A stretch of 64,000 nucleotides of DNA from Novimethylophilus kurashikiensis (lineage in GTDB: Bacteria > Pseudomonadota > Gammaproteobacteria > Burkholderiales > Methylophilaceae). The first letter of the stretch is position 1. Every line of letters begins with the position of its first letter. Location: positions 558,001-622,000 of the forward strand of contig NZ_BDOQ01000003.1 in NCBI RefSeq assembly GCF_003112435.1, written 5' to 3'. The translations under genes and the position numbers were made by a program. Positions 1 through 64,000 of the stretch are shown one piece after another. A model generated the notes under the pieces. The model was not told the origin of the DNA and did not search any database. It saw only the letters and a list, made by a program, of their open reading frames with translations.

Positions 1-1372
1 GCCCGAGAAATCCAACCCCGCGCTCGACCTCTACCTGCCGTCTTCGGTGCTGGTGACAGGTTTCGACATCATTTTCTTCTGGGTGGCGCGCATGGTCATG
101 ATGACCAAGCACATCACCGGCAAGATTCCGTTCAAGGACGTCTATGTACACGGCCTGATCCGCGATGCGGAAGGACAGAAGATGTCGAAGTCCAAGGGCA
201 ACGTGCTCGATCCGATCGACCTGATCGACGGCATCAGCCTGGACGAGCTGATCAAGAAGCGCACCACTGGTCTGATGAACCCCAAACAGGCCGAAAGCAT
301 CGAGAAGAAGACGCGCAAGGAATTCCCCGAGGGCATTCCAGCGTTCGGTGTAGACGCGCTGCGCTTCACCTTCGCCTCGCTAGCCAGCCCCGGCCGCGAC
401 ATCAAGTTCGACATGCACCGCTGCGAGGGCTACCGCAACTTCTGCAACAAGTTGTGGAACGCGACACGCTTCGTACTGATGAACGTCGAGGGCAAGGATT
501 GCGGTATGCAACCTTGCAACCACGACTGCGGACCGGAGGGCTACCTGCACTTCTCGCCGGCCGACCGCTGGATCGTGAGTCTTTTGCAGCGCACCGAGGC
601 CGAGGTCGAGAAAGGCTTTGCCGATTACCGCTTCGACTACGTGGCGCAGGCGATCTACAAGTTCGTCTGGGACGAGTACTGCGACTGGTACGTCGAGTTG
701 GCTAAAGTCCAACTGCAAAACGGTACCGAAGCCCAGCAGCGCGCCACGCGCCGTACCCTGCTGCGCGTGCTGGAAACCGTGCTGCGCCTGGCACATCCGG
801 TCATCCCGTTCATCACCGAGGAACTTTGGCAGAAGGTTGCACCGCTGGCAGATCGCCACGGCGAGAGCATCATGCTGCAACCGTATCCCAAGAGTGATAC
901 CGCCAAGATCGACGAGGCTGCGGAAACCTGGGTGGCCAACCTCAAGCAAGCCGTGGACGCCTGCCGCAGCCTGCGCGGCGAGATGAATCTGTCCCCGGCC
1001 CAGAAAGTGCCGCTGGTGGCTGCCGGTCCCAAGGCCGATTTGGAGGCTGTCGCGCCTTACCTCAAGCCGCTTGCCAAGTTAGCCGAGGTTGAGATCGTGG
1101 CTGAACTTCCGGATGCCGATGCGCCCGTGGCCCTGGCCGGCGAGTTCCGCTTGATGCTCAAGGTGGAAATCGACGTTGCCGCCGAGAAGGAGCGTCTATC
1201 CAAAGAAGTGACACGTCTGCAAGGTGAAATCGCAAAAGCGGATGCCAAGCTATCGAACGCCAGCTTCGTAGAACGCGCCCCGGCTGCAGTGGTGGCCCAG
1301 GAGAAGGAACGACTGGAGAATTTCCGCTCCACGCTGGAAAAATTGCAAGCACAGCTCGCAAAACTGAAGTAA
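1..1372 (+). CDS. valS: Valyl-tRNA synthetase, C-terminal part (5' end outside window)
   Basis: Class Ia aminoacyl-tRNA synthetase that charges tRNA-Val in the cytoplasm. The reading frame is open from the left edge (first full codon at base 2), so this is a 3' fragment of about 457 codons. Visible are the end of the Rossmann catalytic domain with the KMSKS loop (bases 179-193, followed by [12 protein letters not shown]), the anticodon-binding helical domain (around [21 protein letters not shown]), and the C-terminal coiled coil typical of ValRS ([24 protein letters not shown] and the final [12 protein letters not shown]). The HIGH motif and editing domain lie outside the window. A hairpin with a T-tract follows the stop. 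Confidence 0.97.
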
Positions 1373-1380
1373 GGCCTAAT

Positions 1381-1411
1381 AGGGGGAGCTCTTTCAAGGT
1401 GCTCCCCTTTT
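1381..1411 (+). terminator. Rho-independent terminator after valS
   Basis: GGGGAGC (1383-1389) pairs with GCTCCCC (1401-1407), with an 11-nt loop, and is followed by TTTT. It sits directly after the valS stop and between valS and the convergent HDOD gene. The T-tract favours termination of the plus strand. Confidence 0.75.
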
Positions 1412-1415
1412 CATT

Positions 1416-2261
1416 TCAACCGGCGGTAAAGTTCTCTGCCACCTCTTCTTCAAACTCTTCCATCCCGTTGAGGCTGATGCCCAGCTCTTCGACGGCCAAT
1501 TCCGCACAAGCAGCCCATTCGCGCTCTACCGGCAATTTCTGCATGACATTGTAGATATGGGTTGCTGTTTGCAGCAGGGCGATGATCGTCTTGAATGGAT
1601 GAATAACCGTCGGGACTTCATGGTGATGGCGAATTGCGCCCAGAATGAGGTCGGGGAGGCGCCAATGCTTACCCACCATATACCCCACGACACAATGATC
1701 GGTGTCGTGGCGTTTGTCTTCTTCGACCAGGTCGGGCCACGCTCCGCTCGCCAGACTCTGGCAATAATCGGAGAAACGCTGCATCAACACCGGCACGCCG
1801 CAATCGTGGAAAAGCCCGGCCATATAAGCCTGGTCGGGCGGAATGCTGCAGATGGAATATTGCTTCTTGGCGATAATGGCGGCGATCTGGGCAATATCCC
1901 CGGAACGCTCCCAGAATTTCTCGAATGCTGCGGAATTGCCCCCCAAAGCCTGACGGACGGCGATGCTTTTGACAATATTGACGACCTGCGTCAGGCCTAG
2001 CACATTAATGGCGATTTCCGCGGAATCCACACGCTTGGAAAGGCCGACTGCGGGCGAATTGACGACCTTGAACAAGCCCGCCATCAAGGCAGGGTCTGTC
2101 GCAATGCTAGCTACAATGGCCTTGGCGCTGACCCGGGGCTCATTGGCTAATCGATCGATCTCGATGAGCACCTTGGGCTGGGGTGGCAAGGTGACGCCTT
2201 GGCCGAGTATGGCCTGAACTTCTGCTGGCTCGATTTCTTTGGGTTGGGACGCTACTAGCAT
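1416..2261 (-). CDS. HDOD domain protein (distal paralogue)
   Basis: Protein of 281 aa made almost entirely of one HDOD domain, a signalling domain related to HD phosphohydrolases. Visible are the N-terminal helical part (LPPQPKVLIEIDRLA, DPALMAGLFKVVNSP), the HD pair in GLFHDCGVPVLMQRF, and the downstream DHCVVGYMVGKHWRLP and RHHHE segments. No receiver, GGDEF or membrane segment is present, so it is a stand-alone cytoplasmic protein. It closely resembles the neighbouring HDOD protein along its whole length, pointing to tandem duplication. It is the last gene of a minus-strand run that also holds metH. The target of such single HDOD proteins is not predictable from sequence; roles in motility, stress and second-messenger signalling are known for relatives. 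Confidence 0.9.
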   Translation of the reverse strand: MLVASQPKEIEPAEVQAILGQGVTLPPQPKVLIEIDRLANEPRVSAKAIVASIATDPALMAGLFKVVNSPAVGLSKRVDSAEIAINVLGLTQVVNIVKSIAVRQALGGNSAAFEKFWERSGDIAQIAAIIAKKQYSICSIPPDQAYMAGLFHDCGVPVLMQRFSDYCQSLASGAWPDLVEEDKRHDTDHCVVGYMVGKHWRLPDLILGAIRHHHEVPTVIHPFKTIIALLQTATHIYNVMQKLPVEREWAACAELAVEELGISLNGMEEFEEEVAENFTAG

Positions 2262-2335
2262 GGGGTGGATTGTTACCTGTTATTGCATGCTGAAAGCACT
2301 ATTTAACTAATCCAGGCCGGTTTTGTCCACCTTCA

Positions 2336-3193
2336 TTATCCGCCCAGGGTAAATGTCTCCAACGCATCCTCTTCAAACTCGAGCAAGCCGTCTTCGGGAA
2401 TCCCGAGTTCTTCGATCACGTTGCGCCAATTGTCTTCCCAGACTATTTCTTGCGGCAGCTTCATCATCAGGTTGTACAAGTGCGTTGCCATTTGCAGCAT
2501 GGCCACCATAGTGATGGCCGGGTGCGCCACCGACCAGATTTCGTGATGGAAACGTACCGATCGAAGAATAAAATCCGGCAGGCGCCAGTGCTTACCGACC
2601 AGATAGCCCACCACGCAATGATCGGTGTTGAACAGCCTGTCCTCGGCGTCGAGCTCCGGCCAGTGTTCGAGATTCTGGCTATCGAGCGCCTTGCAATAAT
2701 TCGGGAAGCGCTGCATCAGGACAGGGACACCGCAATCATGAAACAGCCCGGCCATATAGGCCTGATCGGGGAAGATATTGCACACCGAGACCTGTTTCTT
2801 GGCGATGATGGCCGCAAGTTTCGCGATATCGCCTGAGCGCTCCCAAAACTTCTCGTAGGCAAGGGATTTACCGCCCAGCGCCTGGCGGATGGCGATGCTC
2901 TTGAGCAAATTGGTAATTTGCTTGAGTCCCAACAACGTCACCGCCGTCTCGGCAGAATCGATGCGCTTTGAGAGCCCCATAGCGGGCGAATTCACCACCT
3001 TGAAGACACTCGCCAGCAACGCCGGGTCCTTGGCGATCACCTTGGCCACCGCCTTTACGCTCACATTAGGCTGGCTGGCAAGTTCATCGAGCTCCATCAG
3101 CACCTTGGGCTGAGACGGAATAGCAATGCCCTGCTCGAGAATCGCCTTGATCTCCGGCCCTTCCAGCTCTTTTTGCGCCGATTTCGTTACCAT
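2336..3193 (-). CDS. HDOD domain protein (proximal paralogue)
   Basis: Protein of 285 aa, a second copy of the same HDOD architecture: PSQPKVLMELDELA, DPALLASVFKVVNSP, then GLFHDCGVPVLMQRF and NTDHCVVGYLVGKHWRLP. Like its neighbour it ends in an acidic tail (LLEFEEDALETFTLGG). The start at 3193 has a good ribosome site (AAGGA, about 7 nt upstream). It begins 24 nt after the metH stop, so co-transcription with metH is likely. The stretch EKFWERSGDIA plus AAIIAKKQ is shared with the paralogue. Function is inferred only as signalling. Confidence 0.9.
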   Translation of the reverse strand: MVTKSAQKELEGPEIKAILEQGIAIPSQPKVLMELDELASQPNVSVKAVAKVIAKDPALLASVFKVVNSPAMGLSKRIDSAETAVTLLGLKQITNLLKSIAIRQALGGKSLAYEKFWERSGDIAKLAAIIAKKQVSVCNIFPDQAYMAGLFHDCGVPVLMQRFPNYCKALDSQNLEHWPELDAEDRLFNTDHCVVGYLVGKHWRLPDFILRSVRFHHEIWSVAHPAITMVAMLQMATHLYNLMMKLPQEIVWEDNWRNVIEELGIPEDGLLEFEEDALETFTLGG

Positions 3194-3217
3194 GAGCTTG
3201 TCCTTATCCGTGAGCCA

Positions 3218-7069
<3,852 letters not shown>

Positions 7070-7117
7070 TGACCTGCTTTCAAGCAATCGTCGGTTTTGA
7101 ACAAACCGGAAAAATTG

Positions 7118-8353
7118 TTAATCGACCATTTCGCCCAGCTGGCCGACCCATTGCATGGCCTCCAACTCGGCATGGCTGAGATCGGCCGCGGTGAGGTGCA
7201 GGCTTTCCAGGCCTTCGGCAACCGACGAAAAATCGCCGATTTCCACACTTTCCATCAGCGCGAGAAGCCGCCCCAGGTAACCCTGACGCAACAGAATGGC
7301 ATCGCGTACATCCTCGGACAGGCTTAGCTGGTTGAGGATGTCTTCCATGTTCATGCCCAACAGCACGTCCACCAGCGACAAGATGCCAGTCATGAACGCA
7401 GCATCGGCATCCACCTGCTTGCTGCGCGACTGGCACAGCAATTCCATTGTTCTTGCCCGTGTGGCCGCCATTTGCATCAGAGGATTGGTGGCGATGGTAC
7501 CGTCCTGCACATACAACAACAGCTGGACCCAGCGCTGCAAATGCTTATGTCCCAGCACTACCAGCGCTTGTTGCAGCGAACTGATCTTGAGCCGCAGCCC
7601 CATGCCGACCGAATTCACCAAGCGCAACAGGCCCAACACCAAGTTGGGGCTTTCCTTGAACGTATTCTCGATCTCGCGGATCTCGACGTCGTTCATGATC
7701 TGGTTCATTACCCGCAACAGCACCAGCTGGCGAGGATTGGCTTTCTTGCCTGACAAAATCGCCGGCCGCGCGAAAAAGTAGCCCTGGAACAGCGAAAATC
7801 CCCAGGCATGACAGCGATGGAACTGCTCGAGGTCTTCCACCTTTTCCGCCAGCAGCTGAATCTGCGGCCATCGCCGTATGCGCTCCAAAGACGCCTCGAC
7901 CTGCTCGGGTGAGGAAAGCAGCATATCGAATTTGATGATATCGACGACCTCGAACAACTCATCGTACGAATCGTCGTATTCGAAATCGTCCAAAGCCAGG
8001 CGAAAGCCCTTGGCCTTCAACTCGCGGCAGCGCTCGACTGCCTTGGGGTCGATCTTCACCGTCTCTAGGATCTCGAGCACGATGCGTTCCTTAGGCAACA
8101 GCTCGAGCACGTCGCTCATCAGCAACTCGTAGGACACGTTGATGAACCCGAGTTGCTTGTCCAGCACGTTGTCGATACCGAAATGACTGACTGTGTTCGT
8201 AATCACAGTTGCAGTCGCCAGCACGTCGTTGGTGACGTTCGCACTCAGGTTCCAGCCCGAGCGGAACAATAGCTCATAGGCCACCACGTTCTGGCTGGCG
8301 TCCAGGATCGGCTGGCGCCCCAGGAATATCTCGGTGTGTTCTGGCAGGTTCAA
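7118..8353 (-). CDS. EAL-HDOD two-domain signalling protein (YuxH-like)
   Basis: Protein of 411 aa with an N-terminal EAL-type domain and a C-terminal HDOD domain (about residues 205-400). The EAL domain is degenerate: it has GRQPILDASQNVVAYELLFRSG where active enzymes have E-A/V-L-R, and DDFEYDDSYDELF in place of the usual DDFGTGYSSL. It is therefore probably a sensor or scaffold and not a cyclic-di-GMP phosphodiesterase. The HDOD part reads IENTFKESPNLVLGLLRLVNSVGMGL. The start is a TTG at 8353 with GGGAG about 12 nt upstream. It lies 48 nt before metH on the same strand, so the two may share a transcript. Function is inferred from the family. Confidence 0.9.
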   Translation of the reverse strand: MNLPEHTEIFLGRQPILDASQNVVAYELLFRSGWNLSANVTNDVLATATVITNTVSHFGIDNVLDKQLGFINVSYELLMSDVLELLPKERIVLEILETVKIDPKAVERCRELKAKGFRLALDDFEYDDSYDELFEVVDIIKFDMLLSSPEQVEASLERIRRWPQIQLLAEKVEDLEQFHRCHAWGFSLFQGYFFARPAILSGKKANPRQLVLLRVMNQIMNDVEIREIENTFKESPNLVLGLLRLVNSVGMGLRLKISSLQQALVVLGHKHLQRWVQLLLYVQDGTIATNPLMQMAATRARTMELLCQSRSKQVDADAAFMTGILSLVDVLLGMNMEDILNQLSLSEDVRDAILLRQGYLGRLLALMESVEIGDFSSVAEGLESLHLTAADLSHAELEAMQWVGQLGEMVD

Positions 8354-8643
8354 GGCTAAATGCGCTCCCGGTTCAGCGGGATAAACGCCAGCACCTGAGC
8401 TAGGCCCTCACGAAATACGCGGCAAGGTGTCGAATCCATTTTTGTTGTTTCTGGGCAAACCCATCTGGTGTCATGGCAATCGACCGGCGCTTCAGCCCCG
8501 GCGGCCGGCACCCCGCCGGCAATTCCTACTGATGCGATAAATGCCTTATTATACGCCGTTTATTGCCAGCCCTGAATCGGCAGGGCATGGGCTGGCGTCG
8601 CAGGCAAAATAACGGGTTCGGGGTGCGAGTGGTTTTAAACGGC
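8354..8643. other. Intergenic region between divergent EAL-HDOD and carbonic anhydrase genes
   Basis: About 290 bp without a supported gene. It contains a GC-rich hairpin (GCCGGC-ACCCC-GCCGGC near 8508-8524) and a possible sigma-70 minus-10 hexamer TATTAT at 8547-8552 for the plus strand, without a convincing minus-35. An in-frame extension of the carbonic anhydrase reading frame runs back to a TTG at 8563 and an ATG at 8587, but the extra residues do not look like part of the protein. Confidence 0.4.
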
Positions 8644-9414
8644 ATGAGATTGAGTAGTTGGCTGGGGTTGGCGTATTTAGCGCTTGCCAGTCTGCCTTCA
8701 TTGGCCCAGGAAGATGCCGCCGGCGACGAATTCGCACAGCTGCGCGGCGTAGTGCGCAACCTCATGGACGACAACGCCGCCTTCGTCAAATCCCACAAGC
8801 CCGATTACTTCAAGCCATTCCAGGAAAAACAGCAGCCTCGCGCCACTGTCGTCACCTGTGCCGATTCGCGCGTACACATGCAAGCCTTCGACAAAACGCC
8901 GGACGGCGATTTATTCGTGGTGCGCAACATCGGCAACCAGATCGCCACGTCCGAGGGATCGGTGGAATACGGCGTGCGCCAGCTGCATACGCCGCTGCTT
9001 ATTGTGATCGGCCATTCGGCCTGCGGTGCCATCAAGGCCGCGTATAGCAAGGACGCGGACAACTCACCTGCCATCAAGCGCGAGCTCGCCACCATCAAGC
9101 TCCCGCCCAAGAACCCAAAGCAAGATGCCGAGGAACAATGGCTGACCGGCGTGCAGACCAACGTCAACCTGCAAGTCACGTTCGCGCTCAACAAATTCGA
9201 CGCCGAAGTGAGCGCAGGCAAACTGACAATCATCGGCGCTATCTACGATTTTCAAAATGCGTTGAAACAGGGCCAGGGCCGGCTGGTCATTACCAACATC
9301 AACGGCAAAACGGACGCCGGCAGCATCATGGCGGCCCTCATGAACTTTTCAGGCGCGAGCCTCAAGCTGGACAAGCAGCCGGCCAAAGCGTCCTTCACCA
9401 AGAAATCCGACTAA
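8644..9414 (+). CDS. Beta-class carbonic anhydrase, exported
   Basis: Interconverts CO2 and bicarbonate. The mature part shows the beta-class zinc site: Cys with the Asp-Arg dyad in VTCADSRVH (near 8857) and the second His and Cys in IGHSACGAIKA. I start at ATG 8644 because the result begins with a classical signal peptide (MRLSSWLGLAYLALASLPSLAQ, cut after SLA), giving a 256-aa periplasmic protein; starts at 8587 or 8563 would bury it. Its TAA overlaps the mpl ATG (TAATG), so the two genes are translationally coupled. Periplasmic beta-carbonic anhydrases are known but less common than cytoplasmic ones. Confidence 0.92.
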   Translation: MRLSSWLGLAYLALASLPSLAQEDAAGDEFAQLRGVVRNLMDDNAAFVKSHKPDYFKPFQEKQQPRATVVTCADSRVHMQAFDKTPDGDLFVVRNIGNQIATSEGSVEYGVRQLHTPLLIVIGHSACGAIKAAYSKDADNSPAIKRELATIKLPPKNPKQDAEEQWLTGVQTNVNLQVTFALNKFDAEVSAGKLTIIGAIYDFQNALKQGQGRLVITNINGKTDAGSIMAALMNFSGASLKLDKQPAKASFTKKSD

Positions 9415-10787
9415 TGCACATCCATATCCTCGGCATTTGCGGCACGTTCATGGGCGGTATCGCCGCCCTCGCCAAGCAATCCGGTCACCGCGTCACCGGT
9501 TGCGATGCCAATGTTTATCCGCCCATGAGTACTCAGCTGGAAGCGCAGGGCATCGATCTCATCGAGGGCTACTCCGAAGATCAGCTTGAGCTCAACCCGG
9601 ATATCTACGTCATCGGCAACGTCGTCTCGCGCGGCAATCCACTCATGGAGGCCATTCTCAATCGTGGCCTCCCATACGTCTCTGGCCCCCAATGGCTCGC
9701 CGAGAACATCCTGCACGACAAATGGGTGCTGGCTGTCGCCGGCACACACGGCAAGACGACGACCACCTCCATGCTGGCCTGGATCCTCGAAGACGCGGGC
9801 TTGAGCCCAGGCTTCCTCATCGGCGGGGTGCCCCAGAACTTCGGCCTTTCCGCTCGCCTGCCCGGTGCTCCCCGGCAGGAACCCAAGGGCAAATCGCCGT
9901 TCTTCGTGATCGAAGCCGACGAATACGACACGGCCTTCTTCGACAAACGCTCCAAGTTCGTCCACTACCGCCCACGCACGGCGGTGCTGAACAACCTGGA
10001 GTTCGACCACGCTGATATCTTCGCCGACCTCAACGCCATCGAAACCCAGTTCCACCACTTGGTACGCACGGTGCCAGGGCAAGGACTCATTATCGCCAAC
10101 GGCGAGGAAGACAGCCTGGAGCGCGTAATGGCGCGAGGCTGCTGGACGCCCACTGAACATTTCAATCACGCCACCGGCTGGCGCGCTACCAATGTACAAC
10201 CAGACGGCAGCTTTACCGTGGAATTGTCCGGACAGCCGCAAGGCCGTGTGGAATGGAGCCTGATGGGCGCCCACAACCGAAGCAACGCACTGGCCGCAAT
10301 CGCCGCAGCACGACACATCGGCGTAACGCCAAAGACTGCCTGCGATGCACTGGGCCGTTTCGAGAACGTGAAGCGCCGCATGGAAATCCGCGGCGTGGTC
10401 AACGACATCACCGTCTACGACGATTTCGCCCACCATCCCACTGCGATAGCGACCACCGTGGCAGGGCTGCGCGCCAAGACCGGCAAGGCCCGCATCCTCG
10501 CCGTGCTGGAACCGCGCTCCAACACCATGAAACTGGGCGTGATGAAAACTGCGCTGCCGGGCAGCCTGAAGGATGCCGACCAGGTCTTCTGCTATGCCGG
10601 CAACCTGGGCTGGGATGCGGCAGAGGCCCTGGCGCCGTTGGGAAATAAAGCCGTCACTAAGAACGATTTGCACGATTTGGTCGAGGCCATTGCCCGTGAG
10701 GCCCGACCCGGCGACCATATCCTGGTCATGAGCAACGGCGGGTTCGGCGGCATTCACAGTAAATTGCTGGAGAGGTTGGCGGCTTGA
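9414..10787 (+). CDS. mpl: UDP-MurNAc:L-alanyl-gamma-D-glutamyl-meso-DAP ligase
   Basis: Mur-ligase-family enzyme of cell-wall recycling. It joins the tripeptide recovered from murein turnover directly to UDP-MurNAc with ATP. The 457-aa protein has the N-terminal UDP-MurNAc domain (MHIHILGICGTFMGGIAALA), the ATP loop GTHGKTTTTSMLAW, the central DEYDTAFFDKRSKF region, NNLEFDHADIF, and the C-terminal domain with VYDDFAHHPTAI and EPRSNTMKLG. The Mpl signature (ICGTFMGG, and EPRSNTMK) separates it from MurC. It overlaps the stop of the carbonic anhydrase gene and its own stop overlaps the TTG of the next gene. Confidence 0.95.
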   Translation: MHIHILGICGTFMGGIAALAKQSGHRVTGCDANVYPPMSTQLEAQGIDLIEGYSEDQLELNPDIYVIGNVVSRGNPLMEAILNRGLPYVSGPQWLAENILHDKWVLAVAGTHGKTTTTSMLAWILEDAGLSPGFLIGGVPQNFGLSARLPGAPRQEPKGKSPFFVIEADEYDTAFFDKRSKFVHYRPRTAVLNNLEFDHADIFADLNAIETQFHHLVRTVPGQGLIIANGEEDSLERVMARGCWTPTEHFNHATGWRATNVQPDGSFTVELSGQPQGRVEWSLMGAHNRSNALAAIAAARHIGVTPKTACDALGRFENVKRRMEIRGVVNDITVYDDFAHHPTAIATTVAGLRAKTGKARILAVLEPRSNTMKLGVMKTALPGSLKDADQVFCYAGNLGWDAAEALAPLGNKAVTKNDLHDLVEAIAREARPGDHILVMSNGGFGGIHSKLLERLAA

Positions 10788-11719
10788 AATCCTGGTTGGC
10801 CTACGCCCGGACCCATCTGTTCGAAGTCGCGCTAGGGGTTTCCCTGGCGCTGCATGCCATTGTCATTGGCGGCATCAATTTCAGCCTGCCCGATCTCAAA
10901 AAACTTCAGGACAACCTGGCAACGCTGGATGTGATCCTGGTCAACGCCAAGACCAATTCGCGCCCCATCAAGGCCGATGCGCTGGCGCAGACCAACCTGG
11001 ATCGCGGCGGCAATACGGAAGAAAAACGGCGCATGAAGTCGCCGTTGCCTTCGGCGAAAAAAATGGCGGTCGATACCAGCGCCACGCCGGATGCCTCCGA
11101 GAAGCGCATGGCGGCGCAAGTCGCGCAGATCGAGGCCGATCGCGTCGAACGCCAGCAAAAGGTGCAGCAACTGGAACAGCGCGTGCAGCAGACCATGACG
11201 CAGCTCAAATCCACACGCCAAGTCGAGCAGACGCCCACCCCGACTGCCGCGGCCAAACCTCAGGTCGAAGCCAGCGATCTCTTGAGCAAGAGCCTGTTGC
11301 AAGCCGCACAACTCGAGGCCGAGATCGCCAAGGAACAAGACGATTACCAGCGCCGCCCCAAGCGCAAGTTCATCGGTGCCCGCGCTGCAGAATACAAGTT
11401 TGCCGCCTACGTCGAGGATTGGCGCCAGAAGGTGGAAAAAGTGGGGAACCTCAATTATCCCGAAGCGGCCAAAACCCAGAAGATCTACGGCAAACTCAAA
11501 ATGACGGTGTCCATTCGCGCCGACGGCACTATCGAAAGCCTGGAAATCAACCAAAGCTCAGGCTACAAGGTGCTCGATGACGCCGCTAAGCGCATCGTCG
11601 AGCTAGCCGCACCCTATGCCGCCTTTACCCCGGACATACGCAAGGACACCGACATCCTCAGCATCACCCGTACCTGGACCTTCACCCGCGAAGAATCTCT
11701 CGCCTCATCCGCCAACTAG
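10784..11719 (+). CDS. TonB-family energy transducer
   Basis: Protein of 311 aa with a short cytoplasmic N-terminus, one membrane helix (FEVALGVSLALHAIVIGGINF), a long Gln/Lys/Ala-rich periplasmic spacer predicted to be coiled coil (about residues 95-190), and a C-terminal TonB domain (YPEAAKTQKIYGKLKMTVSI, DGTIESLEINQSSG, RIVELAAPYAAF). TonB proteins carry proton-motive energy to outer-membrane receptors. The start is a TTG overlapping the mpl stop (TTGA). No exbB or exbD lies alongside, so any partners are elsewhere. The spacer is not the classical Pro-Lys type. Confidence 0.85.
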   Translation: MKSWLAYARTHLFEVALGVSLALHAIVIGGINFSLPDLKKLQDNLATLDVILVNAKTNSRPIKADALAQTNLDRGGNTEEKRRMKSPLPSAKKMAVDTSATPDASEKRMAAQVAQIEADRVERQQKVQQLEQRVQQTMTQLKSTRQVEQTPTPTAAAKPQVEASDLLSKSLLQAAQLEAEIAKEQDDYQRRPKRKFIGARAAEYKFAAYVEDWRQKVEKVGNLNYPEAAKTQKIYGKLKMTVSIRADGTIESLEINQSSGYKVLDDAAKRIVELAAPYAAFTPDIRKDTDILSITRTWTFTREESLASSAN

Positions 11720-11743
11720 CTTTTAAAAACTCGCCATAACATT

Positions 11744-12055
11744 ATGAGCCACTTCCAACATCACGTATTTTTTTGCCTCAACCAGCGTGAGGACGGCGCC
11801 CTATGCTGCGGCACCGGCAATACCGAGGCGCTGTTCGACTACATGAAGTCGCGCATCAAGGCCGAAAAGCTCAACGGCGAGAGCAAGACGCGCGTGAATC
11901 GCGCCGGTTGCTTCGACCGCTGCGGCGAAGGCCCCTTGATGGTGGTGTACCCCGAGGCTGTCTGGTACACATTCATTGACCGGGAAGACATCGACGAAAT
12001 CATCGAATCCCACATCAAGCAGGGCAAGGTCGTAGAACGCTTGAAGGTGGAATAA
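11744..12055 (+). CDS. Thioredoxin-like [2Fe-2S] ferredoxin
   Basis: Small protein of 103 aa. Four cysteines are placed as in thioredoxin-fold ferredoxins: Cys11 (FFCLNQ), Cys21/Cys22 (GALCCGTG), Cys56 and Cys60 (NRAGCFDRCGEGP). The conserved GPLMVVYPEAVWYTFID segment supports the assignment. Such proteins bind a 2Fe-2S cluster; their electron partners are mostly unknown. It lies 24 nt after the TonB gene and may be its co-transcribed neighbour. A strong bidirectional terminator follows. Confidence 0.88.
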   Translation: MSHFQHHVFFCLNQREDGALCCGTGNTEALFDYMKSRIKAEKLNGESKTRVNRAGCFDRCGEGPLMVVYPEAVWYTFIDREDIDEIIESHIKQGKVVERLKVE

Positions 12056-12070
12056 ACCCAAAGCCCAAAT

Positions 12071-12110
12071 AAAAAACGGCGGCGGTCTTCGCAGACCTGC
12101 CGCCGTTTTT
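12071..12110. terminator. Bidirectional rho-independent terminator
   Basis: Long stem ACGGCGGC plus GGTCT, loop TCGC, then AGACC, one bulged T and GCCGCCGT. It is flanked by an A-tract on the left and TTTTT on the right, so it can stop both the ferredoxin transcript (plus) and the hemL transcript (minus). It sits between the two convergent genes. Confidence 0.92.
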
Positions 12111-12127
12111 ATTTCTACTGCTGTCGA

Positions 12128-13402
12128 TCAGGCGCCAAAAGCCCTGCGCGCCGCGTCCAGCGTCTTCTCGATTTCCGCATCACCGTGCATAGCGGAGACG
12201 AAGCCGGCTTCGAACGCCGAAGGCGCCAGGTAAACGCCGTTTTCCAGCATGGCATGGAAGAAGCGGTTGAAGGCATCCTTATCCGACTGCATGACTTCGG
12301 CGTAACTCGATGGCGCTTGTTCGCTGAAATACACGCCAAACATGCCGCCTACGCTTTGCGCACTGAAGGTCACGCCTTTCTCCTTGGCCACCTGCTTCAA
12401 CCCATCTACAAACTGCGCGGTGCGGGCGGTCAGGCGATCGTAGAAACCGGCTTGCTGCACCAGCTTCAACGTCGTCAACCCAGCTGCCACGGCGACCGGA
12501 TTGCCGGACAGCGTACCGGCCTGATACACCGGACCCACCGGCGCCAGGCATTGCATGATGTCGCGGCGTCCGCCGAAAGCACCTACAGGTAGACCGCCGC
12601 CGATGACCTTGCCCAGCGTAGTGAGGTCGGGCGTAATGCCGTAGAGCCCTTGCGCACCGCCCAGGGCCACGCGGAAACCCGTCATCACTTCGTCGAAAAT
12701 CAGGACCGCGCCGCGCTGGGAGCACTGCGCACGCAGGGCTTGCAGGAAGCCGGGGGCGGGCGCGATCAGGTTCATGTTGCCTGCGACGGGCTCGACGATG
12801 ACGCAAGCGATTTCGCTGCCGATGGTGGCGAACAGCTCTTCCACGCCTGCGATGTCGTTATAGGACAACGTGATGGTGTGCGCTGCGACTTCAGGCGGCA
12901 CGCCGGCCGAACTCGGCTGGCCGAAAGTGAGAGCGCCGGAACCGGCCTTCACCAGCAAGGCATCGGCGTGGCCGTGGTAGCAGCCTTCGAACTTGACGAT
13001 CTTGCTGCGTCCGGTAAAACCGCGTGCCAGGCGGATTGCGCTCATGGTCGCTTCAGTGCCGGAGCTGACCAGGCGCACCTGCTCCATGCTGGGCACCAGC
13101 TTGATCAGGAGCTCCGCCATTTCCAGCTCGCGAGCCGTGGGCGCGCCGAACGACAAACTATTACCCGCCGCTTCGCGAACAGCCTCGATCACTTCAGGAT
13201 GCGCGTGACCCAGGATCATCGGCCCCCAGGAGCCGACGTAATCCACGTACTGGTTGTCGTCCTCGTCCCAGACATACGCTCCTAGGCCGCGCTTGAAGAA
13301 CACCGGCGTGCCGCCCACCGAGCGGAAGGCGCGTACCGGCGAGTTGACGCCGCCTGGAATGAGTTTCTGGGATCGTTCGAACAACTGCTGGTTTTTGCTC
13401 AT
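12128..13402 (-). CDS. hemL: Glutamate-1-semialdehyde 2,1-aminomutase
   Basis: PLP enzyme that converts glutamate-1-semialdehyde to 5-aminolevulinate, the committed tetrapyrrole precursor in the C5 pathway. It is 424 aa, matching the family. Visible are [16 protein letters not shown] at the N-terminus, the phosphate-binding [16 protein letters not shown], the Asp of the cofactor site in [10 protein letters not shown], and the Schiff-base lysine in [19 protein letters not shown] chose the ATG at 13402 ([11 protein letters not shown]); an upstream in-frame extension to 13453 overlaps no family sequence. It lies 13 nt after thiE on the same strand. Confidence 0.97.
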
Positions 13403-13415
13403 GATGTCTGGGTTT

Positions 13416-14033
13416 CTAAAAAAGATTGGAAAATGCCTGCGCGGCCTGCGCAATGTCGGGGGTATCGAATACGGCGCTGATCACGGCCACGGCGTCGGCA
13501 CCGGCATCCACGACTTGAGGCGCATTGTGCAATGTGATGCCCCCGATCGCAACGATGGGAACTTGCAGCACCTGCCGTGCCTCGGTCAGCAGCGAGAGCG
13601 GGGCGTGCGGCGCCTGCGGCTTGGTAGAAGAGGGGAACATACTGCCGAAGGCCACGTAATCGGCACCTGCGGCTTGCGCTTCCAACGCCCGCGCCAAGCT
13701 GCCGTAGCAACTCACGCCGATGATGCGGCCGGCACCCAAGCTTGACCGTGCTGGGGCGATATCGCCATCGTCGCGGCCCAGATGCACGCCGTCGGCATCG
13801 GTTTGCAGTGCCAGTTCCACGTCATCGTTGACGATGAATACGGCATTGAACTGTCGGCAAAGCGCGGCGATGCCCTTCGCCATCTCTAGGTGCGGCGCAC
13901 CTTCGGTCTTGTTGCGATACTGGATCACCCGCGCACCACCGGTCAACCCAGCTTCGACTTTGCGCAACAGCGCATCACGGTCGTCCGAGTCCGGCGTAAT
14001 GGCGTATAAGCCGTTAATGCTGATGGTCTTCAT
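13416..14033 (-). CDS. thiE: Thiamine phosphate synthase
   Basis: Couples hydroxymethylpyrimidine diphosphate with thiazole phosphate to form thiamine phosphate. It is a 205-aa TIM-barrel protein. Visible are GLYAITPD, the substrate-binding QYRNKT, the [17 protein letters not shown] segment, IGVSCYGS and the phosphate-binding VAIGGIT. The ATG at 14033 lies inside the end of thiD (20-nt overlap), which implies translational coupling. GAGG sits directly against the ATG, so the ribosome site is not ideal. The pairing with thiD puts both on one pathway. Confidence 0.95.
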
Positions 14034-14862
14034 CCTCGCGCTTTTGATCCTCGTCGCGCGCCCAGAACAGGCGATCCGGAATGTATTGGCCCATGCCGGG
14101 GCGGAAGGCGCCCTTGAGCGTGGCCCAGGTATATTCCTGCGCTTCGGCAACGGCTTCTTCCATGGTCAGGCCGTGCGCGAGACAGGCTGCAATTGCCGAT
14201 GCCAAGGTACAGCCGGAGCCGTGATAGCTGCCGGGGAGCCGCTCCCACTGCCAGGAACGCTTGTGGCCTTTGTGGCCGTACAACGTATTCGTCACGTCCA
14301 GGCTGCGTTCGTGCGTGCCGGTGATCATCACGTGCTCGCAACCCATTTCCAGAAGTCGCTTGGCACATTCGTCCAACGAGGCGTTTTCCTCGTCTTCCTC
14401 GCTGTCGTCGAAGAATGCCAGGCGCCGCGCCTCGATACTGTTGGGCGTGATGATGGAAGCTTGCGGCAGCAGCAGGTCACGCATGGCTTCCTGCATTTCC
14501 TCGGTCGCCAGCTCATCGCCGCGGCCGGAGGCGAGCACGGTATCCATCACCAGCAACACATCCGGGTAATCGGCGAGGATTTCCGCAATGATGGCAACGT
14601 TCTCCACGCTGCCCAGCATGCCAAGCTTGAACACGCCGACTTCCATGTCTTCCAGCACAGCGCGCGCTTGCTCTTCCACCCATTCGGGGTCGAACACCAT
14701 GACGTTGTCCACGCCCAACGTATCCTGCACGGTGACCGCCGTAACCACTGACGCCGGGTGGCAGCCGATGCTGGACAAGGTAAGGATGTCAGCCTGCAAG
14801 CCTGCGCCGCTGGTGGGGTCGGTGCCGGCAAAGGTGAGTACGACGGGAGGCGTTGGATTCAT
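14014..14862 (-). CDS. thiD: Hydroxymethylpyrimidine / phosphomethylpyrimidine kinase
   Basis: Phosphorylates hydroxymethylpyrimidine twice to supply the pyrimidine half of thiamine. It is a 282-aa ribokinase-fold protein: PVVLTFAGTDPTSGAGLQAD at the N-terminus, TAVTVQDTLGV, ITPNSIEARRL, and the catalytic anion-hole segment YHGSGCTLASAIAACLA. An acidic stretch (DDSEEDEENASLDE, near residues 150-165) interrupts the usual sequence after ITPNSIEA, and the C-terminus is charged ([13 protein letters not shown]). The ATG at 14862 is chosen over a TTG at 14895. No TPP riboswitch (no thi-box CTGAGA) is visible upstream. Confidence 0.94.
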   Translation of the reverse strand: MNPTPPVVLTFAGTDPTSGAGLQADILTLSSIGCHPASVVTAVTVQDTLGVDNVMVFDPEWVEEQARAVLEDMEVGVFKLGMLGSVENVAIIAEILADYPDVLLVMDTVLASGRGDELATEEMQEAMRDLLLPQASIITPNSIEARRLAFFDDSEEDEENASLDECAKRLLEMGCEHVMITGTHERSLDVTNTLYGHKGHKRSWQWERLPGSYHGSGCTLASAIAACLAHGLTMEEAVAEAQEYTWATLKGAFRPGMGQYIPDRLFWARDEDQKREDEDHQH

Positions 14863-14960
14863 GTGGGGTACTGGAGGCGCAGCGAACAGCTGCAACCGTG
14901 GGATAAAAACCGCATTTTAACGGAAAAGCCGCAAAGGCCGACAGTGCGGCATCCTTCATG

Positions 14961-14977
14961 CGGTCAGAATCGGTCAG
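14961..14977 (+). repeat. Tandem direct repeat CGGTCAG-AAT-CGGTCAG upstream of metal-uptake operon
   Basis: Two identical heptamers start exactly 10 bp apart, ending 23 bp before the ATG at 15001. A 10-bp phase places both on the same face of the helix, as expected for an operator. It lies in the divergent region between thiD and the metal operon. It could equally be chance; no regulator is recognised. Confidence 0.4.
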
Positions 14978-15000
14978 CAAAGTTGAGATAGAATAAGCCC

Positions 15001-15324
15001 ATGATTCGCCGTTTGTTCCTCGTCTTCACGCTCGCCTTCCTGTTCGCCTTCGGGCAACAGGGTGCGGCTGTGCACGCGCTCTCGCACCTGGCGGACGAGC
15101 AAGGGCAAACCCAAGGCGGCTCCTCTCCAGACAACAAGGCCACGCATGCCGCGTTTTGCGACAAGTGCGTCACCTATGCTTCACTCGGCAGCGCCGTCGG
15201 CATCAGCCACGTTGTTTTCGCCGTCACCTCCGACCAGCAAGCAGTGTCGGCCGAGGACCATATCGGTCACGCGACCGATACCACTCGCCACTACGCCGCC
15301 CGCGCACCACCTATCCTCGTTTAA
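15001..15324 (+). CDS. Small exported Cys/His-containing protein, first gene of metal-uptake operon
   Basis: Hypothetical protein of 107 aa. It starts with a signal peptide or membrane anchor (MIRRLFLVFTLAFLFAFGQQ), then has HALSHLADEQ, a CxxC pair in AFCDKCVTYASLG, and further histidines toward the C-terminus (EDHIGHATDTTRHYAAR). The layout (N-terminal hydrophobic helix, HALSH, FCDKC) resembles short DUF2946-type proteins found near metal transport genes, but I am not certain of the family. It precedes an outer-membrane barrel and a ZnuA-like gene on the same strand, so a periplasmic metal-related role is inferred. Confidence 0.75.
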   Translation: MIRRLFLVFTLAFLFAFGQQGAAVHALSHLADEQGQTQGGSSPDNKATHAAFCDKCVTYASLGSAVGISHVVFAVTSDQQAVSAEDHIGHATDTTRHYAARAPPILV

Positions 15325-15338
15325 CGATAGCTCTAATC

Positions 15339-15367
15339 CGCACCGCAGGCTGTTTGCCAGCGGTGCG
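15339..15367 (+). other. Intercistronic hairpin in metal-uptake operon
   Basis: CGCACCGC (15339-15346) pairs with GCGGTGCG (15360-15367); the inner GGC pairs with GCC around loop TGTTT, with one A-A mismatch between. A T5 run begins only nine bases later (15376-15380), so this is at best a weak or attenuator-type terminator, or an mRNA-stabilising stem ahead of the barrel gene. Confidence 0.5.
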
Positions 15368-15393
15368 TCTGCTCATTTTTAACCGAGGTCATC

Positions 15394-16767
15394 ATGATTA
15401 CAAAAAAACTCGTGGCGAGCGCTGTAGCGCTGGCCTTCGGCACGCCCCTGCTGGCGTCCGCCAACGATAGCGACGAAATGGAAAAACTGCGGGCAGAAGT
15501 CCAGCAGATGCGCAACAGCTACGAATCGCGCATTCAAGCCTTGGAAACCAAGCTGGAACAGGTACAAGCCAGTGCCGGCAAAGCGGAGGAAAGCGCAGCC
15601 AAGGCCGAATCTGCTGCCATCGAAGCCTCTGCCAGCAAGGCACCCGCCAGCAGCAATGCGTTCAACCCGGACATCTCCCTGATCCTTTCCGGCATCTACG
15701 CCAACCGTTCGCAGAATTCCGATTACCACATCACCGGATTCCAGGCCGGCGGCGAAATTGGGCCGGGCGTGCGCGGCTTGAGCCTGGCGGAATCGGAGCT
15801 GGGGGTGTACGCGAATATCGACCACTATTTCTACGGCGGGCTCAACCTGGCACTGGCCCCGGACAACACCGTCAGCGTAGAAGAAGCCTTCGTGCAGACT
15901 ACGGCGCTGCCGGCAGGTTTGACCGTCAAAGGCGGGCGTTTTTTCTCCGGAGTGGGCTACCTCAACGAACAGCACGCACATACCTGGGATTTCGTCGACA
16001 ATCCGCTCGTCTACCAAGCCTTCCTCGGCGGCCAATACGGGGACGACGGCGTCCAGGTGAAATGGGTAGCACCGACCGATTTGTTCCTCGAACTGGGGGC
16101 CGAAGCTGGCCGCGGACGTATCGCCGGGACCGAAGGCAAGGACAAGAACGGCGCCGCCATGGGCAGCCTGTTTGCCCATGTGGGCGGCGACATCGGCGTG
16201 AGCAGCAGCTGGCGCGCCGGGCTTTCCTACCTCCGCACCTCGCCCGACAAGCGTCAATCTCCCGACCTCGACACCGCCGGCAGTTTCATCACCAACCAGT
16301 TCAGCGGTACCAGCAGGCTGTGGATTGCCGATTTCGTCTGGAAATGGGCGCCCAACGGCAATACCAACGTGACCAATTTCAAGCTGCAAGGCGAATACCT
16401 GCATCGCAGCGAAACCGGCGATCTCACCTACGACATCGACCACGTGGCCTCCGCCGACCGCTATTCGTCCAGTCAGTCCGGTTGGTATTTGCAGGGTGTG
16501 TACCAGTTCCGGCCGTATTGGCGCGTTGGCTTGCGCTACGACCAGCTCGACAGCGGCAGTGCCAGCTACGACAGCAACACGGCCAGTATCGTCAACGACG
16601 GCTACGACCCGAGCCGCATCACCGCCATGCTTGATTACAGCCCGAGCGAGTTCAGCCGCATCCGCCTGCAATTGGCGCAGGACAAATCGCGCGAGAACCA
16701 GACCGACAATCAGTTCTTCGTTCAATACATCATGAGCCTGGGCGCCCACGGTGCCCACAAGTTCTAA
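15394..16767 (+). CDS. Outer-membrane beta-barrel protein with N-terminal coiled coil, probably metal uptake
   Basis: Protein of 457 aa. It has a signal peptide (MITKKLVASAVALAFGTPLLASA), then a heptad-rich coiled coil and Ala-rich linker (about residues 25-85, MEKLRAEVQQMRNSYESRI), then alternating amphipathic strands to a terminal Phe, typical of barrels (FFVQYIMSLGAHGAHKF). There is no TonB plug domain. A short motif with two histidines (EQHAHTWDF) and the final HGAHKF could bind metal. Similar proteins accompany zinc ABC transporters. GAGG lies 6 nt before the ATG. The substrate is inferred from the neighbouring binding-protein gene. Confidence 0.8.
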   Translation: MITKKLVASAVALAFGTPLLASANDSDEMEKLRAEVQQMRNSYESRIQALETKLEQVQASAGKAEESAAKAESAAIEASASKAPASSNAFNPDISLILSGIYANRSQNSDYHITGFQAGGEIGPGVRGLSLAESELGVYANIDHYFYGGLNLALAPDNTVSVEEAFVQTTALPAGLTVKGGRFFSGVGYLNEQHAHTWDFVDNPLVYQAFLGGQYGDDGVQVKWVAPTDLFLELGAEAGRGRIAGTEGKDKNGAAMGSLFAHVGGDIGVSSSWRAGLSYLRTSPDKRQSPDLDTAGSFITNQFSGTSRLWIADFVWKWAPNGNTNVTNFKLQGEYLHRSETGDLTYDIDHVASADRYSSSQSGWYLQGVYQFRPYWRVGLRYDQLDSGSASYDSNTASIVNDGYDPSRITAMLDYSPSEFSRIRLQLAQDKSRENQTDNQFFVQYIMSLGAHGAHKF

Positions 16768-16778
16768 GGAGTTCGACC

Positions 16779-17684
16779 ATGCACAAATTGATTAAAACCC
16801 TGGCCTTCGCGCTGCTCACCCTGGCCGTCCTCCCTGCGCAGGCCGCGCTGAATATCTTTGCTTGCGAACCAGAGTGGGGCGCATTGACCCAGGAACTAGG
16901 TGGCGACAAAGTCTCAGTCTATAACGCCACCCAGGCCTTGCAGGACGTGCACCACGTTCAAGCCAAGCCCAGCCTGATCGCCAAGGCACGCTCGGCCAAC
17001 CTGGCTGTATGCACCGGCATGGAACTGGAGATCGGCTGGCTGCCCATGGTGCTGCGCCAGAGCGGTAACAGCGAGATTCAGCCGGGCAAGCCCGGATATT
17101 TCGAGGCAGGCAATTACGTGCGCCGTTTGGAGATTCCTTCGCGATTGGATCGCGCCGACGGTGACGTGCATGCCCAGGGCAACCCGCATATCCAGACCGA
17201 TGCACGCAATATCGCCAAGGTCGCCGATGCGCTGGCCCAACGGCTGGCCGAGGTCGACCCTGCCAATGCCGCGTTCTACAAACAGCGCCATCAGGATTTC
17301 TCGCAACGCTGGCAAGACGCCATCAAGCGCTGGGAGACACAAGCCGCACCGCTCAAGGGCATGTCCATCGTCGTGCAGCACAAGGGATTCCCGTATCTGG
17401 AAGACTGGCTGGGCCTCAAGGAAGTGGCGGCTTTGGAACCCAAGCCCGGCGTGGAACCCACCAGCAGCCATCTTGCCGAAGTGCTGGACCAGCTGAAGCG
17501 CCAACCCGCCAAAATGGTGATCCGCGCTGCCTACAACGACGACCGCGCGTCGCAGTGGCTGGCCGAACGCGCCAAGATTCCCGCCGTAGCCTTGCCCTTC
17601 TCCGTAGGTGGCGACGACAAGGCCAAGGACTTGTTCAGCCTGTTCGACGACACCATTCAACGCCTGCTGGATGCCGCCAAATGA
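16779..17684 (+). CDS. ZnuA-like metal ABC transporter substrate-binding protein
   Basis: Periplasmic cluster A-I (zinc/manganese) binding protein, 301 aa, with a signal peptide (MHKLIKTLAFALLTLAVLPAQA). Candidate metal ligands are His in DVHHVQAKPS, in GDVHAQGNPHIQTD, and in VVQHKGFPYLEDWLG, matching the three-His pattern of zinc-binding members. The His-rich flexible loop of E. coli ZnuA is absent. Its TGA overlaps the ATG of the permease gene (ATGA). Zinc is the likely substrate from the ligand pattern; manganese or iron cannot be excluded. Confidence 0.88.
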   Translation: MHKLIKTLAFALLTLAVLPAQAALNIFACEPEWGALTQELGGDKVSVYNATQALQDVHHVQAKPSLIAKARSANLAVCTGMELEIGWLPMVLRQSGNSEIQPGKPGYFEAGNYVRRLEIPSRLDRADGDVHAQGNPHIQTDARNIAKVADALAQRLAEVDPANAAFYKQRHQDFSQRWQDAIKRWETQAAPLKGMSIVVQHKGFPYLEDWLGLKEVAALEPKPGVEPTSSHLAEVLDQLKRQPAKMVIRAAYNDDRASQWLAERAKIPAVALPFSVGGDDKAKDLFSLFDDTIQRLLDAAK

Positions 17685-18436
17685 ACCTCGACACCCTTAA
17701 TTTGAGCATCCTCGGCCCCGCCTTGCTGGCGGGGTTGCTGGTACTTGCCACGCATGTGCCGCTAGGCCAACAGGTGTTGAAACGCGGCATCGTGTTCATC
17801 GACCTGGCCGTGGCACAGATCGCCGGGCTCGGGGTGATCGCCGCCGACTTGCTCGGCTTCGAGCCGCAAGGCTGGGCAGTGCAGATAGCGGCGCTATCGG
17901 CAGCCATCCCTGGTGCCTGGCTGCTGACCTGGACGGAAAAGCGCTGGCCCGAGGTCCAGGAAGCCCTCATCGGCGCCGTCTTCGTGCTGGCGGCCACCGC
18001 CGGCATCCTGCTGCTTGCCAACAATCCGCATGGCGGCGAGCATCTGAAAGACCTGCTCTCTGGGCAGATCCTTTGGGTGACGCCGACGCAGTTGATTCCG
18101 GCAGCAGCCGTGGCCGTGCTGACGCTGGCGATCTGGTTCGGTAGCAGGAAGCGGCTGGAGCACTTCGGCTTTTACGCGCTGTTTGCCGTCGCAGTCACGG
18201 CCTCGGTGCAACTGGTGGGCGTGTACCTGGTGTTTTCCAGCCTCATCCTGCCTGCGCTGGCGGTGCGCAATTGGCCGGAAAAACGAAAATTGACCGGCGG
18301 TTATGTGATTGGCGGACTGGCCTATGCCATCGGCCTGGCCTTGTCCGCCGTGTTCGACCTGCCTTCCGGCGCGGTGATCGTGTGGTGCTTGGCGGGCATG
18401 GGCATTCTCGCCAATCTGCGCGGCTTTAAGCTATGA
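17681..18436 (+). CDS. ZnuB-like metal ABC transporter permease
   Basis: Inner-membrane permease of the ABC-3 family, 251 aa, with about seven or eight hydrophobic helices. Visible are LGPALLAGLLVLATHVPLG, RGIVFIDLAVAQIAGLG (the conserved ABC-3 segment) and VQLVGVYLVFSSLILPALA. The ATG at 17681 overlaps the binding-protein stop. No ATPase gene lies in this operon or elsewhere in the window, so the pump must borrow an ATPase encoded elsewhere or is incomplete. Confidence 0.9.
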   Translation: MNLDTLNLSILGPALLAGLLVLATHVPLGQQVLKRGIVFIDLAVAQIAGLGVIAADLLGFEPQGWAVQIAALSAAIPGAWLLTWTEKRWPEVQEALIGAVFVLAATAGILLLANNPHGGEHLKDLLSGQILWVTPTQLIPAAAVAVLTLAIWFGSRKRLEHFGFYALFAVAVTASVQLVGVYLVFSSLILPALAVRNWPEKRKLTGGYVIGGLAYAIGLALSAVFDLPSGAVIVWCLAGMGILANLRGFKL

Positions 18437-18531
18437 TGGAAGCCATCCCCCGGCTATAAAACAACAAAGCGCCAACCGTCACGCTGGCCTTTGCAGATGG
18501 CCTCGTTTTCACACAGTTTCAAGGAGCAGTC

Positions 18532-18798
18532 ATGGCAAGAATGGTTAAATGCATCAAACTCGGTCGCGAAGCCGAAGGCCTGGATTTTCCGCCGTATCCT
18601 GGCGCACTCGGCAGCCGCATTTATGAAAACGTTTCCAAGGAAGCCTGGGAAGGCTGGAAAAAACACCAGACCATGCTGATCAACGAGCATCGCCTGAGCC
18701 TTTCCGACCCCCAGGCACGCAAATACCTGGCCGAGCAGACCGAGGCTTATTTCTTCGGCGAAGGCGCTGAAAAGCCGTCCGGTTTCGTCCCGCAATAA
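18532..18798 (+). CDS. yggX: Fe(2+)-trafficking / oxidative damage protection protein
   Basis: Small cytoplasmic protein of 88 aa matching the YggX family from end to end: [21 protein letters not shown] with the conserved Cys7, [27 protein letters not shown], and the tail PSGFVPQ. Family members protect iron-sulfur enzymes and labile iron from oxidation. The ATG at 18532 has a good ribosome site (AAGGAG, 5-6 nt upstream). It lies 95 nt after the permease gene and just before the PhoB box of ppk. Confidence 0.95.
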
Positions 18799-18799
18799 G

Positions 18800-18817
18800 T
18801 TGTCATAAAAACGTCAT
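18800..18817 (+). promoter_or_regulatory. PhoB box upstream of ppk
   Basis: TTGTCAT-AAAA-ACGTCAT. The two TGTCAT-like half-repeats start exactly 11 bp apart (18800 and 18811) with an A-rich spacer, as in the known PhoB consensus (CTGTCATA-A/T-rich-CTGTCAT). A possible minus-10 (TTAAATAT, 18823-18830) follows, giving a short leader to the ppk ATG at 18848. The site suggests induction of ppk under phosphate limitation. Confidence 0.8.
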
Positions 18818-18847
18818 CTTTCTTAAATATTCTGCCAAGTCCGAACA

Positions 18848-20938
18848 ATGGCCCCACCGACCAAGTTGACTTCACCAGAGTATTACCTCAATCGCGAACT
18901 CGGCCTGCTGGCCTTTAACCAACGGGTATTGGCCCAAGCCGAGGATCAGCGAAACCCGCTGCTGGAGCGGCTCAAGTTCCTATGTATCGTCAGCAGCAAT
19001 CTCGATGAGTTTTTCGAAGTCCGCGTCGCCGGATTGAAAGAGCAGATCGAGTTCAAGACGGCACTGGCCGGCGTGGACGGCATGACACCGACCCAGACCT
19101 ACACGCAGGTCTGCCACATCGCGCACGAACTGGTGGAACGCCAATACCGGATTTTCAACGAAGTCCTCACGCCAGAACTGGCGGCAGAAGGCATCCACTT
19201 CATCCGGCGTACGCATTGGAACGAGGAACAGGCGGCCTGGATCCGCGAATATTTCTTCCGCGAATTGATGCCTGTATTGACGCCTATCGGGCTGGACCCG
19301 GCTCATCCGTTCCCCCGTGTGCTCAACAAGAGCTTGAATTTCGCCGTGGAACTGGAAGGCAAGGACGCCTTCGGCCGCAACTCCGGCATGGCCATCGTGC
19401 AAGCGCCGCGTGCCTTGCCGCGCGTCATTCGCCTGCCGTCGGAAATCGCCGGGTGCGAATACGGCTTCGTGTTCCTGTCTTCGATCCTGCATGCCCATGT
19501 CGATGAACTGTTCTCAGGCATGACGGCACGCGGCTGCTACCAGTTCCGCGTGACCCGCAACAGCGACCTGATCGTGGACGAGGAAGAAATCAAGGATTTG
19601 CGCCTGGCCTTGCAGGGCGAACTGACCCAGCGCCAGTTCGGCGACGAGGTACGGCTGGAAGTCGCGGATAATTGTTCACAGGAAATGGCGGCCTTTTTGC
19701 TCGGGCAATTCGGCCTCAATCCGGAAGACCTTTATCGCGTCAACGGCCCGGTGAACCTGGTGCGCCTGATGCAGATTCCCGACTGGGTAGACCGCCCGGA
19801 CCTCAAGTACACCCGATACATGCCCAGCATTCCCCGCGAGGTCACCAAGGAACCGGACATCTTCAAGGCGATCCGCAAGGGCGATATCCTGCTGCACCTG
19901 CCTTTCCAGTCCTTCAACCCGGTGGTGGAGTTCATCAAGCAGGCAGCGGCCGACCCGGACGTGCTGGCGATCAAACAAACCGTCTACCGCACCAGTTCGG
20001 ATTCGACCCTGATGACAGCGTTGATCGATGCAGCAAGATCAGGCAAGGAAGTGACCGTGGTCGTGGAGTTGATGGCACGCTTCGATGAAGAGGCCAACAT
20101 TAATTGGGCGGCCAAACTGGAGAAAGTAGGCGCTCACGTTGTGTACGGCGTGGTGGGCCATAAGACACACGCCAAGATGGCGATGGTGGTACGACGCGAG
20201 GACGGCAAGCTGCATCGCTATGTGCACCTTTCCACAGGTAACTACCACCAGCGCACAGCACGGTTTTATACCGATTTCGGCCTGCTCACATGCCATGCTG
20301 AAATTTGCGAGGACGTGAACGACATCTTCGCCCAGCTTACTGGACTCGGCAAAGCCACCAAGCTACGTCATTTGTGGCAGTCGCCGTTCACACTGCACCA
20401 GAAGCTGATCAAGGCGATCCACAACGAAGCCGAGCAGGCCAAGGCTGGCCACAAGGCGCGCATCATCGCCAAGATGAATGCCTTGCTTGACCCGGACATC
20501 ATCAAGGCACTTTACGAGGCTTCCGTCGCCGGCGTGCAGATCGACCTCATTGTCCGCGGCGTGTGCGCGCTGAAGCCCGGCATTCCAGGCGTATCGGAGA
20601 ACATCCGCGTGCGCTCCATCGTCGGGCGATTCCTTGAGCATTCGCGCATTTATTACTTCCTCAATGGCGGCGCGCAGGATGTTTACCTGGCAAGCGCCGA
20701 CTGGATGTACCGCAACTTCTTCCGCCGTATCGAGACCTGCTTTCCGGTGCTTGATCAAAAACTCAAGAAACGCGTGCTGAAAGAAGGCCTCGAGCCTTAC
20801 CTCAAGGATAACCTGCAAGCCTGGGAAATGCAGGCAGACGGGTGCTACCGACACAAGAAACCGGGCCGGGCGCAGCCTTACAGCGCCCAGGAACACCTAT
20901 TGGCGAATTTCGGCCAGGAACTGGCCCGGGAAGAGTAA
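18848..20938 (+). CDS. ppk: Polyphosphate kinase 1
   Basis: Makes polyphosphate from ATP at the inner membrane or in the cytosol. It is 696 aa, the usual PPK1 length. Visible are the N-domain (YYLNRELGLLAFNQRVLAQA), IVSSNLDEFFEVRVAG, LPFQSFNPVVEFI, the phosphate site KQTVYRTSSDS, the autophosphorylated-His region (HLSTGNYHQRTARFYTDFGLL), and LIVRGVCALKPG. A PhoB box lies just upstream; phoU and ppx lie on the opposite strand a few kilobases away, so the locus groups polyphosphate synthesis, degradation and Pho signalling. Confidence 0.97.
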   Translation: MAPPTKLTSPEYYLNRELGLLAFNQRVLAQAEDQRNPLLERLKFLCIVSSNLDEFFEVRVAGLKEQIEFKTALAGVDGMTPTQTYTQVCHIAHELVERQYRIFNEVLTPELAAEGIHFIRRTHWNEEQAAWIREYFFRELMPVLTPIGLDPAHPFPRVLNKSLNFAVELEGKDAFGRNSGMAIVQAPRALPRVIRLPSEIAGCEYGFVFLSSILHAHVDELFSGMTARGCYQFRVTRNSDLIVDEEEIKDLRLALQGELTQRQFGDEVRLEVADNCSQEMAAFLLGQFGLNPEDLYRVNGPVNLVRLMQIPDWVDRPDLKYTRYMPSIPREVTKEPDIFKAIRKGDILLHLPFQSFNPVVEFIKQAAADPDVLAIKQTVYRTSSDSTLMTALIDAARSGKEVTVVVELMARFDEEANINWAAKLEKVGAHVVYGVVGHKTHAKMAMVVRREDGKLHRYVHLSTGNYHQRTARFYTDFGLLTCHAEICEDVNDIFAQLTGLGKATKLRHLWQSPFTLHQKLIKAIHNEAEQAKAGHKARIIAKMNALLDPDIIKALYEASVAGVQIDLIVRGVCALKPGIPGVSENIRVRSIVGRFLEHSRIYYFLNGGAQDVYLASADWMYRNFFRRIETCFPVLDQKLKKRVLKEGLEPYLKDNLQAWEMQADGCYRHKKPGRAQPYSAQEHLLANFGQELAREE

Positions 20939-20939
20939 T

Positions 20940-20963
20940 CGGGGCGAAGCTGCCCCGTTTATT
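20940..20963 (+). terminator. Rho-independent terminator after ppk
   Basis: CGGGGC (20940-20945), loop GAAGCT, GCCCCG (20952-20957), then TTTATT. It begins one base after the ppk stop and overlaps the stop codon of the convergent cupin gene. Confidence 0.7.
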
Positions 20964-21342
20964 CCTTGACGAACAAGGTGACCAACGGCTCGTCGCCCAC
21001 CTGGCGGCTCCAATGGCCGTGTACCTTGGAGTCGAATGCCGCCCCTTCCGGCAGCACATCGGCAGAATAGAAATGCTCGCCCGCCCTGAAAATCCGCGAA
21101 CTACCGTCCTGCAACCCGATCTCCATCGCGCCTGACAATACGAACAGCCACTGCGGCTTTTCAGTGCAATGAAACTGGCTGCGGAAGCCTACGGGACTCT
21201 GGCGCAACTGGCAGCCGGTGGCTGGGAGAATCTGGGAAAGGCGCGCTTCCGGCTTGCCCTCGGTCAGTTCGACCGTTTCCTCGCGAAATTTTGCATAGCC
21301 GTCGGTATCGGTATAGAGCACGACTTTGGTAAACGCAGCCAT
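20959..21342 (-). CDS. Cupin-domain protein
   Basis: Small single-cupin protein, 127 aa. Beta-barrel motifs are visible: FHCTEKPQWLFVLSGAMEI (with the G-x-M/L-E pattern of cupin motif 1) and FRAGEHFYSADVLPEGAAFDSKVHG. Only some of the usual metal histidines are present, so metal binding is uncertain. AGGA lies about 10 nt before the ATG. It is downstream of ppx on the same strand with a 40-nt gap and may be co-transcribed. The biochemical role is unknown. Confidence 0.8.
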   Translation of the reverse strand: MAAFTKVVLYTDTDGYAKFREETVELTEGKPEARLSQILPATGCQLRQSPVGFRSQFHCTEKPQWLFVLSGAMEIGLQDGSSRIFRAGEHFYSADVLPEGAAFDSKVHGHWSRQVGDEPLVTLFVKE

Positions 21343-21382
21343 TTGATTTGTTTCCTAAAGAATTGAGCCGTTGCAGACTCAC

Positions 21383-22879
21383 TCAGGCATTGACCTGCAG
21401 CGTCATGCCGATGTCTTGCCAATACGCAATTTCGGCAGCGAGTGCGGCATCGGTCAAAGGGTTGTCGGCCAGCCAGGCCTCGTCCACGCTCAGCTTGTAG
21501 CCATTGTCACCCCACTGCAGCCTGACTTTCGGCAAATCGACATCCATATGGTTGCGATGGAACAGTACGGCAAGGCGCAGCGCCAGGATCATGGCGAGAT
21601 GATCGGGGTCATGGGATAACGTGGGCAGCTTGTTCAGCGAGCGGCGCTGCGCACGTACCAGCATGCCGATCATTTGTTGGTCCATGCGAGAAAAGCCGGG
21701 CATATCGGCGTTCTCGATGATGTAGGCCGAATGCTTGTGATAGCCGGAATGTGCAATGGAAATACCGATTTCGTGCAATCGGGCGGTCCATCCCAGATAT
21801 TGACGCGCAACTTCCCGCTCCATTTCCAGCTTGTGTTCGATCTGCTTCAGCAAGCCCTGAGCCAGCGCATTGACGCGGGTCGCCTGCGGCCCATCAACAT
21901 GATAGCGCCGCTTGAACTGCCGCACCGTTGCTTCGCGCGTGTCCTGATGTTGAATACGGCCCAGCAGCTCGTATAGCACGCCTTCACGCAACGCACCGTT
22001 GGCGACGGTCATGCGCTCGATGCCGAGCTCGGCAAAGGCCGCGGACATGATGGAAAAACCGCCGGGCAGTACGGGCGCGCGTTCAGAAGATAGGCCGGGC
22101 AAATCCAGCTTGCGCAGATCCTTGGCTCGCAGCAGGGCGTTCTTCAGCTCGGCCAGACCGGTGCGCGTAATGGCGCCGTCCGACCAGCCGTTGAGCCGGA
22201 GGATTTCACCCAACGCCCGGGCTGAGCCGGACGAGCCGATGGCTTCGCCCCAATGTCCTGCAGAAAATTCCCGGCGGATGCCCTGGATTTCCGAACGTGC
22301 GGCAATTTCTGCACGGCGCAGGTTGCCTTCGGACAATTTGCCGTCGGCGAAATACCTCATGCTGTAGCTCACGCAGCCCATGTACAGGCTTTCCATCTTC
22401 TGCGGCTCGAAATTCTGGCCGACGATGAATTCCGTCGAACCGCCGCCGATGTCGATGACAAGACGAGGATCGGCAGACGGCGGCAAACCGTGCGAAACAC
22501 CGATGAAGATCATCCGCGCCTCTTCGCGCCCAGCGATGATTTCGATGGGAAAACCCAGCGCATCCTGCGCTCGCTCCAGCAGTTCGCGGGCGTTCTTGGC
22601 AACACGAAAAGTATTGGTCGCCACGGCTCGCACCGCATGCGGGTCGACACCGCGCAAACGCTCGCCAAATCGACTGAGGCAGTCAATGGCGCGCTGCATG
22701 ACTTCTGGGGAGAGGGTTTTATCGGGATTGAGCCCTGCGCCAAGGCGAACCATTTCGCGCAGGGAGTCGTGCATGAACAACTGGCCGTCTACCACGCGCG
22801 CCATTTGCAGGCGGAAACTGTTGGAGCCGAGATCGACGGCGGCAATTTCTGAGAATGTCGGCTGTGCGGAGGGCTTCAA
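21383..22879 (-). CDS. ppx: Exopolyphosphatase / Ppx-GppA phosphatase
   Basis: Releases phosphate from polyphosphate ends, and family members may also hydrolyse pppGpp. It is 498 aa with the actin-like ATPase-fold domains: IAAVDLGSNSFRLQMARV, VRAVATNTFRVAKN, VIDIGGGSTEFIVG, and a C-terminal HD-like helical domain (LGWTARLHEIGISIAHSGYHKHSAYII). The start is a TTG at 22879 with AAGGA 5 nt upstream. It follows phoU, separated by 80 nt that contain two hairpins. Confidence 0.95.
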   Translation of the reverse strand: MKPSAQPTFSEIAAVDLGSNSFRLQMARVVDGQLFMHDSLREMVRLGAGLNPDKTLSPEVMQRAIDCLSRFGERLRGVDPHAVRAVATNTFRVAKNARELLERAQDALGFPIEIIAGREEARMIFIGVSHGLPPSADPRLVIDIGGGSTEFIVGQNFEPQKMESLYMGCVSYSMRYFADGKLSEGNLRRAEIAARSEIQGIRREFSAGHWGEAIGSSGSARALGEILRLNGWSDGAITRTGLAELKNALLRAKDLRKLDLPGLSSERAPVLPGGFSIMSAAFAELGIERMTVANGALREGVLYELLGRIQHQDTREATVRQFKRRYHVDGPQATRVNALAQGLLKQIEHKLEMEREVARQYLGWTARLHEIGISIAHSGYHKHSAYIIENADMPGFSRMDQQMIGMLVRAQRRSLNKLPTLSHDPDHLAMILALRLAVLFHRNHMDVDLPKVRLQWGDNGYKLSVDEAWLADNPLTDAALAAEIAYWQDIGMTLQVNA

Positions 22880-22906
22880 AATATCCTTCTTTGTCTACAG
22901 CATGCA

Positions 22907-22948
22907 GATGCCGGGAGGCATCATGACAGGACGGGAAACTGCCCTGTC
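22907..22948 (-). other. Two hairpins between phoU and ppx
   Basis: GATGCC-GGGA-GGCATC (22907-22922) is a perfect 6-bp stem with a tetraloop. GACAGG (22925-22930) pairs with CCTGTC (22943-22948). Neither is followed by a T-tract on the minus strand, so they may modulate mRNA processing or translation of ppx and are unlikely to be simple terminators. Confidence 0.4.
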
Positions 22949-22959
22949 CGGATTCAAGG

Positions 22960-23664
22960 TCAGCGCAGGGCTTCCTTTTCCATTTCCTGCACGGTGGTGT
23001 GGCGCACGTCCTTGCCTTTGACCATGTACACCACGTATTCGGCGATGTTCTTGGCGTGGTCGCCCATGCGCTCGATGGCCTTGGCGATGAACATGATTTC
23101 CAACGACATCGAGATGGTACGCGGGTCTTCCAGCATGAAGGTAATCAGCTGGCGCGTGACAGCGCGGAAATCGTCGTCCACCTGCATGTCCTGGCGCGCC
23201 ACTTCGACGGTGCGGCTGACGTCGAGGCGGGCAAAAGCATCCAAAGCAATGCGCAGCATCTCGCACACTTGCAGGCACATTGCCTTGATTTCGTTGAAGC
23301 GAGGCGTGTACAGGCGATCCGATTCGTAGATCTTGTTGGCGACACGGGCGATCTTGGTGGCTTCGTCGCCGATACGTTCCAGGTCGGTGATGGTTTTCAC
23401 CATCATCATGATCATGCGCAAGTCGCCTGCAGTCGGCTGGCGACGCGCGATGATGGTGGTGCAAGCCTCGTCAACCGCGACTTCGAGCGCATTGATCGCG
23501 TGATCGCGTTCGACGACCTGGTTGGCGAGGGGAACGTTGGCTTCCAGCAAGGCGTCGATCGCGTTGACAATCTGCTCCTCCACCATGCCACCCATTTGCA
23601 GCACTTTGGCACGTACCGCTTCCAGCTCAGCATCGTATTGTTTGAAGGTATGTTCGGATTGCAT
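22960..23664 (-). CDS. phoU: Phosphate-specific transport regulator PhoU
   Basis: Negative modulator of the PhoR/PhoB system and of the Pst phosphate transporter; cytoplasmic and peripheral to the membrane. It is 234 aa of two three-helix bundles carrying the metal-site repeats (ERDHAINALEVAVDEACTTIIARRQP with DLRMIMMMVKTITDLERIGDEATKIA, and the second EIMFIAKAIERMGDHAKNIAEYVVY). AAGGAG lies 7-8 nt before the ATG. The pst genes are not adjacent, unlike the usual pstSCAB-phoU order; here phoU heads a phoU-ppx pair. Confidence 0.96.
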   Translation of the reverse strand: MQSEHTFKQYDAELEAVRAKVLQMGGMVEEQIVNAIDALLEANVPLANQVVERDHAINALEVAVDEACTTIIARRQPTAGDLRMIMMMVKTITDLERIGDEATKIARVANKIYESDRLYTPRFNEIKAMCLQVCEMLRIALDAFARLDVSRTVEVARQDMQVDDDFRAVTRQLITFMLEDPRTISMSLEIMFIAKAIERMGDHAKNIAEYVVYMVKGKDVRHTTVQEMEKEALR

Positions 23665-23722
23665 CAGGAAACTCCTTGCCTGGTATCGGAAATCACCAGT
23701 TTATTGCACCTGTATGAAAGTA

Positions 23723-24388
23723 TTATGACTTGGTGATGGTCTTCACGCCGTCATCGGTTGCCAGCAACAACACATTAGCCGGACGAGCGGCGAACAGACC
23801 GTTGGTCACCACGCCTACGATCTGGTTGATCTGCGCTTCCATCTCGACCGGGTTAAGAATGGTTAGACCGTGCACGTCCAAAATGAGGTTGCCGTTATCG
23901 GTGGTGAAATCGCGCAGCTTGGGCTGACCGCCGAGCTTGACCAGTTCGCGTGCCACATGGCTGCGTGCCATCGGCAGCACTTCAACCGGCAGTGGGAACT
24001 TGCCCAAAACCGGCACCAGCTTGGTCTGGTCGCAAATGCAGATGAACTTCTGTGCCACGGCTGCCACGATCTTCTCGCGGGTCAATGCACCGCCACCACC
24101 CTTCAGCATGTGCATGTGTTCGGTGATTTCGTCCGCGCCGTCGACGTAGATTTCGAGGTCGCCGGGGCTGACGTCGTTCAGGTCGAGCACTTCGATGCCA
24201 TGGTTACGCAGGCGCTGAGCCGTTGCTTCCGAGCTTGCCACGGCGCCGTCGATCTTACTCTTGACCTTGGCCAGCTCTTCAATGAAAAAGTTGGCAGTGG
24301 AACCGGTACCCACGCCGATGATGCCGCCCTTGACATATTCGGCAGCCTTTTTGGCCACGGCCTGCTTGAGTTCGTCTTGTGATGCCAT
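23723..24388 (-). CDS. rpiA: Ribose-5-phosphate isomerase A
   Basis: Interconverts ribose-5-phosphate and ribulose-5-phosphate in the pentose phosphate pathway. It is 221 aa, matching RpiA. Visible are [19 protein letters not shown] (phosphate-binding loop), [43 protein letters not shown] with the catalytic Asp, Glu and Lys region, and the C-terminal [22 protein letters not shown] lies 6 nt before the ATG. It is divergent from ilvA; the stop lies 58 nt before phoU. Confidence 0.97.
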
Positions 24389-24449
24389 GTAGTGCTCCTA
24401 AATTCTTTATAATTGCCCGAATCCTCAATAATACACGCGCCATTCGCTG

Positions 24450-25961
24450 ATGAAAAACGATTACCTGGAAAAAATCCTGACCGCCCGCGTCTACGACGTT
24501 GCGGTGGAAACCCCGCTGGAAGAGGCTTCCAATCTGTCGCGCCGCATCAACAACCGCATCCTGTTGAAGCGCGAAGACATGCAGCCGGTGTTTTCGTTCA
24601 AGATTCGCGGCGCGTACAACAAAATGGCCAAGCTCACCGAAGCGCAGCGTAAGCGCGGCGTGATCTGCGCCTCGGCCGGCAACCATGCGCAAGGCGTGGC
24701 GCTTTCTGCCAAAAAACTGGGTTGTCGCGCCGTCATCGTGATGCCGACCACCACGCCGCAAATCAAGGTCGATGCCGTAGCGCGACGCGGCGGAGAAGTC
24801 GTGCTCGCAGGCGACTCCTACGACGAAGCCAGCGCGCATGCCCACATGCTGGAAAAGCGCGAAAAGCTGACCTATGTGCATCCGTTCGACGACCCGGAAG
24901 TGATTGCCGGGCAGGGCACCATCGGCATGGAAATCCTGCGCCAGCATCCCGATCCCATCCATGCGGTGTTTTGCTGCGTGGGGGGCGGCGGCCTGATCTC
25001 GGGGGTGGCGGCTTACATCAAGCGCCTGCGCCCAGAGATCAAGATCATCGGCGTGGAAGCGACTGACGCCGATGCGATGAACCGCTCTCTCAATGCCGGT
25101 AAGCGCGTTCAGCTCGACCAGGTCGGCCTGTTTGCCGACGGTGCCGCGGTCAAGCTGGTAGGCGAGGAGACTTTCCGGCTCTGCCAGGAATACGTGGACG
25201 AGATGATCCTGGTCGATACCGATGAAATCTGCGCCGCGATCAAGGATGTGTTCGAGGACACCCGCTCCATCCTGGAACCGGCCGGCGCACTCGCCATTGC
25301 CGGCGCCAAGGAATACGCCAAGCGCCACAAGCTCAAGGACAAGACGCTGATCGCCGTCGCCTCGGGCGCTAACATGAATTTCGACCGCCTGCGCCATGTA
25401 GCCGAACGCGCCGAACTGGGCGAACAGCGCGAGGCGGTGCTGGCGGTGACGATCCCCGAAACGCCGGGCAGCTTCAAGAAGTTCTGCGCTTTGCTGGGCT
25501 CGCGCAACATCACAGAATTCAACTACCGCTATTCCGATGCCACCGCCGCGCACGTCTTTGCCGGTGTACAGGTTTCCAATCGTGCCGAAGCCGCCAAGAT
25601 CGTGGAAAGCCTGAAAAAGCATGATCTCGCCGCCATCGATCTCACCGACGACGAAATGGCCAAGCTACACATCCGGCATTTGGTCGGCGGTCACGCGCCG
25701 GGGGTCACGGATGAGCTGATCTACCGCTTCGAATTCCCCGAACGCCCGGGCGCCTTGATGCGCTTCCTGGATAGCATGAGTGCGGGCTGGAACATCAGCC
25801 TGTTCCACTACCGCAATCATGGCGCGGATTACGGTCGCGTACTGGTCGGCATGCAGGTGCCGAAAGGGGAGAAAAAAGCCTTCCAGGAATTCCTGGACAA
25901 GCTGGGCTATATCTACTGGGACGAAAGCAAGAACCCGGCGTACAAACTCTTCCTGGGTTAA
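24450..25961 (+). CDS. ilvA: Biosynthetic threonine ammonia-lyase
   Basis: PLP enzyme converting threonine to 2-oxobutanoate and ammonia, the first step to isoleucine. It is 503 aa. The catalytic domain carries the PLP lysine in FSFKIRGAYNKM, CASAGNHAQGVA, the phosphate-binding GGGGLISGVAAY and SGANMNFDRLRH. The C-terminus has two ACT-like regulatory units (IPETPGSFKKFCALLG near 335 and FPERPGALMRFLDSMS near 430), as in the isoleucine-inhibited long form. A TATAAT lies at 24408-24413 without a well-spaced minus-35. Confidence 0.97.
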   Translation: MKNDYLEKILTARVYDVAVETPLEEASNLSRRINNRILLKREDMQPVFSFKIRGAYNKMAKLTEAQRKRGVICASAGNHAQGVALSAKKLGCRAVIVMPTTTPQIKVDAVARRGGEVVLAGDSYDEASAHAHMLEKREKLTYVHPFDDPEVIAGQGTIGMEILRQHPDPIHAVFCCVGGGGLISGVAAYIKRLRPEIKIIGVEATDADAMNRSLNAGKRVQLDQVGLFADGAAVKLVGEETFRLCQEYVDEMILVDTDEICAAIKDVFEDTRSILEPAGALAIAGAKEYAKRHKLKDKTLIAVASGANMNFDRLRHVAERAELGEQREAVLAVTIPETPGSFKKFCALLGSRNITEFNYRYSDATAAHVFAGVQVSNRAEAAKIVESLKKHDLAAIDLTDDEMAKLHIRHLVGGHAPGVTDELIYRFEFPERPGALMRFLDSMSAGWNISLFHYRNHGADYGRVLVGMQVPKGEKKAFQEFLDKLGYIYWDESKNPAYKLFLG

Positions 25962-25966
25962 GGGAC

Positions 25967-26067
25967 TGTAGCGCAGGCGGCCTCGCCTGCAGCAACGGTC
26001 GTATTGAGGACGATTGGCTAGAATGAATCGGCTTACTTTGAATGCAGGCAAGGCCTTCTGCGCTAGA
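25967..26067. repeat. Inverted pair of REP-like palindromic elements
   Basis: Left unit 25967-25991 starts TGTAGCGCAG and contains the perfect hairpin GCAGGCG-GCCT-CGCCTGC. The right unit 26043-26067, read on the minus strand, starts TCTAGCGCAG and contains GGCCTTGCCTGCA; I count 21 of 25 positions identical to the left unit. The two face each other across about 51 bp. A TAG-type head plus a GC-rich palindrome in inverted pairs is the layout of REP/REPIN elements. The right unit's CTA supplies the stop codon of the PNPOx-like gene. Confidence 0.7.
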
Positions 26068-26617
26068 GTTCGCCGCCCTCGAAAATGCCTGTGGGTTTGC
26101 CGTCCAGGCTGACCTGGTTCTTCTTTTCCCAATACTCCGCAATCCCGTCTGGGCCTTTCTTGTCGGCCCAGCCGATCAACTCCTGGCGCTGGCCCTTGAA
26201 GTCGAACAATGGCACCGCCATGCCGCACGAAGTCTGCACCAGCTCGATATCCAAAATGAAAATCTGCCGAGCGCCAGGCAGGTCGCCGAAATGCGAAAGC
26301 CATGCCGACCAGTCTTCTTCCCGTGGATGAATAACCCGCGCCTTGCCGTACAACCGCAGGATCATGGGGCGCCCGGTAAAGGCGCAGAACATCAAGGTCA
26401 TGCGGCCGTTTTCGAGTACATGCGCCGCCGTTTCGTTGCCGCTGCCCGTGACATTCAGCCAGACCACAGTCTTGGGACCTAACACCCGCAGAGTATCCAG
26501 CCCCTTGGGCGACACATTCACATGCCCTTCCGCAGGCGCCGAGGCCACAAAGAACATGTTTTGCTCCCAGATGAAACGGGTCAGATCGGGCGTTAACTCA
26601 CTATACCGCTGACCCAT
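26063..26617 (-). CDS. Pyridoxamine 5'-phosphate oxidase-like flavin protein
   Basis: Protein of 184 aa of the FMN-binding split-barrel superfamily. Visible are FIWEQNMFFVASAPAEGHVNVSPKG, the segment VVWLNVTGSGNETAAHVLENGRMTLMF (phosphate-binding region), and RPMILRLYGKARVI. The sequence GSGNETAAHV is characteristic of general PNPOx-like proteins and not of PdxH itself, so the substrate is unknown. AAGGGG lies about 6 nt before the ATG. Its stop codon falls inside a REP-like element. It follows the EVE-domain gene by 9 nt. Confidence 0.88.
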   Translation of the reverse strand: MGQRYSELTPDLTRFIWEQNMFFVASAPAEGHVNVSPKGLDTLRVLGPKTVVWLNVTGSGNETAAHVLENGRMTLMFCAFTGRPMILRLYGKARVIHPREEDWSAWLSHFGDLPGARQIFILDIELVQTSCGMAVPLFDFKGQRQELIGWADKKGPDGIAEYWEKKNQVSLDGKPTGIFEGGEL

Positions 26618-26626
26618 GTCTACCCC

Positions 26627-27085
26627 TTACTTGAGCTTGTCGAGAATGATTTCCCAGTCGCGCGGATCGACCGGCGTGATGGAAAGGCGATTGCCTTTTT
26701 GGAGGATGCGGAGGTTGGCAAGTTCCGGCGTGTCGCGCAGCTCCTTGAGACTGAGCAGCCTCGTCTTGCGCACCAGTTTCACGTCCACGTTGAACCACCG
26801 CGGGCTTTCCTGCGTGGCCTTGGGATCGAAATACTTGTGGCCTTCGATGAACTGCGTGCGATCCGGATAGGCCAGCCTGCTTACTTCGGCAATCCCGGCA
26901 ATTCCCGGTTCATCGCAATTGGAGTGGTAGAACAGCACGCCGTCGCCCACCTGCATCTGGTCCCGCATGAAATTGCGCGCCTGGTAATTGCGCACGCCGT
27001 ACCAGTCCACAGTCTGGTTGGGAAATGACGCCAGATCGTCAATCGAGACGTCCGACGGTTCCGATTTCATGAGCCAGTAGCGCAT
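26627..27085 (-). CDS. EVE-domain protein
   Basis: Protein of 152 aa consisting of one EVE domain (PUA-like fold, thought to read modified bases). It begins MRYWLMKSEPSDVSIDDLA, followed by WYGVRNYQARNFMRDQM, GDGVLFYHSNCDEPGIAGIAEVSR, and WFNVDVKLVRKTRLLSLKELR. I chose the ATG at 27085 (AAGGA 5 nt upstream); the frame is open further upstream but that stretch overlaps gatA. It lies directly downstream of gatA, where many bacteria carry gatB. Confidence 0.92.
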   Translation of the reverse strand: MRYWLMKSEPSDVSIDDLASFPNQTVDWYGVRNYQARNFMRDQMQVGDGVLFYHSNCDEPGIAGIAEVSRLAYPDRTQFIEGHKYFDPKATQESPRWFNVDVKLVRKTRLLSLKELRDTPELANLRILQKGNRLSITPVDPRDWEIILDKLK

Positions 27086-27093
27086 GGCAATCC

Positions 27094-28548
27094 TTACTCG
27101 ATACCGGCCGGGGCCTTGGTGTGCCAATCCGTCGCCTGCTGGAAGGCGTGACCGATCCCCAGCATGCGCGATTCGCTGAAGTAGTTGCCGATGATCTGCA
27201 AGCCGACGGGCAGGCCATTCGAGAACCCAGCCGGGATGCTCATGCCGGGCAGGCCCGCCAGGTTGACGGCGATGGTGTAAAGGTCTTCCAGGTACATCTG
27301 TACCGGGTCGCTGGTCTTTTCGCCCACCTTGAATGCAGTGCCAGGTGCAGCCGGACCCATGATGACGTCGCAATGCTTGAAGGCTTCCTCGAAATCCTGC
27401 GCGATGAGGCGGCGGATTTTCTGGGCCTTGAGGTAATAAGCGTCGTAGTAGCCGGCGGAGAGCACATAGGTGCCGATCATGATGCGGCGCTTGACCTCGG
27501 CGCCGAAGCCCTGGGCACGGGTCTTGGAGTACATGTCCAGCAGATCGGTATATTCCGGTGCGCGATAGCCGTAGCGCACGCCGTCGAAGCGCGACAGGTT
27601 GCTCGAAGCTTCCGCGGGCGCCAGCACGTAGTAAACAGGAATAGAGAGGCGCGTGTTGGGCAGGCTGATCTCGACGGTTTCCGCGCCCAGCTTGCGGTAT
27701 TGGTCGATGGCTTCCTGCACGGCTTGCGCCACACCGGCATCGAGGCCTTCGGCAAAGTATTCCTTGGGCAGGCCGATCTTGAGGCCGGCCAGCGGTTTGT
27801 CGAGATCGCGTGTGTAATCTTCATTTTCGCGCTGCAAACTGGTGGAATCGCGCTGATCGAAGCCGGCCATGACGTTCATCATGAGCGCTAGGTCTTCGGC
27901 CGATTTCGCCATCGGGCCTGCTTGATCGAGGCTGGAAGCGAACGCGATCATGCCGTAGCGCGAGCACACGCCGTAGGTAGGCTTCAGGCCGGAAAGACCG
28001 CACAACGAGGCTGGTTGACGGATGGAGCCGCCGGTGTCAGTGCCGGTAGCAGCCGGTGCCAGGCGCGCCGCTACGGCTGCGGCCGAACCGCCCGAGCTGC
28101 CGCCGGGGACGCGTTCGCGATCCCAGGGGTTTTTTACCTTGCCGAAGTAAGACGTTTCGTTAGAAGACCCCATGGCGAACTCGTCCATGTTGGTCTTGCC
28201 GAGATTGACGGCGCCCGCACGATTGAACTGTTCGACGATATGAGCGTCATACGGCGCGACGAAGTTGCCCAGCATCTTGGAGCCGCAAGTCGTGATCCAA
28301 TCCTTGGCGCAGAAAATATCCTTTTGCGCGATGGGAACGCCGGTCAATGGGCCGGTTTCGCCCTTGGCGATGCGCTCATCGGCAGCACGGGCCTGAGCCA
28401 GGCTTTTCTCAGCATCGACGGTGATGTAGGCGTTGATGTCGGGGTTGAGCCGTTCGATGCGGTCGAGGTAGAGCTGCGTTAGCTCAACGCTGGAAATTTT
28501 CTTGGCGGCAAGCGCGGCCGCGAGGTCTTTCAGACTTGCGTGGATCAT
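27094..28548 (-). CDS. gatA: Glutamyl-tRNA(Gln)/Asp-tRNA(Asn) amidotransferase subunit A
   Basis: Amidase subunit that releases ammonia from glutamine for transamidation of mischarged tRNA. It is 484 aa with the amidase-signature catalytic set: Lys in [19 protein letters not shown], and the Ser-cis-Ser/Gly stretch [42 protein letters not shown] is present as [19 protein letters not shown]. It follows gatC by 11 nt. Subunit B, needed for tRNA binding and activation, is not in the window. Confidence 0.97.
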
Positions 28549-28559
28549 GATAGGCGGTA

Positions 28560-28847
28560 TTATTCGATGACTTTGGGAACGAGGTAGAGACCGTTTTCCA
28601 CGGCCGGCGCGATGGACTGGAACAGTTCGCGCTGGTTGGTTGACGTGACCACATCGTCTCGCAAACGCTGCGTCAGGTCCTGCGAGTGCGACATGGGTTC
28701 TATGCCGGCGGTATCGACCGCTTGCATTTCCTCGATCAGCCCCAAGATGCCGGAAAGCTGCTTTAGCGTGGATTGCGCCTCATCGTCGCCGATTTCAATA
28801 CGAGCAAGATGGGCAATGCGTTTTACGTCGTCGGTTGTCAGTGACAT
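28560..28847 (-). CDS. gatC: Glutamyl-tRNA(Gln)/Asp-tRNA(Asn) amidotransferase subunit C
   Basis: Small stabilising subunit of GatCAB, 95 aa, typical length. It matches along its length: [62 protein letters not shown], and the tail [10 protein letters not shown]. It heads the minus-strand gatC-gatA unit and is divergent from mreB. Confidence 0.96.
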
Positions 28848-28850
28848 AGC

Positions 28851-28880
28851 TTAATTTTCAAGGCAATATCCGGTATTATA
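28851..28880. promoter_or_regulatory. Candidate divergent promoters for mreB and gatC
   Basis: Plus strand: TTAATT (28851-28856), 17 bp, TATTAT (28874-28879), about 66 bp before the mreB ATG. Minus strand: a perfect TATAAT lies at 28880-28875 facing gatC, with only a weak minus-35. Hexamers are inferred by eye. Confidence 0.4.
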
Positions 28881-28894
28881 TCCCGATTTGCTAA

Positions 28895-29989
<1,095 letters not shown>

Positions 29990-30053
29990 GACGTCGATCG
30001 GTTTTCAGCCGCCAGCAGCCTTGTTGCTGATGACTGAAAGCTGACCACGCCCG

Positions 30054-30959
30054 ATGGAACACCAGCAGACCAACTTTTTCGTCCGCGGCCCCAGCCCTCT
30101 CGCACGCCTCACCTTTTTCGCGGCGGTTTCGCTGGTTTTGATGGTGGTCGATGCTCGCTTGCATTACCTGGGTGAAGTCCGTCAGGGCTTCGCCACGCTG
30201 CTGCACCCGCTGGAAATCATCGCCACCAGCCCGGTTCGGCTTTATCGCAGCATCCAGGACCATTTCACCACCGTCGAGTCGCTCAACCAGGAAACACAAG
30301 TCCTGCGCGACAAGACCGCGCGCCTGGCCGTCGACCTCCAGCGACTGCCCTCCCTGCAAGCCGAAAACGACCATTTACGGCAACTGCTCGAGGCGCGCCA
30401 AGCCATGCAGCAGCCAGCGCGCATGGCTGAAATCCTCCACGTCAGCCGCGACCCGTTCGCCCAGCGCATCATCGTCAACCTCGGTAGCCAGCAGGGCGTG
30501 CTTGCCGGCCAGGCCGCGGTGGATGGCGCAGGCGTCATCGGGCAAGTCACCCGCGCCTACCCTTTCTCGAGCGAGATCACCCTGATTACCGACCGCGAAC
30601 TGGCCGTGCCGGTGCAAGTGGAACGCAACGGCCTACGCGCCATTGCATTCGGCCATGGGCGCGACAACATGCTGGACTTGCCTTATCTGCCGGTAAATGT
30701 GGACATTCACGAAGGCGATAAGCTGGTCACATCAGGCATAGACGGGACTTATCCCGTGGGTCTGGCGGTCGCCATCGTGAAAAAGGTCGAGCGCAATGTC
30801 GATTCGCCCTTTGCCCATATCATTTGCGTACCCACTGCTGGCACAGACCGTCATCGCCAGGTGTTGATCCTCACCACCATGCCGTCCGCCGCGATTCCGC
30901 TGGACGAACCCCATCCCCTCCCGAAGAAGAAGGAATCCCGACACCATGCGCCCCGTTAG
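30054..30959 (+). CDS. mreC: Rod-shape protein MreC
   Basis: Periplasmic elongasome component anchored by one N-terminal helix (LARLTFFAAVSLVLMVVDARLHYL). It is 301 aa. A coiled coil follows (SLNQETQVLRDKTARLAVDLQRLPSLQAENDHLR, about residues 75-115), then the paired beta-barrel domains with VNLGSQQGVLAGQAAVDGAGVIGQV and TSGIDGTYPVGLAVAIV. It ends in a Pro/Lys/His-rich tail. The last bases overlap mreD. Confidence 0.96.
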   Translation: MEHQQTNFFVRGPSPLARLTFFAAVSLVLMVVDARLHYLGEVRQGFATLLHPLEIIATSPVRLYRSIQDHFTTVESLNQETQVLRDKTARLAVDLQRLPSLQAENDHLRQLLEARQAMQQPARMAEILHVSRDPFAQRIIVNLGSQQGVLAGQAAVDGAGVIGQVTRAYPFSSEITLITDRELAVPVQVERNGLRAIAFGHGRDNMLDLPYLPVNVDIHEGDKLVTSGIDGTYPVGLAVAIVKKVERNVDSPFAHIICVPTAGTDRHRQVLILTTMPSAAIPLDEPHPLPKKKESRHHAPR

Positions 30960-31422
30960 TGTCGGCCAGGTCTATGGCTCGCTGTTCGCCGGGCTCATGC
31001 TCTACATGTTGCCCTGGGCTGGGTTCGGGCTGATGCTGCGGCCGGACTTCGTGCTGCTGGTACTGTTGTACTGGCTGATTCGCACGCCGCATTTGTGCAA
31101 CATCGGTACGGCGTGGTTCATGGGCATGCTGGTGGATTTGGCTGGCGGCGACCTGTTCGGCCAACACGCACTGGCTTATGTCGTGCCCGCGTTCGTCGCG
31201 GTGTACTACCAACGTCGTGTCACGCTGTTCACGCGTTGGCAGCAACTGGGCTTCGTCTTCGGCCTGCTGGTGATCGCCCAAGTCGTGCTGCTGATCCTCA
31301 AGTTGTTCAGTGGCAGCGAAGTGCCGGAATGGAGTTATCTGTTGTCCAGCGTTTCCGGCATCCTGCTGTGGCAACTGGTGATCTACTCCAAAATCAAGGT
31401 GACCGGCGAGCGCGAAGCGTGA
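30946..31422 (+). CDS. mreD: Rod-shape protein MreD
   Basis: Integral membrane protein of 158 aa with about five hydrophobic helices: VYGSLFAGLMLYMLPWAGFGLMLRPDFVLLVLLYWLI and GFVFGLLVIAQVVLLILKLF. The conserved MreD segment WFMGMLVDLAGGDLFGQHALAYV is present. It overlaps the end of mreC by 14 bp and its TGA overlaps the GTG of mrdA. Confidence 0.95.
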   Translation: MRPVSVGQVYGSLFAGLMLYMLPWAGFGLMLRPDFVLLVLLYWLIRTPHLCNIGTAWFMGMLVDLAGGDLFGQHALAYVVPAFVAVYYQRRVTLFTRWQQLGFVFGLLVIAQVVLLILKLFSGSEVPEWSYLLSSVSGILLWQLVIYSKIKVTGEREA

Positions 31423-33320
31423 AGTCGTCCGAACTCAGGAATCCGCAGCGCGAGCAACACCAGTTCCGTCTCCGTTTGGGGGTGGCAGCGGCCATGGTAC
31501 TCGTATGCTTCTCCATTTTGCTGGCACGCCTGTTCCACTTGCAGGTGCTGCGCTACGACCACTACCAGACGCTGGCTGAAAACAACCGCATTTCGCTAGT
31601 CCCAATCGTCCCCAATCGCGGCCTGATCCTCGACCGTAAGGGCGTCGTGCTCGCCCACAATTTCTTCGCCTATACGCTGGAAATCACGCCTTCCAAGGTC
31701 GACGACGTTGAAAAAACCGTCAACGACATCAGCAAGATCATCGAAATCACGCCGAACGATCGCAAGCAGTTCAAGAAATTCCGCGACCAGAGCCACAATT
31801 TCGAGAGTATTCCGCTGCGCACCCATCTGACCGAAACTGAAGCGGCGCTGTTCGCGGTCAACCGCTATCGTTTTCCCGGTGTCGAGATCAAGTCCCGCCT
31901 GTTCCGCCATTACCCGCAAGGGGCCATGGGCGCGCATATCCTCGGCTACATCAGCCGCATCAACGACGCCGACCTCAAGATGCTGGACAAGAGCGGCGAC
32001 ATCTCGAACTACAAGGGCTCGGACCACATCGGTAAATCAGGCCTGGAACAAAGCTACGAGCGCCAGCTGCACGGCACCACCGGCTTTCAGCAAGTGGAGA
32101 TCGATGCAGACGGCCATGCGGTGCGTGTGCTGTCCAGCACAGCGCCCATTCCCGGCGACAACCTGGTGCTTTCCATCGACAGCAAGATGCAAGACATTGC
32201 GGAAAAAGCCTTCGGTGAACACCGTGGCGCCTTGGTCGCGATCAATCCTACCAACGGCGAAATCCTGGCCTATGCCAGCATGCCGACCTTCGATCCCAAC
32301 CTGTTCGTGGACGGTATCGATTCGGAAAACTGGAAGGCGCTCAACGAATCGCTCGACAAGCCCTTGATCAATCGCCCACTCAAGGGGATTTACCCGCCGG
32401 GTTCGACCTTCAAGCCCTTCGTCGCGATGGCGGGGCTGGAGAACGGCAAGCGCGAACCGCCTTATTCCGTGCCCGATCCCGGCTACTTCATGCTGCCGGG
32501 CAGTACCCACAAATACCGCGACTGGAAACCCGGAGGTCATGGGCAGGTCGATGTACGCCGTGCCATTACGGTCTCTTGCGACACGTTTTTCTACGGCCTT
32601 GCGCTCGACCTCGGCATCGACCGGCTCGCTGGATTTTTGACGCATTTCGGCTTCGGCCAGAAAACCGGCATCGATATCGAAGGCGAACGCAGCGGCCTCT
32701 TGCCGACACCGGCCTGGAAAGCCAAGCGCTGGAAACAGAAGTGGTTCCCCGGCGAAACCGTCATTACCGGCATCGGCCAGGGTTACACGCTAGTGACTCC
32801 GCTCCAGCTCGCGTACGCCACGGCCATTCTCGCCAACAACGGTGCCGCCGTGAAGCCGCACTTCGTCACCAGCATCCAGGAAAGCCGCTCCGGCGTGACG
32901 CGCCCGGTTCCCATTCAAACTGTCGACAAACTTAACCTGAACCCGGAGCATCTCGATCTGGTCAGAGCGGGCATGGTCGACGTGACCAAGCCCGGCGGTA
33001 CAGCCGCAAGCGTAGGTGCCGGCGCCACCTACGATATTGCCGCCAAGACCGGGACGGCGCAGGTGGTAGGCATCAAGCAGGGCGAAAAGTACAACGCCAG
33101 CGCGCTCGACGAGCGCCATCGAGACCACGCTTTGTTCATTGCTTACGCACCGGCGGAAGACCCCAAGATCGCGGTCGCCGTCATTGTGGAAAACGGCGGT
33201 CACGGCGGTTCGGCCGCAGGCCCGATTGCGCGCCAAGTGATGGATTATTACCTGCTGGGCAAGGAACCCAACCAACCTGCTCCATTGGAATCGGAATCGG
33301 GAGACGCGCCGCATGATTGA
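31419..33320 (+). CDS. mrdA: Peptidoglycan D,D-transpeptidase PBP2
   Basis: Cross-links lateral peptidoglycan with RodA. It is 633 aa with an N-terminal membrane helix (LGVAAAMVLVCFSILLARLF), a dimerisation domain (NRGLILDRKGVVLAHN), and the transpeptidase domain with the active Ser in PPGSTFKPFVAM (Ser near residue 329), SCDTFFYG and KTGTAQVVG. I start at GTG 31419, which overlaps the mreD stop (GTGA); the frame is open further upstream but that part lies inside mreD. It ends overlapping the rodA start. Confidence 0.97.
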   Translation: MKSSELRNPQREQHQFRLRLGVAAAMVLVCFSILLARLFHLQVLRYDHYQTLAENNRISLVPIVPNRGLILDRKGVVLAHNFFAYTLEITPSKVDDVEKTVNDISKIIEITPNDRKQFKKFRDQSHNFESIPLRTHLTETEAALFAVNRYRFPGVEIKSRLFRHYPQGAMGAHILGYISRINDADLKMLDKSGDISNYKGSDHIGKSGLEQSYERQLHGTTGFQQVEIDADGHAVRVLSSTAPIPGDNLVLSIDSKMQDIAEKAFGEHRGALVAINPTNGEILAYASMPTFDPNLFVDGIDSENWKALNESLDKPLINRPLKGIYPPGSTFKPFVAMAGLENGKREPPYSVPDPGYFMLPGSTHKYRDWKPGGHGQVDVRRAITVSCDTFFYGLALDLGIDRLAGFLTHFGFGQKTGIDIEGERSGLLPTPAWKAKRWKQKWFPGETVITGIGQGYTLVTPLQLAYATAILANNGAAVKPHFVTSIQESRSGVTRPVPIQTVDKLNLNPEHLDLVRAGMVDVTKPGGTAASVGAGATYDIAAKTGTAQVVGIKQGEKYNASALDERHRDHALFIAYAPAEDPKIAVAVIVENGGHGGSAAGPIARQVMDYYLLGKEPNQPAPLESESGDAPHD

Positions 33321-34407
33321 TATTTGGCTGAAAAAAGCGTTCGTCCACATCGACCGCTTTCTGCTGGGCATGCTGCTATTGGTGATTATGGTGGCCCTGT
33401 TCGTCCTGTATAGCGCCTCCGGTCAAAGTACCGATCAAGTGTTGCGCCAGATCATCAATCTGGGCGCGGCGCTTACCTTGATGTGGGTGGTGTCCCACAT
33501 CCCGCCGCAGCGCCTCGAGAGCATTGCCGTGCCTGCCTACGTGCTGGGCTTGCTGCTGCTGGTTGGGGTCGCGTTGTTCGGTGATGTTAGCCATGGGGCA
33601 CGTCGCTGGCTCAACCTGGGCGTGGCTCGTATCCAGCCATCTGAAGGCATGAAACTCGCCGTCCCGCTCATGCTGGCCTGGTACTTTGCGCGTCGTGAAG
33701 CCACGCTTCGCCTCGCTGATTACGGTATGGCAGCCATCCTGCTGGCCTTACCGTTAGGACTCATCGTCAAGCAGCCCGATCTCGGTACTGCGCTGCTCAT
33801 CGGCGCGTCCGGGTTTTATGTGTTGTTCCTAGCGGGTTTGAGCTGGCGCATCATGGGCGGCCTGGCGGTCATCATCGGCGCGCTCATCCCCATCGTGTGG
33901 CCGTTGCTGCACGATTACCAGCGCAAGCGCGTGCTGATTCTGCTCGACCCCAGCCAAGACCCACTGGGCGCCGGCTACCACACCATCCAGGCCATGATCG
34001 CGCTGGGTTCCGGCGGTTTTGCGGGCAAGGGTTGGCTGCACGGCACGCAGGCCCAGCTCGACTTTTTACCGGAACGTCATACCGACTTCATCTTTGCGGT
34101 GTTCGGCGAAGAGTTCGGATTATTGGGGATTTCATTATTGATGCTCTTGTTCCTCGCCATCATCGCCCGCGGTCTCGTCATTGCGGCCAATGCGCAGAAC
34201 ATGTTCAGCCGGTTGCTGGCGGGCAGCATCACCTTGACCTTCTTCACCTACGCCTTCGTCAACATGGGCATGGTGAGCGGCATCCTGCCCGTGGTCGGCG
34301 TACCGCTACCCCTGATCAGCTACGGCGGCACCTCCTTGGTGACGCTGCTGCTTGGATTTGGTATTTTGATGAGTATTCAAACACATAAGAAGTTGGTGGC
34401 ATCATGA
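33313..34407 (+). CDS. rodA: Peptidoglycan glycosyltransferase RodA
   Basis: SEDS-family membrane glycosyltransferase working with PBP2. It is 364 aa with ten hydrophobic helices expected. Visible are FVLYSASGQSTDQVLRQ, the conserved ARRWLNLGVARIQPSEGMKLAVPLMLAW, KQPDLGTALLIGASGFYVLFLAG, LPERHTDFIFAVFGEEFGLLG (with the catalytic-type Asp region nearby), and LPLISYGGTSLVTLLLGFGILMSI. The ATG at 33313 precedes the mrdA stop by a few bases. Confidence 0.97.
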   Translation: MIDIWLKKAFVHIDRFLLGMLLLVIMVALFVLYSASGQSTDQVLRQIINLGAALTLMWVVSHIPPQRLESIAVPAYVLGLLLLVGVALFGDVSHGARRWLNLGVARIQPSEGMKLAVPLMLAWYFARREATLRLADYGMAAILLALPLGLIVKQPDLGTALLIGASGFYVLFLAGLSWRIMGGLAVIIGALIPIVWPLLHDYQRKRVLILLDPSQDPLGAGYHTIQAMIALGSGGFAGKGWLHGTQAQLDFLPERHTDFIFAVFGEEFGLLGISLLMLLFLAIIARGLVIAANAQNMFSRLLAGSITLTFFTYAFVNMGMVSGILPVVGVPLPLISYGGTSLVTLLLGFGILMSIQTHKKLVAS

Positions 34408-35297
34408 TCAAGCACCTCATCTGGGTCGTGAGCATATTGGTTCTCGCCGGTTGCGGCAGCATGGGCGGCATGTCCAATACCAAGCCGGAACCGGCATCGG
34501 TAGAGAAAAGCGGTAGCAAGGATGCCGCCACGGACAAGTCTGCCTCCGGCAAGCCTCGCAAGGGCGGCTATTATCTCGACGACGGCCCCATGGACGGCCC
34601 GCAACCGGATTTCGATGCCATTCCCGATGCCGTCCCGCGTGACGAACCCCTCATGGCGCGAGCCAACAAGCCTTATGCCGCCCTAGGCGTCAACTACACC
34701 CCCATGACTTCGTTCCAGCCTTACAAGGCACGGGGTGTGGCGACCTGGTACGGTAAGCGCTATCACGGCCAGAAAACCTCCACCGGCGAGGTCTATGACA
34801 TGTTCGGCATGACCGCCGCGCATACCATCCTGCCGATCCCGAGTTATGTACGCGTCACCAACCCGGACAATGGCCGTTCAGTCATCGTCAGGGTCAACGA
34901 TCGCGGTCCATTCAAGGACAATCGGCTGATCGACCTTTCCTATGCGGCAGCCCACAAACTGGGGCTGATTGGCAAGGGCAGCGGTATCGTCGAGGTCGAG
35001 CTGATCGACCCGCGACAACCGACTATCGCGACCGCCACACCCTTGAAATCCGACAAATCAGCCGCATCTGGAACATTCGTGCAGGTAGGTGCCTTTAAGC
35101 AGAAGGACAACGCCGATCAACTGCGCGACCGAATTTTGAACAGCGGCCTGCTTCAGGGAGGCAATGTGGAGAGCTGGTATAATGACGGCATCCACCGCGT
35201 CCGGCTCGGGCCATTCACCAATCGCGACGAAGCCGAACGCACCGCCTCGCAGCTCAAGCAGTCCCTGGGGCTCAACGCCGTCGTCACTAATCAATAA
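34404..35297 (+). CDS. rlpA: RlpA-like septal lytic transglycosylase with SPOR domain
   Basis: Outer-membrane lipoprotein that cleaves denuded glycan strands. It is 297 aa with a lipobox (LVLAGCGS, Cys17), a Gly/Lys linker, a double-psi beta-barrel (GVATWYGKRYHGQKTSTGEVYDMFGMTAAH, then VRVNDRGPFKDNRLIDLSYAAA), and a C-terminal SPOR domain (GTFVQVGAFKQKDNADQLRDRI to the end), which binds septal glycan. Its ATG overlaps the rodA stop (ATGA). Confidence 0.95.
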   Translation: MIKHLIWVVSILVLAGCGSMGGMSNTKPEPASVEKSGSKDAATDKSASGKPRKGGYYLDDGPMDGPQPDFDAIPDAVPRDEPLMARANKPYAALGVNYTPMTSFQPYKARGVATWYGKRYHGQKTSTGEVYDMFGMTAAHTILPIPSYVRVTNPDNGRSVIVRVNDRGPFKDNRLIDLSYAAAHKLGLIGKGSGIVEVELIDPRQPTIATATPLKSDKSAASGTFVQVGAFKQKDNADQLRDRILNSGLLQGGNVESWYNDGIHRVRLGPFTNRDEAERTASQLKQSLGLNAVVTNQ

Positions 35298-35309
35298 CTT
35301 TTCGAGACC

Positions 35310-36476
35310 ATGAAACGCACTCTTTCCATTCTGCTGATGGCGGCAACGCCTTTGCTGATGCCGCTGCCGTCGCTGGCCGACACCATTCCTCCGCCGCCGT
35401 CACTCGCTGCCAAGTCCTTCGTCCTGCGAGATTTCAGCAGCGACAACATCATCGCCCAGCAAGGTGCGCATGAACGCATCGAGCCGGCCTCGCTAACCAA
35501 ATTGATGACGGCGTACCTGGTGTTCAAGGCCGTCAAGAACGGCCATCTCACGCTGACCCAACAGTTGCCGGTGAGCGTCAAGGCCTGGAAGGGCGGCGGC
35601 GCGGGCTGCGGCGGTGGCGCGGGTTCCTGCATGTTCATCGAGCCGAACAAGCCGGTCACGGTCGACGAACTGCTGCAAGGCATGATCATCATCTCGGGCA
35701 ACGACGCCAGCGTGGCGCTTGCGGAAGGCATCGCCGTGACTGAAGAAGCCTTTGCCGACCTGATGAACAAGGAAGCAGCACGCCTCGGCATGAAGGACAC
35801 TCACTTCGTCAACGCCACCGGCCTGCCCGACCCCAACCACTACACCTCGGCCTACGACCTGTCGCTGCTTTCCGAAGCGTTGATTCGCGACTATCCGAGC
35901 GAATACAAGCGTCTGTATGGCGTGAAGGAATACCGCTACCACAACATCACGCAGATGAACCGCAACCGCCTGTTGTGGATCGATCCGACCGTCGACGGCA
36001 TGAAGACCGGTCATACGTCTTCCGCCGGCTATTGCCTGATCGCTTCGTCCAAGAAGGGCGACATGCGTCTGATTTCCGTGGTACTGGGCGCCCCGACCGA
36101 CACAGCGCGCACGACCGAGAGCCAGAAGCTGCTGAATTACGGCTTCCAGTTCTATGAAAGTCGCATGATGTACAAGCAGGGCCAGACCATCAGCAATCTC
36201 AAGGTGTGGAAGGGCAGCGACAACACGCTGGCCGCCACGGTCGACAGCGATTTGGCGTTGACCTATCCCAAGAGCACCTACAGCCAGATCAAGGCCAGCG
36301 TCACCAGCATGCAACCGTTGATCGCGCCGGTCGCCAAGGGCCAGGTGGTGGGCAAGATTCAATTCACCCTGGACGGCAAGGTGATCGAGGAACGCAACCT
36401 GGTAGCAGCCAAGGAAGTGCCGGTTGCCGGCATCTTCGGTCGCTTGTGGGACACCCTAAAGCTCAAGTTCCACTAA
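35310..36476 (+). CDS. dacA: D-alanyl-D-alanine carboxypeptidase (PBP5/6 family)
   Basis: Removes the terminal D-Ala from peptidoglycan stem peptides in the periplasm. It is 388 aa with a signal peptide (MKRTLSILLMAATPLLMPLPSLA), the SxxK motif SLTK (Ser61), SGN at 129-131, and KTG at 232-234. The C-terminus (VAGIFGRLWDTLKLKFH) fits the amphipathic membrane anchor of PBP5. Residues 95-107 form an unusual Gly-rich loop with two Cys (GGGAGCGGGAGSC), between KAWK and MFIEPNK, where most relatives have a short GGS-type turn. Confidence 0.95.
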   Translation: MKRTLSILLMAATPLLMPLPSLADTIPPPPSLAAKSFVLRDFSSDNIIAQQGAHERIEPASLTKLMTAYLVFKAVKNGHLTLTQQLPVSVKAWKGGGAGCGGGAGSCMFIEPNKPVTVDELLQGMIIISGNDASVALAEGIAVTEEAFADLMNKEAARLGMKDTHFVNATGLPDPNHYTSAYDLSLLSEALIRDYPSEYKRLYGVKEYRYHNITQMNRNRLLWIDPTVDGMKTGHTSSAGYCLIASSKKGDMRLISVVLGAPTDTARTTESQKLLNYGFQFYESRMMYKQGQTISNLKVWKGSDNTLAATVDSDLALTYPKSTYSQIKASVTSMQPLIAPVAKGQVVGKIQFTLDGKVIEERNLVAAKEVPVAGIFGRLWDTLKLKFH

Positions 36477-36485
36477 GTTAAGCGC

Positions 36486-37346
36486 ATGCAGCCTATCGTC
36501 TACCTCAACGGCCAGTTCCTACCGCTCGACCAAGCGTTCGTGCCGGTGCTGGACCGCGGGTTTGTGTTCGGCGATGGGATCTACGAAGTGGTGCCGGTGT
36601 ATTCGCGACTGGCGTTTCGGATCGAGGAGCACTTGCACCGCTTGCAACATAGCCTCGACGGTATCCGGCTGGACAACCCGTTCAGCCGCGAACAATGGAT
36701 CGAGCTGATCGAGGAACTGATCGCCCGCAACGATGGCGAAGACCAGTACCTGTACTTGCAGTTGACCCGTGGCGTCGCCAAGCGCGATCACGCTTTTCCC
36801 AAGGAAGTCACGCCCACGGTGTTCATGATGAGCAGCCTGCTTGTGCATCCGCCTCAGGCACTGGTAGAGACAGGCGTTGCAGCAGTTTCGGTTGTAGATA
36901 ATCGTTGGGACCGTTGCGACATCAAGGCGATTTCGCTGCTTCCCAACGTACTGCTGCGCCAGACGGCCGTGGACCATCAAGCTGCAGAAGCGGTCATGTT
37001 CCGCGATGGCATCCTGACCGAAGGCTCAGCCAGCAATATCTTTTTCGTGGAAAACGGCGTCATCATGGCGCCACCCAAGGACAACCATATGCTGCCGGGC
37101 ATCACCTACGACCTGGTGCTCGAACTCGCCGATGCCCACGGCATGCCGTATGAAATCGGCAAGTATGATCAGGAGCGGGTGCGCCGGGCTGACGAATTGT
37201 GGATGACGTCCTCCACGCGGGAAGTGCTTCCGATCACCCAACTGGACGGGCAGCCCATCAATAATGGAAAACCCGGACCACTGTTCAAGAAAATGTACGC
37301 GCTTTATCAGGACTACAAGGCGCATGTGATGAGGAGGCCCGACTAA
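36486..37346 (+). CDS. D-amino acid aminotransferase (class IV)
   Basis: Fold-type IV PLP aminotransferase, 286 aa. Visible are VYLNGQFLPLDQAFVPVLDRGFVFGDGIYEVVPVY, the PLP lysine in the segment DIKAISLLPNVLLRQTA, and the cofactor-phosphate region LTEGSASNIFFVENGVI and TSSTREVLPITQLDG. The subtype resembles D-alanine aminotransferase (Dat), which would supply D-Ala or D-Glu and fits its place directly after dacA; a branched-chain role (IlvE-like) cannot be fully excluded. Its TAA overlaps the ATG of the next gene. Confidence 0.88.
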   Translation: MQPIVYLNGQFLPLDQAFVPVLDRGFVFGDGIYEVVPVYSRLAFRIEEHLHRLQHSLDGIRLDNPFSREQWIELIEELIARNDGEDQYLYLQLTRGVAKRDHAFPKEVTPTVFMMSSLLVHPPQALVETGVAAVSVVDNRWDRCDIKAISLLPNVLLRQTAVDHQAAEAVMFRDGILTEGSASNIFFVENGVIMAPPKDNHMLPGITYDLVLELADAHGMPYEIGKYDQERVRRADELWMTSSTREVLPITQLDGQPINNGKPGPLFKKMYALYQDYKAHVMRRPD

Positions 37347-37612
37347 TGGCCGACGAAGAAACCCTATTGGAATTTCCCTGCGATTTTCCCATCAAGATCA
37401 TGGGCGAGACGCGTGAAGGCTTTGCCGAGGAAATCGTAACCGTGGTGCGCAAGCACGCGCCGGACTTCGACATGACAGGCTTTGCCATGCGTGCCAGTTC
37501 GGGCGGCAAATACCTCAGCGTAACCTGCACCGTCACCGCGACCTCCAAGCCGCAGCTGGACGATTTGTACCGTGAACTCACCTCGCATCCATGGGTGAAG
37601 GTCGTCCTGTAA
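37346..37612 (+). CDS. ybeD: YbeD-family (DUF493) protein
   Basis: Small ACT-like-fold protein of 88 aa, recognised by [36 protein letters not shown] and [38 protein letters not shown]. Members sit next to dacA and lipB in many proteobacteria; the biochemical role is unclear. It starts inside the stop of the aminotransferase gene (TAATG) and its end overlaps lipB. Confidence 0.93.
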
Positions 37613-38223
37613 TTCCCTTGCAGACACGCGAACTCGGCAGGACCGACTACTCCGATACCTGGCGGGCGATGCAGGCGTTCAACGCTGCAAGGTCTGCCGA
37701 CACACCGGACGAGCTGTGGATCACCGAGCACCCGCCGGTCTATACGCTGGGCCTGAATAAACGCGATGTGCAGCCGCCGCTTCGACAGGATATTCCGCTA
37801 GTCGAGACGGACCGCGGTGGCAAGATTACTTATCATGGACCAGGGCAGCTCATCGTCTATTTCCTGATCGACCTCAAGCGACGCGACCTTTCCATCCGAC
37901 CTTTGGTGAGCCTCATGGAAAACGCGGTGATTGCACTGCTCGGACAATACGGGATCGCTGCCGCAGCCCGTGCCGATGCGCCGGGCGTGTATGTGGAAAA
38001 CCGAAAAATCGCCTCCTTGGGATTGAGAGTGCGAAACGGCTGCTGCTATCACGGGCTCAGCCTGAATATCGATATGGATTTGTCGCCGTTCGATGCCATC
38101 GATCCTTGCGGCTATCGCGGGCTGGAAGTAACCCAGACCCGTGATCTAGGCATACCGGCCGATATGGCAACCTTGTCGGCCCAACTGAAAACATTGCTGC
38201 TGAACCAGCTCAACCGCTTATGA
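37591..38223 (+). CDS. lipB: Octanoyl-(acyl-carrier-protein):protein octanoyltransferase
   Basis: Moves octanoate from acyl carrier protein to lipoyl domains, the first step of lipoate assembly. It is 210 aa with [18 protein letters not shown], the substrate-binding [47 protein letters not shown], and the thioester-forming Cys in [12 protein letters not shown]. The ATG at 37591 lies 22 bp inside ybeD. The stop overlaps the lipA ATG. Confidence 0.95.
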
Positions 38224-39173
38224 CCGTCAAACAGAAAGGCGCGGAAAAAACCGCGCGCATCCCCATCAAGATCGTTCCGCAACCGGCACCGCGCAAGCCG
38301 GAATGGATACGCATGAAAGTGCCGGACAGCCCACGCTTCCGCGAGATCAAGGAGATTTTGCGCGAGAACAAGCTGCACACGGTCTGCGAAGAGGCCACTT
38401 GTCCCAATATCGGCGAATGCTTCAGCGGCGGCACGGCGACCTTCATGATCCTGGGCGATCTCTGCACTCGTCGCTGCCCGTTCTGCGACGTGGCCCACGG
38501 CAAGCCGCTGCCGCCCGATGCCGAAGAGCCGCATAACCTGGCGCGCACCATTGCTGCCATGCGGCTCAAGTACGTGGTCATCACCAGCGTCGACCGCGAC
38601 GATTTGCGCGACGGCGGTGCCAAGCATTTTACCGATTGCATCAGCGCTGTCCGCGCGGCCTCTCCAGCCATACGCATCGAAACCCTGGTGCCGGATTTTC
38701 GCGGCCGCCTGGAACCTGCGCTGGCCGCCATGAGCACAGCGCTTCCCGACGTGCTTAACCACAACCTCGAAACCGTGCCGCGTCTTTATAAACAAGCCCG
38801 CCCCGGTGCCGACTACGCACACTCGCTCAAATTGCTGAGCGACTTCAAGGCCGCACATCCGCACGTAACGACCAAATCCGGCCTGATGCTGGGACTAGGG
38901 GAGAGCGACGAGGAAATCCTGGAGGTCATGCGCGATCTGCGAGCCCATGACGTAGATATGCTGACCTTGGGCCAATACCTGCAACCCAGCGCCCACCATC
39001 TGCCCGTGCTGCGTTTCGTGGAGCCCGATCGCTTCACGTGGTTCGAGGAACAAGCGCTGGCCATGGGATTCACCCATGCCGCCTGCGGCCCCATGGTACG
39101 CAGCAGCTATCACGCCGACCAGCAGGCACATGAAGCATTGGCCGCTGCGGCAACGGCAGAATCAAACATCTAA
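38220..39173 (+). CDS. lipA: Lipoyl synthase
   Basis: Radical-SAM enzyme inserting two sulfurs into octanoyl groups. It is 317 aa with both iron-sulfur sites: the auxiliary cluster motif [12 protein letters not shown] (Cys56, 61, 67) and the SAM cluster motif CTRRCPFC (Cys82, 86, 89). The C-terminal [12 protein letters not shown] carries the conserved RSSY serine ligand of the auxiliary cluster. It overlaps lipB by ATGA and is the last gene of the envelope-lipoate cluster. Confidence 0.97.
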
Positions 39174-39214
39174 TCAGTAGGTCACTTGGGGCGACGGTTC
39201 ACAACCATCGCTTC

Positions 39215-40099
39215 TCAGCTTCCGAAAACGCGGTTGTACGCCGCCAAAGCCTGCGCGATAGCGCCAGTAGGATGAACTGCATCGCCGGTGCCGAACTCCG
39301 CTTGCAAGGCACTGCTATGATCGTCGATGTAGTGAATGGCGCGGTTGAGGTTATCGAGTTGGCGCGGCATGAAATTGCCGTCCGAGTTGAGCAATTTTGC
39401 CGCCTCGGCAAAATTTGCGGCGAATGCCTGGACCGTATCGACCACCCCCTGCTTGTTGCTCGCCAACATGCTGTCTAACTTAGCGGTATCGAGAACGGCA
39501 TTACCCGTCCTGGCGTCGATGGAAATCCCCAGATCGGCCAAGCCATGTACTCCGTCCTGCACTCCGAAGAACATATTTTTAATGCTCTGATCCAACTCGC
39601 GCCGCGCTACCTGAGCGGCTTGAGTACCGGCCAGCAAACCGCCTTGCTGCATGTCCGCGCCGAACTGCTTGATCCAGCTGTTGAAGCGATCCACAAAGCT
39701 CTGGAGTTGGGAACGGATGCTGTCGTTATCCATCGCCGATGTGATATCGAGTGACTGTGCTGCCTGCTGCATCGAGGCCAAACCGTCCTTCATGCTGTTC
39801 AGTTCGAAATACTGCGCCTTATACAGCACGTCTTTGTTGTTGATCACCGTCATCATCTGATAAGCAGATTCAGGATCGAACAAGGCCAGGTTGCGGCCGG
39901 TAGCGGAAAGCCCTGTGCCAGAGGAAGACGGCGACAAGGTGCTCCAGAGATCGCCCGAGGCGCCCTGCGAAGGCCATTGTCCGCTGATTGCTGCCATGAA
40001 CAAACTACTCCCGTCCTGATCCGGGCCAATGAGAGAAGACAGCGCTTGCGACCGGAGTTGGCTGAAGGCTGCGATGTAGGGAGTAGCTGACATTGTCAT
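39215..40099 (-). CDS. Orphan FliD-C-like (flagellar cap-like) hypothetical protein
   Basis: Protein of 294 aa, no signal peptide or membrane helix. The N-terminal third is Ser/Gly-rich low complexity (GASGDLWSTLSPSSSGTGLSATG). The rest is helical and resembles the C-terminal half of FliD caps: LQSFVDRFNSWIKQFG, then LADLGISIDARTGNAVLDTAKLDSMLASNKQGVVDTVQAF. It lacks the FliD N-terminal D0 part. GAGG lies about 8 nt before ATG 40099. No flagellar gene is nearby; it stands alone between lipA and gltB. The assignment is by sequence pattern only. Confidence 0.65.
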   Translation of the reverse strand: MTMSATPYIAAFSQLRSQALSSLIGPDQDGSSLFMAAISGQWPSQGASGDLWSTLSPSSSGTGLSATGRNLALFDPESAYQMMTVINNKDVLYKAQYFELNSMKDGLASMQQAAQSLDITSAMDNDSIRSQLQSFVDRFNSWIKQFGADMQQGGLLAGTQAAQVARRELDQSIKNMFFGVQDGVHGLADLGISIDARTGNAVLDTAKLDSMLASNKQGVVDTVQAFAANFAEAAKLLNSDGNFMPRQLDNLNRAIHYIDDHSSALQAEFGTGDAVHPTGAIAQALAAYNRVFGS

Positions 40100-40395
40100 G
40101 ACGTGTTCCTCGAATACTTTACCTATCCCATGCACAAGTCGTGCCTGATTTAACTCATATCCTCATAGAGGAAAAACAAGCCGGCATTTCTTCTGTCAAA
40201 AACGAAAGAAATCAAACAACCGCAGCAACGGCACGGTTGAATTGGAGGGCCGAACGCGGGTATGATAGTAAAGTTTCACTCCAGATTTCATAAACGCTTA
40301 TCTACGGATAGGCGCAAGCGCCGCGAACACCCTCGGTTTGCGAGCGTTGACGGTTTTGTCGAATGGTTAGACGAGGGATTGGACAGGGGCAGGAA
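40100..40395. other. Intergenic region upstream of gltB and of the FliD-like gene
   Basis: About 296 bp without a supported gene. It holds a candidate gltB promoter (40237-40266), a short palindrome TCCTC-ATA-GAGGA at 40160-40172, and a tight hairpin GGCG-CAAG-CGCC at 40311-40322 inside the likely gltB leader. An open frame at 40262-40528 runs into gltB and is not supported as a gene. Confidence 0.5.
40237..40266 (+). promoter_or_regulatory. Candidate sigma-70 promoter for gltB
   Basis: TTGAAT (40237-40242), 18-bp spacer, TATGAT (40261-40266). This would give a leader of about 120 nt before the gltB ATG at 40396, containing a small hairpin. Positions are inferred from hexamers. Confidence 0.5.
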
Positions 40396-45003
<4,608 letters not shown>

Positions 45004-45005
45004 CA

Positions 45006-46469
45006 ATGGGCAAGCCCACTGGATTTTTAGAGTATCAGCGTTTGTCCGAGGCCAACCGCCCGGTTGAAGAGCGCGTCAAGAACTACAAGGAATTCGTCGT
45101 CCACCTGTCCGACGATGAAGCCAAGGTTCAGGGCGCACGCTGCATGGACTGCGGCATTCCTTTCTGCATGAACGGCTGCCCGGTCAACAACATCATTCCC
45201 GACTGGAATGACCTGGTCTACCGTCAGGATTGGCAACGCGCGTGGGAAGTGCTGGATTCCACCAACAACTTCCCCGAGTTCACCGGCCGCATCTGTCCGG
45301 CACCTTGCGAAGCCGCATGCACGCTCAACATCAACACCGATGCCGTCGGCATCAAGTCGATCGAACATGCCATCATCGACAAGGCATGGGAAAACGGTTG
45401 GGTCGTACCTAAGGTTCCCGCAGTCAAGACCGGCAAGAAGGTTGCCGTTGCAGGCTCCGGCCCGGCCGGCCTCGCTGCTGCGCAGCAATTGGCGCGCGCA
45501 GGCCATTCCGTTGTGCTGTTCGAGAAGAACGATCGCATCGGTGGGTTGATGCGTTACGGCATTCCCGACTTCAAGTTTGAGAAAAGCCATATCGACCGCC
45601 GCATGGAGCAAATGCGCGCCGAAGGCGTGGAGTTCCGCACCAACGTCTGGGTCGGCAAGACAATGCCGAGCAAGGGGATCGTTAACGACGCCAAGCAAAG
45701 CGTTTCGCCGGAAGAACTGCTGAAGGAATTCGACGCGGTGATCCTCACCGGCGGCGCCGAACAACCACGTGATTTGACGGTTCCCGGCCGCGAGCTGAAC
45801 GGCATTCACTATGCGCTGGAATTCCTGATCCCGCAGAACAAGGAAGTGGCGGGCGACCAGCCCAATCCGACCCGAGCAACAGGCAAGCACGTCGTCGTCA
45901 TCGGCGGCGGCGATACCGGTTCCGACTGCGTGGGGACGTCCAACCGTCATGGTGCTGCGTCCATCACCCAGTTCGAAATCATGCCGCAACCGCCCGAGCA
46001 GGAAAACGGTCCGCTGACCTGGCCCAATTGGCCGATCAAGTTACGTACCTCCAGCTCCCACGAGGAAGGCTGCGAGCGCGACTGGTCCGTCGTGACCAAG
46101 CGCTTCGAAGGCGAAAACGGCCAGGTGAAAAAGCTGATCGCCGCTCGCGTCGAGTGGAAGGACGGCCAAATGGTCGAAATTCCCGGTTCGGAATTCGAAA
46201 TGAAGGCTGATCTAGTGCTGCTGGCGATGGGCTTTACCAATCCGGTCGGCTCCATGCTGGAAGCTTTCGGCGTGGACAAGGACGCTCGCGGCAACGCCAA
46301 GGCCTCGACCGAGGGCGATAACGCTTATGCGACTTCCGTCCCCAAGGTGTTTGCAGCTGGCGACGTTCGCCGCGGCCAATCCCTGGTGGTCTGGGCAATT
46401 CGCGAAGGCCGCCAGTGCGCTCGCGCCGTGGACGAATTCCTGATGGGCAGCAGCACGCTACCTCGCTAA
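45006..46469 (+). CDS. gltD: Glutamate synthase (NADPH) small subunit
   Basis: Passes electrons from NADPH to the large subunit. It is 487 aa. The N-terminal 4Fe-4S domain has [22 protein letters not shown] and [10 protein letters not shown]; the FAD motif is [20 protein letters not shown]; the NADPH motif is [16 protein letters not shown]; and the final FAD segment is [21 protein letters not shown]. Its start lies 2 nt after the gltB stop, so the two are co-translated. Confidence 0.97.
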
Positions 46470-46487
46470 CCAATTTTAAAAACCTGA

Positions 46488-46534
46488 ATGAGCGCAGAAA
46501 ACCGCTGGCAGTATTCGGTTTCATCTGCGCTCAT
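46488..46534. other. Long imperfect hairpin between gltD and hemE
   Basis: ATGAGCGCAGA (46488-46498) is the exact inverse of TCTGCGCTCAT (46524-46534); inside, AAACCG pairs with CGGTTT around an 11-nt loop, with CA bulged. No T-tract follows, so a classical terminator is not supported. It could act as an mRNA 3'-end stabiliser for gltBD or as a leader element of hemE (25 nt downstream). Confidence 0.6.
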
Positions 46535-46558
46535 CGTCATTTATAAGCGGCCGATTTC

Positions 46559-47626
46559 ATGACGCATCTCAAGAACGATACCTTTCTGCGCGCCCTCCTG
46601 CGCGAACCCACCGAATACACGCCGGTCTGGATGATGCGCCAGGCAGGCCGCTACCTTCCCGAATACAACGAAACCCGCAAGCGGGCCGGCAATTTCCTCA
46701 ACCTGTGCAAGAGCCCGGATCTCGCCACGGAAGTCACCCTGCAGCCATTGGCGCGCTTCCCGCTTGACGCCGCCATCCTGTTCTCGGACATTCTCACCAT
46801 TCCGGATGCGATGGGCTTGGGTCTGTACTTTGCCCAGGGCGAAGGTCCAAAATTCGAACGTCCGCTGCGCGAGGAATGGGAAATCCGCGACTTGACGATC
46901 CCTGACCCGTACGATCACTTGCGCTACGTGATCGACGCGGTGAAGCAGATTCGCCACGCGCTGGACGGCTCAGTACCGTTGATCGGTTTTTCCGGCAGCC
47001 CTTGGACACTCGCGACCTACATGGTGGAAGGGCAGGGCGGGACCGACTTCCTGGTCATCAAGAAGATGGCCTATGAGCGTCCCGATTTGCTGCATCACAT
47101 CCTGGATGTGACGGCACAATCGGTAACGACTTATTTGAATGCCCAGATCGAAGCCGGTGCACAGGCTGTGATGATTTTCGACTCATGGGGTGGTGCGCTT
47201 TCGCATGCAGCCTATCGCGAGTTCTCGCTGGCCTACATTCAGAAGATCGTCGCCAACTTGAAGAAGGAGAACGAGGGGCGCCGCGTTCCCTGCATCGTCT
47301 TCACCAAGGGTGGCGGGCTCTGGCTTGAAGCCATGGCCGACATCGGCGCCGATGCGCTGGGCCTTGATTGGACCATCGATATCGGCGAGGCGCGTGCTCG
47401 CGTGGGTCACAAGGTTGCATTGCAAGGCAACCTGGATCCGGCCGTGCTGTTGTCCAACCCTGCGGCAATCCAGCGCGAGACAGCAGCTATTCTCGCCAGC
47501 TACGGCAAGGGCAGCGGGCACGTGTTCAACCTCGGCCACGGCATTACGCAATTCACGCCACCCGAAAATGCCGCGGCATTGATCGAAGCCGTTCATGAAC
47601 TAAGCCGCCCGTACCACGGCGTATAA
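46559..47626 (+). CDS. hemE: Uroporphyrinogen decarboxylase
   Basis: Decarboxylates uroporphyrinogen III to coproporphyrinogen III in heme synthesis. It is 355 aa, typical length. Visible are the conserved [30 protein letters not shown] with the catalytic Asp, [25 protein letters not shown] and [13 protein letters not shown]. It follows gltD by 89 bp, with an inverted repeat between. No strong ribosome site is seen. Confidence 0.97.
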
Positions 47627-47649
47627 GGCGGACTATCACAGGAGACAGG

Positions 47650-48513
47650 ATGCATTGCGCGACATGCGGAACCGACAGCGAGGACAGTGCAAGATTTTGC
47701 TCGCAATGCGGGACTCCGCTTGTCGCCGAGACGGCCTCGCAACATAAGGCGTCCTCAAGCTCCACCCCACACCCATCATCCGACAGTCCACCCCGTAGCA
47801 ATCCTTTCAGCGACTTCTACGCGGCCCAGCCGGAGCCTGAAACATTGCGTCGTAGCCTCGTCATCGGCTTATCGCTGCTGCTTGCCGGCGCGTTCGCACT
47901 CACCGTGGCACTTTATCGCCACCATAAAACGGGCGAAATCGCCGAATTGGCAAAGGTAACGATTCCTCCAGCAAATAAAACCGCTTCAACGACACCCCAG
48001 GATGAAATCGCCGCATGCCCGGAGGGAATACGCTATTGCGTCGGAGGTAACGGCTCGGTGAAGGATCCTAGCTGCTCTCCAGCCCAGCCGTTTTGGGCGC
48101 ATTACAGCACTGACGGTGGAAAAACCTGGCAACGTGCAGGATGTTTCAGCGATGAGGCACAGGCCAAAGCAGGTTTACAACAGGCACTGGGCATCAGCGT
48201 TCCGGAAATTTCAGGTCCTATGGTAAATACTGCGCCCGGCAAAACTGCTGAACAGGAGTCCTCTGCCAAAGTCACCTCTCTGCCAGCCAAATCCAGGAAG
48301 ACTCAGCCTGGGACAACAGCCACCGCTTATCACGCCAAATTCAAAGGGCCGTTCGGCATCGTGCTTGAGGAACGTAATTATTCAAGCGCCGAGATGCGCG
48401 ATCGAGCGGAACAGTTATGGCAGCATGAGCACAAGCTGCTTGAGCCGGATGGTTCGATCAACACGCGTTACGTCACGCCCAAACCCAAGACCGGCTTGAT
48501 TCCCGGTCACTAG
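47650..48513 (+). CDS. Zinc-ribbon single-pass membrane protein, hypothetical
   Basis: Protein of 287 aa. It starts with a zinc ribbon (MHCATCGTDSEDSARFCSQCG, two CxxC knuckles), then a Ser/Pro-rich linker, one membrane helix (VIGLSLLLAGAFALTVALY, about residues 80-98), and a periplasmic part with a small Cys-containing module (ACPEGIRYCVGGNGSVKDPSC, then WQRAGCFSDEAQAKAGLQQALG). A Ser/Thr/Lys-rich linker and a charged tail end it. AGGAG precedes the ATG. It follows hemE by 23 nt and overlaps priA tail to tail by 4 bp. No recognised family function. Confidence 0.75.
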   Translation: MHCATCGTDSEDSARFCSQCGTPLVAETASQHKASSSSTPHPSSDSPPRSNPFSDFYAAQPEPETLRRSLVIGLSLLLAGAFALTVALYRHHKTGEIAELAKVTIPPANKTASTTPQDEIAACPEGIRYCVGGNGSVKDPSCSPAQPFWAHYSTDGGKTWQRAGCFSDEAQAKAGLQQALGISVPEISGPMVNTAPGKTAEQESSAKVTSLPAKSRKTQPGTTATAYHAKFKGPFGIVLEERNYSSAEMRDRAEQLWQHEHKLLEPDGSINTRYVTPKPKTGLIPGH

Positions 48514-50699
48514 ATTTCCAGCGGATCGACGTCCAGGCTCCAACGCACCTTGGCAGCCAGCGGCAAGCTCCGCAGCATCCCCATCCACTGCTTCAGGAAT
48601 GCCTGCAATGCTTGACGATGCTCGGCTTGTACCAGGAGCTGCGCGCGTTCCATACCGTTGAGCCGCGCCATAGTCGGACGCACTGGATCGTAAACCATCA
48701 CGGCGCCGTCCAAACCATAGGCAATATTGGCAGCTTCAGCGATGAAATCCCGTACCGGTTCAAACTTCTGCGCCTCGGCCCGCAACAGCGCTTGAAAGCA
48801 ATAGGGCGGGAACATGGCCGTCTTGCGCTCTTGCAACAGCGTTGTGGCAAAGGCCGCATAATCGTGGCGTTTGAGTGCTTCAAACAACACATGGTCCGGA
48901 AACGCCGTCTGGATCAGGACTTCCCCTGGTTTTTCTGCACGCCCTGCGCGCCCTGCCACCTGCATGAGTTGGGCGAACAAGCGCTCAGCCGCACGAAAAT
49001 CCGGGCTGAACAAGGCGCTGTCGGTATCGATGATGCCAACAAGGGTGAGATTGGGAAAATCGTGCCCCTTCGCCAGCATCTGCGTTCCGACCAGGATATC
49101 GACCCGCCGGCCATGCACCTCGGCCATCATGTCTTCCAGCGCGCCTTTGCGGCGCGTGCTGTCCCGATCCACACGCAGCACCCTGGCTTCGGGAAAAAGC
49201 TCCGCAAGGGTGGCCTCGAGCCGCTGTGTTCCATGACCTGTGGGATGAAGATCGGGATTGCCGCAGTTGGGGCATTGAACATGGATACGCTCTTCATGCC
49301 CGCAGTGATGGCACTTGAGACGTCGTTGGCGCAAGTGCACTACCAAGCGGCTGCTACACCGTTCGCATGGCGCGACCCAAGCACAGGCTGAACAAAGCAG
49401 CACCGGCGAATATCCTCGCCGATTAATGAACAGCAAGCTTTGCTCTCCCTTCGCCAGGCGATCATGCAGGGCATTGATCAACGCCGGCGTCAGCCCGTCC
49501 TTAAGCTGGGGAGTGCGGGCATCCAGGGTGATGATGTCCGGGAGTTGCGACTGCGCTACGGCGCGCTGGCCAAGCGTCAGCAAGGCATAACGACCGGCTT
49601 GGGAGTTGTGCCAGGTTTCCAGCGAAGGCGTGGCTGATCCAAGGACGATAGGAATGCCGGCCTGTTTGGCCCGCACCACGGCCACATCCCGCGCCGAGTA
49701 GCGCATACCGTCCTGTTGCTTGTAGGAACCGTCGTGCTCTTCGTCCACAACCACAAGCTTGAGGTTGGGGATGGGCGTGAAAACGGAAAGCCGCGTTCCG
49801 ATGACGATGCGAGCCAAACCGGATTCAGCTTGCCGCCAATTGCGCAGCCGCTCGCCGTCGCTCATCTGGCTGTGAAGGGCGACCATGGGTTCGTGCGGAA
49901 ACCGAGCCTTGAAGCGCGCTTGCAACTGGGGGGTGAGATTGATCTCGGGCACCAAGACCAGCACCTGGGCTTCAGGCGCGGCCAATGCGCTTTCCAACAA
50001 GCGCATGTAGACCTCGGTTTTGCCGCTGCCAGTGATGCCGTGCAGCAACCAAGCCTTGAATCCCGTTAATTGCCGGGTAACCGCTTCTACTGCTGCGGCC
50101 TGATCCTCGTTTAGTGCCGGCCTCGCAATCGCTGACGGCGCTGATGGGATGACGTGTTTTAGTTCAACGCATTCCACCCATCCTGCGGCTTGCATGGCTT
50201 TGATTGCAGTGTGCCAGTTGTCGCTGGTTTCCCCGAGGTTTTCAGCCGTCAACGATCCTTGTTTCTCTAACGCCAGCCATAGTCGGCGTTGAATCAAGGC
50301 CCGCTTGGGCAATACTTCCAAACTGGCCTGCCGAGCAAGCTCGCTCAGGCGATATCCCAGAATTTTTTCCAGCAGGGCAAGGCGGGCCTCCCGCAATCTT
50401 CCCGGCAGCACGGACATAACGATCTGCCCCAGCGGATAATGGTAGTAGTCCGCACAAAAATTAAGTAGCCGTAGTATTTCTGATGAAAGCGTGGGCTCAC
50501 CGCCATAAACTTCGAGCACTGGTTTGAGTGCGTCGTTATCAAGCTGCGATTGCTCCACGATCTCAAGCACGACGCCGACCATTTGCCGCCTGCCAAAAGG
50601 GACGAGAACGCGCATACCGACCTCTGCCTGATGGCCGGCATCGAGATAGTCGAACAGCGTGTCCAGCGGCACGTCCAGGGCGACGCGCAAAATGCTCAT
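48510..50699 (-). CDS. priA: Primosomal helicase PriA
   Basis: Restarts stalled replication forks. It is 729 aa with a 3'-DNA-binding N-domain (ILRVALDVPLDTLFDYLD), the DEAH-type helicase core (Walker A GITGSGKTEVYM near residue 221; DEEHDGSYKQQ), the zinc-binding Cys set (CSACAWVAPCERC, CHHCGHEERIHVQCPNCG), and motifs V-VI (VGTQMLAKGHDFPNLTLVG, QVAGRAGRAEKPGEVLIQT). Its stop shares CTAG with the convergent zinc-ribbon gene. It is divergent from argS. Confidence 0.97.
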   Translation of the reverse strand: MSILRVALDVPLDTLFDYLDAGHQAEVGMRVLVPFGRRQMVGVVLEIVEQSQLDNDALKPVLEVYGGEPTLSSEILRLLNFCADYYHYPLGQIVMSVLPGRLREARLALLEKILGYRLSELARQASLEVLPKRALIQRRLWLALEKQGSLTAENLGETSDNWHTAIKAMQAAGWVECVELKHVIPSAPSAIARPALNEDQAAAVEAVTRQLTGFKAWLLHGITGSGKTEVYMRLLESALAAPEAQVLVLVPEINLTPQLQARFKARFPHEPMVALHSQMSDGERLRNWRQAESGLARIVIGTRLSVFTPIPNLKLVVVDEEHDGSYKQQDGMRYSARDVAVVRAKQAGIPIVLGSATPSLETWHNSQAGRYALLTLGQRAVAQSQLPDIITLDARTPQLKDGLTPALINALHDRLAKGEQSLLFINRRGYSPVLLCSACAWVAPCERCSSRLVVHLRQRRLKCHHCGHEERIHVQCPNCGNPDLHPTGHGTQRLEATLAELFPEARVLRVDRDSTRRKGALEDMMAEVHGRRVDILVGTQMLAKGHDFPNLTLVGIIDTDSALFSPDFRAAERLFAQLMQVAGRAGRAEKPGEVLIQTAFPDHVLFEALKRHDYAAFATTLLQERKTAMFPPYCFQALLRAEAQKFEPVRDFIAEAANIAYGLDGAVMVYDPVRPTMARLNGMERAQLLVQAEHRQALQAFLKQWMGMLRSLPLAAKVRWSLDVDPLEI

Positions 50700-50792
50700 C
50701 GGGATGTCATCAGAAGGTGTGGCCGACGCGTTATTGCAATGCAGCCGTTAATGGAAAACGTTAAAATACTGCTTTTTATATAAAAGAATACT

Positions 50793-52451
50793 TTGAAAGC
50801 GCATCTTACCGAATTGCTGGCGCAAGCGGCAAAGGCCGTTGCCCCCGACCTGCAAGATTTCTCCATCCTGATTGAGCGCCCCAAGACTGCTCAGCACGGG
50901 GATTTCGCCACCAACCTGGCGATGTCGCTGGCCAAGCCGTTGCGCCAGAATCCACGCGCCATCGCCGAAGCATTGCTCAAGGCACTGCCTGGTTCACCGT
51001 ATCTCGAAAAAGCAGAAATCGCCGGCGCCGGCTTCATCAATTTCTTCATGTCGCCTGCCGCCAAGACGGCCGTGGTCGGCCAGATTCATGCGCAAGGTGC
51101 TGCGTTCGGTAGAAATACCACGGGCGAAGGCCGCAAGGTCATGGTCGAATTCGTTTCCGCCAACCCGACTGGCCCGCTGCATGTCGGCCATGGGCGGGGT
51201 GCAGCAGTCGGCGACTGCTTGTGCCGGCTTCTGGATGCCACGGGCTGGGACGTAACCCGCGAGTTCTATTACAACGACGCCGGCCAACAGATCGATAACC
51301 TGACATTGTCCGTTCAACTGCGCTGCAAAGGCATTGGCCCGGATAATCCTGCCTGGCCAGAAGACGGTTACCGCGGCGATTACATCATCGATGTCGCCAA
51401 TGCCTATATGGCACGTCTGACCATCGATGCTGAAGACCAACACATCGTCGGCAAGGGCGATCCAAACGATATGGAGGCGATTCGCCATTTTGCGGTGGCT
51501 TATCTACGCCGGGAGCAGGATCTGGATCTCAAGGCTTTCCAGGTCAGCTTCGACGTGTTCTCGCTGGAATCCGCGCTTTATACCGAAGGCAAGGTCGAGG
51601 AAACCGTCAGGAACTTAATCGCCAGCGGCCATACCTATGAGCAGGACGACGCGTTGTGGCTGCGCACTACCAGCTTCGGCGATGACAAAGACCGTGTGAT
51701 GCGAAAGCGCGAAGGCGGCTATACCTACTTCGTACCGGATGTTGCCTATCACAAGGACAAATGGCAACGCGGCTTCGAGCGCGTCATCAACGAACAGGGC
51801 GCTGACCACCACAGCACGATTACCCGCGTGCGGGCCGGGCTTCAAGCCTTGGACGTTGGTATTCCGCAAGGCTGGCCGGACTATGTGCTGCACCAGATGG
51901 TGACCGTGATGCGCGGCGGTGAAGAGGTTAAGATCTCCAAGCGGGCCGGCAGCTACGTCACCTTGCGCGACCTCATCGACGAAGTCGGCTGCGATGCCAC
52001 CCGCTACTTCCTCGCTGCGCGTCGTGCCGATTCGCAGTTGGTGTTCGATATCGACCTCGCCCGCGCCCAGACCAATGACAATCCGGTGTACTACATCCAG
52101 TACGCGCATGCCCGGATTTGCAGTGTTCTGGAGCAGTGGGGCGGCAATGAAGCCAGCCTGATCGATGTCGATTTGTCGGTACTGAAGGAGCCCCATGAAA
52201 CGGCGCTGTTGCAACGCTTGGCAGAGTATCCCGACGTCGTCGATAACGCGGCCCGCGAACTCTCGCCCCATATCGCCGCTTATTACCTAAAAGACCTCGC
52301 TGGCGATCTACACAGCTATTACAACGCCCACCAATTCCTGGTAAATGACGAGGCTGTGAAACTGGCGCGCCTTTCCCTAGTCTTAGCCACGCGCCAGGTG
52401 CTGCAGTCGGGCCTAGACCTGCTTGGCGTTACCGCCCCGGAGAAAATGTAA
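50793..52451 (+). CDS. argS: Arginyl-tRNA synthetase
   Basis: Charges tRNA-Arg in the cytoplasm. It is 552 aa: N-terminal Add1 domain ([22 protein letters not shown]), HIGH motif HVGH in [18 protein letters not shown], the class I signature region [17 protein letters not shown] (in place of KMSKS), and the C-terminal anticodon domain ([25 protein letters not shown] as HQFLVNDE...). The start is a TTG at 50793 in an AT-rich leader; no ATG start in frame is better. Confidence 0.95.
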
Positions 52452-53078
52452 ATGAGTAAAGACTACAAACCGGCTCCCAAGTCCAAATCAAGCGGCAGTA
52501 AGGGTAGCCCGTTTCTCTCCGGATTGCTGGTCGGACTCTTACTCGGAATCGGGGCTTCCGTCGGCGTAGCTGTTTTCGTGAAGCAAGGTGGAAGCGCATT
52601 CCATGAGCGCGTTCAACCAGCAGCTGAGCAGCCTTCGATTGCAGAAAAACCAGCCGAAAAAGCAGATAAGAATGCTCCAGCTGATAAGGCTGAAGCCCAG
52701 CCGGATGCCAAGAAGGAAGACCGTTTCACCTTCTACGGCATCCTGACTGGCAATGAGTCTCCCGTTTCAGAGCAGGAAATCAAGCAAAGCGAGCAAAAGT
52801 CTCAGCCGAGCGAGAAGCCCGCCACTGAAAGCTACTTCCTGCAAGTCGGCGCGTTTCAGACCGAGCAGGAAGCGGACAATGCCAAAGCCAAGCTGGCGTT
52901 GATCGGCTTGGAAGCTGTGGTACAGACTGCCAATATTCCCGATAAAGGTATTTTGCATCGCGTACGCGTCGGCCCGTTATCAAACCTTGACGAGATCAAC
53001 AAGGCGCGCGCCGAGTTGGCCCGTAATGGCTTCAATGCAGATCTGATCAAGATTCGCAACAACGTTCCAGACCAATAG
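52452..53078 (+). CDS. SPOR-domain membrane protein (FtsN-like topology)
   Basis: Protein of 208 aa: short basic cytoplasmic tail, one membrane helix (PFLSGLLVGLLLGIGASVGVAVFV), a Pro/Lys/Glu-rich linker, and a C-terminal SPOR domain (YFLQVGAFQTEQEADNAKAKLALIGLEAVVQT, RVRVGPLSNLDEINKARAELARNG). SPOR domains bind septal glycan, so a cell-division role is likely. The ATG at 52452 directly abuts the argS stop. Confidence 0.9.
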   Translation: MSKDYKPAPKSKSSGSKGSPFLSGLLVGLLLGIGASVGVAVFVKQGGSAFHERVQPAAEQPSIAEKPAEKADKNAPADKAEAQPDAKKEDRFTFYGILTGNESPVSEQEIKQSEQKSQPSEKPATESYFLQVGAFQTEQEADNAKAKLALIGLEAVVQTANIPDKGILHRVRVGPLSNLDEINKARAELARNGFNADLIKIRNNVPDQ

Positions 53079-53095
53079 AGATAGAAGGAATCCAC

Positions 53096-53728
53096 ATGAA
53101 ATCGTTTGTCGCTGCTGTTCTCATGCTGTTCGCCTCGCTTGCTGCCGCCGAGCCGCAGCCTGGTTTCGACTATATGCAAACCCAGGCCGTAATTCCTACG
53201 GATAATCCGAGCAAGATCGAAGTCACGGAATTGTTCTGGTACGGCTGCCCGCACTGCTTCCAGCTTGAGCCCACGCTCAATGCCTGGGTCAAGAAGCTGC
53301 CCAAGGATGTCGCTTTCAAGCGCATTCCCGGTTTGCCGCGTCCTGATTGGGCCCCCATGGCCAAAGCCTTCTATACACTCGAAGCCTTGGGGCTGACTGA
53401 GAAGCTGCATCAGCCGCTGTTCGATGCACTTCATAAGCAGCATCTCTTCCTGCCCAACGATGAAGCGGCAACGGTTGACTGGATCACCAAGCAGAGCGGC
53501 CTCGACCGCAAGAAAGTCGAAGAAACCTTCAATTCCTTCTCGGTCAACACCAAGCTTATGAAGGCTGCACAAGTGTTCCGCGCCTCCGGCGCGACCGGCG
53601 TTCCGACATTAATTATCGATGGACGCTACTACACCTCCAGCACTTTGGCCGGCGGTAACGAGCAAGCCTTGAAGGTTGCAGACTACCTGATTGAAAAGGT
53701 ACGCCAGGAAAAGGCCCAGAAGCGTTGA
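53096..53728 (+). CDS. dsbA: Thiol:disulfide interchange protein DsbA
   Basis: Introduces disulfide bonds into periplasmic proteins. It is 210 aa with a signal peptide (MKSFVAAVLMLFASLAAAEP), the catalytic CPHC at residues 51-54 (FWYGCPHCFQLEP), and the cis-proline in GATGVPTLIIDGRYY. GAAGGAA lies about 6 nt before the ATG. Its stop overlaps the TTG start of the SDR gene and a terminator follows 25 bp later. Confidence 0.95.
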   Translation: MKSFVAAVLMLFASLAAAEPQPGFDYMQTQAVIPTDNPSKIEVTELFWYGCPHCFQLEPTLNAWVKKLPKDVAFKRIPGLPRPDWAPMAKAFYTLEALGLTEKLHQPLFDALHKQHLFLPNDEAATVDWITKQSGLDRKKVEETFNSFSVNTKLMKAAQVFRASGATGVPTLIIDGRYYTSSTLAGGNEQALKVADYLIEKVRQEKAQKR

Positions 53729-54531
53729 TTCCAACAGCTTCATCCCGCACAGAACCCGCCGCTCGGCGGGTTTTTATTACTGGTGCCTCCAGCGGGATCG
53801 GGGCTGCGCTGGCTAGACAATACGCTGCTGAAGGTGCGCACTTGGGATTAGTTGGCCGCAATGCCGAGCGTCTGCAGATGCTTGCCGAGTCGCTGGATGT
53901 TCCCTGTGCCGTTTACCTGGTAGATGTGCGCGATCCCATCGCAATGCAGCAAGCTGCGTCCAATTTTATCGATCAATTTGGTCTGCCGGATATCGTTATC
54001 GCCAATGCCGGCGTATCCCGCGGCACGCTAACCGAACGTCCCGAAGATGCTTCGGCTTTTCGCGCGATAATGGATATCAACGTCCTGGGAATGGTGCACA
54101 CCTTTTTACCGTTTGTATCCCTCATGCGGCAGAAGGGTGAAGGGAGGCTGGTTGGGATTGCCAGTGTTGCAGGCATCCGAGGCCTTCCTGGGGCTAGCGC
54201 TTACTCTGCATCTAAGGCAGCAGCCATCACCTATCTGGAAAGTTTGCGTTCGGAGCTCTCAGGCAGCGGTGTGAGCGTTACTACCATCTCCCCCGGCTAT
54301 ATTCGAACTCCGATGACCGATGTGAACCACTACCGCATGCCTTTCATGATGGAAGTGGATGCAGCCGCGGGGAAGATGATGGCAATCATTGAAAAGAAGC
54401 GCCGCTATGCGATCCTACCTTGGCAGATGGCTGCCCTTGGCCGACTCATGCGGGTTTTACCGGCACCGCTGTGGGATTGGCTTACACGACGTGCGCCTCG
54501 CAAACCACGGCTGGAGGATAAACCGCTTTAA
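53725..54531 (+). CDS. Short-chain dehydrogenase/reductase
   Basis: NAD(P)-dependent oxidoreductase of the SDR family, 268 aa. Visible are the Rossmann loop ITGASSGIGAALARQYA (from about residue 18), NAGVSRGTL, the catalytic Ser in VGIASVAGIRGLPGASAYSASKAAAI with Tyr and Lys in YSASK, and GYIRTPMTD. The start is a TTG at 53725 overlapping the dsbA stop (TTGA). A full intrinsic terminator (53753-53775) lies inside the first 20 codons and encodes part of the first strand, which is unusual. The substrate is unknown. Confidence 0.9.
   Translation: MIPTASSRTEPAARRVFITGASSGIGAALARQYAAEGAHLGLVGRNAERLQMLAESLDVPCAVYLVDVRDPIAMQQAASNFIDQFGLPDIVIANAGVSRGTLTERPEDASAFRAIMDINVLGMVHTFLPFVSLMRQKGEGRLVGIASVAGIRGLPGASAYSASKAAAITYLESLRSELSGSGVSVTTISPGYIRTPMTDVNHYRMPFMMEVDAAAGKMMAIIEKKRRYAILPWQMAALGRLMRVLPAPLWDWLTRRAPRKPRLEDKPL
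53753..53775 (+). terminator. Rho-independent terminator within SDR 5' coding region (after dsbA)
   Basis: AACCCGCC (53753-53760), loop GCTC, GGCGGG (53765-53770), TTTTT (53771-53775). It lies 25 bp after the dsbA stop, where a dsbA terminator is expected, yet the SDR frame reads through it: the descending arm and T-tract encode RVF at the start of the first Rossmann strand. Confidence 0.75.
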
Positions 54532-55305
54532 CTAGTTCGGGTTAAAGAACCCACTATCCAGCAGCTCCTCTGCAAGCGCGTTGTAATCCTTGGCACCCTG
54601 GCTGTGAGGGGCAAAGGTAAAGACGTCTCTCCCGTGTGCCGGGCTTTCGGCAAGTCCAACCGTCTCAGCAATGCGGGTTTCGCACAAATCCTTACCGTAG
54701 TGCTCCCGCAGCTTGTCGTAGATATCGTATGAGAGCTTGCGGCGAGAGTCGAAACGCGTCACCACGATACGCCGATCGATGCGCTTGCCCAGGGGCTTTT
54801 CGAGTACACGCAAGGCAGCATCCAACCGGTTAACGCCCTGCATGGAAAGATAATCTGCTGATACCGGAATCAGCAACCGTTGGGATGCAAATACTGCATT
54901 GAGGGAAAGCACTCCAAGCATCGGCGAGCAGTCGATGAGCACCGGGATCATCTCGTCCGGCAGTAATTCCTGCGTTAGGCCGCGTTTTAGCTGGCTCGTG
55001 ATATTGGGATTACGACCATAGAGCGAATCAATCTTGAACAACTCCATGTGTGCCGGGATGATATGCGCCCCGCTTGGCAGTTCTCGCATGATCTGCGAAA
55101 GCGGCTTGTTTTCGGCATAGAAGGCGTATACGGTTTCCGAACTGGGGATGGATTTGATGCCGCATGCCAGCGTCAGGTGAGATTGTGGGTCTAGATCGAT
55201 ACCAAGCGGATATCGGCCTCGCTGTGCCAGCGCTGCCATCAAGTTCAAACTCGTGGTGGTTTTCCCCACGCCGCCCTTTTGATTGAACACCGCCACAACC
55301 GACAT
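54532..55305 (-). CDS. ParA-family ATPase, no ParB partner nearby
   Basis: Deviant-Walker ATPase of 257 aa: FNQKGGVGKTTTSLNLMAAL (Walker A, signature Lys), IDLDPQSHLTLACG (Walker A'), LIDCSPMLGVLSLNAVFASQRLLIPVSADYLS (Walker B region), and VVTRFDSRRKLSYDIY. Such proteins position cargo on the nucleoid or membrane. It lies 9 nt after glmS on the same strand with its ribosome site (AAGGA) overlapping the glmS stop, so it is the distal gene of the glmU-glmS unit. No parB or parS is seen. Confidence 0.88.
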   Translation of the reverse strand: MSVVAVFNQKGGVGKTTTSLNLMAALAQRGRYPLGIDLDPQSHLTLACGIKSIPSSETVYAFYAENKPLSQIMRELPSGAHIIPAHMELFKIDSLYGRNPNITSQLKRGLTQELLPDEMIPVLIDCSPMLGVLSLNAVFASQRLLIPVSADYLSMQGVNRLDAALRVLEKPLGKRIDRRIVVTRFDSRRKLSYDIYDKLREHYGKDLCETRIAETVGLAESPAHGRDVFTFAPHSQGAKDYNALAEELLDSGFFNPN

Positions 55306-55314
55306 TTTTTATCC

Positions 55315-57144
55315 TTATTCCACGGTAACTGACTTGGCAAGATTGCGTGGCTTATCCACATCCGTACCTCGCATTAAGGCTGTGTGGTAGGCCAGCAACT
55401 GTACCGGTATCGCATGCACAACCGGTGATAGTACACCCGCATGACGCGGCGTCCGGATTACATGCACGCCTTCTTGCTCACCGAAATGGCTATCAAGGTC
55501 GGCAAATACGAACAACTCACCGCCTCGCGCCCGAACTTCCTGCATGTTGGATTTCACCTTTTCCAGCAAGCTGTCGTTAGGCGCAATGACCACGACCGGC
55601 ATTTCTGCATCGACCAACGCTAAAGGTCCGTGCTTTAATTCTCCGGCTGGGTAGGCTTCGGCATGAATGTACGAAATCTCCTTGAGCTTGAGCGCACCCT
55701 CAAGGGCGATGGGATAGTGCAGACCGCGTCCCAGGAACAAGGCATGCGATTTATCAGCGAACCGTTCGGCCCATGCCTTAATTTGGGGTTCAAGATTGAG
55801 CGCGTGCTGAACGCTGCCCGGTAAGTGGCGCAGTGCATCGAGGTACTCGCTTTCCTGCTTCGCATCAAGCCTGCCACGTAATTTCGCTAACGTCAGACAG
55901 AGGGTGAACAGCGCAACCAACTGAGTAGTAAACGCCTTGGTCGACGCCACGCCAATTTCTGCGCCAGCACGAGTGTAGAACACCATGCGGCTAGCACGAG
56001 GGAGGGCGCTCTCCCGAACATTACAGATCGATAATGTCGCTTCGTGGCCCAAGGAGATCGCATATTTCAGCGCTTCCATCGTATCCAGCGTTTCCCCGGA
56101 CTGCGAAAGCGTGAGAATGAGATAATTGGTATTGGCCGCAACGTCGCGGTAGCGGTATTCGCTGGCGATTTCGACATTGGTTGGAATCCCGGCGATTGAT
56201 TCCAGCCAGTACTTGCCCACCATCCCGGCATAGTAACTAGTGCCGCAAGCGAGGATCTGCACTCCTTCAATGTCTTGCAGCAACTGCAAGGCATTTTCCC
56301 CGAACAGGCTGGGGTCCAATCCACCTTCGATTACCTGGTCGATAGTGTCCGATAGTGCCTTAGGCTGTTCATGAATTTCCTTCTGCATGAAATGGCTGAA
56401 ATGCCCAAGTTCCAACGATGTGAGGCTGACGTCGGAGACATGTACGGCGCGGTCGGCCGCATTGCCATTCTTATCGATGACCTTCACCGCTTCGCGACTT
56501 AACTCGACAACATCGCCTTCGTCGAGGAATATCACCCGACGGGTTGCAGCAAGCAGTGCAGAGACATCCGAAGCCACGTAATTGGCATGTTCGCCGAGGC
56601 CAACCAGCAGTGGACACCCCATGCGCGCACAAATCATTTGATCGGGCTTATCTGCAGCGATTACGGCGATGGCATAAGCCCCCTTCAAGCGCTTGATCGC
56701 TTGCCGTACCGCATCGAATAAATCGCCTGTTTGCTTGTAATAATGGTGCACCAGATGTGCGATGACCTCTGTATCGGTCTGGGATTCAAAAACATAGCCC
56801 AAGGACTTCAACCAATCTCGCTCTTCATCGTGATTCTCGATGATTCCGTTGTGCACCACCGCAACAAGTTCGCCTGATATATGCGGATGAGCATTCGGCT
56901 CTGTTACACCACCGTGGGTTGCCCAGCGAGTATGGCCAATGCCAACAGCCCCTTCCAGCCCGGTCTCTTTAACAGCACGCTCCATCTCAGCTACACGGCC
57001 GATGCGGCGCACACGTTTGATCTCACCTTGATCCAGAACCGCTACCCCAGCCGAATCGTACCCACGGTATTCGAGCCTTTTAAGGCCATCTACCAGGGTG
57101 TGAACGATATCGCCGCTTGCGATCGCCCCGACAATTCCACACAT
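55315..57144 (-). CDS. glmS: Glutamine-fructose-6-phosphate aminotransferase (isomerizing)
   Basis: First enzyme of UDP-GlcNAc synthesis: forms glucosamine-6-phosphate from fructose-6-phosphate and glutamine. It is 609 aa with the N-terminal nucleophile Cys ([13 protein letters not shown]), [29 protein letters not shown], and two SIS domains ([60 protein letters not shown]). The start lies 1 nt after the glmU stop, so it is translationally coupled to glmU. Confidence 0.98.
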
Positions 57145-57145
57145 A

Positions 57146-58519
57146 CTATTTCTTCTTTTCTGGCCGTCTCCAGCCGCTAATCGTAACTTGCTTGCCCCGA
57201 GACAAGGTCAATTCACCAGCCGGAGCGTTTTTCGTAATGGTCGATCCGGCCGCGATGGTTGCGCCTTCCCCAATCTCAACTGGTGCCACCAACTGTGAAT
57301 CAGAACCAATAAAGGCACGGTCGCGGATGACCGTTCTGTGCTTGTTAACGCCATCGTAATTGCAGGTAATTGTTCCAGCGCCCACATTCACATCGCAGCC
57401 AACATCGCTGTCGCCAATATAACTCAAATGATTGACCTTGCTACCCTCACCAATGCGGCTGTTTTTCACTTCAACGAAATTCCCGACATGGGCCTGGTTT
57501 TCGATGACAGTGCCAGGGCGAATTCGTGCGAATGGACCTATTCTGGTATTTTCGCCAATACGTGCCTCTTCCATGACTGAGTTGGCCTGAATAGTGGTTC
57601 CTGATGCTATACACGAGTTCTTGATGATGCAGTTGGGTCCGATCGTAACGCCGTCGCTTAGTTCTACATCACCTTCGAATAGGCAATTAATGTCTATGAA
57701 GACATCACGTCCGCAATTTATTGATCCCCTGATGTCTATTCTGCTCGGATCTGCTAGCGTGACTCCCTTCGCCAGCAGTGCATCTGCCTGTCGTCGCTGG
57801 AAAATACGCTCGGCCAAGGCAAGCTCAGCCTTGCTGTTAATGCCCATGGCTTCGTGTTCATGCTTGACTTGTACGCTTGTCACGGGCAAGCCTTCCATGA
57901 CGGCCATACCGATGATATCCGTCAAGTAGTACTCGCCTTGCTGGTTATCGTTGCGCAGTTGTTGTAACCATTTCTTCAACCGTTCTACAGGTGCAGCCAT
58001 GATTCCGGTATTTACTTCGCGGATTGTTCGTTGGTGCTCCGTTGCATCCTTGTGTTCAACGATGGATGTGATATTCCCATCGGCATTCCTAACAATCCGC
58101 CCATAACCCTTAGGATCAGTTTTATTCATGGTCAATACGACCAGATTACCGTTCTCGGCTTGCTGAATAACCTCGCGACAGGTGCTTTCCTCAATTAACG
58201 GTACGTCCCCTAATAGCATCAATGCAGTCGCATCGACGTCAAGATGTGGCAGTGCTTGCTGCATTGCATGACCTGTTCCATTCTGCTCAGCCTGAAGAGC
58301 CCATGCGATGCTCTGGTCTGCAATAGTGTCTGGAACCATATTCCCGCCAAAACCATATACAACGCACACTTTGTTCGCATCGACATTTCTAGCAGTATCT
58401 AGGACGTGATTGAGTAAAGGGCGGCCAGCTAACGGATGAAGAACTTTTGGAAGATCGGAGTACATGCGCGTCCCCTTGCCTGCAGCAAGGATAACGACGT
58501 TAAGGGGGGGTTTTTGCAT
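57146..58519 (-). CDS. glmU: Bifunctional N-acetylglucosamine-1-phosphate uridyltransferase / glucosamine-1-phosphate acetyltransferase
   Basis: Final two reactions to UDP-GlcNAc. It is 457 aa: N-terminal nucleotidyltransferase domain ([45 protein letters not shown]), then a left-handed beta-helix of hexapeptide repeats ([39 protein letters not shown]), the acetyltransferase. I chose ATG 58519 over an upstream TTG (58537). Codons 4-6 contain a run of seven C on the coding strand, worth checking for sequencing error. glmS follows. Confidence 0.96.
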
Positions 58520-58534
58520 TGCGTAAGTATAAAA

Positions 58535-58560
58535 CAAAAAAGGCAGCCACTGGCTGCCTT
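58535..58560 (-). terminator. Rho-independent terminator after atpC
   Basis: On the minus strand AAGGCAGCC-AGT-GGCTGCC is followed by TTTTTTG. The stem is perfect with a 3-nt loop. It closes the ATP-synthase operon 22 nt past the atpC stop. A TATACT sits just downstream toward glmU, which may be a glmU promoter. Confidence 0.85.
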
Positions 58561-58582
58561 GATATAGTTATAACCTACTGAA

Positions 58583-59008
58583 TTAGTGCGTTTTCTTTTT
58601 GATCTTCTCAAGCGTTGCAATCTGAGCGACAGCTTCTGCCAACTCAGCTTGAGCACGCGCATAATCGATTTCAGAGCCTTTATTACGCATTGCATCTTCT
58701 GCGGCTGCCTTGGCTTCAAGCGCCTTGGCTTCATCGATGTCATGACCACGCATAGCAACGTCGGCAAGGACAGTTACCACACCTGGCTGGACTTCGAGGA
58801 TTCCGCCGGAAACGAAGAAAACTTCTTCTTCGGCCTGATCCGGCACCTTGAGGCGGACCGGACCCGGCTTGATGCGAGTAATGAGCGGAGAGTGATGTGG
58901 CAGAATGCCGAGCTCACCCATTACGCCAGGGGCGACCACAATTTCTGCCAGCCCGGAGTAAATGGATTTTTCAGCGCTTACCACATCGACGTGGATGGTC
59001 ATTGCCAT
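58583..59008 (-). CDS. atpC: ATP synthase epsilon subunit
   Basis: Central-stalk subunit that regulates the F1 motor. It is 141 aa with the N-terminal beta-sandwich ([42 protein letters not shown]) and a C-terminal helical hairpin ([35 protein letters not shown]). It is the last gene of the operon, before a terminator. Confidence 0.97.
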
Positions 59009-59029
59009 AATCTCTCTTTGCCTCTGTAA

Positions 59030-60454
<1,425 letters not shown>

Positions 60455-60471
60455 TTAACCCGTAACGGCGC

Positions 60472-61335
60472 TTAAACCGCAGCTGCGCCACCGACAATTT
60501 CGGAAATTTCCTTGGTAATCGCGGCTTGGCGTGCCTTGTTGTACACCAGCTTCAATTCGCCGATCACATTCTTGGCATTGTCAGATGCAGCCTTCATTGC
60601 GACCATACGAGCGCTCTGTTCGGAAGCCATGTTTTCAGCAACAGCGTGGTAGATCAGCGATTCCACGTAACGCACCATCAACTCGTCAATAATGACTTGC
60701 GCATCAGGCTCGTAGATGTAGTCCCAACGGCCTTCAGCAGCTCCCAGCCGTTCACCGGAAAGCGGAAGAATCTGCTCAACGACAGCTTCCTGCTTCATGG
60801 TATTAATGAAGCGGGTGTAGCTAACGTACAGCGCATCGATCTCGCCAGCGACATAAGCATCCAGCATGACCTTTAGCGGTCCGATGAGCTTATCCATATG
60901 CGGCGCATCACCGAGCCCGGTCACTTGGGAGCGCACATTACCGCCGATACGGCTCATGAATCCCAGGCCCTTGTTGCCAATAGCGCTCACAGATACCTTC
61001 TTGCCAGAACTTTCCCACTCTTTCATCTTGTTGAGCGAGAGACGCAGCACGTTGGTGTTCAAGCCACCGCACAAACCCTTGTCCGAGGTCACCACGACAA
61101 TCCCGACATTTTTCACGTTCTCACGTGCGACCAGGAAAGGGTGCTTGTACTCAGGGTGAGCATGCGATAAGTGCGCTGCCACGTTACGGATTTTTTCGGC
61201 ATAGGGGCGGGCAGCACGCATCCGTTCCTGCGCCTTGCGCATTTTGGATGCGGCCACCATCTCCATGGCCTTGGTGATCTTGCGCGTGTTTTCAACGCTC
61301 TTGATCTTGGTTCGTATTTCCTTGCTGCCAGCCAT
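60472..61335 (-). CDS. atpG: ATP synthase gamma subunit
   Basis: Rotor shaft of F1. It is 287 aa with the N-terminal coiled coil ([34 protein letters not shown]), [18 protein letters not shown], and the C-terminal helix ([44 protein letters not shown]). GGAGG lies 6 nt before the ATG. Confidence 0.98.
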
Positions 61336-61348
61336 TCGGGCCTCCGGC

Positions 61349-62890
61349 TTAGTAAGCGTTGGTCGCCTTGAAGTCCTTGATGGCGGCGGCCAAAGCCTTG
61401 TCGTCGTCGCCGCTCAGATCCTTGGTGGACTCAATATTGTCCATCAGGCTCTTGTACTTGGACTTCAGGAAGGAGAGCAGTGCGGATTCAAAGGATAGAA
61501 CCTTGTTTACCGCCACATCGTCCAGGTAACCGCCGTTAGCAGCGTACAGAGACACAGCCATTTCAGAGACGCTCATCGGCGAGTACTGAACCTGCTTCAT
61601 CAGTTCCGTCACCAGACGACCGCGCTCGAGCTGCTTGCGGGTTGCTTCGTCAAGGTCAGATGCAAACTGCGCGAATGCAGCCAGTTCGCGGTACTGAGCC
61701 AATGCCAGACGAACACCGCCACCCAGCTTCTTGATGACCTTGGTTTGCGCAGCACCGCCGACGCGAGACACAGAGATACCGGCGTTGATAGCGGGGCGGA
61801 TACCAGCGTTGAACAGGTCCGTTTCCAGGAAGATCTGACCGTCGGTAATAGAAATCACGTTGGTCGGCACGAATGCAGATACGTCGCCAGCAGCGGTTTC
61901 AATAATCGGCAGCGCGGTCAAAGAACCGGTCTTGCCCTTGACTTCACCGTTCGTGAACTTCTCAACATACTCCTCGTTCACGCGAGCAGCACGTTCGAGC
62001 AGACGGGAGTGCAAGTAGAAAACGTCGCCAGGATAAGCTTCGCGGCCGGGAGGACGGCGCAGCAATAGGGACACTTGACGATAAGCCCAAGCTTGCTTGG
62101 TCAAGTCGTCATACACGATCAGCGCGTCTTCGCCGCGATCACGGAAGTATTCACCCATGGTGCAACCTGCGTACGGTGCAATGAATTGCAGCGCTGCGGA
62201 TTCGGAAGCTGAAGCAGCCACGACGATGGTGTATTCCAGCGCGCCGTGCTCTTCCAGCTTACGCACCACGTTAGCAATGGTCGAAGCCTTTTGACCGATA
62301 GCGACGTAGATACACTTAACGCCTTGGCCCTTTTGATTGATGATGGTGTCGACCGCAACAGCCGTCTTACCGGTCTGACGGTCGCCAATGATCAGTTCGC
62401 GCTGACCGCGGCCAACCGGCACCATGGAGTCAATTGCCTTGAGGCCGGTTTGCACAGGCTGCGAAACCGACTGACGGGCGATAACGCCAGGAGCCACCTT
62501 TTCGATCTTGTCGGAGAGCTTGGCGTTGATCGGTCCCTTGCCGTCGATCGGCTGACCTAGGGAGTTGACCACGCGACCGAGCAACTCCGGGCCGACCGGT
62601 ACTTCCAGAATGCGGCCGGTACACTTGACCGTAGCGCCTTCGGAGATGTGTTCATATTCACCCAGAACCACGGCACCGACGGAGTCGCGTTCCAGGTTAA
62701 GGGCCATACCGAAGGTATTGCCCGGGAATTCAAGCATTTCGCCCTGCATCACGTCGGAAAGACCGTGGACGCGTACGATACCGTCGGTCACGGAGACCAC
62801 GGTGCCTTGAGTACGAGCCTCAGCGCTGGCATTGAAATTTTCCAGCCGGCTCTTAATCAGTTCACTGATTTCAGAAGTGGTTAACTGCAT
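61349..62890 (-). CDS. atpA: ATP synthase alpha subunit
   Basis: Non-catalytic nucleotide-binding F1 subunit. It is 513 aa with [20 protein letters not shown], the P-loop [47 protein letters not shown], and the signature [21 protein letters not shown] precedes the ATG by 6 nt. It follows atpH by 9 nt. Confidence 0.99.
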
Positions 62891-62899
62891 TTATGTCTC

Positions 62900-63436
62900 C
62901 TAACCTTTCAGCGTATACGCCATCTCTTGGAGGCGGCCACGCACCGAAGCGTCTATAACGGTGTCGCCGATCTCGATCATCACGCCACCAATAATTTCCG
63001 GATCAACCTTGACGTGTGCCAGAACCTTCTTTTTGAAACGTGCTTCCAGCTGGCTTACCAGCATGTTCACTTGCGTTTCGTCAGGTTGGGTAGCTGCCGT
63101 AATTTCGGCATCCAGCACACCTTCGTCGTTAGCCTTCAACTCTTCAAACAACCGAGCGATTTCAGGCAACAGGTTAAGGCGGTCGTATTCGACGAGCAGC
63201 TTGATCAAATTGATTGCGCTCTCGTCCAGCTTGTCGCCACAGACTGCCAGAAACACCTTCTCTACTTGCGAGGAGGGGGTGTTGGGATCATCGTTGAGCG
63301 CCAGCATTTGCGGGTCGGAAGAAACCGCCGTCGCAAATGCCAGCATTTCGGACCAGCGCGCTAGCGCGTTCTTTTCCTTAGCCAGCCGATATACGGCTAC
63401 GGCATAAGGTCTTGCAATGGTGACCGCTTCAGCCAT
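62900..63436 (-). CDS. atpH: ATP synthase delta subunit
   Basis: Links F1 to the peripheral stalk. It is 178 aa with TIARPYAVAVYRLAKEKNALARWSEML and the C-terminal KKVLAHVKVDPEIIGGVMIEIGDTVIDASVRGRLQEMAYTL. AAGGAG precedes the ATG. It starts 7 nt after atpF. Confidence 0.97.
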   Translation of the reverse strand: MAEAVTIARPYAVAVYRLAKEKNALARWSEMLAFATAVSSDPQMLALNDDPNTPSSQVEKVFLAVCGDKLDESAINLIKLLVEYDRLNLLPEIARLFEELKANDEGVLDAEITAATQPDETQVNMLVSQLEARFKKKVLAHVKVDPEIIGGVMIEIGDTVIDASVRGRLQEMAYTLKG

Positions 63437-63443
63437 GATAGTC

Positions 63444-63914
63444 TTACAGCTCCTTGGCGATGGCGCTCAGCATGTCGGCATGCGCCTTGGTATCGATTTC
63501 ACGGCGCAGAATTTTCTCGGCGCCAGTAATCGCCAATTCGGAAACCTGCTGACGCAGACCTTCCTTGGCACGATTCACTTCCTGCTCGATTTCAGCCTTG
63601 GCACCGGTGATGATGCGATCACCCTCGATCTTAGCGTTGCCTTTGGCTTCTTCGATGATCTCAGTTGCACGCTTTTCAGCTTGAGCAATGATTTCAGATG
63701 CCTTTTCCTTGGCAGCGTGCAGCTCTTGTGCTGCGCGCTTGGATGCCAGTTCCAGATCATGCTTGCCGCGTTCAGCAGCGGCCAGACCGTCGGCAATGGT
63801 TTTTTGGCGAGTTTCAACCGCCGTCAGCAACGGCGGCCATACGAACTTCACCGTGAACCAGATCAGGATCGCGAACGATACGGCCTGTGCCAGCAGTGTC
63901 AGGTTAATGTTCAT
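63444..63914 (-). CDS. atpF: ATP synthase subunit b
   Basis: Peripheral-stalk membrane subunit of Fo. It is 156 aa with one N-terminal helix ([29 protein letters not shown]) and a long amphipathic coiled coil ([47 protein letters not shown]). AGGAG lies 6 nt before the ATG. Confidence 0.98.
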
Positions 63915-63948
63915 TTCAGCTCCTAGCTGTTAAAACCCAGCCTATAAC

Positions 63949-64000
63949 TTAGTGAGCAGCAACAACGCCCAACAGCGGATTTGCAAACGCGAACATCATG
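63949..64000 (-). CDS. atpE: ATP synthase subunit c, C-terminal end (partial)
   Basis: Only the last 17 codons are in the window, reading MMFAFANPLLGVVAAH then TAA. The hydrophobic end of the second helix and the place directly upstream of atpF support subunit c. The catalytic carboxylate lies outside. Confidence 0.85.
   Translation of the reverse strand, partial: MMFAFANPLLGVVAAH

What the first reader, a model, noticed from the sequence alone, without database searches (positions are those of the whole stretch)
25967..26067. REP-like inverted pair whose right copy supplies a stop codon
Two 25-bp units with a TAG head and GC-rich palindrome face each other after ilvA. The right unit provides the TAG stop of the PNPOx-like gene. 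REPIN-type elements are mobilised by RAYT transposases; this pair suggests such a family lives in the genome.
Basis: partly seen in the sequence, partly recalled or inferred. Interest (0 to 1): 0.6.

Follow-up and report, generated by a model that had tools for sequence, protein, structure and literature searches.

The report
Orphan REPIN repeat in a methylotroph
The two facing repeats after ilvA are one worn copy of a small family of bacterial hopping hairpins (about 50 units here) whose usual transposase is not detectable in this genome, while in one related genome that transposase sits, bracketed by the same repeats, inside a DNA-repair gene.

Summary
An exact 23-bp GTAG unit (25968-25990) and a degenerate inverted partner (26044-26066) lie 53 bp apart between convergent ilvA and a PNPOx-like gene, whose TAG stop (26063-26065, minus strand) lies in the right unit's head. 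The genome holds 49 units at 3 mismatches or fewer (reversed-pattern control 0). They form 18 inverted pairs, all with GTAG ends outward, plus 16 singles. This is a REPIN population of the known GTAG superfamily. GTAG repeats supplying TAG stops is already published. The predicted RAYT gene flanked by the unit was not found: Y1_Tnp, REP_Tyr_transpos, a RAYT profile from related genomes and one RAYT sequence gave no credible hit. In one relative (G011) a RAYT above the NCBIfam cut-off is flanked by the same repeat family, in frame inside the linker of a family-4 uracil-DNA glycosylase gene. The window's own genome, and a third REP-rich genome, carry a single REP in that same linker; 28 other relatives examined do not. 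Most likely the window pair is an old REPIN made by a RAYT now lost or not assembled. Ordinary for the window; the udg link is the interesting lead.

The parts
24450..25961 (+). ilvA-like threonine ammonia-lyase (503 aa), left convergent gene
   Evidence: ORF; Pfam PALP 1e-85 and Thr_dehydrat_C 2.3e-52
25968..25990 (+). left REP unit, exact family consensus GTAGCGCAGGCGGCCTCGCCTGC
   Evidence: one of 16 exact copies in the genome
25991..26043 (.). 53-bp spacer of the REPIN-like pair
26044..26066 (-). right REP unit, degenerate (CTAGCGCAGAAGGCCTTGCCTGC, 4 mismatches), inverted, GTAG-equivalent end outward
26063..26065 (-). TAG stop codon of the PNPOx-like gene, located in the head of the right REP unit
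26063..26617 (-). PNPOx-like gene (184 aa), right convergent gene
   Evidence: ORF; Pfam PNPOx_N 5.3e-13; homologues align over residues 1-180 and two annotated ones are 181 and 183 aa long, so the REP sits at the natural gene end

Best explanation
The pair is an ageing REPIN of a GTAG-superfamily REP family (GTAGCGCAGGCGGCCTCGCCTGC). Such elements are copied as single-stranded hairpins by a RAYT (REP-associated tyrosine transposase), which recognises the palindrome and cleaves at the GTAG end (established for E. coli TnpAREP; inferred here). This copy landed between two convergent genes and survived because it abuts both gene ends without breaking either; its right head happens to supply the PNPOx-like gene's TAG. 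In this genome the family now looks orphaned: no RAYT is detectable, and the window pair has decayed (right head G to C, half of the right hairpin's stem lost). The cognate RAYT is probably of the type found in relative G011, nested in frame and REP-bracketed in the linker of a family-4 uracil-DNA glycosylase gene. Shown: copies, geometry, gene-end placement, absence of RAYT hits, the G011 arrangement. Inferred: mobilisation, loss of the RAYT, cognate relationship. When transcribed, the pair would form a long hairpin at the 3' ends of both mRNAs, with unproven effect.
For: 49 units at 3 mismatches or fewer, 16 exact, reversed control 0. 18 inverted outward pairs with gaps of 11-56 bp and no direct or inward pairs, against about 0.0007 expected partners per unit within 100 bp. 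15 of 51 heads lie 0-10 nt after a same-strand stop of a frame of 100 or more codons, against 2.1% of random positions. No own-genome hit for PF01797, NF047646 or RAYT profile A1 at E up to 10, and only 14.7 bits with a stop for the G011 RAYT; the same kinds of search do find RAYTs in relatives. G011 RAYT: NF047646 82.4 bits, over the cut-off of 80, with same-family REPs on both sides. REP in the own udg linker.
Against: No movement was shown and no empty site was compared at the ilvA-PNPOx locus. The assembly has 32 contigs, so a RAYT in a gap cannot be excluded. The udg genes carrying REPs are not each other's nearest relatives (3 changes on the tree), so a shared ancestral RAYT in udg is not demonstrated.
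Confidence: 0.8

Rival explanations
1. The family is still active here, copied by a RAYT that was missed because it lies in an assembly gap or is too divergent for the models.
For: Sixteen exact copies, including several perfect pairs (C3:719174, C4:41911, C19:229441, C20:39244), suggest recent copying. The genome is in 32 contigs.
Against: Completeness is given as 100%. Four searches gave nothing credible, although the same kinds of search detect distant RAYTs in related genomes.
Confidence: 0.2
2. The window pair is two independent single REP insertions facing each other, not one REPIN.
For: The spacer is long (53 bp), the right unit is degenerate while the left is exact, and the left unit lacks the common AT tail.
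Against: The orientation is that of all 18 pairs in the genome, another pair has a 56-bp spacer, and chance pairing is about 0.0007 per unit.
Confidence: 0.15
3. The pair is kept as a bidirectional terminator or mRNA-stabilising hairpin for the convergent genes rather than as a mobile element.
For: RNA fold of -56.2 kcal/mol, z -6.15; placement right after both gene ends.
Against: There is no U-tract next to the hairpin. The same sequence recurs at dozens of unrelated sites. The right unit's own stem is half broken. Gene-end placement is expected from tolerance alone.
Confidence: 0.1

Closest known systems
GTAG-tagged REP superfamily (PMC3733652)
   Same: GTAG head, GC-rich stem-loop of about 23 bp, dimers with GTAG ends outward, gene 3' end placement, TAG supplied as stop codon, some copies in frame inside repair genes
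   Different: I did not match this sequence to one of the numbered GTAG families; the paper's main text has no occurrence of words starting with Methyl, Burkholderia or Nitros, nor of uracil or glycosylase
REPINs (PMC3116915, PMC8049555)
   Same: two inverted REPs with a short spacer, dispersed as a unit
   Different: small population (18 pairs), no RAYT detected in the genome; REPINs in RAYT-less genomes are known from E. coli (PMC8049555)
RAYT / TnpAREP (NCBIfam NF047646; PDB 4er8)
   Same: G011 RAYT domain scores 82.4 bits against NF047646, has MPNHVH and YCAYVRQNPVKA motifs, and is flanked by REPs
   Different: it is encoded in frame inside a family-4 uracil-DNA glycosylase ORF, not as a stand-alone gene; not present in the window's genome

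Membership tests
GTAG REP superfamily | GTAG motif at one end of a GC-rich palindrome | tested here: met
   left unit and 16 exact genome copies; the right unit has CTAG
GTAG REP superfamily | many dispersed, mostly extragenic copies | tested here: met
   49 units at 3 mismatches or fewer on nine contigs, strongly enriched just after gene stops
REPIN | two REPs in inverted orientation, GTAG ends outward, short spacer, recurring as a unit | tested here: met
   18 such pairs, no other pair type
REPIN-RAYT system | a RAYT gene in the same genome, flanked by the same REP | tested here: not met
   no credible hit in G000; assembly gaps remain
REPIN-RAYT system | a RAYT flanked by the same REP family in a relative | tested here: met
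   G011:C57 (L129), REPs at 2086-/2125+ and 2746-/2785+ around the Y1_Tnp domain
REPIN-RAYT system | REP bound and cleaved by the RAYT; transposition | not testable with these tools
   needs biochemistry
RAYT (NF047646) | score above the curated cut-off | tested here: met
   P0002 (G011) 82.4 against 80 bits

The most novel reading that the evidence does not exclude
The linker of the family-4 uracil-DNA glycosylase gene is a recurrent home for this REP family's RAYT. The transposase is carried in frame as an internal domain of a repair enzyme (still encoded in G011), and in this genome and G025 it has dropped out, leaving a translated REP scar.
Probability: 0.25. Interest if true: 0.65.

Novelty: new member of a known kind. 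Interest (0 to 1): 0.35.

Why it matters
The window pair is an ordinary REPIN, but it leads to a system useful for an open question: how REPIN populations persist or fade once their RAYT is gone, and what the domesticated RAYT does. Three related genomes carry the same REP family, and in all three the REP, or the REP-bracketed RAYT, lies in the same linker of a uracil-DNA glycosylase. That links a RAYT physically to a DNA-repair protein, in line with the earlier remark (PMC3733652) that intragenic REPs favour repair genes.

Tried and rejected
Y1_Tnp hits in G100 (= G025) as a candidate RAYT: C244 is a 266-aa transposase of the longer type with no REP of this family within 1.5 kb, C152 is an IS200-like remnant, C256 a 354-aa protein. 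RAYTs of other relatives (L079, L081, L083, L084, L089, L093, L097) have other GTAG repeats next to them and none of this family within 1.5 kb, so they are not the cognate enzyme. TAG stop supply as a special function: 5 of 51 by the 150-codon criterion (one of these is a spurious overlapping frame) against 5.7% background, so incidental. Common descent of the udg insertions: not supported by the UDG tree, and flanks of the G000 and G025 insertions do not align convincingly. Uneven REP density as a sign of a mixed bin: several REP-free contigs have atypical composition (C8, C10, C12) but others are typical (C18, C22), so this was left open. Papers joining RAYT and uracil-DNA glycosylase: none relevant.

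Full report
Observation. The sequence at 25960-26072 is as described, with small corrections. The left unit (25968-25990, plus) is GTAGCGCAGGCGGCCTCGCCTGC. The right unit (26044-26066, minus) reads CTAGCGCAGAAGGCCTTGCCTGC, four mismatches from the left one. The inverted repeat extends to 27 nt at 85% complementarity. ilvA stops with TAA at 25959-25961, six bases before the left unit. The convergent PNPOx-like gene (26063-26617, minus; PNPOx_N 5.3e-13) stops with the TAG that is part of the right unit's head. Homologues of the PNPOx-like protein align over residues 1-180 of 184, and two annotated ones are 183 and 181 aa long, so the repeat sits at the natural gene end and adds or trims only a few residues.

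Copy number. The window lies in a 3.69-Mb genome of 32 contigs. The 23-mer occurs 16 times exactly and 49 times with up to three mismatches; the reversed pattern occurs 0 times. Allowing degenerate partners, 18 pairs exist, all inverted with GTAG ends outward and gaps of 11-56 bp (most 21-32), plus 16 single units; no direct or inward pairs were found. The chance of a partner within 100 bp is about 0.0007 per unit. The window pair has one of the longest spacers and one of the most decayed partners.

Placement. Of 51 units, 15 have their head 0-10 nt after the stop of a same-strand frame of 100 or more codons (29%), against 2.1% of random positions in the same sequence. The head's TAG itself ends a frame of 150 or more codons in 5 of 51 (one of them a spurious overlapping frame), against 5.7% of all NTAG words, so stop supply is an incidental result of landing at gene ends. 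Di Nocera and colleagues already state that GTAG REP termini often provide the TAG stop to flanking ORFs, that REPs lie mostly between convergent and unidirectional ORFs, and that intragenic REPs favour repair genes (PMC3733652).

RAYT search. In the own genome, Pfam Y1_Tnp, NCBIfam REP_Tyr_transpos and a profile of ten RAYTs from related genomes (A1) gave no match at E up to 10. The G011 RAYT sequence gave only a 14.7-bit match with an internal stop. Y1_Tnp and the profile find RAYTs in related genomes, and several of those have other GTAG repeats next to them. RAYT-less genomes that keep REPINs are known in E. coli (PMC8049555).

Relatives. The family is most likely Methylophilaceae: G025 shares contigs with an uncultured Methylobacillus MAG and G027 with a Methylophilaceae MAG. 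Only 6 of 187 family genomes carry the unit at two mismatches or fewer: G000 (43), G025 (35), G011 (20, variant with GCGTCC), G022 (7, variant with GCGCCC), G027 (1) and G008 (1). In G011, same-family REPs bracket a Y1_Tnp domain at C57 (L129). The ORF (L129:1467-2936, minus, 489 aa) is a family-4 uracil-DNA glycosylase (TIGR00758 210 bits) whose N-terminal linker holds the RAYT domain in frame (NF047646 82.4 bits, cut-off 80; Y1_Tnp 1.2e-7), with translated REPs (AGGDACA, QAPSPAS) on both sides. Its nearest solved structure by sequence is E. coli TnpArep, 4er8 (E 0.0012).

The udg link. In the own genome the orthologous gene (C19:58392-59183), between the same neighbours (a GNAT acetyltransferase gene before it and a lemA-like gene after it), carries one exact REP in frame in the same linker (SVAQAASPAA). 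G025 also has one exact REP in its udg linker (VAQAASPAD). None of the other 28 relatives examined has this REP there. Taking 49 units in 3.69 Mb, a hit in a given 200-bp linker has a chance of roughly 0.003 per genome (my estimate). The UDG tree does not group G000, G025 and G011 (three changes; G025 is a long branch, so its place is unsure), so the site was either hit repeatedly or inherited with many losses; flanking DNA does not settle it.

Interpretation. The window pair is an ageing REPIN of a known kind. I rate 'REPIN family' as near certain, 'RAYT absent from this genome' as likely but limited by assembly gaps, and 'G011-type RAYT is the cognate enzyme' as probable, since it is the only RAYT found next to this REP family. 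A role of the pair in mRNA ends is possible (RNA fold -56.2 kcal/mol, z -6.15) but untested, and there is no U-tract for intrinsic termination. Single-strand cleavage at GTAG by RAYT is taken from the E. coli work cited in PMC3733652.

Noticed in passing
L129 (G011:C57) 1467-2936, minus strand: 489-aa ORF joins a family-4 uracil-DNA glycosylase with an in-frame RAYT domain in its linker, bracketed by two REP pairs of the window's family; no paper pairing RAYT and uracil-DNA glycosylase was found in the library.
   Followed up: partly
L019:1501-1523 (G000:C19:58512-58534) and L057:2114-2136 (G025): Exact REP copies in frame in the linker of the udg gene in two further genomes, the same linker that holds the RAYT in G011; the three udg genes are not a clade.
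   Followed up: partly
G000 contigs C1, C2, C3, C7, C9, C18, C19, C20: REP units are unevenly spread: 8 in the 42-kb C20 and 12 in the first 90 kb of C1, but 1 in 515-kb C2 and none in C7, C9 or C18; some REP-free contigs have atypical composition.
   Followed up: partly
L079, L081, L083, L084, L089, L093, L097: RAYTs of related genomes with different GTAG palindromes next to them (for example GTAGGAGCGACGCCCTCGTCGC, GTAGGGTGGGCAACTCGTTGCCC), apparently one REP type per RAYT.
   Followed up: no
L096 about 1360-1600 (G025 C152): IS200/IS605-like remnant: a few codons of transposase between CCCCCGGCTTTGCCGGGGG-type hairpins, resembling a MITE.
   Followed up: no
L057, udg linker of G025: Three tandem copies of a CAPKEVPLG-like peptide just before the REP-encoded stretch in the udg linker.
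   Followed up: no
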